Assembly: GCA_947627215.1 (NCBI GenBank)
Contig: CANQVD010000030.1
Location: 1 to 47,216, forward strand
Reading direction: 5' to 3'
DNA: 47,216 nt
Source of the DNA: an uncultured Eisenbergiella sp.
GTDB lineage: Bacteria > Bacillota > Clostridia > Lachnospirales > Lachnospiraceae
Shown here: positions 1 through 47,216 of the stretch, piece after piece
Layout of the letters: each line of letters opens with the position of its first letter
How positions within the stretch are numbered: the first letter of the stretch is position 1
Notes under the pieces: model-generated
Databases searched by the model: none
Told to the model about the DNA's origin: nothing
Seen by the model: the letters and a program-made list of their open reading frames with translations, nothing else
Position numbers and translations under genes: made by a program

Positions 1-101
1 TTGGGAAGAGGAAATGAGTGAAAGACTAAAATCAACTTCCTCCCTTTCAAAGTGGAAATAAACTTTTCACTTCACCGCCGCAGAAAAATGGCGGAGAGTG
101 C

Positions 102-130
102 TTGACTTCTGCGTTGGAAACGTGTATATT
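102..130 (+). promoter_or_regulatory. Promoter of the ABC importer operon
   Basis: A -35 box TTGACT at 102-107 and a -10 box TATATT at 125-130 are separated by exactly 17 bases. Transcription would begin near 137, leaving a leader of about 65 bases before the lipoprotein gene. I searched the leader for a T-box, which controls some related tryptophan importers, and saw none. Confidence 0.7.
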
Positions 131-201
131 CATTCATGACGCAGCAATGCTTGCACGCGTTAAAGTGCGGCAGAGTTAAAGTAAAAGAGGAGGAAGATAT
201 T

Positions 202-1293
202 ATGAAAAAGTTAATGGCCATCATCACGGTCCTTGCCGTGATGACCGCTTGTGTTGCCGGCTGCGGCAGCAGCGGCAGTCAGGCCTCCACGGCCGGGGAA
301 TCCGCCGGGAGTGCGGCGGAGGAGAGCGCCGCGGCAGAGGATACCGCTTCCGCGGAGGAAACGGCAGCAGCGGAGGAAACCGGGGACGCACAGGAGACGG
401 CCGCGGGAACGGTATACAGCATCGGCATCTGTCAGTTGGTGCAGCATGAGGCGCTGGATGCGGCAACCCAGGGCTTCATGGACAAGCTGACCGAGCTTCT
501 GGGAGAGGGCAACGTGACCTTCGATCTGCAGAACGCTTCCGGCGATGCGCCCACCTGCGCGACCATCGCGAACCAGTTCGTCGCCAATGAGGTGGATCTG
601 ATCCTGGCGAACGCCACGGCGGCTCTTCAGTCCGCGGCGGCAGCCACCAGCGAGATCCCGATCCTGGGCACCTCCATCACGGACTATGCGACCGCGCTGG
701 AGATCGACGACTGGACGGGCGTTACCGGTCTGAACATCTCCGGGACATCCGATCTGGCGCCTCTGGAGGAGCAGGCGGCCATGCTCAACGAGCTGTTCCC
801 CGATGCCAAGACCGTCGGGCTTCTGTACTGTTCCGCGGAGCCCAATTCCGCTTATCAGGCGGATGTGGTGCAGACCAGCCTGGAGAGTCTGGGATATACC
901 TGCAAGGCTTATACGTTTGCGGATTCCAACGATGTGGCTGCGGTGACCACTACCGCATCCTCCGAATGCGACGTGCTTTATATCCCCACCGATAATACCG
1001 CGGCTTCCAGCACCGAGATCATCAACAATATCTGCCAGCCCGCCGGCGTTCCGATCATTGCCGGTGAGGAGGGAATCTGCAAGGGCTGCGGCGTCGCCAC
1101 GCTGTCCATCAGCTACTATGACATCGGCGCGCAGGCCGGTCAGATGGCCTATGAGATCCTGGTGAACGGGGCGGACGTTTCCAGCATGCCCATCGAGTTC
1201 GCGCCCACGGTGACCAAGAAGTACAATCCGGTGAACTGCGAGGCGCTCGCTATCGCGATCCCGGAGGATTATGAAGCGATTGCCATGGAATAA
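202..1293 (+). CDS. ABC transporter substrate-binding lipoprotein (TrpX-like, ABC_sub_bind family)
   Basis: The product is a 363-aa extracellular solute receptor anchored to the membrane by lipid. The signal peptide ends in the lipobox VAGC, with the lipidated Cys at residue 21. A low-complexity Ala/Glu/Ser linker follows to about residue 65, then a periplasmic-binding fold beginning GICQLVQHEALD. This fold is typical of PF04392 proteins such as TrpX/YtrF-like receptors. The ATG at 202 is chosen over an earlier in-frame ATG at 136 because AGGAGGAAG lies just upstream and the signal peptide starts there. The 136 start would also lie at or before the transcription start. Permease and ATPase genes follow, so it feeds an importer. 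The family is linked to aromatic amino acids or related small ligands, but no binding-site evidence fixes the ligand here. Confidence 0.88.
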   Translation: MKKLMAIITVLAVMTACVAGCGSSGSQASTAGESAGSAAEESAAAEDTASAEETAAAEETGDAQETAAGTVYSIGICQLVQHEALDAATQGFMDKLTELLGEGNVTFDLQNASGDAPTCATIANQFVANEVDLILANATAALQSAAAATSEIPILGTSITDYATALEIDDWTGVTGLNISGTSDLAPLEEQAAMLNELFPDAKTVGLLYCSAEPNSAYQADVVQTSLESLGYTCKAYTFADSNDVAAVTTTASSECDVLYIPTDNTAASSTEIINNICQPAGVPIIAGEEGICKGCGVATLSISYYDIGAQAGQMAYEILVNGADVSSMPIEFAPTVTKKYNPVNCEALAIAIPEDYEAIAME

Positions 1294-1580
1294 TGGCCTG
1301 TTGACCGTTATTCTGCGCCGTCAGGCGCATAACAGGGCGGATGTTGTCTGCGGCGATCGCAGAAAAAGAGCAGATTGAAGCGGCAGCGATGCCGCAGCAG
1401 GGCTGACGCGCGGCGATCCCGTGCGGCAGCCCTATGCCGTTTCCGAAGAGGCTTTGTCCGGTGTGGGGAACTGCCTGAAGCCGTGCCGAGGCTGCTTTCG
1501 GCGTTTCGGAAACCGCGTTTGGCGTGCCGGCCGTTCCGGCATGCCGGGAGAGTGTGAGGAAAGCACAGAAGGAGGGTGTC
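1294..1580 (+). other. GC-rich structured spacer inside the ABC operon
   Basis: This gap of 287 bases between receptor and permease genes contains no credible gene. It holds several inverted repeats, including GTTTCCGAA (1439-1447) pairing with TTCGGAAAC (1505-1513), and a TGCCGG/CCGGCA hairpin near 1525-1541. No T-run follows them. Such spacers often raise receptor expression over the membrane subunits by partial termination or mRNA protection. That role is inferred. Confidence 0.4.
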
Positions 1581-2519
1581 TTGAATCTGCAAATTTCGTC
1601 ACTGTTCAATGCCCTGCCGGGCGCCTGCGCCCAGGGACTGATCTGGGGGATCATGGCGATCGGCGTCTATATCACGTACAAGATCCTGGATCTGGCGGAT
1701 CTGACGGTGGATGGGACCATGTGCACCGGAGGCGCGGTCTGTGTCGTGATGCTGATGTCCGGCCATTCGATCTGGTTTTCCATGTTCTGTGCGTTTCTGG
1801 CCGGTATGCTGGCCGGTCTGGCGACGGGGCTTTTGCATACCGCCATGGGGATCCCGGCGATCCTGGCGGGGATCCTCACGCAGCTCAGCCTCTATTCGGT
1901 GAATCTCCGCATTCTGGGCGGCAAGGCCAATCAGGCCGTCAGTCAGGACAAATACGGCCTGCTCGTATCGCTGCGCTGGATTCGGGACGTTCCGTTTTAT
2001 CGGAATACGATCTTCGTGGTGGCGGTGGCCGTCCTCCTTCTGGTGGGCCTTCTGTACTGGTTTTTCGGGACGGAGCTGGGCTGTTCCATCCGCGCCACGG
2101 GCTCCAATGCCAATATGAGCCGGGCGCAGGGCATCAATACGGATTTCACCAAGATCCTGGGGCTGATGCTCTCCAACGGGATTGTCGCGCTGGCGAGCGC
2201 GTTCCTGTCCCAGTATTCCGGCTTCGTGGATATCAATATGGGCCGCGGCGCCATCGTGGTTGGCCTGGCGGCCGTGATCATCGGGGAAGTGGTATTCGGC
2301 AGGATTCACGGCAACTTCGCGTTCCGTCTCCTTTCGGTGGCGCTGGGCGCCATCATATACTACATCGTCATGCAGACCGTCATGTGGCTGGGGCTGTTGG
2401 GCACCAATGACAACAAGCTCCTTTCCGCCATCATCGTGGCCGTTTTCCTGGCGATCCCGTATCTGCGGGAAAAATACCGCGGCAGAGCGGGAAAGAAGGG
2501 AGGTGTGCGCCATGCTTGA
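1581..2519 (+). CDS. ABC transporter permease (BPD_transp_2 family)
   Basis: The product is a 312-aa membrane subunit of the importer. It is built mostly from hydrophobic helices and resembles branched-chain amino acid/simple-sugar type permeases (PF02653). A TTG start at 1581 is preferred because GGAGGG at 1571-1576 sits at ideal spacing. The upstream in-frame ATG at 1524 has no ribosome binding site and would add a charged, Cys-containing tail. The motif LTVDGTMCTGGAV near residue 37 is typical of the permease partners of TrpX-like receptors. The stop codon overlaps the start of the ATPase gene by 8 bases, which suggests translational coupling. Confidence 0.87.
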   Translation: MNLQISSLFNALPGACAQGLIWGIMAIGVYITYKILDLADLTVDGTMCTGGAVCVVMLMSGHSIWFSMFCAFLAGMLAGLATGLLHTAMGIPAILAGILTQLSLYSVNLRILGGKANQAVSQDKYGLLVSLRWIRDVPFYRNTIFVVAVAVLLLVGLLYWFFGTELGCSIRATGSNANMSRAQGINTDFTKILGLMLSNGIVALASAFLSQYSGFVDINMGRGAIVVGLAAVIIGEVVFGRIHGNFAFRLLSVALGAIIYYIVMQTVMWLGLLGTNDNKLLSAIIVAVFLAIPYLREKYRGRAGKKGGVRHA

Positions 2520-3306
2520 AATCCGTGAGATCAGCAAGACCTTCAATGCCGGCACGGTCAATGAAAAGAAAGCGCTGGACCATCTCTCGCTCCGTCTGGA
2601 GGAAGGGGATTTCGTGACGGTCATCGGCGGGAACGGTGCCGGCAAATCCACGATGCTCAACGCGGTGGCAGGCGTCTGGACGGTGGACGAGGGCAGCATT
2701 TTCATCGATTCGGTGGACGTGACGAAGCTGGCGGAATACAGGCGCGCCAAATATCTGGGACGTGTGTTCCAGGATCCCATGACGGGAACGGCGGCCAGCA
2801 TGCAGATCGAGGAGAATCTGGCCCTGGCCTCCCGCAGAGGCGCGATGCGCACCCTGAAACGCGGGATCAGCAGGAAGGAGAGGGAAATATACCGGAAAAA
2901 GCTGCAGATCCTGGATCTTGGGCTGGAGGACCGGCTCACCACCAAGGTGGGGCTGCTTTCCGGCGGGCAGCGTCAGGCGCTGACGCTGCTGATGGCGACG
3001 CTGAAAAAGCCGAAGCTGCTGCTTCTGGATGAGCATACGGCGGCGCTGGATCCCAAGACCGCCGCCAAGGTGCTGGATGCTACGGACCGCATCGTCAGTC
3101 AGGACCGTCTGACCACCCTGATGATCACGCATAACATGAAGGACGCCATCGTGCACGGCAACCGTCTGGTGATGATGTATGAGGGCCATATCATCTATGA
3201 TGTGTCAGGGGAGGAAAAGAAGCGCCTGCAGGTGTCGGACCTTCTGCACAAGTTTGAGGAGGTCAGCGGCGGAACCTTCGCCAATGACAGGATGATTCTG
3301 AACTGA
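2512..3306 (+). CDS. ABC transporter ATP-binding protein
   Basis: The 264-aa product is the cytoplasmic ATPase that powers the importer. It shows Walker A GGNGAGKST (39-47), the signature LSGGQ (149-153), Walker B LLLLDE (169-174) and the switch His in ITHNMKDA (H207). The ATG at 2512 has AAGGGAGG just upstream and overlaps the permease stop, which supports this start over the upstream in-frame ATG at 2407. It is the last gene of the operon, followed by a branched terminator-like structure. Its domain layout is normal and complete. Confidence 0.92.
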   Translation: MLEIREISKTFNAGTVNEKKALDHLSLRLEEGDFVTVIGGNGAGKSTMLNAVAGVWTVDEGSIFIDSVDVTKLAEYRRAKYLGRVFQDPMTGTAASMQIEENLALASRRGAMRTLKRGISRKEREIYRKKLQILDLGLEDRLTTKVGLLSGGQRQALTLLMATLKKPKLLLLDEHTAALDPKTAAKVLDATDRIVSQDRLTTLMITHNMKDAIVHGNRLVMMYEGHIIYDVSGEEKKRLQVSDLLHKFEEVSGGTFANDRMILN

Positions 3307-3419
3307 AAAAGGGACGCTGCGGCCGGGACCGCTGCTTTGGCGCTCCCGGTCCCGGATTCCGCAGGAGCCGGATGCCGCAGTCCGGCCGCGGCAGGCGTCC
3401 ATTTTTTTGTAAAAAGGGC
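3305..3419 (+). terminator. Branched terminator after the ABC operon
   Basis: An outer stem pairs GGACGC-TGCGGCCGG (from about 3312) with CCGGCCGCGGCAGGCGTCC (to about 3410) and is followed by a run of T at 3412-3418. Two smaller hairpins fit inside: CCGGGACCG with CGGTCCCGG, and CTGCGGCATCC-like arms. This matches a multi-branched intrinsic terminator. Confidence 0.6.
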
Positions 3420-3534
3420 TGGATTTTTGGCAGGAAATATGAGAAAATAGCATCAGCGTATGACGGGTGCTTTTTGTCTTTCCGGACAGATCCTGCCATC
3501 CAATACTCTACTACATATTGAAAGGAGTTTTCAC

Positions 3535-4227
3535 ATGATCTATTCACATGAAGTACAGGAAATGTGTCCCGTGGCACAGGGTGTAAACCATGGCTGTGCG
3601 CCGATCCCTGAAGAAGCGAAATGGGTAAAGGCCAAAGAGGTAAAGGATATTTCCGGCCTGACACACGGGATCGGCTGGTGCGCACCTCAGCAGGGCGCCT
3701 GCAAACTGACCCTGAATGTCAAGGAGGGCATCATCCAGGAAGCTCTGGTAGAGACGATCGGCTGCTCCGGCATGACCCATTCCGCGGCCATGGCTGCTGA
3801 GATCCTGCCCGGCAGGACCGTTCTGGAGGCGCTGAATACCGACCTTGTCTGCGACGCGATCAATACCGCGATGAGAGAGCTGTTCTTACAGATCGTTTAT
3901 GGCCGTTCCCAGTCCGCATTCTCCGAGGAAGGCCTTGCGATCGGCGCCGGTCTGGAGGATCTGGGCAAGGGCTTAAGGAGCCAGGTCGGCACCATGTACG
4001 GCACGCTGGCGAAGGGCCCCCGTTATCTGGAGATGGCGGAAGGCTATGTCACCGGCATCGCGCTGGATGCTGACAATCAGATCATCGGCTATCAGTTCGT
4101 GAACTTCGGCAAGATGACCGACTTCATGAAGAAGGGTGACGACGCCGCTACCGCCTATGAGAAGGCCAGCGGACAGTACGGCCGCGTAGCGGATGCTGTG
4201 AAGATCATTGACCCCAGAAAAGAATAA
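3535..4227 (+). CDS. NifU-like iron-sulfur cluster assembly scaffold protein
   Basis: The 230-aa product resembles the scaffold (NifU_N/IscU-like) proteins always seen beside GGGtGRT proteins. Possible ligands are C11, C21, C49, C56, C77 and C106. C49 and C56 lie in GWCAPQQGACK and C77 in TIGCSGMTHSAAM. The central region also has a helical pattern like IscU. It carries an extra C-terminal segment compared with the roughly 130-aa IscU. AAAGGAG upstream supports the ATG at 3535 over an upstream in-frame ATG at 3460. Only 35 bases separate it from the GGGtGRT gene, so the two are almost surely cotranscribed. A role in Fe-S assembly is by family resemblance only, as no SufB, SufC or cysteine desulfurase gene is present. 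Confidence 0.82.
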   Translation: MIYSHEVQEMCPVAQGVNHGCAPIPEEAKWVKAKEVKDISGLTHGIGWCAPQQGACKLTLNVKEGIIQEALVETIGCSGMTHSAAMAAEILPGRTVLEALNTDLVCDAINTAMRELFLQIVYGRSQSAFSEEGLAIGAGLEDLGKGLRSQVGTMYGTLAKGPRYLEMAEGYVTGIALDADNQIIGYQFVNFGKMTDFMKKGDDAATAYEKASGQYGRVADAVKIIDPRKE

Positions 4228-4262
4228 TCAGGTCGCGAATATCATAAGGAGGATGTGGACAA

Positions 4263-5273
4263 ATGGCATTATTTGAATCATATGAAAGACGCATCAAGCA
4301 GATTGATGCAGCGCTGAACAGCTACGGTATCGCTTCCATCGAAGAAGCGGAGAAGATCACAAAGGATGCGGGTCTGGATGTTTACCATATGGTAGAGAAG
4401 ATCCAGCCGATCTGTTTTGAAAATGCGAAGTGGGCCTACACGGTGGGCGCTGCCATCGCCATCAAAAAGGGCTGCCGCAGGGCTGCCGACGCTGCCGCCG
4501 CCATCGGCGAGGGCCTTCAGTCCTTCTGTATTCCCGGCTCCGTCGCGGATCAGCGCAAGGTCGGTCTGGGCCACGGCAATCTGGGCAAGATGCTGCTGGA
4601 GGAGGACACCGAGTGCTTCTGCTTCCTGGCAGGTCATGAGTCCTTCGCGGCCGCGGAGGGCGCTATCGGTATCGCCGAGAAGGCGAACCGCGTTCGTCAG
4701 AAACCGCTGCGCGTGATCCTGAACGGCCTTGGCAAGGACGCCGCGCAGATCATCGCTAGGATCAACGGCTTCACCTTCGTTGAGACGGAGATGGATTATT
4801 ATACCGGCCAGGTGAAGGAAGTGTACCGCAAGGCATATTCCGACGGCCCCCGCGCGAAGGTGAACTGCTACGGCGCCAATGATGTGACCGAGGGAGTCGC
4901 CATCATGTGGAAAGAGGGCGTTGACGTTTCCATTACCGGCAACTCCACCAACCCCACCCGGTTCCAGCATCCCGTTGCCGGCACCTATAAGAAGGAGTGT
5001 ACCGAGAAGGGTAAGAAGTACTTCTCCGTGGCATCCGGCGGCGGCACCGGCCGTACCCTGCATCCCGACAACATGGCTGCGGGCCCTGCTTCCTACGGTA
5101 TGACCGATACCATGGGCCGCATGCATTCCGACGCGCAGTTCGCCGGTTCTTCCTCCGTTCCCGCCCATGTGGAGATGATGGGCCTGATCGGCGCCGGGAA
5201 CAACCCGATGGTCGGCATGACCGTGTCCGTCGCGGTGGCGGTCGAAGAAGCCGCCAAGGCCGGGAAGTTCTGA
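4263..5273 (+). CDS. GGGtGRT protein (function unknown)
   Basis: The 336-aa product carries the family's eponymous motif GGGTGRT at residues 259-265, followed by HPDNMAAGPASYGMTDTMGR. Conserved Gly-rich and His residues elsewhere include GLGHGNLGKM (101-110) and FLAGHESFAAAEG. No signal peptide or membrane helix is visible. The ribosome binding site TAAGGAGG lies about 10 bases upstream. The gene follows the NifU-like scaffold gene directly, the invariant context for this family, which suggests a partnership in metal or cluster handling. The family name rests on the motif and neighbour. I know of no established biochemical activity, so none is assigned. Confidence 0.88.
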   Translation: MALFESYERRIKQIDAALNSYGIASIEEAEKITKDAGLDVYHMVEKIQPICFENAKWAYTVGAAIAIKKGCRRAADAAAAIGEGLQSFCIPGSVADQRKVGLGHGNLGKMLLEEDTECFCFLAGHESFAAAEGAIGIAEKANRVRQKPLRVILNGLGKDAAQIIARINGFTFVETEMDYYTGQVKEVYRKAYSDGPRAKVNCYGANDVTEGVAIMWKEGVDVSITGNSTNPTRFQHPVAGTYKKECTEKGKKYFSVASGGGTGRTLHPDNMAAGPASYGMTDTMGRMHSDAQFAGSSSVPAHVEMMGLIGAGNNPMVGMTVSVAVAVEEAAKAGKF

Positions 5274-5305
5274 GAAGCTGCCGGACTGATTGGAAAATTT
5301 TGCTG

Positions 5306-5348
5306 AAAAAAGGCTTTCGCTGATGTGTTGTCAGCGGAAGCCTTTTTC
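5306..5348 (+). terminator. Terminator after the GGGtGRT gene (possibly bidirectional)
   Basis: AAAAAAGGCTTTCGCTGA (5306-5323) pairs with TCAGCGGAAGCCTTTTT (5331-5347) around a short loop. The A-run and T-run flank a strong stem, so it could stop transcription from both directions: the GGGtGRT gene on plus and the ATP-grasp operon on minus. Confidence 0.85.
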
Positions 5349-5359
5349 GCAGGGGATGG

Positions 5360-6556
5360 TCATTCGTTGCATTTCAGGATGTCCTGGTAGAATTCGTCCA
5401 TTTCCTTCTGAGAGGAAAAGACCGCCACGTACATCTGATTGCCCATGGCGCCGGAGAGCACATCGGGGATCCGCTCCATCATTTTCATCTGCTTTCCGTA
5501 TTTGGCGATAATGTCTGCGTGGCTCATGGCGAAGTCCTTGCCGTCCCGCCGTCCCGCGAATGCGCAGTAAGCGTGCTTCCCGATGGGCATGGTGGAGCGG
5601 TCGAAGGCGATCATGTCGGCCCAGATCTTATAGACGTCTGTGCTGTGAGCGAAATCGATCATATCAGGGGTGAAGCCGCCGCTGGGGCGCATGTTGACCT
5701 CCAGCGCGACCAACTGTCCCTTTTTCCCCAGGCCCTCGTGATCCTTCAGAAGACGGAAAAATTCAAAGTGTACAAAGCGGCTTTTGACGCCGAAGCTCTG
5801 TACCGTGGCGCGGCCGGCGGCCCGGGTGTCATCCGGCAGGCTTTTCAGGATATAGTAAATGGAATTGTCGTTGTGGTTCACGATGTCCATGATGGAGACC
5901 GGCGTCACATTGCCGGTTTCAAACATGGGTTCCCCGTGGGAATCAATGATGGCATCGTAGGAATTCACCTCACCGTCGATAAATTCCTCCATGATATACT
6001 GGGTATTGGGCCATTTCAACTGGAAAAAGCGTTCCATTTCCGCATCGCTGACCAGCTTGAAGGTGTGGGAGGCTCCGACGCCGTTGTCGGGCTTGGCCAC
6101 GATGGGGTAGCCCACTTCTCTGGCGAATGCGAGGCAATGCTCCGGATCATCGACCATATGATAGCGGGCGACGGGGATCCCGGCCTTTTGGTAAAATTCC
6201 TTCATTTTGGATTTGAATTTGATATGCGGGATATCGCAGGCCTGAAAACCGGTGGTGATGTTGAAATCCGTGCGCAGGCGGGCGTCGCGCTCCAGCCAGT
6301 ATTCGTTGTTGGATTCCAGCCAGTCGGCACGGCCGTGCTTGTAGATCAGAAAAGCGACGGCGCGGTATACCTCCTCGTCGTTTTCCAGATTGCTGACCTT
6401 GAAATACTCGTTCAGACTGTCCTTCAGCTCCTGCTTGAGCTCATCGTAGGGCTGATCGCCGATGCCGAGCACGTTCAGGCCGTTCTTTTTCAGCTCCCGG
6501 CAGAACATCCAGTAGTTCGTAGGGAAATTGGGGGAAATGAAGATAAAATTTTTCAT
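5360..6556 (-). CDS. ATP-grasp domain protein (carboxylate-amine/thiol ligase-like)
   Basis: The 398-aa product has a pre-ATP-grasp domain (about 1-115) and an ATP-grasp catalytic domain. K155 in PIVAKPDNGVGA binds nucleotide. EEFIDGEVNSYD (190-201) and the metal-binding EVNMRPSGG (E286, N288) complete the site. Such enzymes activate a carboxylate as acyl-phosphate and join it to an amine or similar nucleophile. The acceptor is unknown. The ATG at 6556 follows AAGGAG and fits the fold start; an earlier ATG only adds nine residues overlapping that site. It is the last gene of a minus-strand operon after two esterase genes, so it probably acts with them on one substrate pathway. It is not a recognisable D-Ala-D-Ala ligase, PurK or carbamoyl phosphate synthase. 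Confidence 0.85.
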   Translation of the reverse strand: MKNFIFISPNFPTNYWMFCRELKKNGLNVLGIGDQPYDELKQELKDSLNEYFKVSNLENDEEVYRAVAFLIYKHGRADWLESNNEYWLERDARLRTDFNITTGFQACDIPHIKFKSKMKEFYQKAGIPVARYHMVDDPEHCLAFAREVGYPIVAKPDNGVGASHTFKLVSDAEMERFFQLKWPNTQYIMEEFIDGEVNSYDAIIDSHGEPMFETGNVTPVSIMDIVNHNDNSIYYILKSLPDDTRAAGRATVQSFGVKSRFVHFEFFRLLKDHEGLGKKGQLVALEVNMRPSGGFTPDMIDFAHSTDVYKIWADMIAFDRSTMPIGKHAYCAFAGRRDGKDFAMSHADIIAKYGKQMKMMERIPDVLSGAMGNQMYVAVFSSQKEMDEFYQDILKCNE

Positions 6557-6610
6557 AAGGTTCTCCTTTGCATCAGAATCCATATAGCAGGGGCGGAAAA
6601 GCGGAAGGGT

Positions 6611-7363
6611 CTATTCCAGCAGACCCGGCAGGAAATAGGCGGCCTGTTTCCGCCACCAGTACCAGTCATGGGCGCAGTCAAAGCCCCAGAAGTCCACGGT
6701 GGCGGAAATCCCCTTTGCATGCAGGATGTCCGCAAGCTGCCGGGTGGAGGCGGGCAGCTCCCAGGGACCCTGCCCCACGCAGATCACCGCCTTTTTTTGG
6801 TTGTAAAGCGGAATGAAGGGATGATCGGCAGGCATGTTGGCGAGATAATGGACGGGGGAATTGAGATAAACCAGATCGTCCATATAGCCGCCGAATCCGT
6901 ATTCCGCGGTATAAATGCCGCTCACGGCCAGAAGCCGGTCAAAGAGGTCGGGGCGGCGGAAGTAGAGGTTGGCCGCGTGGGTCGCGCCCAGGCTGGCGCC
7001 GAACACCATGATGCCGGGATAGCCGGTCCAGCCGTTTCGGGCGTTGGCACTCTCCCGCATGAAGGGGACCAGCTCGTCGGTGATATAGCGGATCCACTGC
7101 TCATGGCGGCAGATGCGCCGGTGCGGATTGCCGCCGGCGTTGGACCAGGTTTCGGGATCGACCGTGTCGATGGAGAAGACCATCACTTCTCCCGCATCGA
7201 TCCAGGGATGCAGGGCCTCGGCCATCCCGAAATTTTCAAAATCGTAAAAGCGTCCGTCCTGGCAGGGAATGTAAAGAAGCGGACGGCCTCTGTGGCCGAA
7301 GCGCTTCAGCTCCATGTCCCGGTTCAGGGAAGGGCTGTACTGTTTGATATATTCTGTTTCCAT
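6611..7363 (-). CDS. Putative esterase, alpha/beta hydrolase (esterase D/PF00756-like)
   Basis: The 250-aa product has the nucleophile elbow GASLG (122-126) with Ser124 and a C-terminal His candidate in FDCAHDWYWW. The N-terminus lacks a signal peptide, so it should be cytoplasmic. The ATG at 7363 has GAGGAA upstream; a longer reading from 7453 runs back into the preceding gene and is rejected. It lies 31 bases after the other esterase gene and 54 bases before the ATP-grasp gene on the same strand. The family includes S-formylglutathione hydrolase, enterochelin esterase-like enzymes and plain carboxylesterases, and the sequence does not decide among them. Confidence 0.82.
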   Translation of the reverse strand: METEYIKQYSPSLNRDMELKRFGHRGRPLLYIPCQDGRFYDFENFGMAEALHPWIDAGEVMVFSIDTVDPETWSNAGGNPHRRICRHEQWIRYITDELVPFMRESANARNGWTGYPGIMVFGASLGATHAANLYFRRPDLFDRLLAVSGIYTAEYGFGGYMDDLVYLNSPVHYLANMPADHPFIPLYNQKKAVICVGQGPWELPASTRQLADILHAKGISATVDFWGFDCAHDWYWWRKQAAYFLPGLLE

Positions 7364-7394
7364 ATGCGTTTCCTCGCGATGCAGGGACGGTTCT

Positions 7395-8156
7395 TCATGC
7401 GTTTCCGAGCACGCGCATGAAAATGGGGATCTGTTTTTCCCAACTGGCCTCACAGTGCTCCCCGCCGGGAATGATGCGGGCGGTCAGGAGCACCTCTTTC
7501 TCAAGAAGAAGGGATGTCAGGGAGGAGAACTGGGCGCGGATATCCGCGCGGCAGGGCAGCTCCTTTTCTCCGTAGTCCATGTAGAGGACGGTGTCGGGGC
7601 GCAGGGATGCCCGGCGGACCAGGTTTTCCAGACGCCCCGGCGCGGTCCAGACGGAAGGGGAGAGCGCGGCGGCGCCGGAAAAGATATCGTTATAGGCCAT
7701 CAGGGCGTAAAGGCTCATCAGTCCCCCCATGGAGCTTCCCGCGATAAAGGTATGCTCCCTTCCGGGAAGCGTGCGGAAGCGGCTGTCGAGCCCGGGCTTC
7801 AGGGTGCGCGTCATCCAGTTCATCGTGATCTTGCCCAGGCCCCGGACGGTGCCGAAGCTTTTTTCCCGAAAGGTATAGGGGGCGTATTCCCGGAGACGTC
7901 CGTGGTCCGGACTGTGGTTGCATTCCACGGCGGCGATGATCATCTGCGTCTGCGTGGAATCCATGTACTCCTTCATGCCCCAGCTCTTCCCGTAGGTGGC
8001 GTCCGAGTCGAAAAAAACGTTATGACCGTCGAACATATAGAGGACCGGATAGCGTCTGTCGGGCTGCTCGTAATAGGACTGCGGCAGATAGAGATACAGG
8101 TTGCGCTCTTCCTCTCCGGTCAGTTCGGGGATCGTGATCTTCTCTACTTCAACCAT
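7395..8156 (-). CDS. Putative esterase, alpha/beta hydrolase (PF00756, enterochelin esterase-like)
   Basis: The 253-aa product shows RRYPVLYMFDGHNVFFD near residues 34-50 and the nucleophile motif GSSMGG (Ser142). A late His in GGEHCEASWEKQ is followed by a short tail. This order is typical of the esterase family that includes Fes/YbbA/BesA. No signal peptide is seen. The start at 8156 follows AGAGAGGA. A longer in-frame reading from 8318 is rejected because it crosses a good promoter at 8192-8220 and the end of rarA. This is the first gene of the esterase-esterase-ATP-grasp operon. Confidence 0.84.
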   Translation of the reverse strand: MVEVEKITIPELTGEEERNLYLYLPQSYYEQPDRRYPVLYMFDGHNVFFDSDATYGKSWGMKEYMDSTQTQMIIAAVECNHSPDHGRLREYAPYTFREKSFGTVRGLGKITMNWMTRTLKPGLDSRFRTLPGREHTFIAGSSMGGLMSLYALMAYNDIFSGAAALSPSVWTAPGRLENLVRRASLRPDTVLYMDYGEKELPCRADIRAQFSSLTSLLLEKEVLLTARIIPGGEHCEASWEKQIPIFMRVLGNA

Positions 8157-8191
8157 GCTGTTTTCCTCTCTGTCATCTGAAAATCGAGTAT

Positions 8192-8220
8192 AGTATAGCA
8201 CTATGTTTTTCAAATGGCAA
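8192..8220 (-). promoter_or_regulatory. Promoter of the esterase/ATP-grasp operon
   Basis: On the minus strand TTGCCA (complement of 8215-8220) is followed after 17 bases by TATACT (complement of 8192-8197). It lies about 35 bases before the first esterase start, in the short gap to rarA. Confidence 0.7.
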
Positions 8221-8293
8221 GAAGCGCCTGCGGGCGATATCCGGCAGGTCTGCGGGCGATATCCGCCGGGGCCCGCGCCGCAGCCCGTGCGGA

Positions 8294-9616
8294 TCAGCCG
8301 CGGTGGGCGGCCTTCCAACTGCGGACCGCTTCGAGCTTTTCCTTCAGCGCGGCCTCCGCGCCCTCCCCGTCAGGACGGTAATAGAGCCTGTCCTTCAGAC
8401 CGTCCGGAAGACACTGCATGGAGGACAGCTTTTCGGCCGTATCGTGGGCATAGACATAGCCCTCTCCGTAATGCAGATCCGCCATCAGTTGGGTGGGGGC
8501 GTTGCGGATCTGAAGGGGAACGGGCTCCGCCAGCGTTTGCTGGGCGTCCTTTTTGCACGCCTCATATCCGGTGTAGAGAGCGTTGGACTTGGGGGCCAGG
8601 GACAGGTAGACCACGGCCTGAGAGAGATTGACGGTACATTCCGGCATGCCGATGAAATGGGCGGCCTGATAGGCGGCTACTGTTAGCGGGAGCGCCTGGC
8701 TGTCCGCCAGTCCCACGTCTTCGCTGGCGAACCGGATCAGGCGGCGCGCCACATACAGCGGATCCTCCCCGGCCTCCAGCATCCGGGCCAGCCAGTAGAG
8801 GGCGGCGTCCGGGTCGGTGTTGCGCATGGATTTGTGCAGGGCGGAGATCAGGTTGTAATGTTCTTCTCCGTTCTTGTCATACAGCAGCGATTTTTTGCTG
8901 ATGCACTGCTCCAGACATTCCCGGCTCACTGTGATCCGTCCGGGGCCCACCTCTCCGTTGGTAATGGCCATTTCCAGCGTGTTCAGGGCGGTCCGGGCAT
9001 CCCCGTTGGCGAAATTGGCGATGGCGGCAAGCTGCTCCTCGCCGATCTCCACCCGGAGATTCCCGTAGCCCTGAGGGCTTTGCAGGGCGTTGTGCAGAAG
9101 TCGGAGCAGGTCTTCGGTTTCCAGCGGCCGGAGCACGAAGACCCGGCAGCGGGAGAGAAGGGCCGCGTTGATTTCAAAGGAAGGATTTTCCGTGGTGGCG
9201 CCGATCAGGATGATGCTTCCCCTCTCCACATAGGGAAGAAAAGCGTCCTGCTGTGCCTTGTTGAAGCGATGGATCTCATCCACAAAAAGGACGGTGCGCT
9301 GTCCCAGGAGACGGCCGTTTTCCGCCTGCGCCATCACCTCCCGGATCTCCCTGATCCCGCTGGTGACGGCGCTGAAATTGATGAAGGCCGCATGGGTCTG
9401 GCATGCGATGATATTGGCCAGCGTGGTCTTCCCCACGCCGGGCGGCCCCCAGAAGATCATGGAGGGGATCTGGTCGCTTCGGATGATGCGGGAGAGCAGC
9501 CCGTTTTCTCCCAACAGATGGGACTGCCCCACGAACTGCGAAAGGGAATCGGGCCGCAGGCGGCTGGCCAGCGGTACATAAGCGGACGGCGTATCAAAAA
9601 GGGAAAGCTGTTCCAT
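8294..9616 (-). CDS. rarA: Replication-associated recombination protein A (AAA+ ATPase)
   Basis: The 440-aa product matches the length and layout of RarA/MgsA, the bacterial WRNIP1 homologue that acts at stalled replication forks. Visible are the N-terminal SLFD motif, Walker A GPPGVGKT (57-64), Walker B VLFVDEIHRFNK (109-120) and the sensor/arginine region GATTENPSFEINAALLSRCRV. The C-terminal MgsA tetramerisation region includes HYNLISALHKSMRNTDPDAALYWLARMLEAGEDP. The N-terminal beginning MEQLSLFD is usual for the family, and an AGAGAGG site precedes it. Downstream on the same strand are the esterase genes, with their own promoter. Confidence 0.95.
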   Translation of the reverse strand: MEQLSLFDTPSAYVPLASRLRPDSLSQFVGQSHLLGENGLLSRIIRSDQIPSMIFWGPPGVGKTTLANIIACQTHAAFINFSAVTSGIREIREVMAQAENGRLLGQRTVLFVDEIHRFNKAQQDAFLPYVERGSIILIGATTENPSFEINAALLSRCRVFVLRPLETEDLLRLLHNALQSPQGYGNLRVEIGEEQLAAIANFANGDARTALNTLEMAITNGEVGPGRITVSRECLEQCISKKSLLYDKNGEEHYNLISALHKSMRNTDPDAALYWLARMLEAGEDPLYVARRLIRFASEDVGLADSQALPLTVAAYQAAHFIGMPECTVNLSQAVVYLSLAPKSNALYTGYEACKKDAQQTLAEPVPLQIRNAPTQLMADLHYGEGYVYAHDTAEKLSSMQCLPDGLKDRLYYRPDGEGAEAALKEKLEAVRSWKAAHRG

Positions 9617-9691
9617 GGGTGACCTCTCTTTCTAAGATGCAAACATTTGTTCTGGTAATAACGTACCACCGCAGGACGGAATCGTCAAGCG

Positions 9692-9741
9692 AAATCCCGC
9701 AGGTATCGCGTCATGCAAATCCCGCAGGTATCGCGTCATGC
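9692..9741. repeat. Perfect tandem duplication, two 25-bp units
   Basis: The unit AAATCCCGCAGGTATCGCGT plus CATGC occurs at 9692-9716 and again at 9717-9741 without mismatch. It lies between divergent rarA and the TIM-barrel gene. The rest of this 273-base gap holds no gene that I can support. Confidence 0.85.
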
Positions 9742-9837
9742 GTCTTCTCTCCGGAGCGGAGCGCCGCGCCCTGAGACCGTACCGGGAGAGCTCCGCGAAA
9801 AGGAACGGGAAATACGGGCCGGCGTGAAAATTAAAAC

Positions 9838-9866
9838 TTGCGCGGACCGGGACAAGAAAGTACAAT
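9838..9866 (+). promoter_or_regulatory. Promoter of the TIM-barrel gene
   Basis: TTGCGC (9838-9843) and TACAAT (9861-9866) are separated by 17 bases. The start codon at 9890 is about 24 bases beyond the -10 box, which leaves only a very short leader. Confidence 0.55.
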
Positions 9867-9889
9867 AGATATAAATGGAGGGAATCAAA

Positions 9890-10723
9890 ATGATTTTAGG
9901 GTTATCATCGTCTCTTTCCTGCCGCTCGCCGGAGGAATGGGCAGGAAAGCACAGAGAACTGGGCTGCGGGGCCGTGGTATTTCCCCTGGACTGCAGCGCC
10001 CCGGAGGCGGAGATCGAGGCATTTCGGGAGGCCGCTGAACAGGAGGGCCTCGTGATCGCCGAGGTGGGCGTCTGGAAAAACGTGCTGGCAGCCGATCGGG
10101 AAGAACGGGCCAGAGCGGTGGATTATGCCGTCCGTCAGCTTCAGATGGCGGATAAAATCGGCGCCAGATGCTGTGTCAATGTCGCGGGAACGCCGCACGG
10201 CCCCGTCTGGGACGGCGCCTATCCCGGCAATTTTTCCCCTGAGACATGGGATCTGACCGTGGCGTCCATTCAGAACATTATCGACCAGGCCGCGCCGCGG
10301 CGCACGAAATTTACTATTGAACCCATGCCCTGGATGGTGCCAACCGGTCCGGATGAGTATCTGCGGCTGATCCGCGACGTGGACCGGAGTGCCTTCGGCG
10401 TGCATCTGGATCTGGTCAACATGATCAACTGCCCGCAGCGCTATTTTTTTGCGGACGAATTCATGGAGGAATGCTTTGAAAAGCTCCGCGGAAAGATTTT
10501 AAGCTGTCATCTGAAGGATATCCGGCTTCTGCCGCAGCTCACGTTTCAGTTGAAGGAAACCGCCTGCGGCGACGGAAGTCTGCATTTGGAGAAATATGCG
10601 CAGCTCGCATCCGGGGAGGACGCCGGGATGCCGATGATCATTGAGCATCTGCACTCTGACGGGGAATATCTGCAGAGCCTCGGATACGTATATCAGCGTT
10701 TGAAGCCGTATATTCGCGCCTGA
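9890..10723 (+). CDS. Xylose isomerase-like TIM barrel protein (sugar phosphate isomerase/epimerase)
   Basis: The 277-aa product resembles AP_endonuc_2 (PF01261) proteins. Candidate metal ligands lie on strand ends: E in FTIEPMPWM, D in GVHLDLVNMIN, H in ILSCHLKDI and E in MIIEHL. This arrangement fits an isomerase or epimerase of a sugar or sugar acid. The ATG at 9890 is chosen because GGAGGG overlaps an earlier ATG at 9875 and is spaced properly for 9890. No sugar transporter or kinase neighbours it, so the substrate is not indicated. It appears to be monocistronic, with degV having its own promoter. Confidence 0.82.
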   Translation: MILGLSSSLSCRSPEEWAGKHRELGCGAVVFPLDCSAPEAEIEAFREAAEQEGLVIAEVGVWKNVLAADREERARAVDYAVRQLQMADKIGARCCVNVAGTPHGPVWDGAYPGNFSPETWDLTVASIQNIIDQAAPRRTKFTIEPMPWMVPTGPDEYLRLIRDVDRSAFGVHLDLVNMINCPQRYFFADEFMEECFEKLRGKILSCHLKDIRLLPQLTFQLKETACGDGSLHLEKYAQLASGEDAGMPMIIEHLHSDGEYLQSLGYVYQRLKPYIRA

Positions 10724-10731
10724 CGCGGGGA

Positions 10732-10760
10732 TTGAATCCGCAGACAAAATATGGTAGAAT
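10732..10760 (+). promoter_or_regulatory. Promoter of the degV-family gene
   Basis: TTGAAT (10732-10737) and TAGAAT (10755-10760) are spaced by 17 bases, so transcription would start near 10767. This places the in-frame ATG at 10751 outside the message and supports the GTG start at 10811. Confidence 0.65.
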
Positions 10761-10810
10761 GTACGGGATTTGGACGAAAAAACGGTTTTTCAGAAAGAGA
10801 GGTGTTTCCT

Positions 10811-11698
10811 GTGGCGGATTATGTGATCACCTGCTGTTCCACGGTGGATATGAGCAGGGAATATATGGAGCAGAATAACGTGCCTTTCGCGATGTTCCAC
10901 TATCAGGTGGACGGGAAGGATTTCGTGGACGACCTGTATGCGTCCACCACGCCGGAGGCGTTTTACCGGAGCATTGCGGACGGCGCGCAGCCTGTGACAT
11001 CCCAGATCAATGCGGAGGGCTACTGTCGGCTGTTCGAGCCGATCCTGCAGAGCGGGAAGGACGTTCTCCATCTGACGCTCTCCAGCGGGATCTCCGGCAC
11101 CATCAATTCAGCCAACGTGGCGAAGACGCAGATGGAGGAGGAATATCCGGGCCGCAGGGTGGCGGTGGTGGATTCGCTCGCGGCGTCCTCCGGTTACGGG
11201 CTGCTTCTGACCCAGGCGCTGGAGAATCAGAAGGCGGGGATGGATCTGGAGGAGAACGTGCGCTGGATCGAGGAAAACAGGCTGAAGCTTCACCACTGGT
11301 TTTTCTCCACCGATCTGACCAGTTATATCCGGGGCGGCCGGGTGTCGAAGGTCGCCGGCTTCCTGGGGCAGACGCTGAATATCTGTCCGTTGCTGAATGT
11401 CAATTCCGAAGGAAAGCTGATCCCGCGCACCAAGCACCGGGGCAAGAAGCAGGTGATCCGCGCCATCGTCAGCAGGATGGAGGAGCACGCGCGCGACGGA
11501 TACGATTACAGCGGGAAATGCTATATGTGCCATTCGGTCAGTCTGGACGACGCGAAGGAGGTGGCCCGCATGGTGGAGGAGCGGTTCCCGAAGCTGGACG
11601 GCCGGGTGCTCATCAATAACATCGGCACGGTGATCGGCGCCCATACGGGCCCCGGCACGGTGGCGCTGTTCTTCTGGGGAGACGAGCGGACGCTCTGA
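10811..11698 (+). CDS. DegV family protein (fatty acid-binding)
   Basis: The 295-aa product matches DegV proteins, which bind a fatty acid and in some bacteria act as FakB partners of the FakA fatty acid kinase. Typical segments are CSTVDMS near the N-terminus, TSQIN, LTLSSGISGT and YIRGGRVSKVAGFLGQTLN. The GTG at 10811 is preferred: GAGAGG precedes it, and the ATG at 10751 lies inside the promoter. No FakA gene is in the window. The stop lies only 10 bases before the large palindrome. Confidence 0.9.
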   Translation: MADYVITCCSTVDMSREYMEQNNVPFAMFHYQVDGKDFVDDLYASTTPEAFYRSIADGAQPVTSQINAEGYCRLFEPILQSGKDVLHLTLSSGISGTINSANVAKTQMEEEYPGRRVAVVDSLAASSGYGLLLTQALENQKAGMDLEENVRWIEENRLKLHHWFFSTDLTSYIRGGRVSKVAGFLGQTLNICPLLNVNSEGKLIPRTKHRGKKQVIRAIVSRMEEHARDGYDYSGKCYMCHSVSLDDAKEVARMVEERFPKLDGRVLINNIGTVIGAHTGPGTVALFFWGDERTL

Positions 11699-11708
11699 GG
11701 ATCGGTCC

Positions 11709-12052
11709 TGTCAACCGCCCGCATCACTTTCCCGCCTGCCCAGGGCTTCCCCGCTTCCCCATGGCCCGCCCGGAGGGACGCCGCAGGCATATACAGATGC
11801 AGAACCCGATGCAGAACATGCATCATCCGCCGCCGATCCTTTCCGGCCCGAAACTGCCGGGGAATACGGAAAACTCGCTTCGCTCAGACAGCCCGTATTC
11901 CCCGGCACGGGCCAAAAAGGCTCTCTGGCGGATCCTCTGATGCCTGTCTGCAAGGGTCCTGCATCTGTATATGCCTGCGGCGTCCCTCCGGGCGGGCCAT
12001 GGGGAGGCGGGGAGGCCCGGGGCAGGCGGGAAAGTGATGCGGGCGGTTGACA
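11709..12052. repeat. 344-bp near-perfect palindrome (MITE-like or long hairpin element)
   Basis: The two ends are inverted copies. The outer arms of about 100 bases (11709-11806 and 11955-12052) differ by only about four bases. The middle arms are related but carry small gaps. The core arms TGCCGGGGAATACGG (11855-11869) and CCGTATTCCCCGGCA (11893-11907) are perfect, around a loop containing CGCTTCGCTC. The outermost bases are TGTCAACC and GGTTGACA. No convincing reading frame lies inside, as both-strand frames are mirror images of each other. It fills nearly all of the gap between degV and alaS. It could be a non-autonomous mobile element or a structured RNA, and the sequence alone does not decide. 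Confidence 0.85.
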
Positions 12053-12075
12053 AGCCGCCGAAAGGAATCTATAAT
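12047..12075 (+). promoter_or_regulatory. Consensus promoter of alaS, with the -35 box in the palindrome end
   Basis: TTGACA (12047-12052) and TATAAT (12070-12075) match consensus perfectly at 17-base spacing. The -35 box is exactly the right terminus of the 344-bp palindrome, while the -10 box lies in unique sequence. Confidence 0.85.
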
Positions 12076-12119
12076 AGGCTGGATCATGAAAGAAACCTGA
12101 TGGTTTGGAGGAAGATTAC

Positions 12120-14762
12120 GTGGAAAAGTATGGCGTAAATGAACTGAGGAAAATGTTCCTGGCGTTTTTTGAGAGCAAGGGACATCTGGCGATGAAGAGC
12201 TTCTCGCTGGTGCCGCACAATGACAACAGCCTTCTGCTCATCAATTCCGGTATGGCCCCCTTAAAGCCCTATTTCACCGGGCAGGAGATCCCGCCCAGAA
12301 GGCGGGTCACCACCTGTCAGAAGTGCATCCGTACTGGCGATATCGACAATGTGGGAAAGACCGCGCGGCACGGAACGTTCTTCGAGATGCTCGGCAATTT
12401 TTCCTTCGGCGATTATTTTAAGCATGAGGCTATTGCCTGGAGCTGGGAGTTTCTGACGGAGGTGGTGGGGCTGGACCCCGACCGCCTGTATCCGTCCGTC
12501 TACCAGGACGACGATGAGGCCTTCGATATCTGGAACCGGGAGATCGGCATCGCGAAGGAGCGCATTTTCCGGTTCGGCAAAGAGGATAATTTCTGGGAGC
12601 ACGGCTCCGGCCCCTGCGGCCCCTGTTCCGAGATTTACTATGACCGCGGCGAAAAGTACGGCTGCGGAAAGCCCGGCTGTACGGTGGGCTGTGACTGCGA
12701 CCGCTATATCGAGGTCTGGAACAACGTGTTCACCCAGTTCGACAACGACGGGCACGGGAACTATACCGAGCTGGAGCAAAAGAATATCGATACCGGCATG
12801 GGGCTGGAGCGTCTCGCGGCAGTGGTGCAGGATGTGGATTCCATTTTCGATATCGATACGCTGTACGCTCTGCGCAGCCGGGTGAGCGAGCTGGCCCATA
12901 AGCCGTACCATCAGGAATATGACTGGGATGTCTCGATCCGCATCATCACCGACCATATCCGCAGCGCGACGTTCATGATCTCGGACGGCATTCTGCCCTC
13001 CAATGAAGGGCGGGGCTATGTGCTGCGCCGGATCATCCGCCGGGCGGCGCGCCACGGTAGACGGCTCGGCATCGAAGGAGAATTCCTGGCCGATCTGAGC
13101 AGCACCGTGATCGAGGGGAGCCGGGACGGCTATCCGGAGCTGGAAGAGAAAAAAGCCTTTATTTTCAATGTGCTGACCCAGGAGGAAAATAAATTCAGCA
13201 GGACCATCGATCAGGGTCTGGAGATCCTGTCGGAGCTGGAGGAGAAGATGAAGCAGCAGGGGACGAAGGCGCTTTCCGGAGCGGATGCGTTCCGGCTGTA
13301 CGATACCTACGGCTTTCCGCTGGATCTGACCCGGGAGATCCTGGAGGAAAAGGGCTTTTTTGTGGATGAGGAGGGCTTTGCCGCCGCGATGCAAAGGCAG
13401 AAGGAGACGGCGAGAAAGGCCCGCAAGACCACCAATTATATGGGCGCGGACGTGACGGTCTACGAGTCCATCGACCCGGCCATCACCTCCGTTTTTGTAG
13501 GATATGATCGGCTGACCCATGATTCTGTGATCAGCGCCATGACCACCGATACGGAGGTGGTCATGGCGCTGACCGACGGACAGAGCGGAACCATCATTGT
13601 GAACGAAACGCCGTTCTACGCCACCATGGGCGGCCAGGAGGGCGACCGCGGCACCATCACCGGACCGGAGGGCAGCTTCGCGGTGGAGGATACGATTAAA
13701 TTGAAAGGCGGCAAGGTGGGCCATGTGGGACGCATGGTGCGCGGCATGCTCCGGCCGGGCGACGCCGTGACGCTGTCCGTGGACGCAAAAAGGCGGCAGG
13801 ACACCTGCAAGAATCACACCGCCACGCATCTTTTGCAGAAAGCGCTGCGCGATGTTCTGGGCACCCATGTGGAACAGCAGGGTTCGCTGAACAATGCGGA
13901 CAGGCTGCGGTTCGACTTCTCCCATTTCTCCGCCATGACGCGGGAGGAGCTGGAGGATGTGGAGCGCCGGGTGAATGAGAAGATCGCGCAGAATATCCCG
14001 GTGACCACGGCTGTCATGCCCATCGAGGAAGCCAGAAAGTCCGGCGCGATGGCGCTGTTCGGCGAAAAATACGGCGATACCGTGCGCGTCGTGAGCATCG
14101 GAGACTATTCCAGAGAGTTCTGCGGCGGGACCCATATCGGCAATACCGGCGCCATCGGGGCGTTCAAGATTCTTTCCGAGAGCGGTGTGGCGGCCGGCGT
14201 CCGCCGGATCGAGGCGCTGACCGGACAGGGGGTTTTCGATTATTACCGGGATGTGGAACAGAAGCTGGAGGCCGCGGCGCAAATCCTGAAGGTGCCCGTG
14301 TCGGGCGTGGAAGAGCGGATTCGCCATCTGCTGGCCGAGGTGAAGGCGCTGCAGAGCGAGAACGAATCCTTAAAGAGCCGGGCGGCCAGGGACGCGATGG
14401 GCGACGTGATGGACCGGGTGGCCCAGGTGAAGGGCGTGAAATATCTGGCGGTCAGCGTAAAGGACGTGGATATGAACGGTCTGCGGGAGCTGGGCGATCA
14501 ATTGAAGGAAAAGCTGGGCGAGGGCGTCGTGGTGCTGGCCTCCGAGGCAGAGGGAAAGGTCAATCTGATCGCCATGGCGACGGACGGCGCGATGGCGGCA
14601 GGCGCGCACGCGGGCAATCTGATCAAAGGGATCGCGAAGCTCGTGGGCGGCGGAGGCGGCGGCCGTCCGGGCATGGCGCAGGCCGGCGGCAAAAATCCGG
14701 CCGGCATTCCGGCGGCGCTTCAGGCGGTTCCCGGCGTGCTGGAAGGACAGTTGAAGGATTAA
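12120..14762 (+). CDS. alaS: Alanine--tRNA ligase
   Basis: The 880-aa product charges tRNA-Ala. It shows the class II catalytic core at the N-terminus (KYGVNELRKMFLAFFESKGH, and RHGTFFEMLGNFSFGDYFK). The editing domain follows, with the zinc-binding HTATH near residue 568 and CGGTH near residue 668. The C-terminal C-Ala/DHHA1 domain has the Gly-rich GGGGGGRPGMAQAGGK. The GTG at 12120 is preferred to an upstream TTG because GGAGGAAG lies 8 bases before it and the usual AlaRS N-terminus begins there. The length is normal. It is driven by a consensus promoter just upstream, and rpsU behind it has its own. Confidence 0.97.
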   Translation: MEKYGVNELRKMFLAFFESKGHLAMKSFSLVPHNDNSLLLINSGMAPLKPYFTGQEIPPRRRVTTCQKCIRTGDIDNVGKTARHGTFFEMLGNFSFGDYFKHEAIAWSWEFLTEVVGLDPDRLYPSVYQDDDEAFDIWNREIGIAKERIFRFGKEDNFWEHGSGPCGPCSEIYYDRGEKYGCGKPGCTVGCDCDRYIEVWNNVFTQFDNDGHGNYTELEQKNIDTGMGLERLAAVVQDVDSIFDIDTLYALRSRVSELAHKPYHQEYDWDVSIRIITDHIRSATFMISDGILPSNEGRGYVLRRIIRRAARHGRRLGIEGEFLADLSSTVIEGSRDGYPELEEKKAFIFNVLTQEENKFSRTIDQGLEILSELEEKMKQQGTKALSGADAFRLYDTYGFPLDLTREILEEKGFFVDEEGFAAAMQRQKETARKARKTTNYMGADVTVYESIDPAITSVFVGYDRLTHDSVISAMTTDTEVVMALTDGQSGTIIVNETPFYATMGGQEGDRGTITGPEGSFAVEDTIKLKGGKVGHVGRMVRGMLRPGDAVTLSVDAKRRQDTCKNHTATHLLQKALRDVLGTHVEQQGSLNNADRLRFDFSHFSAMTREELEDVERRVNEKIAQNIPVTTAVMPIEEARKSGAMALFGEKYGDTVRVVSIGDYSREFCGGTHIGNTGAIGAFKILSESGVAAGVRRIEALTGQGVFDYYRDVEQKLEAAAQILKVPVSGVEERIRHLLAEVKALQSENESLKSRAARDAMGDVMDRVAQVKGVKYLAVSVKDVDMNGLRELGDQLKEKLGEGVVVLASEAEGKVNLIAMATDGAMAAGAHAGNLIKGIAKLVGGGGGGRPGMAQAGGKNPAGIPAALQAVPGVLEGQLKD

Positions 14763-14796
14763 TTGGAGATAAAATCCAGTTTTTTTGAAAAAACTG

Positions 14797-14824
14797 TTGA
14801 CGTGCCGAGTATTTTTGTTATAAT
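14797..14824 (+). promoter_or_regulatory. Promoter of rpsU
   Basis: TTGACG (14797-14802) and TATAAT (14819-14824) are spaced by 16 bases. The leader to 14904 contains two small stem-loops, one with TGCAGG/CCTGCA arms near 14833-14850 and one with CAGTC/GACTG arms near 14863-14881. Either could serve regulation, but this is not shown. Confidence 0.75.
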
Positions 14825-14904
14825 TAAATTTGTGCAGGGGGTGTCCTGCATTAAAAACCCAGTCAGTCGTGAGATGGGACTGAAGGGAGGGCAGGTGTGA
14901 GCAT

Positions 14905-15081
14905 ATGTCTAACATAATCGTGAAGGAAAATGAGACTTTAGACAGCGCTCTGCGTCGTTTCAAGAGGAGTTGTGCTAAGGCAGGTATCCAGCAGGAAATC
15001 CGCAAAAGAGAACACTACGAGAAACCCAGCGTAAAGCGTAAGAAAAAATCTGAAGCAGCCAGAAAACGTAAATACAACTAA
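14905..15081 (+). CDS. rpsU: 30S ribosomal protein S21
   Basis: This 58-aa basic protein begins [20 protein letters not shown] and continues with a Cys/Lys-rich middle and a tail of [14 protein letters not shown] type. This is the standard S21 profile of Firmicutes. S21 binds near the anti-Shine-Dalgarno end of 16S rRNA in the small subunit. GGGAGG lies 14 bases upstream and AGGTG lies 7 bases upstream of the ATG. The gene has its own promoter and terminator. Confidence 0.96.
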
Positions 15082-15089
15082 TGGCATGA

Positions 15090-15119
15090 GTCCCTGAGGT
15101 TTGTCCCCAGGGACTTTTG
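15090..15119 (+). terminator. Terminator of rpsU
   Basis: GTCCCTG (15090-15096) pairs with CAGGGAC (15108-15114) and is followed by TTTT. The stem is short and its T-run brief, but it lies 9 bases after the stop codon. Confidence 0.7.
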
Positions 15120-15209
15120 ATTCATGAAGACGGGAAAGCACGCGCGGCGTGCTTTCTGTTGTGTAATGGCTGGAAGGATAAATCTTCCAGGCTGACCGGA
15201 GGAATACGA

Positions 15210-16769
15210 ATGCATTTCAGGAGACGGATGGATACAGAGAGACAGACGGGTTTTCAGGAGCGGACGGATGCGAAGCGGCGGACTGTGTCCGGGAAACGGC
15301 TCTGTTCTGGCGGATGGAGGAAACGGGCGGCGGGCGTTGCGCTGGCGGCGCTGCTCGCCTTTGGCGTGCTGGCGGGAAACGGGATCCGGGCCGAGGCCGC
15401 GCCCCTGGCGAAGGGGCTCGACGTTTCCGTGTACCAGAAGGGGATCAACTGGAGCGCGGTCAAAAACGCGGGGTACGATTTTGCCTTTGTGAAGATCGGC
15501 AGCGCCAAAAGCGGGCTGGATCCTTTTTTCGCGGCGAACATGCTGGGGGCTTCGGCTGTCGGCATGAAGGTGGGCGCGTACGTCTATTCCTACGCGACCA
15601 CGGTGGAGGGCGCGATCACGGAGGCGCAGTTCGCCATCGCGGCGCTGGCTCCTTTTTCCGTGAGCCTGCCGGTGGTGTACGATCTGGAGGATACCGTACA
15701 TAAAAATATGACGCCGGATCAGTTGGCGGCCCTCACCGTCGCGTTCTGCACGACGGTGCAGGCGGCGGGGTATTATCCCATGCTCTATGCCAGCCGGAAC
15801 TGGGCGGCGGAGAAGATCGCGGCGGTGCCCTTTGACAAGTGGATCGCGCAGTACAGCGATTCCTGTACGTATCCGGGGCCCGCGTTCTGGCAGTTTAGCA
15901 GCAAAGGCTCGGTGCCCGGCATTGAAGGAAATGTGGATCTGAATTTCCAGTTCAAAGATTTTTCCGGCCTGATCGTTGCCAACGGCTTCGTGGACCGGGG
16001 CGGTAAAACCTATTATTATCGGAATTACAGGATGCAGTTCGGCTTCGTGGAGGATAACGGCAGGACCTATTTCATGAACGCCGACGGCTCCATGTACAAG
16101 CAGGGCTGGATCGGGGACGGCGTGAACATGTTCTACATGGATACCAGCGACGGCCACATGCTGCACGATCTGGTGACCATCGCCGGGAAAAATTATTATT
16201 TCCTGCCCAACGGTCTGATGTACCGCGGCATCCTGCCCCTGGACGGAAAGGTTTATCTGTTCGGCGCGGACGGCGCCATGTATTACGGCTTTTATGAGGA
16301 TCCCGCCGCCGGCGTGCGCTATTTCGGGGAAGACGGCAATATGGCGGTGAATGTGTTCCTGGATATGAACGGCGGCCGGTATTATTTCAATCCGGCGGGC
16401 ATCATGTCCGTGGGGCTTACGCCCGTCGGGACGGATATTTACCTGTTCGGCGTGGACGGGAAGATGCAGTTCGGCTGGTATGCGGACGCGGCGGGGATGC
16501 GCTATTTCACGGAAAACGGGACCATGGCGGTCAATACCGCGCTGACGCTGGACGGTCTGACGTATCAGTTTGACGCCAACGGCATCGCGACGGTGCTGCC
16601 CGTGATGGATCCGGCCGGCTGGATCGTCGATCCGGTCACCGGAGCGGTGGTGGATTCCGTCACCGGACAGCCTGTGGACCCGGCGCTGGCCGCGCAGGTG
16701 ATGCAGCAGGCGCTGGAGGCCGCACAGGCTGCCGCGGGGCAGATTGTTCCGGCTGTTCCGGTTCCGTGA
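15210..16769 (+). CDS. GH25 lysozyme with cell-wall-binding (YG/choline-binding-like) repeats
   Basis: The 519-aa exported wall hydrolase has a long basic N-terminus and a hydrophobic signal at about 40-58. A GH25 catalytic domain follows: GLDVSVYQ with D71, and VVYDLEDT with D158 and E160, consistent with muramidase activity. From about residue 265 there are repeated aromatic/glycine units such as GRTYFMNADGSMYKQGW, VYLFGADGAMYYGF and RYFTENGTMAVN. These resemble choline-binding or glucan-binding repeats that hold the enzyme on the wall. The tail is Pro/Ala/Val rich. The ATG at 15210 has GGAGGA at good spacing, unlike the in-frame ATG at 15117. A carboxypeptidase gene follows, so this is a wall-remodelling neighbourhood. 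Confidence 0.9.
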   Translation: MHFRRRMDTERQTGFQERTDAKRRTVSGKRLCSGGWRKRAAGVALAALLAFGVLAGNGIRAEAAPLAKGLDVSVYQKGINWSAVKNAGYDFAFVKIGSAKSGLDPFFAANMLGASAVGMKVGAYVYSYATTVEGAITEAQFAIAALAPFSVSLPVVYDLEDTVHKNMTPDQLAALTVAFCTTVQAAGYYPMLYASRNWAAEKIAAVPFDKWIAQYSDSCTYPGPAFWQFSSKGSVPGIEGNVDLNFQFKDFSGLIVANGFVDRGGKTYYYRNYRMQFGFVEDNGRTYFMNADGSMYKQGWIGDGVNMFYMDTSDGHMLHDLVTIAGKNYYFLPNGLMYRGILPLDGKVYLFGADGAMYYGFYEDPAAGVRYFGEDGNMAVNVFLDMNGGRYYFNPAGIMSVGLTPVGTDIYLFGVDGKMQFGWYADAAGMRYFTENGTMAVNTALTLDGLTYQFDANGIATVLPVMDPAGWIVDPVTGAVVDSVTGQPVDPALAAQVMQQALEAAQAAAGQIVPAVPVP

Positions 16770-16879
16770 GCGTTTCGGCACAGGGAGAGAAGAGACAGAC
16801 AGCGGGCGGCGGATTCCGTTCATAATCCGTCCGGTTCATCATAAAATGGAAGTAAAGGCGATCGAACGGAGTATGTGCG

Positions 16880-18067
16880 ATGAAACAGGGGATACGAAGA
16901 TGCGCGGCTCTGTTGTTTGTTTCCGTTTTGCTGTCTGCCGTGCCGGCAGCCGAAAAGGGGAGTTTCGTATATGCGGCGGAGGGCGCGCCGCAGATTTCGG
17001 CCCCTTCCGCCATTTTGCTGGAGGCCTCTACGGGAAAGGTCATTTATGAGCAGAACGCCGATCAGGTCTGTTCCCCGGCCAGCATCACCAAGATCATGAC
17101 GCTGCTTCTGATCTTTGACGCGCTGGACGCCGGAGAGATCAGGCTGACGGATGAGGTGATCACCAGCGAACACGCTCAGTCCATGGGGGGCTCCCAGGTC
17201 TTTCTGGAGGCGGGAGAGCTGCAGACGGTGGATACGCTGATCAAGTGTATCGCCGTGGCCAGCGGCAATGACGCGGCCGCCGCCATGGCGGAGTATGTGG
17301 CGGGCAGCGAGGAGGAGTTCGTCGCGCGGATGAACCGGCGCGCGAAGGAGCTTGGGATGGAAAATACCAGTTTCGTCGACTGCTGCGGCCTGACGGATTC
17401 CGACGAGCATCATACCAGCGCCCGGGATGTGGCGGTCATGAGCCGGGAACTGGTGACGAAGCATCCGGATGTTTACCGCTATACCGGGATCTGGATGGAG
17501 GATATCACCCATACCACGGCGCGGGGAAGCACCCCGTTTACCCTTTCCTCCACCAACAAGCTGCTGAAGCAGTATCAGTGGGCCACCGGGCTGAAAACCG
17601 GTTTTACCAACAAGGCGAAGTTCTGTCTTTCCGCGACGGCCCGGAAGGATGATGTGGAGATGATCGCCGTAGTGATGGCGGAGCCGGACTCCAGGGTCCG
17701 GTTCGCGGATGCGGCCGCCCTGCTCAATTACGGCTACAGCGTCAGCTCCCTTTACCGGGATGAGAACCGGGAAGGGCTTCCGCCGCTGGAGGTGAAGGGC
17801 GGCGTGGAGGAGAACGTCGCGCTCGCCTACGATTCCGGCTTTTCTTACCTGGACGTGGAGGGCAACGACGTGAAGATGATCCGGAAGCGGGTGGAGCTGC
17901 CGCAGGATGTGCAGGCGCCGGTGCGGGCCGGGGATACGGCCGGAAGGGCGGAGTATGTGCTGAACGGAGAGGTTATCGGCTCCGTGCCGATCCTGTATGC
18001 CGCCAGCGTGAAAAAGGCGGGATATGCGGATTATCTGGGCAAGGCGTTTGGGGCCTATCTGCTGTGA
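16880..18067 (+). CDS. D-alanyl-D-alanine carboxypeptidase (DacF/PBP5-like)
   Basis: The 395-aa product trims the terminal D-Ala of peptidoglycan stem peptides outside the membrane. It has a signal peptide and a serine peptidase S11 domain with SITK (68-71), SGN (128-130) and KTG (239-241). A C-terminal beta-rich PBP5_C-like region follows from about residue 300. The ribosome binding site is weak (CGGAG). A second S11 enzyme lies 2.4 kb downstream. The C-terminus is less clearly amphipathic than in classic PBP5 membrane anchors. Confidence 0.93.
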   Translation: MKQGIRRCAALLFVSVLLSAVPAAEKGSFVYAAEGAPQISAPSAILLEASTGKVIYEQNADQVCSPASITKIMTLLLIFDALDAGEIRLTDEVITSEHAQSMGGSQVFLEAGELQTVDTLIKCIAVASGNDAAAAMAEYVAGSEEEFVARMNRRAKELGMENTSFVDCCGLTDSDEHHTSARDVAVMSRELVTKHPDVYRYTGIWMEDITHTTARGSTPFTLSSTNKLLKQYQWATGLKTGFTNKAKFCLSATARKDDVEMIAVVMAEPDSRVRFADAAALLNYGYSVSSLYRDENREGLPPLEVKGGVEENVALAYDSGFSYLDVEGNDVKMIRKRVELPQDVQAPVRAGDTAGRAEYVLNGEVIGSVPILYAASVKKAGYADYLGKAFGAYLL

Positions 18068-18193
18068 CTGCGCGCCGCTGCGGCGGCGTACCGGAGCGCG
18101 TCTTTTGCGCACGGCGATGCAGGAAGGTGCGCGGTGCGCTGCAGGGCCTTCGCGGCGGCCCGCGGGATGGAATGAGGTTTCAATGAGGTTTCT

Positions 18194-19096
18194 ATGGCGG
18201 AATTTGTTTTGATCTGTCTGCTGGCCGTCTGCGGCGTATTCGGCGCGGCGGCCGTCCGGGACAGCAACCGGTTCGTGACGGTATCCTACCGGATCTCGGA
18301 TGTCAGGATCCGGAAAAGGGTGCGGCTTGTGCTGTTGGCGGACCTTCATAATAAGCAGTACGGCAGGAACAACGAAAAGCTGCTGGGGCGGATCGCGGCG
18401 GCGGAGCCGGATCTGGTGGTATGCGCCGGGGATATGGTGACCTCCGTGTGCGGGAAATCCATGGAACCGGCGAAATCGCTGGTGGGAAGGCTGGCCGCGC
18501 GTTATCCGTTTTACTATGCCCCCGGCAACCATGAAAGCCGTCTTTTTCGCGAGTCTGAGGAGTACGGCGGCATGGGGGAGGAGTACCGGGATTTTCTGAA
18601 GAGCAGCGGGGCCGTCCTTCTGGAAAACGGGAGCGTGTCGCTTCCCTCCTGCGGGATCCGGATCTATGGGCTGGATATCCCGGAGGACAAATACCGGAAG
18701 TTCCGGAAGCGGAGGTTCCCGGAGGAAGAGCTGGAGCATCTGCTGGGACAGGCTTCCCGGGATACGTACTGCATTCTGCTCGCGCATCATCCCGCCTATT
18801 TTGATACCTATGCGCAGTGGGGAGCGGATCTTACGCTGTCCGGTCATCTGCACGGCGGCGTGATGCGGCTGCCGTTTCTGGGAGGCGTGCTTTCCACCTC
18901 GTTCACGCTGTTCCCCAGGTACGACGGGGGGCTGTTTGAAAAGGCGGGCCGGAAAATGGTGGTCAGCCGCGGGCTGGGGAGCCATACGATCCCGATCCGG
19001 GTGTTCAACCCTGCGGAGCTTGTGGTGATCGATCTGGAACCGGAAGGAAAGGAAATGACAGGGAATGGCGCTGGAAGTGAAGCTGGAGGCGTTTGA
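18194..19096 (+). CDS. Calcineurin-like metallophosphoesterase
   Basis: The 300-aa product begins with a membrane-anchoring hydrophobic stretch (residues 4-20). The metallophosphoesterase motifs follow in order: ADLH (D50, H52), AGDMV, PGNHES, LAHHP and SGHLHGG. This resembles YkuE/YaeI-type membrane-associated phosphodiesterases. Its last 32 bases overlap scpA, which implies coupled translation. The substrate is unknown, though YkuE-like enzymes can act on wall or lipid phosphoesters. Confidence 0.88.
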   Translation: MAEFVLICLLAVCGVFGAAAVRDSNRFVTVSYRISDVRIRKRVRLVLLADLHNKQYGRNNEKLLGRIAAAEPDLVVCAGDMVTSVCGKSMEPAKSLVGRLAARYPFYYAPGNHESRLFRESEEYGGMGEEYRDFLKSSGAVLLENGSVSLPSCGIRIYGLDIPEDKYRKFRKRRFPEEELEHLLGQASRDTYCILLAHHPAYFDTYAQWGADLTLSGHLHGGVMRLPFLGGVLSTSFTLFPRYDGGLFEKAGRKMVVSRGLGSHTIPIRVFNPAELVVIDLEPEGKEMTGNGAGSEAGGV

Positions 19097-19823
19097 GGGC
19101 CCGCTGGACCTGCTTCTGCATCTGATCGAAAAAAACAAGGTGGATATTTACGACATCCCCATCGTGGAGATCACGGAACAGTATCTGGACTATATCCGGC
19201 AGATGGAGTCGGAGGATATGAACGTGATGAGCGAGTTTCTGGTGATGGCGGCCACCCTCCTGGATATCAAATGCAGGATGCTCCTTCCCCGTGAGACCGG
19301 CGAAGACGGAGAGGAGGAGGACCCCAGGGCGGAGCTGGTGCAGAAGCTCCTGGAATACAAAATGTATAAGTATATGTCCTATGAGCTGCGGGACATGCAG
19401 ATGGACGCGAGGCAGAGCTTTTTTAAGGGGGTGACCCTCCCGCAGGAGGTCGCGGCGTTCCGTCCGCCCGTGGACTACGGACAGCTTCTGGGGGACACGA
19501 CGCTTGCGCAGCTCCACGATATTTTCAAAAGCGTGATCCGCCGGCAGGAGGAGAAGGTGGATCCGGTCAGGAGCAGCTTCGGAAAAATCGAGAAGGACGA
19601 GATCAGCCTGGAGGAAAAGACGGACCGCGTGCAGCAGTTCCTGCGTTCCCACAGACGCTTTTCCTTTCGCCGGCTCCTGGAGCGCCAGCACAGCAAAATG
19701 GACGTGATCGTCACCTTTCTGGTGGTGCTGGAGCTGATGAAGCTGGGGAAGATCGCCGTGGAGCAGGCGGAGATCGACGGGGAGATCACGGTGATCTCCA
19801 GAGAAGATGCAGACGAGGGATGA
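19065..19823 (+). CDS. scpA: Segregation and condensation protein A
   Basis: The 252-aa product is the kleisin subunit of the SMC-ScpAB condensin-like complex. It opens with LEAFEGPLDLLLHLIEKNKVDIYDIPI, the characteristic ScpA N-terminus, and has the usual acidic middle. A C-terminal winged-helix region holds VIVTFLVVLELMKLGKI. The start overlaps the metallophosphoesterase gene, and scpB follows after 3 bases. The pair is surely cotranscribed. Confidence 0.95.
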   Translation: MALEVKLEAFEGPLDLLLHLIEKNKVDIYDIPIVEITEQYLDYIRQMESEDMNVMSEFLVMAATLLDIKCRMLLPRETGEDGEEEDPRAELVQKLLEYKMYKYMSYELRDMQMDARQSFFKGVTLPQEVAAFRPPVDYGQLLGDTTLAQLHDIFKSVIRRQEEKVDPVRSSFGKIEKDEISLEEKTDRVQQFLRSHRRFSFRRLLERQHSKMDVIVTFLVVLELMKLGKIAVEQAEIDGEITVISREDADEG

Positions 19824-19826
19824 AGA

Positions 19827-20402
19827 ATGGAAGAAAAAAAACAGGAGGCCGTGCTGGAGGCGATCCTTTTCGCCATGGGGGATTCCGTGGAGACGAAGCG
19901 GCTGGCGGAGGTCATCGGAGAAACGCCGGCCAGAACCCGGAAGCTTCTGGAACGGATGAAGGCGGACTGGGAGGAGGCGGGCAGAGGCGTCTCCCTGATC
20001 GCGCTGGAGGATGCCTGGCAGATGTGCACCCGGTCCGATCTGTATGAGTATCTGATCCGGATCGCCAAAACGCCGCGCAAATACACGCTGACGGATACGC
20101 TGCTGGAGACCCTTTCCATCATCGCCTACAAGCAGCCGGTGACGAAGCTGGACGTGGAGCGCATCCGGGGGGTCAACTGCGACCATGCCATCAACCGGCT
20201 GATCGAATTCGACCTGGTGACGGAGCTGGGGCGCATGGATGCGCCGGGCCGTCCGCTTTTGTTCGGAACCACGGAGCAGTTTCTGCGTTCCTTCGGCGTC
20301 AGCTCCCTGGAGGAGCTTCCGTCGCTTTCCGCCATCCAGATCGCGGAGTTTCGGGAACAGGCGCAGCAGGAGGCGAAGGAGATGCAGGAGGAGCAGCCCT
20401 GA
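19827..20402 (+). CDS. scpB: Segregation and condensation protein B
   Basis: The 191-aa product has two winged-helix domains typical of ScpB, which binds ScpA in the SMC complex. Family landmarks are LEAILFAMGDSV at the N-terminus and TLSIIAYKQPVTKLDVERIRGV in the second domain. RPLLFGTTEQFLRSFG and a Glu/Gln-rich tail follow. It lies immediately after scpA and before the second D-Ala-D-Ala carboxypeptidase gene. Confidence 0.95.
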   Translation: MEEKKQEAVLEAILFAMGDSVETKRLAEVIGETPARTRKLLERMKADWEEAGRGVSLIALEDAWQMCTRSDLYEYLIRIAKTPRKYTLTDTLLETLSIIAYKQPVTKLDVERIRGVNCDHAINRLIEFDLVTELGRMDAPGRPLLFGTTEQFLRSFGVSSLEELPSLSAIQIAEFREQAQQEAKEMQEEQP

Positions 20403-20507
20403 ACAGGCGCAGGATCGCCTGTCATGAATCCGTCCGCGTCCCTCATATATTATAGGGAAGGGGCGCCGCGCTGCCGGCGCTGAAAAGGAACGGGGACGGA
20501 GGATCGC

Positions 20508-21836
20508 ATGAAAAACAGATCGCGCGCCGGGAGGAGAGGGCTTTTTGCCGTCTGCTGCCCGGCATGGCTTTTGGCGGCGGTTTCCCTGGCCGTCCTGCCC
20601 GTGTCTGCGGCGCAGGCGGACGGGAGGAAGGACGAGACGGGGACGGCCGCGCAGTTGTACGCCCAGGCCGCGGTATTGATGGACGCGGACAATGGGCGTA
20701 TTTTGCTGGAAAAAAACGGGGATGAGGTGCTGCCCATGGCCAGCACCACCAAGATCATGACCTGTATCCTGACGCTGGAGCAGGGGGATACGGAGGAGAT
20801 CGCCGCAGTGTCCGCGTACGCGGCAGGGCAGCCCAGGGTGCGCCTGGGGGCCAGGAAGGGCGAATACTATCAGATAGGGGATCTGCTCTATTCCCTGATG
20901 CTGGAATCCCACAACGACGCGGCGGTGATCATCGCGGAGCATTTCGGCAGCAAATGGGCGGGGCTGTCGCAGGACTGCAGCGCCCATTCGTCTCAGGAAA
21001 GCCAGAAGGCGGTGCTGGCCTTCGTGCAGCGGATGAATGAAAAGGCGCGCCTCATCGGCTGTACGGATACCTCCTTCGTGACCCCCAACGGACTGGACGC
21101 CACGCTGACGCTGGAAAAGGGCGGGCAGACCAGAGAGGTTGCCCATTCCACCACGGCCGCGGATCTGGCGCGGATCATGAGCTACTGCGTCACGGCCTCC
21201 CCTGAAAGGGAGCAGTTTCTGACCATCACCCGGCAGCCCTCCTATTCCTACGAGAGCCGGCGGCAGGAGACGGGAGGCGGGTTTTCTGCCGGCGGACGCA
21301 CCGTTTCCTGCATCAACCACAACGCCTTTCTGGAGATGATGGAGGGAGCCCTTTCCGGAAAAACCGGGTTTACGGGGAAGGCAGGGTACTGCTATGTGGG
21401 CGCGCTGGAGCGGGACGGGAAGACCTTCGCGGTGGCGCTTCTCGCCTGCGGCTGGCCGAACAACAAAACCTGGAAGTGGCACGACGCCAGGCTTCTGATG
21501 GAATACGGGCTGGAGAACTATGAGTTCCGGGAGATCGGACAGAAAAGGGAACTGACTCCGGTGCCGGTGGAAAACGGGCAGAGCGCGCAGGTGGAGCTGG
21601 TCTGCGGCGAAAAGCCGCCGGGGCTGCTGCTGTCGGAGCACGATACCGTGGAGGTGAAGTGGGAGCTTCCCGGAGGCCTTACGGCGCCGGTGGAAAAGGG
21701 GCAGCCCGTCGGGAAGGAGCTGTTCTATGTGAACGGAGAGCTCTATGCCTCTTTGGCGGTGACGGCGGCCAAAGATGTGGAGGCGATCGACTTCCCCTAT
21801 TGTCTCAGAAGCGTGCTCGCGGCCGCCTTCTTGTAG
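20508..21836 (+). CDS. D-alanyl-D-alanine carboxypeptidase (second S11 enzyme)
   Basis: The 442-aa exported product has a signal peptide with cleavage likely near VSAAQA (about 35). The S11 motifs are STTK (79-82), SHN (134-136) and KTG (285-287). It carries a longer insertion between the last two motifs than the first S11 enzyme of this window. Residues after 350 form a beta-rich C-terminal domain ending in a hydrophobic segment. It has a ribosome binding site in GGACGGAGG. The presence beside scpAB is a recurrent arrangement in clostridia. Confidence 0.92.
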   Translation: MKNRSRAGRRGLFAVCCPAWLLAAVSLAVLPVSAAQADGRKDETGTAAQLYAQAAVLMDADNGRILLEKNGDEVLPMASTTKIMTCILTLEQGDTEEIAAVSAYAAGQPRVRLGARKGEYYQIGDLLYSLMLESHNDAAVIIAEHFGSKWAGLSQDCSAHSSQESQKAVLAFVQRMNEKARLIGCTDTSFVTPNGLDATLTLEKGGQTREVAHSTTAADLARIMSYCVTASPEREQFLTITRQPSYSYESRRQETGGGFSAGGRTVSCINHNAFLEMMEGALSGKTGFTGKAGYCYVGALERDGKTFAVALLACGWPNNKTWKWHDARLLMEYGLENYEFREIGQKRELTPVPVENGQSAQVELVCGEKPPGLLLSEHDTVEVKWELPGGLTAPVEKGQPVGKELFYVNGELYASLAVTAAKDVEAIDFPYCLRSVLAAAFL

Positions 21837-21918
21837 GATTTGTCCAAAATCCACTTCACAATCCCCATATTTTAGGCGAAATATCTCTGATTTTCCGCTG
21901 GCGGCCCTTTCATTTCCG

Positions 21919-21927
21919 TGGTATACT
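21919..21927 (+). promoter_or_regulatory. Extended -10 promoter of the decarboxylase operon
   Basis: TGGTATACT (21919-21927) is an extended -10 element, with no clear -35 box. It lies about 100 bases before the carboxyltransferase gene. A hairpin GCGAAAAAGG/CCTTTTTTTGC near 21953-21978 follows it in the leader and could attenuate transcription. Confidence 0.45.
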
Positions 21928-22030
21928 ACTATCGTACGGGCTTTTGCGAAAAAGGCGGCTCTTCCTTTTTTTGCAAGATCCGGCAATCCGGTTTATTTAT
22001 TTTATCTCATATAAAATGGAGGGCTGAATC

Positions 22031-23461
22031 ATGAGCAACACTTCACCGGCGAGTCAAAGAATAACCGCTTTACTCGATGCAAACAGTTTCGTTGAGATCG
22101 GCGCCCGCGTCACGGCGAGGACCACGGATTTCAATCTGAAACAGACCGACACCCCTTCGGACGGTGTGATCACCGGCTACGGGGTGATCGAAGGCAATCT
22201 CGTGTATGTCTACAGCCAGGACGCTTCCGTGCTGGGCGGCAGCGTGGGCGAGATGCATGCGAAGAAGATCGCCAGGCTCTACGATCTGGCGATGAAGACG
22301 GGAGCGCCCGTCATCGGCCTGATCGATTCCGCAGGCCTGCGCCTGCAGGAGGCGACGGACGCGCTCAACGGGTTCGGGGAGATCTACCTGAAGCAGACCC
22401 TGGCCTCCGGCGTGATCCCGCAGATCACGGCGGTCTTCGGCTCCTGCGGCGGTGGTCTGGCCATCATCCCGACGCTGACGGACTTCACCTTCATGGAGGA
22501 GAAGAAGGCGAAGCTGTTCGTCAATTCTCCCAATGCCCTGGAGGGGAACAGCATCGGCAAGCTGGATACCTCCGCGGCCGCTTTCCAGAGCGAGGAGGCG
22601 GGCATTGTGGACGTCGTGGCGGATGAGGATGCCATTCTCGCGGGGATCCGTGAGCTGGTTTCCATGCTTCCCGCCAACAACGAGGAAAATGACGCCTTTA
22701 CGGAGTGCACGGACGATCTGAACCGTTCTGTTCCGGAGCTGGCCGGCTGCGCGGGCGATACCTCCGTGGCGCTGTCCCTGATCGCGGATGACAACCGTTT
22801 CCTGGAAGTGAAGGGCGCTTACGCGAAGAGCATGGTGACCGGCTTCCTGCGCCTGAACGGCGTGACGGTGGGCGCTGTCGCCAACCGCTGCGAGATCCTG
22901 GACGGGGAGGGCAGCGTGAAGGAGAAGCTCGACTGCGCGCTTTCCGCCAGAGGCTGTGAGAAGGCCGCGGATTTCGTGAATTTCTGCGACGCATTCGATA
23001 TCCCGGTGCTGACGCTGACCAATGTGGCAGGCTACGCGGCCACCAAGTGCGCGGAGAAGCAGATCGCAAAGGCGGCGGCGAAGCTGACCTATGCGTTTGC
23101 CAACGCTACGGTGCCGAAGGTGAACGTGATCGTCGGCAAGGCATTCGGAAGCGCTTATGTAACCATGAATTCCAGGGCGATCGGCGCGGATATGACCTAC
23201 GCCTGGCCGGAAGCACAGATCGGCATGATGGATGCGAAGCTGGCCGCAAAGATCATCTGCGACGGCAGCGATGCGGAGACTATCGACGCCTGCGCGGCGG
23301 AATATGCCGCCCTGCAGAACAGCGCGGAGAGCGCCGCGCGGAGAGGCTATGTGGATCAGATCATCGAGGCGGCCGACACCAGGAAGTACGTCATCGGCGC
23401 TTTTGAGATGCTGTTCACCAAGAGAGAAGAGCGTCCGTCAAAGAAGCATGGAACAGTCTGA
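22031..23461 (+). CDS. Biotin-dependent acyl-CoA carboxyltransferase (MmdA/transcarboxylase 12S-like)
   Basis: The 476-aa product has the two crotonase-like halves of acyl-CoA carboxyltransferases. The first half contains VYSQDASVLGGSVGEMHAKKIARLYDLA and GLIDSAGLRLQEATDAL; the second contains PVLTLTNVAGYAA and GKAFGSAYVTMNSRAIGADMTYAWP. Such enzymes move CO2 between biotin and an acyl-CoA such as malonyl-, methylmalonyl- or glutaconyl-CoA. It has about the usual length. It heads an operon with gamma, biotin carrier, beta and OadA-like subunits. The acyl-CoA substrate is not determined, and this variant is somewhat diverged from canonical MmdA. Confidence 0.88.
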   Translation: MSNTSPASQRITALLDANSFVEIGARVTARTTDFNLKQTDTPSDGVITGYGVIEGNLVYVYSQDASVLGGSVGEMHAKKIARLYDLAMKTGAPVIGLIDSAGLRLQEATDALNGFGEIYLKQTLASGVIPQITAVFGSCGGGLAIIPTLTDFTFMEEKKAKLFVNSPNALEGNSIGKLDTSAAAFQSEEAGIVDVVADEDAILAGIRELVSMLPANNEENDAFTECTDDLNRSVPELAGCAGDTSVALSLIADDNRFLEVKGAYAKSMVTGFLRLNGVTVGAVANRCEILDGEGSVKEKLDCALSARGCEKAADFVNFCDAFDIPVLTLTNVAGYAATKCAEKQIAKAAAKLTYAFANATVPKVNVIVGKAFGSAYVTMNSRAIGADMTYAWPEAQIGMMDAKLAAKIICDGSDAETIDACAAEYAALQNSAESAARRGYVDQIIEAADTRKYVIGAFEMLFTKREERPSKKHGTV

Positions 23462-23479
23462 GAAAGGAAGATACTTAAT

Positions 23480-24232
23480 ATGAAAAAACTGCTGTTAGTA
23501 CTCGGTATGACGGCCTGTATCTTCGGCATGACGGCGTGCGGCGGAATCGATGAGTCGGCGGAACCCCTTCTTCCCTACGGAGAGGACGAGGCGCTGGAGG
23601 CCGCCCAGGGGCTGCTCGAGACGATCGTACAGGTGATAGACCAGGGACAGGCCAAGGCGTTTGTGCAGACCTATCCCGATCTGGCCGAGGCGGTGGGCTC
23701 CGTGGAGGGCTCCCGGAGCGAGATCGGCGCCGTCAACAGCGTGCAGAGCACGGCCGTCGAGATGGGAATCGATGAGGCATCCGTCACCGTATCGGTGGAC
23801 GGGGAATCCCACGACGCGGAAGCGGTAGTCGTTTACGACAGCCAGGGGCAGTTGGTGAGCCTGACGGTCAGCGTGATCAAGCCGCTGTCCGAACTGATGA
23901 CCAACGCGGCGCTCAACACGCTGCTGGGCATGGGCACCGTGTTCGCGGTGCTGATCCTGATCGCCTGGATCATCAGCCTCTTCAAGAATATCAATAAGCT
24001 GCAGGGCGCAGCGGGCAAAAAGAAACAGGCCGAAGCGCCTGCCCCCGCTCCGGCGCCCGTCCCGGCGGTTCCCGCTGCGGAAGAGGAAGCCGCGGAGGAT
24101 GACGGCGAGCTGGTGGCGGTGATCGCGGCGGCCGTTGCGGCCTATGAGAGCGAAACCGGCCATGCGGCCGAGCCCGGAGAATTTGTGGTCAGAAGCATCC
24201 GCCGCCGCAGCGGCAAATGGCAGAGAGCCTGA
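23480..24232 (+). CDS. OadG-type gamma subunit fused to a lipoprotein domain
   Basis: The 250-aa product starts with a lipoprotein signal peptide ending in GMTAC (Cys20). An extracellular domain of about 115 residues follows, with DUF3887-like spacing. One membrane helix appears near residues 148-168 (GMGTVFAVLILIAWIISLF). The cytoplasmic tail is Pro/Ala rich and closes with DDGELVAVIAAAVAAYESET...FVVRSIRRR, typical of OadG/GcdG subunits of Na+ pumping decarboxylases. The fused lipoprotein part is absent from classic 80-aa OadG. Its extracellular role is unknown. The gene follows the carboxyltransferase after 18 bases. Confidence 0.85.
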   Translation: MKKLLLVLGMTACIFGMTACGGIDESAEPLLPYGEDEALEAAQGLLETIVQVIDQGQAKAFVQTYPDLAEAVGSVEGSRSEIGAVNSVQSTAVEMGIDEASVTVSVDGESHDAEAVVVYDSQGQLVSLTVSVIKPLSELMTNAALNTLLGMGTVFAVLILIAWIISLFKNINKLQGAAGKKKQAEAPAPAPAPVPAVPAAEEEAAEDDGELVAVIAAAVAAYESETGHAAEPGEFVVRSIRRRSGKWQRA

Positions 24233-24296
24233 AGACCGCCCGAAAAAAATAAGGCCATCGTGCCTGACATATCAAACCTTACAGGAGGATTTTAAA

Positions 24297-24680
24297 ATGA
24301 AAAACTATACCATTACCGTGAATGGCAACGTATATGATGTCGTAGTGGAGGAGGGCGCAGGCGCTCCCGTGGCAGCCCCTGCGGCGGCTCCCAAGGTCGC
24401 TCCCAAAGCCCCTGCGGCTCCCAAGGCCCCCGCGGCGAAGCCCGCAGCGGCGGCCGGCGCGGCCGGCAGCATCAAGGTGGAAGCCGGCGCGGCCGGAAAG
24501 GTGTTCAAGATCGACGCGGCCGTGGGCCAGGCGGTGAAGGCCGGCGACGCGGTCGTCACGATCGAGGCGATGAAGATGGAGATCCCTGTTGTTGCGCCCA
24601 AGGACGGCACGGTCGCCAGCATCAACGTGGCGGTAGGGGACGCGGTGGAGGCCGGAACTCTGCTCGCAACCTTAAACTGA
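24297..24680 (+). CDS. Biotin carboxyl carrier protein
   Basis: The 127-aa product carries biotin on K93 within EAMKMEIP. An N-terminal domain, MKNYTITVNGNVYDVVVEE, is followed by an Ala/Pro/Lys hinge (about 23-55) and the biotinyl domain. ACAGGAGG precedes the ATG at 24297; an earlier in-frame ATG at 24135 overlaps the gamma gene without such a site. It would shuttle CO2 between the carboxyltransferase subunits and OadB. Confidence 0.95.
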   Translation: MKNYTITVNGNVYDVVVEEGAGAPVAAPAAAPKVAPKAPAAPKAPAAKPAAAAGAAGSIKVEAGAAGKVFKIDAAVGQAVKAGDAVVTIEAMKMEIPVVAPKDGTVASINVAVGDAVEAGTLLATLN

Positions 24681-24769
24681 TCGGGGCCGGCAAAGCCGGG
24701 TCCTGAATGAAATCAGGATGCCGCGCGGGATGCGGCGTCATTTACCGTTTCAACACAGGAGGTCAACAA

Positions 24770-25924
24770 ATGTCTTATATCGTGACTACATTGGACAACC
24801 TGATCCATCAGACCGCATTTTTCAACATCACCGTCGGAAATGTGGTCATGATCGCGGTGGCCTGCGTCTTCCTTTATCTGGCGATCGCCAGAGGATTCGA
24901 GCCTCTGCTTCTGGTTCCAATCGCATTCGGCATGCTGCTCGTCAACATTTATCCCGACATCATGGTGCATCCGGAGGATGCCTCCAACGGGGTGGGCGGT
25001 CTGCTGTATTATTTCTATATTCTGGATGAATGGGCGATCCTGCCGTCCCTGATTTTCATGGGCGTGGGCGCCATGACGGATTTCGGCCCGCTGATCGCCA
25101 ATCCCAAGAGCTTTCTTCTGGGCGCGGCGGCTCAGTTCGGCATTTTCGCCGCCTATTTCGGGGCCATTGCCATGGGCTTCAACGACAAGGCGGCCGCGGC
25201 CATTTCCATCATCGGCGGCGCGGACGGCCCGACTTCCATTTTCCTGGCCAGCAAGCTGGGGCAGGCGGGCACCCTGATGGGTCCCATCGCGGTGGCGGCG
25301 TATTCCTATATGGCGCTGGTGCCGCTGATCCAGCCTCCCATCATGAAGCTGCTGACCACGGAAAAGGAGCGCAGGATCAAGATGGAACAGCTTCGTCCGG
25401 TTTCCAAGCTGGAGAAGATCCTGTTCCCCATCATCGTCACCATCGTGGTATGTCTGATCCTGCCCACCACGGCGCCCCTGGTCGGTATGCTGATGCTGGG
25501 CAATCTGTTCCGGGAGAGCGGCGTGGTCCGTCAGTTGGCGGATACGGCGTCCAACGCCCTGATGTATATCGTTGTCATCCTGCTGGGCACCTCCGTGGGA
25601 GCGACCACCAGCGCAGAGGCGTTCCTGAACTGGGATACCTTAAAGATCGTGGCCCTTGGCCTGATCGCCTTCGCCTTCGGTACGGCGGCAGGCGTCGTGT
25701 TCGGCAAGATCATGTGCAAGTTCACGGGCGGCAAGGTGAATCCGCTGATCGGCTCCGCCGGCGTGTCCGCGGTGCCCATGGCGGCCCGCGTGTCCCAGAA
25801 GGTCGGCTCGGAGTACGATCCGACCAACTTCCTGCTGATGCACGCGATGGGGCCCAACGTGGCGGGCGTCATCGGCACGGCGGTCGCTGCCGGTACCTTC
25901 ATGGCAATCTTCGGCGTATTTTGA
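24770..25924 (+). CDS. Na+-transporting decarboxylase beta subunit (OadB/MmdB family)
   Basis: The 384-aa integral membrane protein decarboxylates carboxybiotin and exports Na+. It has about nine helices and the family hallmarks GAMTDFGPLIANP, SIIGGADGPTSIF and VSAVPMAARVSQKVG, followed by HAMGPNVAGVIG. The conserved Asp in GGADGPT belongs to the cation path. The ATG at 24770 follows CAGGAGG, and an earlier in-frame ATG is rejected. It is the energy-coupling core of the operon. Confidence 0.95.
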   Translation: MSYIVTTLDNLIHQTAFFNITVGNVVMIAVACVFLYLAIARGFEPLLLVPIAFGMLLVNIYPDIMVHPEDASNGVGGLLYYFYILDEWAILPSLIFMGVGAMTDFGPLIANPKSFLLGAAAQFGIFAAYFGAIAMGFNDKAAAAISIIGGADGPTSIFLASKLGQAGTLMGPIAVAAYSYMALVPLIQPPIMKLLTTEKERRIKMEQLRPVSKLEKILFPIIVTIVVCLILPTTAPLVGMLMLGNLFRESGVVRQLADTASNALMYIVVILLGTSVGATTSAEAFLNWDTLKIVALGLIAFAFGTAAGVVFGKIMCKFTGGKVNPLIGSAGVSAVPMAARVSQKVGSEYDPTNFLLMHAMGPNVAGVIGTAVAAGTFMAIFGVF

Positions 25925-25960
25925 TTACGATCTGATTATAATTTTAGGGAGGAAAAGAGA

Positions 25961-27367
25961 ATGCCTGAAAAAAAACCGATCAAAATAACGGAAACCGTTC
26001 TGCGGGACGCGCATCAGTCTCTGATCGCCACCAGAATGCCCACCGAGCTGATGCTTCCCATCGTGGACAAAATGGATCAGGTCGGGTATCATTCCGTGGA
26101 ATGCTGGGGCGGCGCCACCTTTGACGCATCCCTGCGTTTCCTGAAGGAGGATCCCTGGGACAGACTTCGCAAGCTACGGGACGGTTTCAAAAATACCAAG
26201 CTGCAGATGCTGTTCAGAGGGCAGAACATTCTGGGCTATCGCCATTACGCGGACGACGTGGTGGAATATTTCGTGCAGAAGTCCATTGCCAACGGCATCG
26301 ATATCATCCGTATTTTCGACTGTCTGAACGATCTGCGCAATCTGGAATGCGCGGTGAAGGCCTGCAACAAAGAAAAGGGCCATGCGCAGATCGCCCTGTC
26401 CTACACGCTGGGCGACGCCTATACGCTGGAGTACTGGATGGGCGTGGCGAAGCAGATCGAGGAGATGGGCGCGGATTCCATCTGTATCAAGGATATGGCC
26501 GGTCTGCTGGTGCCCTATGAGGCGGAGCGTCTGATCACTGCCATGAAGAGCGCCACCAAGCTGCCGATCCAGTTGCATACCCATTACACCTCCGGCGTTG
26601 CCAGCATGACCTATCTGAAAGCGGTGGAGGCCGGCGTGGACGTGATCGACTGCGCTATGTCTCCGTTTGCGCTGGGAACCTCCCAGCCCGCCACCGAGGT
26701 GATGGTCGAAACCTTCCGGGGAACCCCTTACGATACCGGCTTCGATCAGAACCTGCTGGCCGAGATCGCCGATTATTTCCGCCCGTACCGGGAGGAGTGC
26801 TTAAAGACCGGCCTGCTGGATCCCAAGGTTCTGGGCGTCAACATCAAGACCCTGATGTATCAGGTGCCCGGCGGCATGCTTTCCAACATGGTGAGCCAGT
26901 TGAAGGAGCAGAATGCCAGCGACAAGTACGACGAAGTGCTGCAGGAGATCCCGCGGGTGCGCAAGGACTTCGGCGAGCCTCCGCTCGTCACGCCGTCTTC
27001 TCAGATCGTGGGCACGCAGGCCGTGTTCAACGTCCTGATGGGCGAACGCTACAAGGTCGCTACCGGCGAGACCAAGGATCTTTTGTCCGGCAAATACGGC
27101 AAGACCGTGAAGCCTTTCAATGCGGAAGTGCAGAAGAAGGTCATCGGGGACGGTGAGGTGATCACCTGCCGCCCTGCGGATCTGATCCCCAATGAGCTGG
27201 AGCAGATCGAGGCGAAGATGAAGCAGTGGAAGCAGCAGGAGGAGGATGTGCTGTCCTACGCGCTGTTCCCGCAGGTCGCCGTCGATTTCTTCAAGTACCG
27301 TCAGGCACAGCAGGAAAAGGTGGACATGACGCAGGCGGATACGAAGAACGCGGCTTACCCCGTATGA
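25961..27367 (+). CDS. OadA/PycB-type carboxyltransferase alpha subunit (5S-like), without biotin domain
   Basis: The 468-aa product is a pyruvate/oxaloacetate carboxyltransferase. HMGL-like motifs include ETVLRDAHQSLIATRM (11-26) and the metal-binding QLHTHYTSG. FDCLNDLRNLE is also visible, with a C-terminal PYC_OADA domain of VPGGMLSNMVSQL type. The C-terminal biotinyl domain of classical OadA is absent, and the carrier is the separate gene at 24297. It should decarboxylate oxaloacetate or exchange CO2 with pyruvate. It resembles the 5S subunit of transcarboxylase. Confidence 0.93.
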   Translation: MPEKKPIKITETVLRDAHQSLIATRMPTELMLPIVDKMDQVGYHSVECWGGATFDASLRFLKEDPWDRLRKLRDGFKNTKLQMLFRGQNILGYRHYADDVVEYFVQKSIANGIDIIRIFDCLNDLRNLECAVKACNKEKGHAQIALSYTLGDAYTLEYWMGVAKQIEEMGADSICIKDMAGLLVPYEAERLITAMKSATKLPIQLHTHYTSGVASMTYLKAVEAGVDVIDCAMSPFALGTSQPATEVMVETFRGTPYDTGFDQNLLAEIADYFRPYREECLKTGLLDPKVLGVNIKTLMYQVPGGMLSNMVSQLKEQNASDKYDEVLQEIPRVRKDFGEPPLVTPSSQIVGTQAVFNVLMGERYKVATGETKDLLSGKYGKTVKPFNAEVQKKVIGDGEVITCRPADLIPNELEQIEAKMKQWKQQEEDVLSYALFPQVAVDFFKYRQAQQEKVDMTQADTKNAAYPV

Positions 27368-27395
27368 TCTGACAGAGATTTTTATGTTGCGAATG

Positions 27396-27420
27396 CGGCT
27401 GCGCACGATCTGCGCAGCCG
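27396..27420 (+). terminator. Perfect 10-bp hairpin after the decarboxylase operon (possible terminator)
   Basis: CGGCTGCGCA (27396-27405) pairs with TGCGCAGCCG (27411-27420) around a 5-base loop. No T-run follows, so termination efficiency is doubtful. The following RpiR gene may be partly read through. Confidence 0.4.
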
Positions 27421-27450
27421 TTCATGTTCAAAGGAAATGCAGGAAGACGC

Positions 27451-28368
27451 ATGGAAGAAAAGACCGATATCATCACGCGGATCCAGGAAAAATACGGGTC
27501 CATGAGCAGGGGGCAGAAGACGATCGCCGCCTATCTGCTGGAGCATGACGACCAGGCGGCGTTCATGACCGCGGCAAAGCTGGGGCGCACGCTGTCCGTC
27601 AGCGAGTCCACCGTGGTCCGTTTCGCGGTCATGCTCGGCTATAAGGGATATCCGCAGATGCAGGAGGCGCTGGCCGGGCGGGTCAGAAAGCGGCTGAATA
27701 CGGTGGAGAGCATGGATGCGCGCTATGCGGGCATGGCTCAGTCGGAGATCCTGACGAACGTGCTGGCCGGCGATATCGAGAAGATCCGCTATACCGCGGA
27801 GCACCTGGACCCGGCCGCGTTTGAGATGGCGGTGAACCTGATCCTGGGAGCGGAAAACGTCTATGTTCTGGGCGTGCGGAGCTGCAGGCCGCTGGCGGAG
27901 TTTTTGAGCTTTTATCTGGGGATGATACGCGGAAACGTGGTGCTGATCGGCACCACCAGCGCCACGGAGATCTTTGAGCAGATGCTGCGGATCGGCGAAC
28001 GGGACTGCTTTATCGGCATCAGCTTTCCCCGGTATTCCATGCGCACGCTGAAAGCGATGGAGTTCGCCAACGACAGGAACGCCAGGGTGATCGCCGTCAC
28101 GGACAGCGTACATTCTCCCATGAACCTGTACTCCTCCTGCAATCTGTTCGCCCGCAGCGATATGGTTTCCATCGTGGATTCTCTGGTGGCGCCGCTGTCG
28201 CTGATCAATGCGCTGGTGATCGCCCTGTGCCTGAAGCAGCCGGAACGGGTGAAGCGTTCCCTGAAGGCGCTGGAGGAGGCGTGGAACAGTTATCAGGTCT
28301 ATCTGAACGATGAGATCAACTTCATCAATGAGGAGACCATGTTTGAAAAGCCCTTCGCAAAGGAATGA
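27451..28368 (+). CDS. MurR/RpiR family transcriptional regulator
   Basis: The 305-aa product has an N-terminal HTH_6 domain (about 1-78, including KLGRTLSVSESTVVRFAVMLGYKGYPQM) and a C-terminal SIS sugar-isomerase domain. In that domain VYVLGVRSCRPLAEFLSFYL and DCFIGISFPRYSMRTLKAMEF mark the phosphosugar pocket. AGGAAG precedes the ATG at 27451. The regulator lies downstream of the decarboxylase operon and 5 bases before a flavoprotein gene. Phosphosugar ligand and target genes are not indicated by its neighbours. Confidence 0.9.
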   Translation: MEEKTDIITRIQEKYGSMSRGQKTIAAYLLEHDDQAAFMTAAKLGRTLSVSESTVVRFAVMLGYKGYPQMQEALAGRVRKRLNTVESMDARYAGMAQSEILTNVLAGDIEKIRYTAEHLDPAAFEMAVNLILGAENVYVLGVRSCRPLAEFLSFYLGMIRGNVVLIGTTSATEIFEQMLRIGERDCFIGISFPRYSMRTLKAMEFANDRNARVIAVTDSVHSPMNLYSSCNLFARSDMVSIVDSLVAPLSLINALVIALCLKQPERVKRSLKALEEAWNSYQVYLNDEINFINEETMFEKPFAKE

Positions 28369-28373
28369 CGCGC

Positions 28374-29717
28374 ATGAGAGAAAAACGGATCGCCGTGATC
28401 GGCGGGGGCGCCGCGGGCATGATGGCCGCCTGCGCGGCCGCCGGGGCAGGGGCGCAGGTGGTCCTGCTGGAGAAAAACGAAAAGCTGGGCAAAAAGCTCT
28501 ATATCACCGGGAAGGGCCGCTGCAATCTGACCAACGACTGCGTTTCGGAAGCGTTTTTTGAAAACGTGGTCCGCAATTCCCGTTTTCTGTACAGCGCCTA
28601 TTCCGGATTCGACAACCGCGCCGCCATGGATTTCTTTGAGGGGGCCGGCTGCCGCCTGAAAACGGAAAGAGGCGGCCGGGTGTTCCCCGTTTCCGATCAT
28701 GCCTCCGACGTGACGGCGGCGCTGGAGCGGCGGATGCGGGCGCTGGGCGTACAGATCCGGCTTCGGACGGGCGCGGCGAGGATTCTGACCGACCGCCTCG
28801 GGCGGGCCGCGGGGGTTTTGCTGGAAAACGGCGGCCGGGTGGAGGCGGATGCGGTGATCCTGGCGACGGGCGGGCTGTCTTATCCCTCCACCGGTTCCAC
28901 CGGGGACGGGTATGGAATGGCGGAGGCGCTGGGCCATACGGTGGTTCCCTGCGCGCCGGCGCTGGTCCCTCTCGAGGTCCGGGAGCCCTGGTGCGCACAA
29001 CTGCAGGGGCTTTCCCTGAAAAACGTCAGCGTTTCTCTGGTTTGCGGAAAACGGGAATGTTACCGCGGCTTCGGGGAAATGCTGTTCACGCATTTCGGCG
29101 TCAGCGGGCCGCTCATTCTTTCCGCCAGCAGCTATTACGGCGGCGCGGGGAGCCAGGACGGCGCCGGAGGCCGGAAGCCGCGGCGGGACGCCGGAGAGCC
29201 GGAAGCGCGGCGGGAAGGCGCGAAACCGCAGGAATATACGCTTTGCATCGATCTGAAACCGGCGCTGACGGAGGAACAGTTGGACCGGCGGCTGCTGCGG
29301 GAGTTTGAGGCGGGACAAAACCGTCAGTTTCGGAACGCGCTGGACGGCCTGTTTCCGGCCAGGCTGATCCCTGTCATGGTATCTCTGTGCGGGATCGATC
29401 CGGCCAGGCCGGTGCATGCGGTCACGAGGCAGGAACGGAAGCGGTTCGCGGAGCTGATCCGGTGCCTGCCGCTGACGGTCACGGGGACCCGCGGCTTTGC
29501 GGAGGCGGTCATCACCCGGGGCGGCGTCAGGACGGGAGAAGTGAATCCCTCGACCATGGGCTCCAAAAGAACGCCCGGACTGTATTTCGCAGGGGAGGTC
29601 CTGGATCTGGACGCCCTGACCGGCGGCTTCAATCTGCAGATCGCCTGGTCAACGGGATATCTGGCGGGGCGCAGCGCAGCCGGAAGCGCGAAAGGAAAGG
29701 AAGAAGAACGGATATGA
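28374..29717 (+). CDS. HI0933-family FAD-dependent oxidoreductase (BaiN-like)
   Basis: The 447-aa flavoprotein has the dinucleotide-binding VIGGGAAGMMAACAA near its start and the family hallmark GKKLYITGKGRCNLTN. It ends with PGLYFAGEVLDLDALTGGFN and QIAWSTGYLAG. The ATG at 28374 suits the AAGGAA site better than the one at 28365. Residues of about 260-290 form a Gly/Arg-rich, charged insertion whose composition is unlike the rest. Members include BaiN (bile acid flavin reductase) and proteins of unknown role, so the substrate is open. The stop overlaps the cmk start (ATGA). Confidence 0.9.
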   Translation: MREKRIAVIGGGAAGMMAACAAAGAGAQVVLLEKNEKLGKKLYITGKGRCNLTNDCVSEAFFENVVRNSRFLYSAYSGFDNRAAMDFFEGAGCRLKTERGGRVFPVSDHASDVTAALERRMRALGVQIRLRTGAARILTDRLGRAAGVLLENGGRVEADAVILATGGLSYPSTGSTGDGYGMAEALGHTVVPCAPALVPLEVREPWCAQLQGLSLKNVSVSLVCGKRECYRGFGEMLFTHFGVSGPLILSASSYYGGAGSQDGAGGRKPRRDAGEPEARREGAKPQEYTLCIDLKPALTEEQLDRRLLREFEAGQNRQFRNALDGLFPARLIPVMVSLCGIDPARPVHAVTRQERKRFAELIRCLPLTVTGTRGFAEAVITRGGVRTGEVNPSTMGSKRTPGLYFAGEVLDLDALTGGFNLQIAWSTGYLAGRSAAGSAKGKEEERI

Positions 29718-30385
29718 ATTACAGCATAGCCATCGACGGACCGGCGGGAGCCGGGAAAAGCACTATCGCGAAACAGATCGCGCGGAAAATGGGCTGCATC
29801 TATGTGGATACCGGCGCAATGTACCGGGCCATGGCGCTTTTCCTGCTCCGGAACGGGATCGCGGCGCAGGACGGCGAAGCGGTCAGCCGGAAATGCCGGG
29901 AGGCGGATATCGCGATCCGTTATGAAAACGGAGAACAGATCGTATATTTAAACGGAGAGAATGTCAACGGCCTGATCCGGACGGAGGAGGTGGGGATCAT
30001 GACCTCCTGCGTGGCCGTATATCCCGAAGTGCGCCGGAAGCTGGTGGAGCTGCAGCAGAAGATCGCCCGGGAGGGCAGTGTGGTCATGGACGGCAGGGAT
30101 ATCGGCACCTGCGTCCTGCCGGACGCGACGGTCAAGATCTATCTCACGGCCTCCAGCGCCGTGCGGGCGAAGCGCCGCTATGCGGAGCTTGTGCAGAAGG
30201 GGGAGCGCTGCGACCCGGATACGATCGAGGCGGACATCATCCGTCGGGATGCGCAGGATATGAATCGGGAAATCTCGCCGCTGGTCCGGGCGGAGGACGC
30301 GGTCCTGGTGGATTCCTCCGATATGGATATCGAACAGGTCACGGAGACGATCATCGGGATCTGCCGCCGGAAGGGCTGTCTGTGA
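29714..30385 (+). CDS. cmk: (d)CMP kinase
   Basis: The 223-aa product phosphorylates CMP and dCMP. It has the P-loop GPAGAGKST (9-17), DTGAMYRAMALF, the substrate motif MDGRDIGTCVLPDATVKIYLTAS and the lid-region RRDAQDMNREISPL. The length and order are standard. It begins at ATGA overlapping the flavoprotein stop. The flavoprotein-cmk-ispH order is a common clostridial arrangement. The in-frame upstream extension from 29387 is an antisense-like read across the neighbouring gene and is rejected. Confidence 0.96.
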   Translation: MNYSIAIDGPAGAGKSTIAKQIARKMGCIYVDTGAMYRAMALFLLRNGIAAQDGEAVSRKCREADIAIRYENGEQIVYLNGENVNGLIRTEEVGIMTSCVAVYPEVRRKLVELQQKIAREGSVVMDGRDIGTCVLPDATVKIYLTASSAVRAKRRYAELVQKGERCDPDTIEADIIRRDAQDMNREISPLVRAEDAVLVDSSDMDIEQVTETIIGICRRKGCL

Positions 30386-30480
30386 AGGAAAGCCGGCCGG
30401 AAGAACTGCTGAGGCCGGAGGGAAATGGGCGGCCGTCCCGGCGGCCCGCCCGGAAGTGACCGCGGAAGGGAGGTGCGGGA

Positions 30481-31332
30481 ATGGAAGTGCTGCTGGCGAA
30501 GACCGCCGGATTCTGCTTCGGAGTCAAAAGGGCGGTGGATACGGTCTATGAACAGATCCGGAAACAGGAAGGGAAGATCTATACCTTCGGTCCGATCATC
30601 CACAATGAACAGGTCGTACAGGATCTGGAGGAGAAGGGCGTGACCGTCATCAGCTCCGCGGAGGAGCTTGAGACGCTGACCGCCGGGACCGTGATCATCC
30701 GTTCCCACGGAGTGCCCAAAAGGATCTATGAGATCATCGAGCGCCGGGGGCTTCGCTGTGTGGACGCCACCTGTCCCTTTGTGAAGCGCATCCACCGGAT
30801 CGTGGAGCAGGAGAGCGCGGTCGGAAAACAGATCCTCATCATCGGAAATGCCGGGCATCCGGAGGTGGAGGGGATCATGGGCTGGTCCCATACGCCCGCA
30901 AAGGTGGTGGAAACTAGGGAGGAAATCGCCGATTTGACGTTTGACAGGTCGAAATCTGTCTGTATCGTCTCTCAAACGACATTTAACTACAATAAATTTC
31001 AAGAATTAGTTGAAATTTTTGCTGAAAAAGGTTATGATATTAGTGTTGTGAATACTATCTGCAACGCAACAGAGGAGCGACAGACCGAGGCCAGAGAGAT
31101 TGCGGCCAAGGTCGATGCCATGATGGTGATAGGGGGGCGGCACAGCTCCAATACCAGGAAGCTGTATGAGATATGCAGCGGAGTGTGCGCCAATACCTAT
31201 TTTGTGCAGGCACTGGATGATTTGCATTTGGACCTGCCTGCTTCTGTCCGACTGGTGGGTATTACAGCCGGGGCATCCACCCCGAATAAAATAATCGAGG
31301 AGGTTCAAAGAAATGTCCGAATTAACTTTTGA
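30481..31332 (+). CDS. ispH: 4-hydroxy-3-methylbut-2-enyl diphosphate reductase
   Basis: The 283-aa Fe-S enzyme catalyses the last step of the MEP isoprenoid pathway to IPP and DMAPP. The three cluster cysteines are C12 (GFCFGV), C98 (DATCPF) and C194 (TICNATEER). The conserved HNEQV and PTH-like SHGVP segments are also present, so the enzyme looks intact. The part from about 30955 to 31080 is clearly AT-richer than the rest and holds a promoter-like pair. Its 3' end overlaps the S1 gene by 20 bases in another frame, at the place where relatives carry a fused IspH-S1 protein. Confidence 0.95.
   Translation: MEVLLAKTAGFCFGVKRAVDTVYEQIRKQEGKIYTFGPIIHNEQVVQDLEEKGVTVISSAEELETLTAGTVIIRSHGVPKRIYEIIERRGLRCVDATCPFVKRIHRIVEQESAVGKQILIIGNAGHPEVEGIMGWSHTPAKVVETREEIADLTFDRSKSVCIVSQTTFNYNKFQELVEIFAEKGYDISVVNTICNATEERQTEAREIAAKVDAMMVIGGRHSSNTRKLYEICSGVCANTYFVQALDDLHLDLPASVRLVGITAGASTPNKIIEEVQRNVRINF
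31010..31038 (+). promoter_or_regulatory. Internal promoter-like element in ispH, upstream of the S1 gene
   Basis: TTGAAA (31010-31015) and TATGAT (31033-31038) are 17 bases apart inside the ispH coding sequence, about 275 bases before the S1 start. It could give S1 an independent transcript. AT-rich context makes a chance match possible. Confidence 0.5.
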
Positions 31333-32455
31333 ACAGATGCTGGACGCATCGCTGAAAACAATACATGCAGGGGAGGTTGTCGAAGGCACGGTCATTGACG
31401 TGAAGCCGGAAGAAGTGGTGCTCAATATCGGCTACAAGTCAGACGGCGTTCTGGTAAAAAGCGAATATTCCAATGATTCGAGCATAGACATGACCAAAGT
31501 CGTAAAGCCTGGTGATACGATGGAAGTTAAGATCCTGAAGGTCAATGACGGAGAGGGGCAGGTCATGCTGACCTATAAGAGACTCGCCGCCGACAGGGGC
31601 AATAAGAGGATCGAGGAAGCGTACAACAACCACGAAGTGCTGAAGGCGAAGGTCGTTCAGGTGCTGGAGGGCGGTCTGATCGTCGTGGTGGAGGAGATGC
31701 GCATTTTCATTCCCGCCAGCCTTGTTTCCGACACCTATGAGAAGGATCTGACCAAGTACGCCGGCCAGGAAATCGAGTTCGTCATCAGCGAGTATAATCC
31801 GAGAAGAAGAAGATACATCGGCGACCGCAAGCAGTTGATCCTCGCGAAGAAGGCCGAGATGCAGGCCGCGCTTTTCGCCCGGATCCACGAGGGCGATGTG
31901 GTGGAAGGCGTCGTGAAGAATGTGACGGATTTCGGCGCGTTCATCGATCTGGGCGGCGCGGACGGGCTGCTCCATATTTCCGAGATGTCCTGGGGACGGA
32001 TCGAACATCCCCGGAAGGTGTTCAAGGTGGGACAGCCGCTGAAGGTCCTCATCAAGGAGATCAACGGCAATAAGATCGCGCTGAGCCTCAAGTTCGAGGA
32101 TCAGAATCCCTGGAGGGACGCGGATGTGAAGTACGCCATCGGCAATGTGGTGACCGGCAGGGTCGCCAGGATGACGGATTTTGGCGCGTTTATCGAGCTG
32201 GAGCCCGGCATTGACGCGCTGCTGCATGTCTCCCAGATCGCCAGAGAGCATGTGGAGAAGCCCTCCGATGTGCTCAAGACGGGTGAGGAGATCACGGCGA
32301 AGGTCGTGGACTTCAACGCGGCCGACAAGAAGATCAGCCTGAGCATCAAGGCTCTTCTGATGCCGGAGCGCCGGAATGGCGAGAACCGTTCCAGGCAGGA
32401 TGCGGAAGTGGTTCCCGTGGATATCGATGCGGTGATCGCACAGCAGAAGGACTGA
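31313..32455 (+). CDS. rpsA: 30S ribosomal protein S1-like protein (four S1 domains)
   Basis: The 380-aa RNA-binding protein contains about four S1 repeats, starting near residues 17, 100, 185 and 270. Landmarks are GEVVEGTVIDVKPEEVVLNIGYKSDG, GDVVEGVVKNVTDFGAFIDLGGADGLLH and GNVVTGRVARMTDFGAFIELE. Strong GGAGG precedes its ATG, so it can be translated independently. It overlaps ispH by 20 bases in a different frame. The length is shorter than the 557-aa six-domain S1 of Proteobacteria and matches the low-GC Gram-positive form, which may not be an essential translation initiation factor. Confidence 0.93.
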   Translation: MSELTFEQMLDASLKTIHAGEVVEGTVIDVKPEEVVLNIGYKSDGVLVKSEYSNDSSIDMTKVVKPGDTMEVKILKVNDGEGQVMLTYKRLAADRGNKRIEEAYNNHEVLKAKVVQVLEGGLIVVVEEMRIFIPASLVSDTYEKDLTKYAGQEIEFVISEYNPRRRRYIGDRKQLILAKKAEMQAALFARIHEGDVVEGVVKNVTDFGAFIDLGGADGLLHISEMSWGRIEHPRKVFKVGQPLKVLIKEINGNKIALSLKFEDQNPWRDADVKYAIGNVVTGRVARMTDFGAFIELEPGIDALLHVSQIAREHVEKPSDVLKTGEEITAKVVDFNAADKKISLSIKALLMPERRNGENRSRQDAEVVPVDIDAVIAQQKD

Positions 32456-32477
32456 GAAGAAGATACAGGAAAGACAA

Positions 32478-32510
32478 GGGCGTCATGCGTGGCATGACGC
32501 CCTATTTTTG
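32478..32510 (+). terminator. Terminator of the cmk-ispH-rpsA transcript
   Basis: GGGCGTCATGC (32478-32488) pairs perfectly with GCATGACGCCC (32492-32502), followed by TATTTTT. It is a strong intrinsic terminator between the S1 gene and the convergent YprB-like gene. Confidence 0.92.
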
Positions 32511-32580
32511 CGGGGAAAAGGTGCGGAGGGCCTGCCGGACGGAATGGGCGGGACGGCCGCGGAGGACGTCGCGCATTCTG

Positions 32581-33708
32581 TCACGGCTTCGCCGGCATCG
32601 GTTTTGTGCGCGTCCTGCGGCCCGCCGGACAGACCGTTTTCAAAATGCCCTGTGCGTAGGCGGACAGGCGTTCCGGGTCGGCGCAGAACGCGTCGTCCGC
32701 CAGGATCCACTCCGGCGCGCCGCGCGCCGCCCGAAAACGGGGCAGCCCGGGCAGGGTGTCCGGCGTGGGGAGCGGGAGAAAGCGACCGCGCTTTCTCGTA
32801 TAGCAGTTGTCCGCCGTGGCCGGCATACGCCGGGATTTGTCCACATATATTGCAACGGACTTGTGGATCGCCTGATCCTCTTCCGGCAGATACGAATAGT
32901 TTTTAGGATCCGGATAGAAATATTTCAGCTCGCCCTCCAGGACCGGCAGCTTCAGGATCGCCCGGTCATCGCGCGCGGCCAGGTAGACCGTCGGCTCTCC
33001 GGCGCTGTGCCAGGAGAGCGGCTGGGGGAGCGGGAACGGAAGGGACAGCGGGAGACACAAATGGGACGTATCTTCTTCGCATGCGGCGGATTCTACCGTG
33101 AAGCTGCCCTGCTCCAGAAGCGCGGGATAGGAAAGCAGGCTCCAGAGCGCGGTCAGCCCGGAGAGGTCCTCCCGGTTGTGGAGGAGCAGAGCCTGCTCCA
33201 GCGCCTCCTCCGGCTTTTCACAGTAGCTTTTGTACAGGGCGATCAGCTCTCCGCCGTGAAAGGGGTCCTTGCGCTGAATGCCGAGAAAGGCCTCCAGTTG
33301 TTTCTGCCGGCATCCGGGTAGCCGGAGCAGGTTCTTGTAGGGGCTGATCAGCTTATACAGATCGCACTGGTCGGAGGGCGAAAAAGCGGGGAGCGCGTGC
33401 TTTCTGCACTTCGCCGCCAGAAAGGGCACGTCGAAGGTCTGTCCGTTGAAATGCACGAACAGGGAATAGGAGGCCGCCAGGTCGAGAAAGGCGCGCAGGA
33501 TCTCCCTTTCCTCTGCCGGCGTCTGCGCGAAAAACTGCAGGAGCTGCCAGCCGTCCTCCGTGCGATACGCGCAGCCGATCAGGTAGACGGACGCGTTTTT
33601 CGGAGAAAAACCGGTGGTCTCGATGTCGAAAAAGAGAGCGCTGCGCGGCGGAAGCGCGGCCTCCGTCAGTCCTGTGCGGCCGCCAAACGGGGAGTCGATG
33701 ATTTTCAT
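32581..33708 (-). CDS. YprB-like RNase H-fold exonuclease domain protein
   Basis: The 375-aa product has a DEDDy-type exonuclease domain. LFFDIETTGF (D28, E30) and HFNGQTFDVPFLAAKC give the acidic motifs, and the NREDLSGLTALWSLL segment supplies the last. It resembles YprB of Bacillus. The C-terminal 150 residues are poorly conserved and Pro-rich, with no clear domain. The ATG at 33708 gives a protein starting just before the catalytic fold; a further-upstream in-frame ATG would extend by 36 residues and lacks support. A possible AAGG site is about 12 bases upstream. RNA or DNA specificity is not known. Confidence 0.82.
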   Translation of the reverse strand: MKIIDSPFGGRTGLTEAALPPRSALFFDIETTGFSPKNASVYLIGCAYRTEDGWQLLQFFAQTPAEEREILRAFLDLAASYSLFVHFNGQTFDVPFLAAKCRKHALPAFSPSDQCDLYKLISPYKNLLRLPGCRQKQLEAFLGIQRKDPFHGGELIALYKSYCEKPEEALEQALLLHNREDLSGLTALWSLLSYPALLEQGSFTVESAACEEDTSHLCLPLSLPFPLPQPLSWHSAGEPTVYLAARDDRAILKLPVLEGELKYFYPDPKNYSYLPEEDQAIHKSVAIYVDKSRRMPATADNCYTRKRGRFLPLPTPDTLPGLPRFRAARGAPEWILADDAFCADPERLSAYAQGILKTVCPAGRRTRTKPMPAKP

Positions 33709-33988
33709 GGAATCGTATATCCTTCCGGAATCGTGTTTTCGGCGGGGCAGGGGATTTGCCGTCCGCCCTGCGGACATTTTACCATATTTTCTGAAATAAA
33801 TGCAGTATTTTGTCAAAATTTATGGAATATTGCCGGAAAAAAGAGTATGATGGTAACGGCGGGTCCTGTCCGCCGGCCGTTTTTGCGGAAATCGGGGACG
33901 GGGACCGGGACCGGTTCCGGAGAGAGGAAAGGCGTCCGGCGGGGAAGAAGGCTTTCGGACGAAAAATGCTTCCGGAGGGAAAGAAGGA

Positions 33989-35332
33989 ATGAACATGGCG
34001 AAATTTACGTTTGTGGGAGGCATCCATCCGTTCGACGGCAAGGCGCTTTCCAGAGAGAAGCCCATAAAGGCGATTTTGCCGAAGGGAGATCTGGTGTATC
34101 CACTGTCTCAGCACATCGGCGCGCCGGCATCCCCCGTGGTGCAGAAGGGCGATCGGGTGCTGGCCGGGCAGAAGATCGCGCAGGCGCAGGGCTTTATGTC
34201 GGCGCCGATCTACGCCACCGTTTCAGGGACCGTGAAGGCCATCGAACCCCGGCGGGTGGTGACGGGCGATAAGGTGATGAGCATTGTCGTCGAGAATGAC
34301 AGGCTCTATGAAGAGGTGGAATATCCGGAGGTCGTGCCCTACGGGCAGGTCAGCCGGGAAGAGATCATCCGGCGGATCCAGGAGGCGGGCGTGGTCGGGA
34401 TGGGAGGCGCGGGCTTTCCCACCCATGTGAAGCTGTCCCCGAAGGAGCCGGACCGGATCGAATACGTGATCGCCAACTGTGCGGAATGCGAACCGTATCT
34501 GACCAGCGATTACCGCAGAATGATCGAGGAGCCGGAAAAGCTGGTGGGCGGCATGAAGGTGCTGCTGCATCTGTTTCCGAACGCGAAGGGCGTATTCGCG
34601 GTGGAGGACAACAAACCGGACTGCATCGCCCTGCTGAAGGAGCGCACGCAGGGAGAGGAGCGGATGTCCGTCGCAGCGCTGCAGACCAAGTATCCGCAGG
34701 GCTCCGAACGCCAGCTCATATACGCGGTGACGGGACGGGCCATTCACGCGGCCATGCTGCCGGCGGACGTGGGCTGCATTGTGGATAACGTGGATACGGT
34801 GGTCGCCATAAACCGGGCGGTCAACGAGGGGAAGCCGCTGATGAACCGGATCATTACCGTGACGGGGGACGCCGTCGCGGATCCCCGGAATTTCATCGTG
34901 CGGATCGGGACCAATTACCGGGAGCTCATCGACGAGGCGGGAGGCTTTGTGACGGAGCCCGCCAAGATCGTGTCCGGCGGCCCCATGATGGGGTTTTCGC
35001 TGTTCGATCTGGATGTGCCGACGACCAAGACGGCTTCTGCGCTGCTGTGCATGACGAAGGACGAGGTTTCCGCCATGGAGCCATCCGCCTGCATCAACTG
35101 CGGCCGCTGTGCGGAGGTCTGTCCCGGACGTGTGGTGCCCAAACAGCTTGCGGATTATGCGCTGCATCAGGATTTCGCGAATTTTGAAAAATACAACGGG
35201 CTGGAGTGCTGCGAATGCGGCTGCTGCAGCTATATCTGTCCGGCCAAAAGGCCCCTGACCCAGGCGATCAAATCCGCCCGGAAGATGGTCCTGGCGGAGA
35301 AAAAGAAGAAAAAGGAGGCGGGAAAATCATGA
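33989..35332 (+). CDS. rnfC: Rnf electron transport complex subunit C
   Basis: The 447-aa soluble subunit oxidises or reduces NADH at the membrane-bound Rnf complex. It has the RnfC N-terminal barrel, the Gly-rich GMGGAGFPTHVKLSP (137-151) for FMN/NADH, an SLBB region, and two 4Fe-4S motifs near the C-terminus (CINCGRCAEVCPG and CCECGCCSYICPAKRP). GGAGGG lies 9 bases before the ATG at 33989; ATG 33995 is an alternative. It is first in the CDGEAB operon, with each gene overlapping or near the next. Confidence 0.95.
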   Translation: MNMAKFTFVGGIHPFDGKALSREKPIKAILPKGDLVYPLSQHIGAPASPVVQKGDRVLAGQKIAQAQGFMSAPIYATVSGTVKAIEPRRVVTGDKVMSIVVENDRLYEEVEYPEVVPYGQVSREEIIRRIQEAGVVGMGGAGFPTHVKLSPKEPDRIEYVIANCAECEPYLTSDYRRMIEEPEKLVGGMKVLLHLFPNAKGVFAVEDNKPDCIALLKERTQGEERMSVAALQTKYPQGSERQLIYAVTGRAIHAAMLPADVGCIVDNVDTVVAINRAVNEGKPLMNRIITVTGDAVADPRNFIVRIGTNYRELIDEAGGFVTEPAKIVSGGPMMGFSLFDLDVPTTKTASALLCMTKDEVSAMEPSACINCGRCAEVCPGRVVPKQLADYALHQDFANFEKYNGLECCECGCCSYICPAKRPLTQAIKSARKMVLAEKKKKKEAGKS

Positions 35333-36270
35333 GCGGACTGCGCAACGTTTCCTCCAATCCCCATGTGCGGGCGAAATCCACCACGGCGTCCATCATGGGC
35401 ACCGTGCTCATCGCCCTGCTCCCCGCCGCGGCGTTCGGCGTTTATAATTTCGGCCCGCGGGCGGCTCTGCTGATCCTGGTGTCCGTGGCCGCCGCCGTCC
35501 TGACGGAATATCTGTTTGAGCGGCTCTGCAAAAAGAAGGTGACGGTGGGCGATCTGTCCGCCGCGGTGACGGGACTTCTGCTGGCACTGAATCTGCCGGT
35601 TTCCGCGCCCTGGTGGATTCCGCTTCTGGGCAGCGCCTTCGCCATCCTGGTGGTGAAGCTTTTGTTCGGCGGACTGGGACAGAATTTCATGAATCCGGCG
35701 CTGGCGGGCAGGTGCTTTCTGCTGATTTCCTTTCCGGCCATCATGACCAATTTTGACTGCGACGCCTATGCGGGCGCCACGCCGCTGGCGGCGGTCAAGG
35801 CCGGGGAGAGCGTGAATGTGATGGATATGATCCTGGGCCGCACGGCGGGAACCATCGGCGAAACCTCCATGATCGCCATCGTGCTGGGGGCCTGTATCCT
35901 CATTCTGGCGGGCGTCATCGATCTGAAGGTGCCGGGCAGCTACATCGTCTCCTTCACGGTTTTTGTGGCGCTGTTCGCGTCTCTGACCGGCAGGACGGTA
36001 AACGGCCCTTACCTTTCCGCCCAACTGGCGGGCGGCGGCCTGATGCTGGGCGCTTTTTTCATGGCCACCGATTATGTGACTCGTCCCATCACGAAAAAGG
36101 GTCAGTATGTTTACGGCGTTTTTCTGGGCTTTATGACGGCGGTCTTCCGCATTTTCGGCGCCGGCGCGGAGGGCGTTTCCTATGCCATCCTTCTGGGCAA
36201 TCTGCTGACGCCGCTGATCGAAAAATACACAATGCCAAAGTGTTTCGGCAAAGGAGGGGAGCGGTCATGA
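35329..36270 (+). CDS. rnfD: Rnf electron transport complex subunit D
   Basis: The 313-aa membrane protein carries the covalent FMN threonine T151 within DAYAGATPLA. It has about eight to nine helices in all, as expected. The start codon overlaps the rnfC stop (ATGA), with AAGGAGG upstream. It is a core part of the ion-pumping membrane module, homologous to NqrB. Confidence 0.95.
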   Translation: MSGLRNVSSNPHVRAKSTTASIMGTVLIALLPAAAFGVYNFGPRAALLILVSVAAAVLTEYLFERLCKKKVTVGDLSAAVTGLLLALNLPVSAPWWIPLLGSAFAILVVKLLFGGLGQNFMNPALAGRCFLLISFPAIMTNFDCDAYAGATPLAAVKAGESVNVMDMILGRTAGTIGETSMIAIVLGACILILAGVIDLKVPGSYIVSFTVFVALFASLTGRTVNGPYLSAQLAGGGLMLGAFFMATDYVTRPITKKGQYVYGVFLGFMTAVFRIFGAGAEGVSYAILLGNLLTPLIEKYTMPKCFGKGGERS

Positions 36271-36881
36271 AAAGCATGTACAAGGACGCGGCGATCCTGT
36301 TTGCCATCACGCTGATCGCCGGCCTGCTTTTGGGGGGCGTCTATCAGGTCACCAAGGAGCCCATCGCCAGGCAGGAGGCCCTGAAGCTGGAGCAGGCCTG
36401 CCGGGAGGTGTTCGCGGATGCGGCGTCTTTTTCGGCGGAAGGCTTTGACGCGGAGGAGGCGGAAAGGGTCCTTTCGGAGAACGGCTTCCCGGCACAGGAG
36501 ATCGAGGACTGTCAGACCGCCCTGGACGAAGACGGGAAAACGGCCGGTTATGTGCTCACGGTGAATACCCATGAGGGCTACGGCGGCGATATCCGCTTTA
36601 CCATGGGGGTTCGGACGGACGGCACCCTGAACGGGCTTTCCCTGCTGGAGATCTCCGAGACGCCCGGACTGGGCATGCGGGCCGGTGAAGTGCTGGTCCC
36701 TCAGTTCGCAGGGCGCAGCGCGGACGCCTTCGTCTATGTAAAGGGAGGAGGCGCCGCCGGGGAGAACGAGATCGACGCCATTTCCGGCGCGACGATCACT
36801 ACGAACGCGGTGACCAACGGAGTCAACGCGGGCCTGTGCTATTTCGCACAGGTGCTGGAAGGAGGTGCGGAGCATGAATAA
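36267..36881 (+). CDS. rnfG: Rnf electron transport complex subunit G
   Basis: The 204-aa product has one N-terminal membrane helix (about 9-25) and an extracytoplasmic FMN-binding domain. The covalent FMN threonine is T176 in ISGATITTNAV. GMRAGEVLVPQF is another family signature. AGGAGGGG precedes the start, which overlaps the rnfD stop. Confidence 0.95.
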   Translation: MKSMYKDAAILFAITLIAGLLLGGVYQVTKEPIARQEALKLEQACREVFADAASFSAEGFDAEEAERVLSENGFPAQEIEDCQTALDEDGKTAGYVLTVNTHEGYGGDIRFTMGVRTDGTLNGLSLLEISETPGLGMRAGEVLVPQFAGRSADAFVYVKGGGAAGENEIDAISGATITTNAVTNGVNAGLCYFAQVLEGGAEHE

Positions 36882-37578
36882 AAAAGAAAGCGCGTTCGAG
36901 CGGCTGCTGAACGGCATCATCGTGGAAAATCCCACATTTGTGCTGACGCTGGGCATGTGTCCCACGCTGGCGGTCACCACCTCCGCCGTCAACGGGCTGG
37001 GCATGGGCCTGACCACCATGGCGGTGCTGGCGCTCTCCAATCTGCTCATTTCGCTTCTGCGGAATATCATTCCGGATAAGGTGCGCATTCCGGCGTTCAT
37101 CGTCATCATCGCATCCTTTGTCACCGTCATGCAGCTTTTGCTGGAGGGCTTTCTGCCTTCCCTGTACGAAGCGCTGGGCATTTATATCCCGCTGATCGTG
37201 GTGAACTGCATCATTTTGGGACGGGCGGAGGCCTATGCCTCCAAGCGTCCGGCGGTCCTGTCCCTGTTTGACGGCATCGGCATGGGACTCGGCTTTTCCA
37301 TGGCGCTGACCTGCATCGGTGCGGTGCGTGAGCTGTTGGGGGCCGGAGAGGTATTCGGGATCCGGGTCATGCCAGCTTCCTATGTCCCGGTATCCATTTT
37401 CGTGATGGCCCCCGGCGCGTTTTTCGTCCTGGCCGCTCTGACGGCGGGCATGAACGCGCTGAAAAAGGCGGGAGAAAAGCGCGGCAGGGATATGAGCCGG
37501 ATCCGTACCGGCTGCGATCTGGACTGTGCGCGCTGCGGGCAGTCGGCGGGCTGCACAAAGCCGGAAAAGGAGGGATGA
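36874..37578 (+). CDS. rnfE: Rnf electron transport complex subunit E with Cys-rich tail
   Basis: The 234-aa membrane protein (NqrD/RnfE family) contains PTFVLTLGMCPTLAVTTSA and PLIVVNCIILGRAEAYA, which provide the Cys residues for the intramembrane Fe-S centre shared with RnfA. About six helices are present. The last 23 residues form a Cys-rich tail with CDLDC, CGQSAGC spacing, which the short classical RnfE proteins lack. AAGGAGG precedes the ATG, which overlaps rnfG. Confidence 0.94.
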   Translation: MNKKESAFERLLNGIIVENPTFVLTLGMCPTLAVTTSAVNGLGMGLTTMAVLALSNLLISLLRNIIPDKVRIPAFIVIIASFVTVMQLLLEGFLPSLYEALGIYIPLIVVNCIILGRAEAYASKRPAVLSLFDGIGMGLGFSMALTCIGAVRELLGAGEVFGIRVMPASYVPVSIFVMAPGAFFVLAALTAGMNALKKAGEKRGRDMSRIRTGCDLDCARCGQSAGCTKPEKEG

Positions 37579-37581
37579 TCC

Positions 37582-38169
37582 ATGTGGGAACAGGTGCGGG
37601 AATTGCTTTTGCTGATGCTGGGTTCGGCGCTGGTGAGCAATGTGGTGCTGAGCCAGTTTCTGGGACTGTGTCCCTTCCTGGGCGTATCCAGGAAGGTGGA
37701 GACGGCGGCCGGCATGGGAACGGCGGTGATCTTCGTCATCACCCTGGCCAGCGGTGTGGCCGGCGCGATCTACCGGTTCGCCCTGGTGCCGCTGGGGATC
37801 GAATATCTGCAGACCATCGTGTTCATCCTGGTGATCGCCGCGCTGGTGCAGTTCGTGGAGATGTTTCTGAAGCGCTATATGAAGGGTCTGTATGAGGCGC
37901 TGGGCGTCTATCTTCCCCTGATCACCACCAACTGCGCGGTGCTGGGCGTGGCCCTGACCAACGTGCAGAAGGAATACGGCATTTTCACCGGCATCGTCAA
38001 CGGTTTCGCCACGGCGCTGGGCTTTACGATCTCCATCATTCTGCTGGCCGGCATCCGGGAAAAGATGGCGTACAACGATATCCCGGAGGCGTTTCACGGA
38101 ATGCCCATCGTGCTGCTGACGGCGGGGCTGATGGCCATCGCCTTCTGCGGCTTTTCGGGACTGCTTTGA
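37582..38169 (+). CDS. rnfA: Rnf electron transport complex subunit A
   Basis: The 195-aa six-helix membrane protein is homologous to NqrE. It shows NVVLSQFLGLCPFLGVS and LPLITTNCAVLGVAL with the paired cysteines of the intramembrane Fe-S site formed with RnfE. It follows rnfE by 3 bases, with AAGGAGGG before it. Confidence 0.95.
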   Translation: MWEQVRELLLLMLGSALVSNVVLSQFLGLCPFLGVSRKVETAAGMGTAVIFVITLASGVAGAIYRFALVPLGIEYLQTIVFILVIAALVQFVEMFLKRYMKGLYEALGVYLPLITTNCAVLGVALTNVQKEYGIFTGIVNGFATALGFTISIILLAGIREKMAYNDIPEAFHGMPIVLLTAGLMAIAFCGFSGLL

Positions 38170-38183
38170 GGAGGTGACGCGGA

Positions 38184-38978
38184 ATGATTTCAGGAGTGCT
38201 GATCGCGACCGCCGTGGTCGGAGCGGTGGGACTGCTCATCGGTCTGTTTCTGGGCGTGGCCGGGATCCGCTTTCATGTGGATGTGGATGAACGGGAAGAG
38301 GCGGTGCTGGCCGCGCTTCCCGGCAATAACTGCGGGGGCTGCGGCTTTGCGGGCTGCAGCGGACTGGCGGCGGCCATCGCCAAAGGGGAAGCGCCGGTGA
38401 ACGCCTGCCCTGTGGGCGGAGAGACCGTGGGCAGAAAGGTTGCGGCCATCATGGGCGTGGAGGCGCAGGAAGGAAAACGGATGGTGGCGTTCGTGGCCTG
38501 CCAGGGAACCTGTGACAGGGCCGGCGCCGACTATGAATATACAGGTGTGGAGGACTGCGGCATGCAGGCGTTCGTGCCGGGCGGCGGTGCGAAAAGCTGC
38601 GATTACGGCTGCCTGGGCTTCGGCAACTGTGTGAAGGCCTGTCCCTTTGACGCGATCCATGTCCGGGACGGCGTGGCCGTGGTGGATAAGGAGGCCTGCA
38701 AGGCCTGCGGCAAATGTGTGGCGGTCTGTCCGAAGCATCTGATCTCCCTTGTCCCCTACGATTCCAAATACCAGGTGGCCTGCAGTTCCAGGGAGAAGGG
38801 TCCCGCGGTCATGAAGGCCTGCAGCGTCGGCTGTATCGGCTGCACGCTCTGCAAGCGAAACTGTCCCGCGCAGGCGGTGGAGATCGAGAGTTTCCTGGCC
38901 AGGATCGACGCGGAAAAGTGCGAGGGCTGCGGCCTGTGTGCCGGGAAGTGCCCGCGGAAGGCCATCGTAAAGCATTGA
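38184..38978 (+). CDS. rnfB: Rnf electron transport complex subunit B
   Basis: The 264-aa product takes electrons from ferredoxin. It has an N-terminal helix, a 4Fe-4S motif with C50, C53, C58 and C75 (NCGGCGFAGCS), and a C-terminal ferredoxin region. That region includes CKACGKCVAVCPKHL, CIGCTLCKRNCP and CEGCGLCAGKCPRKAI, giving at least four cluster motifs. It closes the operon before a strong terminator. Confidence 0.95.
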   Translation: MISGVLIATAVVGAVGLLIGLFLGVAGIRFHVDVDEREEAVLAALPGNNCGGCGFAGCSGLAAAIAKGEAPVNACPVGGETVGRKVAAIMGVEAQEGKRMVAFVACQGTCDRAGADYEYTGVEDCGMQAFVPGGGAKSCDYGCLGFGNCVKACPFDAIHVRDGVAVVDKEACKACGKCVAVCPKHLISLVPYDSKYQVACSSREKGPAVMKACSVGCIGCTLCKRNCPAQAVEIESFLARIDAEKCEGCGLCAGKCPRKAIVKH

Positions 38979-39023
38979 CGGAACGGATTCCATAACGGAA
39001 GCTGCGCAGGTAAGGGCGTGCGG

Positions 39024-39063
39024 GGCCGGGCGTTCCCGGGAAAAGGAATGCCCGGCCTCTTTG
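39024..39063 (+). terminator. Terminator of the rnf operon
   Basis: GGCCGGGCGTTCC (39024-39036) pairs with GGAATGCCCGGCC (39045-39057), followed by TCTTTG. The stem is strong but the T-run short. Confidence 0.7.
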
Positions 39064-39186
39064 TCCGTGCAAAAGGGAGTCGGCCGCAGTGTCGGAACTT
39101 GTCTGCCATATGGAGGAATCTTCTTTGGACGGGCCGTATAAACTGTAATGGATACGGAAAATACGGACGGAAAAGAGGAAGGGACA

Positions 39187-39942
39187 ATGTGGTATCGGTA
39201 TGTTTCCGCGCTGGCGGCTTTTTTTCTGCTGCCGGTCACGGCGTGGTTTTGCGTGAACTGTGAACAGGCGGATCGGTATATCGCCGGAATGGAGCGCGGC
39301 GGGGCAGGCGCTGAAGAGGACGTGAAAGCGGCGGGACGGGATACGGGCAGCGCGGCGCAGCCGGCGGCCTTTTATTTTTCATCGGAGCGGACGGAGCCGG
39401 CGGATCCCATGCCGGCCGATCTCGTGCCGGGCGTTCCCGTCATGGCGCGCGGGGGCGCAGAGAAAGCGGCGTCTGCGTCGGAGGGCGGACGCGGGGACAG
39501 CTCCGGCGCAGCATCCGGCGACGGGACCGGTTCCGTATCCGGTGCGGCGCTCTCCGGACTGTCCGGGGAGGATTATGAGACGCTTTTGCGGATCGTGGAA
39601 GCGGAGGCGGGCACGGAGGACGGAATGGGAAAGCTGCTGGTGGCGGACGTGGTGCTCAACCGGGTGGAGAGCGAAAGCTTTCCGGACACCGTCAGACAGG
39701 TGGTATACCAGCAGGCGAACGGACATGCCCAGTTTTCTCCGGTGGCTGACGGCAGCATTGAAAGGGTGGAGGTCAGCGAAGAGACAGAGGCCGCGGTGCG
39801 CCGTGCGCTGCGGGGGGAAGACATCTCGGAGGGCGCGCTGTATTTTGCCGCCAGAGAGGCCGCGGACCCGGAGCGCATGAAGTGGTTTGACGAGAATCTG
39901 ACGCTGCTGTTTTCCTATGGCGGACATGAATTCTTCCGATAG
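39187..39942 (+). CDS. SleB/CwlJ-type cell wall hydrolase, membrane anchored
   Basis: The 251-aa product has an N-terminal membrane helix (MWYRYVSALAAFFLLPVTAW), a low-complexity linker (about 35-120) and a Hydrolase_2 domain. The domain shows LLRIVEAEAG, with the catalytic-type Glu, and VADVVLNRVESESFPDTVRQVVYQ. GHAQFSPVADGS and the usual HEFF end follow. The ATG at 39187 has AGGAAGGG at good spacing, while the in-frame ATG at 39148 has none. Spore germination SleB enzymes share this domain, but an anchored housekeeping wall hydrolase is equally possible because no sporulation neighbours are seen. Confidence 0.85.
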   Translation: MWYRYVSALAAFFLLPVTAWFCVNCEQADRYIAGMERGGAGAEEDVKAAGRDTGSAAQPAAFYFSSERTEPADPMPADLVPGVPVMARGGAEKAASASEGGRGDSSGAASGDGTGSVSGAALSGLSGEDYETLLRIVEAEAGTEDGMGKLLVADVVLNRVESESFPDTVRQVVYQQANGHAQFSPVADGSIERVEVSEETEAAVRRALRGEDISEGALYFAAREAADPERMKWFDENLTLLFSYGGHEFFR

Positions 39943-39955
39943 AGACAAAAAGGGA

Positions 39956-39984
39956 TTGCCGAACGGAAAAAGACGTGATAGAAT
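39956..39984 (+). promoter_or_regulatory. Promoter of thrC
   Basis: TTGCCG (39956-39961) and TAGAAT (39979-39984) are 17 bases apart. A leader of about 65 bases follows before the start codon. Confidence 0.65.
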
Positions 39985-40056
39985 AGCTGCGGACGTTCAT
40001 TTCAGAGAAGGGCCGGCCCGTGAGGCATACGGACGGCGCACAGGAGAGGAAGAATT

Positions 40057-41541
40057 ATGGAGCTTTTTTACAGAAGTACGAGAGGTGACGAGGAGAAGGT
40101 GACGGCCGCCGCCGCGATCCTGAAGGGGCTTGCGGAGGACGGGGGGCTTTATGTGCCGGAGCGGATTCCCGTGCTGGATCATTCCATGCGGGAGTTTTCG
40201 GAAATGTCCTATCAGGAGACGGCCCGCGAGGTCATGAAGCTGTATCTGACGGATTATACGGCGGAGGAGCTGGCGGACTGCGCAAAAAAGGCGTACGATG
40301 ATAAATTCGATACGCCGGAGATCGCGCCCTTGCGGGACGCCGGGGGAGCCGCTTTTCTGGAACTGTTTCACGGAAAGACCATCGCCTTTAAGGATATGGC
40401 GCTGTCCATCCTGCCGCATCTGATGACGGCGGCCGCCCGCAAATGCGGGACCAGGAACGAGATCGTCATACTGACCGCCACCTCCGGCGATACGGGGAAG
40501 GCCGCGCTGGCGGGCTTCGCGGACGTGCCGGGCATCCGGATCCTCGTCTTTTATCCCAAAAACGGCGTCAGCCCCATTCAGGAACGACAGATGGTGACGC
40601 AGAAGGGCGCCAATACCAGGGTGGTGGGGATCCATGGCAATTTTGACGACGCCCAGACGGGCGTGAAGCGTTTGTTTTCCGATCCGGACTTAAAAAAGCG
40701 GCTGGCGCAGATGGGCTTCCAGTTTTCCTCCGCCAATTCCATCAACATCGGCAGGCTTGTGCCGCAGATCGTCTATTACGTGTACGCATACGCGCAGATG
40801 CTTCGGACCGGCCGCATTTCGGACGGGGAGGAGATCAACGTTGCGGTGCCCACCGGGAATTTCGGGAATATTCTGGCCGCCTTTTATGCCAAAAATATGG
40901 GCGTTCCCATCGGCAGACTGCTGTGCGCTTCCAATGAGAATAAGGTGCTTTTCGACTTCCTGTCCACGGGGATCTATGATAAGAATCGGAAATTCGTTCT
41001 GACCTCATCGCCTTCCATGGACATTCTGGTATCCAGCAACCTGGAACGCCTGATCTACCGGATCGCCGGAGAGGACGCCGAAAAGAACGCGCAGCTCATG
41101 CGGGAGCTTTCCGCGGGCGGCCGGTATGAGGTCACGGAAAAGATGCGGGAACGGCTTTCCGATTTCTACGGCAATTACGCCAGCGAGTCAGAATGCGCGG
41201 CCAAAATCCGGTCGCTCTATGAGAGCGACGGGTATGTGATCGATCCGCATACGGCGGTGGCAGCCGCGGTGTATGACAAGTATCGGGCGCAGACCGGCGA
41301 TGGCAGGAAGACGCTGATCGTCTCCACGGCCAGCCCGTTCAAATTCACCCGCAGCGTGATGACGGCCATCGACGCGAAATACGACGCCATGGACGATTTC
41401 GCGCTGGTGGACAGGCTTTCCGCGCTGAGCGGCGTGCCCGTGCCCGCCGCCATCGAGGAGATCCGCACCGCGCCCATAGTGCACGACATCCGGTGCGGCA
41501 GGGACGAAATGGAGCAGGCTGTCCTGGATTTTCTGAAATGA
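40057..41541 (+). CDS. thrC: Threonine synthase
   Basis: The 494-aa PLP enzyme converts O-phosphohomoserine to threonine. The Schiff base Lys is K112 in TIAFKDMALS. The substrate and phosphate sites appear in LTATSGDTGKAAL and AVPTGNFGNILAAFYAKNMG. The N-terminus, MELFYRSTRGDE, is typical of the clostridial class. GAGAGGA precedes the ATG. It has its own promoter and no other aspartate-family gene lies near. The length matches the family. Confidence 0.95.
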   Translation: MELFYRSTRGDEEKVTAAAAILKGLAEDGGLYVPERIPVLDHSMREFSEMSYQETAREVMKLYLTDYTAEELADCAKKAYDDKFDTPEIAPLRDAGGAAFLELFHGKTIAFKDMALSILPHLMTAAARKCGTRNEIVILTATSGDTGKAALAGFADVPGIRILVFYPKNGVSPIQERQMVTQKGANTRVVGIHGNFDDAQTGVKRLFSDPDLKKRLAQMGFQFSSANSINIGRLVPQIVYYVYAYAQMLRTGRISDGEEINVAVPTGNFGNILAAFYAKNMGVPIGRLLCASNENKVLFDFLSTGIYDKNRKFVLTSSPSMDILVSSNLERLIYRIAGEDAEKNAQLMRELSAGGRYEVTEKMRERLSDFYGNYASESECAAKIRSLYESDGYVIDPHTAVAAAVYDKYRAQTGDGRKTLIVSTASPFKFTRSVMTAIDAKYDAMDDFALVDRLSALSGVPVPAAIEEIRTAPIVHDIRCGRDEMEQAVLDFLK

Positions 41542-41729
41542 TCCGCTTTGCGAAAACAGGCCCACCGGCATAAACAGCCGGGGCAGGCGTCAAAAAGGCC
41601 GGCGGACACCAAGGCTTTGCTCTCCAATGGAATCAATCACCCGATCCGGAAAATGCATTATGAATTCACCTGTTCCCTCGTTGAAGTGATGTTCGGCCTG
41701 TAAATCGGTATTCAATAACGTAAAAACCG

Positions 41730-41785
41730 AAAAAGGGACGCTGTAAAGCAGATGACCGCTCATCTGTTTTACAGCGCCTTTTTTC
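41730..41785. terminator. Bidirectional terminator between thrC and the XRE gene
   Basis: AAAAAGGGACGCTGTAAAGCAGATGA (41730-41755) pairs with TCATCTGTTTTACAGCGCCTTTTTT (41760-41784) around a tiny loop. A-run and T-run on either side let it stop thrC on plus and the XRE gene on minus. The stretch 41542-41729 has no gene that I can support. Confidence 0.88.
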
Positions 41786-41787
41786 GC

Positions 41788-42123
41788 TTATTCACATTCG
41801 CTTTTGAAATAAGAAAAGAGGGTACGCAGTACGTTGATCGCCATTTGTTTGCGTTCCAATGGCTGCCCGTCCATGATCTGACGAAACTGATTCAGAATAT
41901 TGGAATCGCTGTCGGAGACAGAATCTGCCAGAATATAATCAACGCTGACCCCAAGTCTGTTGACAAGCCTGACGAGCGTTCCGAGCGTCAGACTGCGTTC
42001 GCCACGTTCAATGGCACCCATATAAGTATCCGATATCTCGATATCTTCTGCAAGCTGAGCCTGTGTGAGATTTAAACGAAGGCGTTCTTCTCTGATCCGC
42101 TCACCTAACCTCTTATAGTCCAT
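41788..42123 (-). CDS. XRE family helix-turn-helix regulator
   Basis: The 111-aa product has a Cro/CI-type HTH (LGERIREERLRLNLTQAQLAEDIEISDTYMGAIERGERSL) near residues 6-45. A short C-terminal helical tail follows, fitting a small DNA-binding regulator. It starts at 42123, with GGGGTGAT upstream. It is divergent from the tandem AMP-ligase genes and shares about 250 bases of control region with them, so it may regulate them. Its target is inferred from position only. Its composition is moderately AT-rich like the island. Confidence 0.88.
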   Translation of the reverse strand: MDYKRLGERIREERLRLNLTQAQLAEDIEISDTYMGAIERGERSLTLGTLVRLVNRLGVSVDYILADSVSDSDSNILNQFRQIMDGQPLERKQMAINVLRTLFSYFKSECE

Positions 42124-42155
42124 ATCATCACCCCATATAAAATTTTAACGGGTTC

Positions 42156-42197
42156 GATATTAAGATGAAAATATCTGGAAGGGGTATTTACAATATC
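42156..42197. promoter_or_regulatory. Candidate operator with GATATT/AATATC half-sites
   Basis: GATATT (42156-42161) and AATATC (42170-42175) form an 8-spaced inverted pair. A further AATATC (42192-42197) overlaps the ligase promoter spacer. Similar GATATC words recur inside the XRE gene near 42030-42055. These could bind the divergent XRE regulator, but AT-rich words arise easily by chance. Confidence 0.3.
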
Positions 42198-42214
42198 TAA
42201 AAAAGGCGTATAAT
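42187..42214 (+). promoter_or_regulatory. Promoter of the AMP-ligase island
   Basis: TTTACA (42187-42192) and TATAAT (42209-42214) are 16 bases apart. A leader of about 150 bases precedes the first ligase start at 42375. Confidence 0.65.
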
Positions 42215-42374
42215 GGAATTGCATTCGTCTCAGATTTGAAAATTGGTTTAAGGACAAAACTGCAGGATGAAAAATCCGGGGATAGAAGGATACACAAAGA
42301 GGATGAGGAACACAACAAGTTTTTCATGCCTTGTTTCTGCCAAGAGCAAAGAGAGAGGAGAAACTAATCGCGCT

Positions 42375-44108
42375 ATGTCAATAGAAGAGAAAATTACCGG
42401 CTACCCGTCCATAGACAAACCGTGGCTGAAATATTACAGCAAAGCGGCTATTGATGCCCCGCTTCCGGAGTGCACAATTTACGAATATCTTTGGGAGAAC
42501 AATAAAGATCATCTTAATGATGTGGCGCTAATATATTTCGGAAGAAAAATACGCTATCATCAATTGTTTACAGATATTGAATCATGTGCAAAATCATTAA
42601 AGTCTTTAGGTGTTAATGAAGGCGATGTGGTTACTGTTAAGTCTTTGAATCTTCCACAGGTTGTTGTTATATTATATGCTCTGAATCGAATAGGAGCAAT
42701 TGCAAATCTGATTTATGTTTCCTCTACACCTGAAGAAGTAATGGAAATATTAGATACAACTAACTCGAAAATTTATGTGACTATGGACACCTTATATTCT
42801 AAGGAGGCAGGCTGTTTAAATAATCTGAACGTGAAATATATTCTTTTGCTTTCCCCGGCTGAAAGTGCAAATATGGCTTCTAATTTAATGATCCGTATGA
42901 AAATGAGTAAAACTGACATTAAACATGAAGATCAAATTATGACATGGAAGTCTTTCATGAAACTCCATGGAGATGTTTCAGTAAAAGAAAATGCAAACAT
43001 CAAAAAAGCCCAAAACCCGGTTGTAATGGTGTATACAGGAGGAACTACTGGAAAAACTAAAGCTGTTATACTGACAAATCAAAATATTAATTCGATAGTT
43101 TTTCAATATAGAAATGCAAATATGGGATTTATGCGCGGAGACTGTTTTTTAGATGTGCTTCCAATGTTTATTGCATTCGGAATAACTGTCAGTTTACATC
43201 TACCTCTTTGTCTTGGGATTCGAACGGTTTTACTTTTAGATATAACACAGGAGAAAGCCGGAGAAGCATTTGCAAAATACAAACCAAATTATTATGTAGG
43301 TGGTGCAGTTCATATTGAAAAAATAATATCTAATGAAAAATTAAAACAGAGTGATATGAGTTACCTTAAAATTCTTGCAGTAGGCGGCGATGCAATTCCA
43401 TTACCTTTGGAAGAAAAGACAAACGCTTTTTTGAAAGATCATAATTGTCATTGTAAATTGATTATCGGCTATGGAATGACGGAACTATCAGCTACTGTTT
43501 GCACTTCTTCGCCAAAAGTCTATAAAATAGGAACAGTCGGAATCCCACTGCCAAGAGTTGTAGCTAAAATAATTGAGCCAGATTCTTTTAAAGAAAAAGC
43601 ATATGATCAGATAGGAGAAGTATGCATCTCTGCCCCATCCATGATGAAAGGTTATTTCAATAATTTTACTGAGGCAAATGAGATAATCCGTTATCATAAT
43701 GATGGGACATACTGGGTACACACGGGTGATATAGGAGAAATTGATAAAGATGGTTTTCTTACGATTGTTGGAAGAACAAAGAGAATTATTACAGTCATTG
43801 ATGATAATGGAATTTACCATAAAGTTTATCCGCATGTAATTGAAGATACGCTTCTGCAACAAGGAAGTATACTTGAAGTCGCAGTTGTAGGAAAACCATC
43901 AAGAGATAAAAATAATCAAATAGTTGCTTTCGTCGTTTGTCGAACGCAAATGAACGAAAATGTCATGGAATTGAGAAATTATTCTCAAAGAAAGCTCGAA
44001 GCTTGGGAACAGCCATCTCAATATCGAATTATAGAAAATATGCCAAGAACATTAATTGGTAAAATTAACTATCGAATGTTAGAATCTATGGCAGCAAAGG
44101 AGGACTGA
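42375..44108 (+). CDS. AMP-binding acyl-adenylating enzyme (acyl-CoA ligase-like), copy 1
   Basis: The 577-aa class I adenylate-forming enzyme has the P-loop-like YTGGTTGKTKAVILTN (about residue 220) and GYGMTELSATVC. YWVHTGDIGEIDKDGFLTIVGRTKR follows, and the catalytic Lys lies in LIGKINYRM near its C-terminus. All core motifs are present, so it should activate a carboxylic acid to acyl-AMP, then probably acyl-CoA. The ATG at 42375 is preferred because it aligns with the start of copy 2 (IEEKITGYPSIDKPWLKYYS), even though AGAGGAG lies 14 bases away. The longer in-frame start at 42267 is less likely. The body is strongly AT-rich unlike its neighbours, suggesting transfer. No carrier protein gene is present to define the product. 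Confidence 0.85.
   Translation: MSIEEKITGYPSIDKPWLKYYSKAAIDAPLPECTIYEYLWENNKDHLNDVALIYFGRKIRYHQLFTDIESCAKSLKSLGVNEGDVVTVKSLNLPQVVVILYALNRIGAIANLIYVSSTPEEVMEILDTTNSKIYVTMDTLYSKEAGCLNNLNVKYILLLSPAESANMASNLMIRMKMSKTDIKHEDQIMTWKSFMKLHGDVSVKENANIKKAQNPVVMVYTGGTTGKTKAVILTNQNINSIVFQYRNANMGFMRGDCFLDVLPMFIAFGITVSLHLPLCLGIRTVLLLDITQEKAGEAFAKYKPNYYVGGAVHIEKIISNEKLKQSDMSYLKILAVGGDAIPLPLEEKTNAFLKDHNCHCKLIIGYGMTELSATVCTSSPKVYKIGTVGIPLPRVVAKIIEPDSFKEKAYDQIGEVCISAPSMMKGYFNNFTEANEIIRYHNDGTYWVHTGDIGEIDKDGFLTIVGRTKRIITVIDDNGIYHKVYPHVIEDTLLQQGSILEVAVVGKPSRDKNNQIVAFVVCRTQMNENVMELRNYSQRKLEAWEQPSQYRIIENMPRTLIGKINYRMLESMAAKED
42382..42485 (+). repeat. 5' segment nearly identical to the start of AMP-ligase copy 2
   Basis: This 104-base segment differs from 44121-44224 at only about eight positions by eye, and encodes EEKITGYPSIDKPWLKYYSK and what follows. 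Beyond it the two genes diverge at once. It is also richer in GC than the gene bodies. Confidence 0.8.
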
Positions 44109-44113
44109 CTACT

Positions 44114-45871
44114 ATGCAACTAGAAGAGAAAATTACCGGATACCCGTCCATAGATAAGCCGTGGCTGAAATATTACAGTAAAGAGGCTATTGATGCTCCG
44201 CTTCCGGAGTGCACAATGTACGAGTACATATTTGATCTCAATCAGGATAATCTTGACCATGTTGCTATGAATTATTATGGCTCTGACATAACATATAGAG
44301 AAATGTTCAGACAGATATCCATTATGGCAGGCACACTTGAGCGTTATGGAGTAAAAAAAGGTGATGTAGTTACTGTTTGTATGGTTAATGCTCCCGAAAC
44401 GGTATGCTTGATGTTTGCATTAAATAAAATCGGGGCGGTAGCAAATATGGTCTATGGTGCAAGTACTTCGGAGGAACTCAAAAAATATATAACCGATGTA
44501 AAATCAACATTAGTGTTCACATTGGATATGTTTCAAGAGAAATTCGTGCAGATAGCAGAAGATGCCGAATTGAAAAAAGTTGTAGTTACTAATATAACGG
44601 AATCAATGTCGTTTGCAAACCGTATTGGCGCAAGGCTTTTCAAAGGGCTCAGACCGAAAGCATTGCCGAAGGATAAAAGATTTTGCTGTTGGAATAAATT
44701 TTTCTGTGATAGATTTGAAAGTACATATACTGCTCACGATCCCAAAGCCCCTGCAATTATCACGTACACAGGCGGTACTACCGGCGGTTCTAAGGGTGCA
44801 ATACTTAGCAATATTGCAGTAAATGCAACATCTCAACAGTATATATTGAGTGAGGGCGGCCTTAGCAGAGAAACAACATGGATGCAGGTTTTACCGTTAT
44901 TTATTGCATATGGGATAACTTGTTCTTTAATAATTACTTTAGCAGCCGGTATGAAATGCGTAATCAGAATTCCAATGGCTGATTCTATTGCTGAGTTGTG
45001 TAAAAAATTTAAGCCAAATTACATTATATATGGTCCGGCATTTTGGGAAAAATTTGCTGATGAAAATGAGAATATAGATTTATCTAACCTTCGTGCCACC
45101 TTGTGCGGTGGTGATACACTACGTCCCAATGTTGAAGAAAAAATAAATAGATATTTGAAACGCTGTGGCAGTCCGGTTCCATTGTTAAATGGATACGCAA
45201 TGACAGAAATTGGTGCTGGGGGTACGCTAAGTTATTCATATGCCAATAAGGTGGGTAGCGTTGGAATACCGCTTTTAAAAATTATTATTTCAATTTTTGA
45301 TCCTAACACTGGAGAAGAATTAAAGTACGGTCAAGAAGGAGAAGTTTGTATACACGCTCCTTCAATGATGCTGGGATATGTTAATAACAAGGAAGAAACA
45401 GACAATATAATAAGAACTCACAAAGATGGTCTTCGGTGGGTGCACTCAGGCGATCTGGGTTATATGGATGAAGACGGTTTTATTTACATCAGCGGAAGGT
45501 TAAAACGTTATTTTCTTTATATAAATGAAGGAATACAAAAGAAAATATTTAGCCTTGATATAGAAAAAGTTCTGATCAAACATCCGTATATAGATAATTG
45601 TGCTGTAGTTCCTATGGACGATTCTATCACCTGCCAGGTTCCGGTGGCATATGTGATTTTCAAGAAAGAATATCGCTTCTCCAAGCAATATGAAGAAGAA
45701 TTCATAAAATATGCTGAAGAAAATTTAACAGGTGGTTATCGCCCAGTTAAATATTTCTTTGTTGAAAGCTTTCCGCTTACCGCAATAGGTAAGGTAGACT
45801 ATAAAGAATTGGAAAAAAATAATAGAATAGAAGATTTTGGTTTGAATGAAAAGCCTAATCTCCCAGCATAG
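44114..45871 (+). CDS. AMP-binding acyl-adenylating enzyme (acyl-CoA ligase-like), copy 2
   Basis: The 585-aa product has the same fold as copy 1: YTGGTTGGSKGAILSN (about residue 217), GYAMTEIGAGGTLS, LRWVHSGDLGYMDEDGFIYISGRLKR and the catalytic Lys in AIGKVDYKELE. It is intact. GGAGGA lies about 9 bases before the ATG, and the start is 5 bases after the copy 1 stop, so they are cotranscribed. Apart from the near-identical N-terminus, residues differ widely from copy 1, particularly around the acyl pocket, which suggests different acyl substrates. The acyl substrate is unknown. The gene is AT-rich like its twin. Confidence 0.87.
   Translation: MQLEEKITGYPSIDKPWLKYYSKEAIDAPLPECTMYEYIFDLNQDNLDHVAMNYYGSDITYREMFRQISIMAGTLERYGVKKGDVVTVCMVNAPETVCLMFALNKIGAVANMVYGASTSEELKKYITDVKSTLVFTLDMFQEKFVQIAEDAELKKVVVTNITESMSFANRIGARLFKGLRPKALPKDKRFCCWNKFFCDRFESTYTAHDPKAPAIITYTGGTTGGSKGAILSNIAVNATSQQYILSEGGLSRETTWMQVLPLFIAYGITCSLIITLAAGMKCVIRIPMADSIAELCKKFKPNYIIYGPAFWEKFADENENIDLSNLRATLCGGDTLRPNVEEKINRYLKRCGSPVPLLNGYAMTEIGAGGTLSYSYANKVGSVGIPLLKIIISIFDPNTGEELKYGQEGEVCIHAPSMMLGYVNNKEETDNIIRTHKDGLRWVHSGDLGYMDEDGFIYISGRLKRYFLYINEGIQKKIFSLDIEKVLIKHPYIDNCAVVPMDDSITCQVPVAYVIFKKEYRFSKQYEEEFIKYAEENLTGGYRPVKYFFVESFPLTAIGKVDYKELEKNNRIEDFGLNEKPNLPA
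44121..44224 (+). repeat. 5' segment nearly identical to the start of AMP-ligase copy 1
   Basis: Partner of 42382-42485. The stretch of similarity starts just after the start codon and ends abruptly after ECTMYEY. Confidence 0.8.
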
Positions 45872-45888
45872 TTGAGGAGAAAAGAGCA

Positions 45889-45991
45889 GTTGGAAACTCA
45901 ACTAGCGAAAGTTAGAATCTGTGACAGAAAAGGAGGATTGGCCACCAGGCAGCTAGGAAAGAAACTAACCGGCTGCCCGTCCATGAACGAA
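45889..45991 (+). pseudogene. Decayed copy of a ligase-gene junction (remnant of a third AMP-ligase unit)
   Basis: This stretch aligns with 44054-44157, the end of copy 1 plus the start of copy 2. Shared features are GTTAGAATCT then AAGGAGGA, then a degraded start (ATG reads AGG at 45947). After it come codons resembling Q-L-x-x-K-x-T-G-x-P-S, compare QLEEKITGYPS. Similarity ends near GTCCATG and no open frame follows, so it is a broken third unit. The region is reduced to about 100 bases. Confidence 0.75.
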
Positions 45992-46016
45992 TTTCAACGT
46001 CCATGGGTATGTAAGC

Positions 46017-46248
46017 GATGACCGGACAGACTGTAATACCCTGATCCCGGTATTGGAAAAACACCGGAAGGCATTTGGGGAGGAGCTAGGGGCTCCTGAA
46101 CCGTCGGATCCGATTGATTCAGGCAGAGGGATATTTCGGAGATATCAAAGAGAATGAGAATTTCCGAAGGTTCAACTGCCGGTCAAAAGAGAAAGGATAT
46201 AAAGAATTCCTGCTGTATGCGATAGGCCGCAACATCAAGAGTGGATAA
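46017..46248 (+). pseudogene. IS1182-family transposase remnant (C-terminal, frameshifted)
   Basis: Two pieces in different frames resemble IS1182 transposase ends. From 46026 the frame reads TDCNTLIPVLEKHRKAFGEEL. From 46105 the frame reads RIRLIQAEGYFGDIKENENF, then RRFNCRSKEKGYKEFLLYAI and GRNIKSG with a stop at 46246. The frame offset indicates a deletion between them. No complete transposase or left inverted repeat is visible in the window. The family assignment is by recalled motif, not by a database search. Confidence 0.78.
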
Positions 46249-46250
46249 AG

Positions 46251-46320
46251 AAACAGGATGATTCCGTGATGCGTTCAGGCTTTGAGAAAACCTGAATCTT
46301 ACGGGGAATCATCCTGTTTT
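46251..46320 (+). terminator. Hairpin at the 3' end of the transposase remnant
   Basis: AAACAGGATGATTCC (46251-46265) pairs with GGAATCATCCTGTTTT (46305-46320), and inner arms TTCAGG/CCTGAA (about 46274-46296) extend it. The T-rich end lets it act as a terminator, and such structures often lie at an IS right end. The following 46321-46460 contains no gene that I can support; a weaker GACAGCC/GGCTGTC pair is present near 46352-46402. Confidence 0.7.
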
Positions 46321-46460
46321 CATTCTCAGGGACTAAAAAACGGAATTATCCGACAGCCCCTTCTTTTATGTTTGTCTGACTCGGAATAGTTCAGGCGGCT
46401 GTCTGTATCGATCTGCTTTGTTGTGTCGCTTTACCGTACATGAGCACTTATGCCGGTGGG

Positions 46461-47216
46461 CTATTTCCGCTTTGTCAGATCGATGTAATCCCTGGGCTCG
46501 CAGAGCGTCCGGTAGGCAGGGCGGATGATCTTCCCGCCGGAGGCCAGCTCCTCCAGCCGGTGGGCGCTCCAGCCCACCATGCGGGCGATGGCGAAGATCG
46601 GCGTATAGAGCTCCGTGGGGAGCCCCAGCATCCGGTAGACGAAACCGGAATAGAAGTCCACGTTGACGCTGACGCCCTTGTACATTTTACGCTCCCCGGC
46701 GATGATCTGCGGGGCGAGCCTTTCCACCCGGTTATAGAGCTCAAATTCGTCGTGCAGCCCTTTTTCCTCGGAGAGCCGTTCCACAAAGCTCTTGAAAATG
46801 ACGGCGCGGGGATCGGACTTGGAGTAGATCGCGTGTCCAACGCCGTAAATCAGTCCGGCGTGGTCAAAGGCATCCCGGTCCAGCAGGCGCTGCAGATAGC
46901 GGCCCACTTCCTCGTCGTCCGTCCAGTCCTTCACGGTTTCCTTCATATCTTCGAACATTTTCACCACTTTGATATTCGCGCCGCCGTGACGGGGCCCCTT
47001 CAGAGAGCCGATGGCCGCGGCGATGACGGAATAGGTATCCGTGAGGGAGGAGGTGACCACACGGGTGGTGAAGGTGGAATTGTTGCCGCCGCCGTGTTCC
47101 ATGTGCAGGATCAGGGCGATGTCCAGAATCTTCGCCTCCAGCGGCGTAAAGCTGCTGTCCGGCCGCAGGATGTGCAGAATGTTTTCCGCCATGGAAAGCT
47201 CCTGGCTGGGCTGGTG
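46461..47216 (-). CDS. Citrate synthase, C-terminal part (5' end beyond window)
   Basis: The visible 251 residues begin before the window edge at 47216; the reading frame stays open to it. Family marks are ILHMEHGGGNNSTFTTRVVTSS and GPRHGGANIKVV. GVGHAIYSKSDPRAVIFK holds the catalytic His and the DPR motif. SGFVYRMLGLPTELYTPIFAIARM and WSAHRLEEL follow, as expected of the C-terminal half. It should condense oxaloacetate with acetyl-CoA to citrate, although 2-methylcitrate synthases share the motifs. It is GC-rich again, marking the right border of the AT-rich island. Confidence 0.93.
   Translation of the reverse strand, partial: HQPSQELSMAENILHILRPDSSFTPLEAKILDIALILHMEHGGGNNSTFTTRVVTSSLTDTYSVIAAAIGSLKGPRHGGANIKVVKMFEDMKETVKDWTDDEEVGRYLQRLLDRDAFDHAGLIYGVGHAIYSKSDPRAVIFKSFVERLSEEKGLHDEFELYNRVERLAPQIIAGERKMYKGVSVNVDFYSGFVYRMLGLPTELYTPIFAIARMVGWSAHRLEELASGGKIIRPAYRTLCEPRDYIDLTKRK

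Follow-up and report, generated by a model that had tools for sequence, protein, structure and literature searches.

Among the described systems closest to the repeats reported here, bacterial REPs are 20–40 bp long and tagged by GTAG/CGTC; REPINs, whose ends are conserved, adjoin their own transposase and show compensatory changes in the spacer, as described in the accessible portions of these reports (PMC3116915, PMC3733652). A yeast study (PMC8604942) describes, in the available part of its text, template switching that homogenizes the arms of inverted repeats and inverts the spacer between them; it also notes that transversions are favored in bacterial data. For Nematomorpha mitochondria, the accessible text reports coding palindromes with perfect inverted repeats of up to 284 bp (PMC6649704), and for sponge mitochondria it reports hairpin elements that repeatedly invade intergenic DNA (PMC2800124). 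In the available part of a further report, spacers are limited to 8 nt (PMC13155455).

The palindrome upstream of alaS and the age of the promoter

We analyzed a contig of 47,216 nucleotides from an uncultured Eisenbergiella sp. (the whole of this stretch is referred to as the window and its genome as G000), in which a degV-family gene (10751–11698, + strand) lies upstream of, and in tandem with, alaS (12120–14762, + strand). The identities of DegV and AlaS were confirmed by NCBIfam, and the assignment of alaS with its GTG start also draws on relatives. The degV stop (11698) and the alaS start (12120) are separated by 421 bases, of which 344 are occupied by a palindrome (11709–12052) that ends in TGTCAACC on the left and GGTTGACA on the right. 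The earlier note had called this palindrome near-perfect, and it is: the outer arms of 99 nt are 96% complementary, with four differences (11742/12019, 11747/12014, 11755/12006, and 11803/11958) and a longest exact run of 47. The left arm (11709–11807) has 68% G+C and is specific to this copy, its first 73 nt matching only itself and the right arm in an own-genome search with E up to 0.001. The right arm (11954–12052) repeats the left in inverted form; a single match (75%), with the copy at C9:69774, extends into it, up to 12026.

The center of the palindrome (11805–11973, + strand) is a dispersed core, delimited by the own-genome search and pairwise extents, that forms an imperfect hairpin with conserved left/right asymmetries. 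At its tip (11855–11907, + strand), two fully complementary segments of 15 nt (11855–11869 and 11893–11907) enclose 23 nt, within which lies the conserved tip loop AAACTCGCTTCGCTCAGACAG (11871–11891, + strand). The claim that the core arms match perfectly holds for this 15-bp tip stem only, because bulges interrupt the predicted pairing from there out to the outer arms. The predicted RNA fold of positions 11700–12060 (−321 kcal/mol) is far beyond chance, given a z of −30.8 and none of 100 shuffles being equally good. As single-stranded DNA, the tip loop gave no stable predicted fold. A scan of the window detected no other inverted repeat with arms longer than 33 nt within 400 nt, and a terminator scan, which counts loops of 3–8 only, returned no terminator-like site on the + strand of 11500–12300. 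Elsewhere in the window, a 25-nt hairpin at 41731–41784 (84% complementary, with a T run at its end) resembles an ordinary terminator.

As the earlier note had stated, the right end of the palindrome supplies TTGACA (12047–12052), and TATAAT (12070–12075) follows 17 bases later; this alaS promoter (12047–12075, + strand) was the only promoter-like site found by a scan of 11500–12300. The same TTGACA-17-TATAAT arrangement precedes alaS in eight of nine palindrome-free relatives, with GTTGACA common to all eight and GGTTGACA present in four of them. The sole relative without TTGACA/TATAAT is G005 (L045), where degV and alaS are spaced by ∼24 nt and perhaps form one operon; in G003 and G004, the degV match is on a different contig. 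The sequence upstream of alaS was read in ten relatives, none of which has the palindrome there, and G012, in which the gap holds a palindrome remnant and another element, has also kept the promoter. Because the TTGACA box is present in palindrome-free relatives, the right end of the palindrome (GGTTGACA, 12045–12052, + strand, which includes the −35 box) sits in old host DNA. The alaS promoter is thus ancestral and unchanged, and the proposal that an insertion built, replaced or donated it is ruled out. Given the ancestral −35 box, TGTCAACC at the left end (11709–11716, − strand) most likely arose by inverted copying of the old −35 region, and the conserved right end suggests this direction of copying. 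This case corrects a tempting reading: a promoter box that borders an insertion can have served as the source of a copy instead of being its product.

In G012, the nearest relative, the degV–alaS gap (L040 and L052) contains ∼35 nt resembling the right arm and is split by another element, which has inverted ends GTGAAGTGAAAAGTTAACTTCCACTTCT and ∼13 nt duplicated. Both contigs terminate inside this element, and a similar end adjoins the palindrome at L004. We dropped the reading of this gap as the state before insertion; a scar left by deletion, like that at L080/L098, is more likely.

Dispersed copies and a second palindrome family

The earlier note had also interpreted the palindrome as an inserted element, for which dispersed copies were to be sought in the genome and its relatives. 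That search revealed 15 copies in the own genome (family 1) and copies at other sites in two close relatives, as opposed to one locus shared by every relative. The tip loop gave 15 own-genome matches at up to three mismatches, compared with one for a reversed-pattern control; every one of the 14 loci L003–L016 contained a palindrome, and L017 contained none. Family-1 palindromes, the window copy included, are 134–355 nt long. Among 12 other genomes of the genus, family 1 was found in G012 and G009, and there was one weak match in G006. The earlier note was thus partly right about insertion and wrong about the promoter, and the interest of the locus lies in the repeat family and its arms.

The sequence shared within family 1 spans about −70 to +85 around the loop, with left/right asymmetries preserved. 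Outside the core, the arms of a copy are alike (mean identity, 93.6% in 37 copies; range, 81–100%), and similarity of arms between copies was unrelated to identity of their cores (rho 0.05, p 0.17; 651 non-orthologous pairs). Arms were shared above z 4 in 16 of these 651 pairs, so that arms are sometimes carried along with a copy; among the 14 arm-sharing pairs listed, six involve the neighbors C11b and C11c or their counterparts. The outer 40–45 nt of 44 own-genome arms have 74% G+C, compared with 54% for the genome sample and 55% for the flanks of copies of the second family described below. For 11 arms, a search of the own genome returned 22 self matches and three weak ones, all three adjoining other family-2 palindromes; with no source found for these 11 arms, we rejected copying from elsewhere in the genome.

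Gene context was assigned by a codon-score call, because plain open reading frames were unreliable (spurious GC-rich frames), and was clear for 35 of 70 copies, orthologues included: 26 lie between tandem, six between convergent, and three between divergent genes. Upstream of one gene (L016, L078, and L085), two palindromes flank one promoter, with G000 carrying the first, G012 the second, and G009 both. At L076 (∼1240–1330), we also noted a further dispersed, partly tandem GC-rich repeat containing GCGAAGC, for which a query of 1261–1350 gave many matches in G000, G009, and G012.

A 400-kb sample of the genome together with the window contained ten long palindromes, and the nine outside the window share a different core (family 2). 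Shuffled copies of six of the 21 sample sequences contained no long palindromes. When one family-2 palindrome was searched against the own genome, 40 of 69 candidates were scored and 42 matches obtained, of which two were the query itself, and all 20 further places picked from the better matches were palindromes of 182–314 nt. Nine in 400 kb extrapolates to ∼90 in 4.0 Mb, so that, with family 1, the genome may carry long palindromes of the order of 100.

In a wider sample of 299 genomes drawn from the taxonomic family, nine, among them the own genome, have the tip loop at up to two mismatches. Fifteen loci from the other eight loop-bearing genomes were analyzed; 11 of them, in six Lachnospiraceae genomes, have an inverted repeat of 184–303 nt around the loop and carry different arms, and L140, L143, L152, and L153 have the loop with no inverted repeat around it. 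At L184, L195, and L196, the sequence that flanks the alaS palindrome on the right has matches in G009 and G012 that lie near each other in opposite orientations, so that a larger inverted duplication may be present there. In the open-licence literature, we found no earlier description of such repeats in Lachnospiraceae.

Palindrome arms evolve in concert

We compared orthologous palindromes between the genomes of close relatives, with copies aligned by the orientation of the core; sites with an inverted core may blur the single and other classes of change but not the symmetric class. At ten family-1 sites, each found in two genomes (582 aligned arm columns), there were 21 symmetric and 64 single changes, and independent change would yield 0.59 symmetric double changes. 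Similarly, five of 11 family-2 sites gave ten symmetric and 20 single changes, with 0.13 symmetric changes expected; the other six fell below the palindrome identity limit of 80% and were left out of the count. By eye, three of these six have conserved arms and an inverted core, and in the other three, both arms are largely different and the flanks are still alignable, which separate insertions at a single position could also explain. An inverted core was seen at three of 12 family-1 sites (14 pairs) and four of 11 family-2 sites (12 comparisons), seven of 23 in total. The two arms of a palindrome thus evolve in concert. Symmetric changes comprise 18 transitions and 13 transversions and single changes 72 and 12 (Fisher p 0.004); the greater share of transversions among symmetric changes parallels the remark on bacterial transversions in the template-switch study (PMC8604942).

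We consider it probable that these palindromes are a dispersed and likely mobile repeat, in which a conserved core with a fixed tip loop is flanked by arms that are kept alike by copying from arm to arm. The element would have two zones: an imperfect-hairpin core carrying the fixed loop, and outer arms that different copies for the most part do not share. In the course of replication or repair, one arm would serve as the template for the other, by template switching or by conversion within the palindrome, so that complementarity is kept while the arm sequence drifts. Such copying would flip the core, as recombination between the arms would likewise do, and could overrun the arm into host DNA. 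At alaS, the one such case, copying from the alaS side through GGTTGACA would have placed TGTCAACC at the left end; a second candidate, L121:19529, was withdrawn because relatives end that gene differently. Central or one-sided loss would occur by deletion between short direct repeats. It is the concerted arms, the inverted cores, and the published parallels that lead us to prefer copying at the level of DNA.

Bacteria generally tolerate long near-perfect palindromes poorly, yet this lineage appears to carry on the order of 100 (extrapolated) and has an SbcD gene. Because that gene is present in G000, G009, and G012, lost palindrome cleavage does not explain their persistence, and we rejected loss of SbcD as the cause; a search of G005 gave no match to SbcD. 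The many sites are natural material for counting arm conversion, core inversion, and palindrome loss, and since paired arms record each copying event twice, sets of isolates would allow such counts.

Alternative origins and relation to described systems

Three sites with a palindrome in one genome are empty in a relative: L121:2928 (empty in G009), L115:18548 (in G012 and G009), and L176 (in G009). They carry direct duplications, which measure 6, 6 (one mismatch), and ∼9 nt (two mismatches), and a search with E up to 0.01 detected no inverted repeat there. This pattern suits insertion, and precise loss would look alike. A fourth site, L080, is empty in G009 with no clear duplication (L080/L099), and other empty or near-empty sites (e.g. 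L113:3876, L115:9607, L178, and L175) are too diverged for their junctions to be read.

These duplications, although the last two are imperfect, together with the dispersal of the copies, are what a miniature transposon moved in trans, of REPIN or MITE type, with the arms as its terminal inverted repeats, would leave behind. Such an origin would also agree with the five matches to Y1 transposases in the own genome, two of which span an uninterrupted 146-aa frame. However, no MITE-type terminal inverted repeat was seen when the arm ends of copies were compared with each other by eye, which leaves a transposase without a terminal repeat to recognize. The ends differ in 20 copies examined by eye for GTAG/CGTC-tagged end palindromes, and it is the center that is conserved. 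Furthermore, the 2.0–3.4-kb loci surrounding the five Y1 matches contain no core match longer than 15 nt, the lengths of the duplications differ where a MITE would have a fixed one, L080 in G009 has no clear duplication, and the duplications are also explicable by precise loss between direct repeats. We therefore regard a miniature transposon as a possible but doubtful origin.

In some relatives, only a hairpin or a one-sided remnant is found where another genome has the full palindrome. Such states would be expected if the core enters the loop of a hairpin already present in the host, such as an intrinsic terminator, and the loop is then copied by fold-back synthesis, giving each insertion its own arms. 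Three family-1 site pairs (L078 versus L097, L079 versus L105, and L010 versus L087) show a hairpin or core-less palindrome in the relative and its loop twice, inverted, in the filled copy; a fourth case is in the second family (L067 versus L092), and the separate histories of arms and cores agree with this origin. Yet on visual reading, asymmetric deletion between direct repeats of 2–5 nt would also account for all four states, as would deletion between short direct repeats for the hairpin-only and remnant states in general, and the three empty sites have short direct duplications and no inverted repeat. Ordinary terminator stems, moreover, are shorter than the 50–100-nt arms. Insertion into hairpin loops was accordingly demoted as a general mechanism, and we consider it unlikely. 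Among the loci concerned, L087:450–628 in G012 is a 179-nt palindrome lacking the family-1 core, and L010 of G000 has similar arms with the core; at L092:377–576 in G009, a family-2-like core lies inside the hairpin that in G012 is intact and terminator-like (L067, ∼1757–1800).

Selection on RNA, keeping the hairpin as a terminator, mRNA stabilizer or structured RNA, could draw on the very stable predicted fold and on the 26 tandem and six convergent placements among the copies with clear context. However, among the arm mismatches of 26 tandem copies, read on the transcript strand, there were 50 G·U, 47 A·C, and 57 other; with G·U not preferred over A·C, RNA pairing is not what is preserved. 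Transversions among the symmetric changes (13 of 31) and the copies between divergent genes also argue against it. The window has no Rfam match at the gathering threshold, and on eight palindrome loci with E up to 1, the Rfam results were a tRNA and, on this tRNA, two further hits below the threshold, leaving the palindromes themselves unmatched. The attenuator or long RNA hairpin that the earlier note had offered for alaS meets the same absence of G·U preference and, because the palindrome lies upstream of the promoter, alaS transcripts starting there would not include it. We have set RNA-level selection aside as improbable.

The main caveat concerns short-read assembly. De Bruijn assemblers can merge near-identical inverted arms, which could inflate both arm identity and the number of symmetric changes, and G012 and G009 are apparently metagenome bins with short-read style contig names. 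That arm identity is largely an artifact of collapsed arms is nonetheless highly improbable, even with some contigs ending near such repeats (G012 C114 and G000 C11), because arms vary between copies and between genomes, arm mismatches are shared by two genomes in 13 columns, and orthologous palindromes recur across separately assembled genomes.

Arm-to-arm copying within a dispersed repeat thus remains our preferred reading. More tentatively, the palindromes might belong to a class of mobile DNA in Lachnospiraceae of which only the center is inherited; the arms might be newly generated at each insertion or later, in the form of a perfect inverted pair, and from then on be rewritten jointly, and the tip loop might be what the moving or copying machinery reads.

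Set against the available portions of the published accounts, the repeats are like REPINs and RAYT-linked REPs in being dispersed intergenic hairpins in a genome with Y1 transposase genes; unlike them, they have a conserved core, mostly unique arms, a length of 134–355 nt, and no core found near a Y1 gene (PMC3116915, PMC3733652). Like the inverted repeats homogenized by template switching, they have arms made identical and an inverted spacer, and symmetric change beyond independent mutation was found in both families, as was spacer inversion; that study concerns short repeats of ∼10–16 nt in yeast genes, whereas here arms of 45–100 nt recur in many dispersed copies with a shared core (PMC8604942). 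The palindromes of Nematomorpha are similarly long, with both arms changing in concert, but they lie within mitochondrial genes, and no shared core is mentioned in the accessible text (PMC6649704). Finally, the recurrent invasion of intergenic DNA resembles that by the hairpin elements of sponge mitochondria; in the two types described in the available text, the stems are conserved and the loops slightly variable (PMC2800124), whereas here the reverse holds, with a fixed loop and variable stems.
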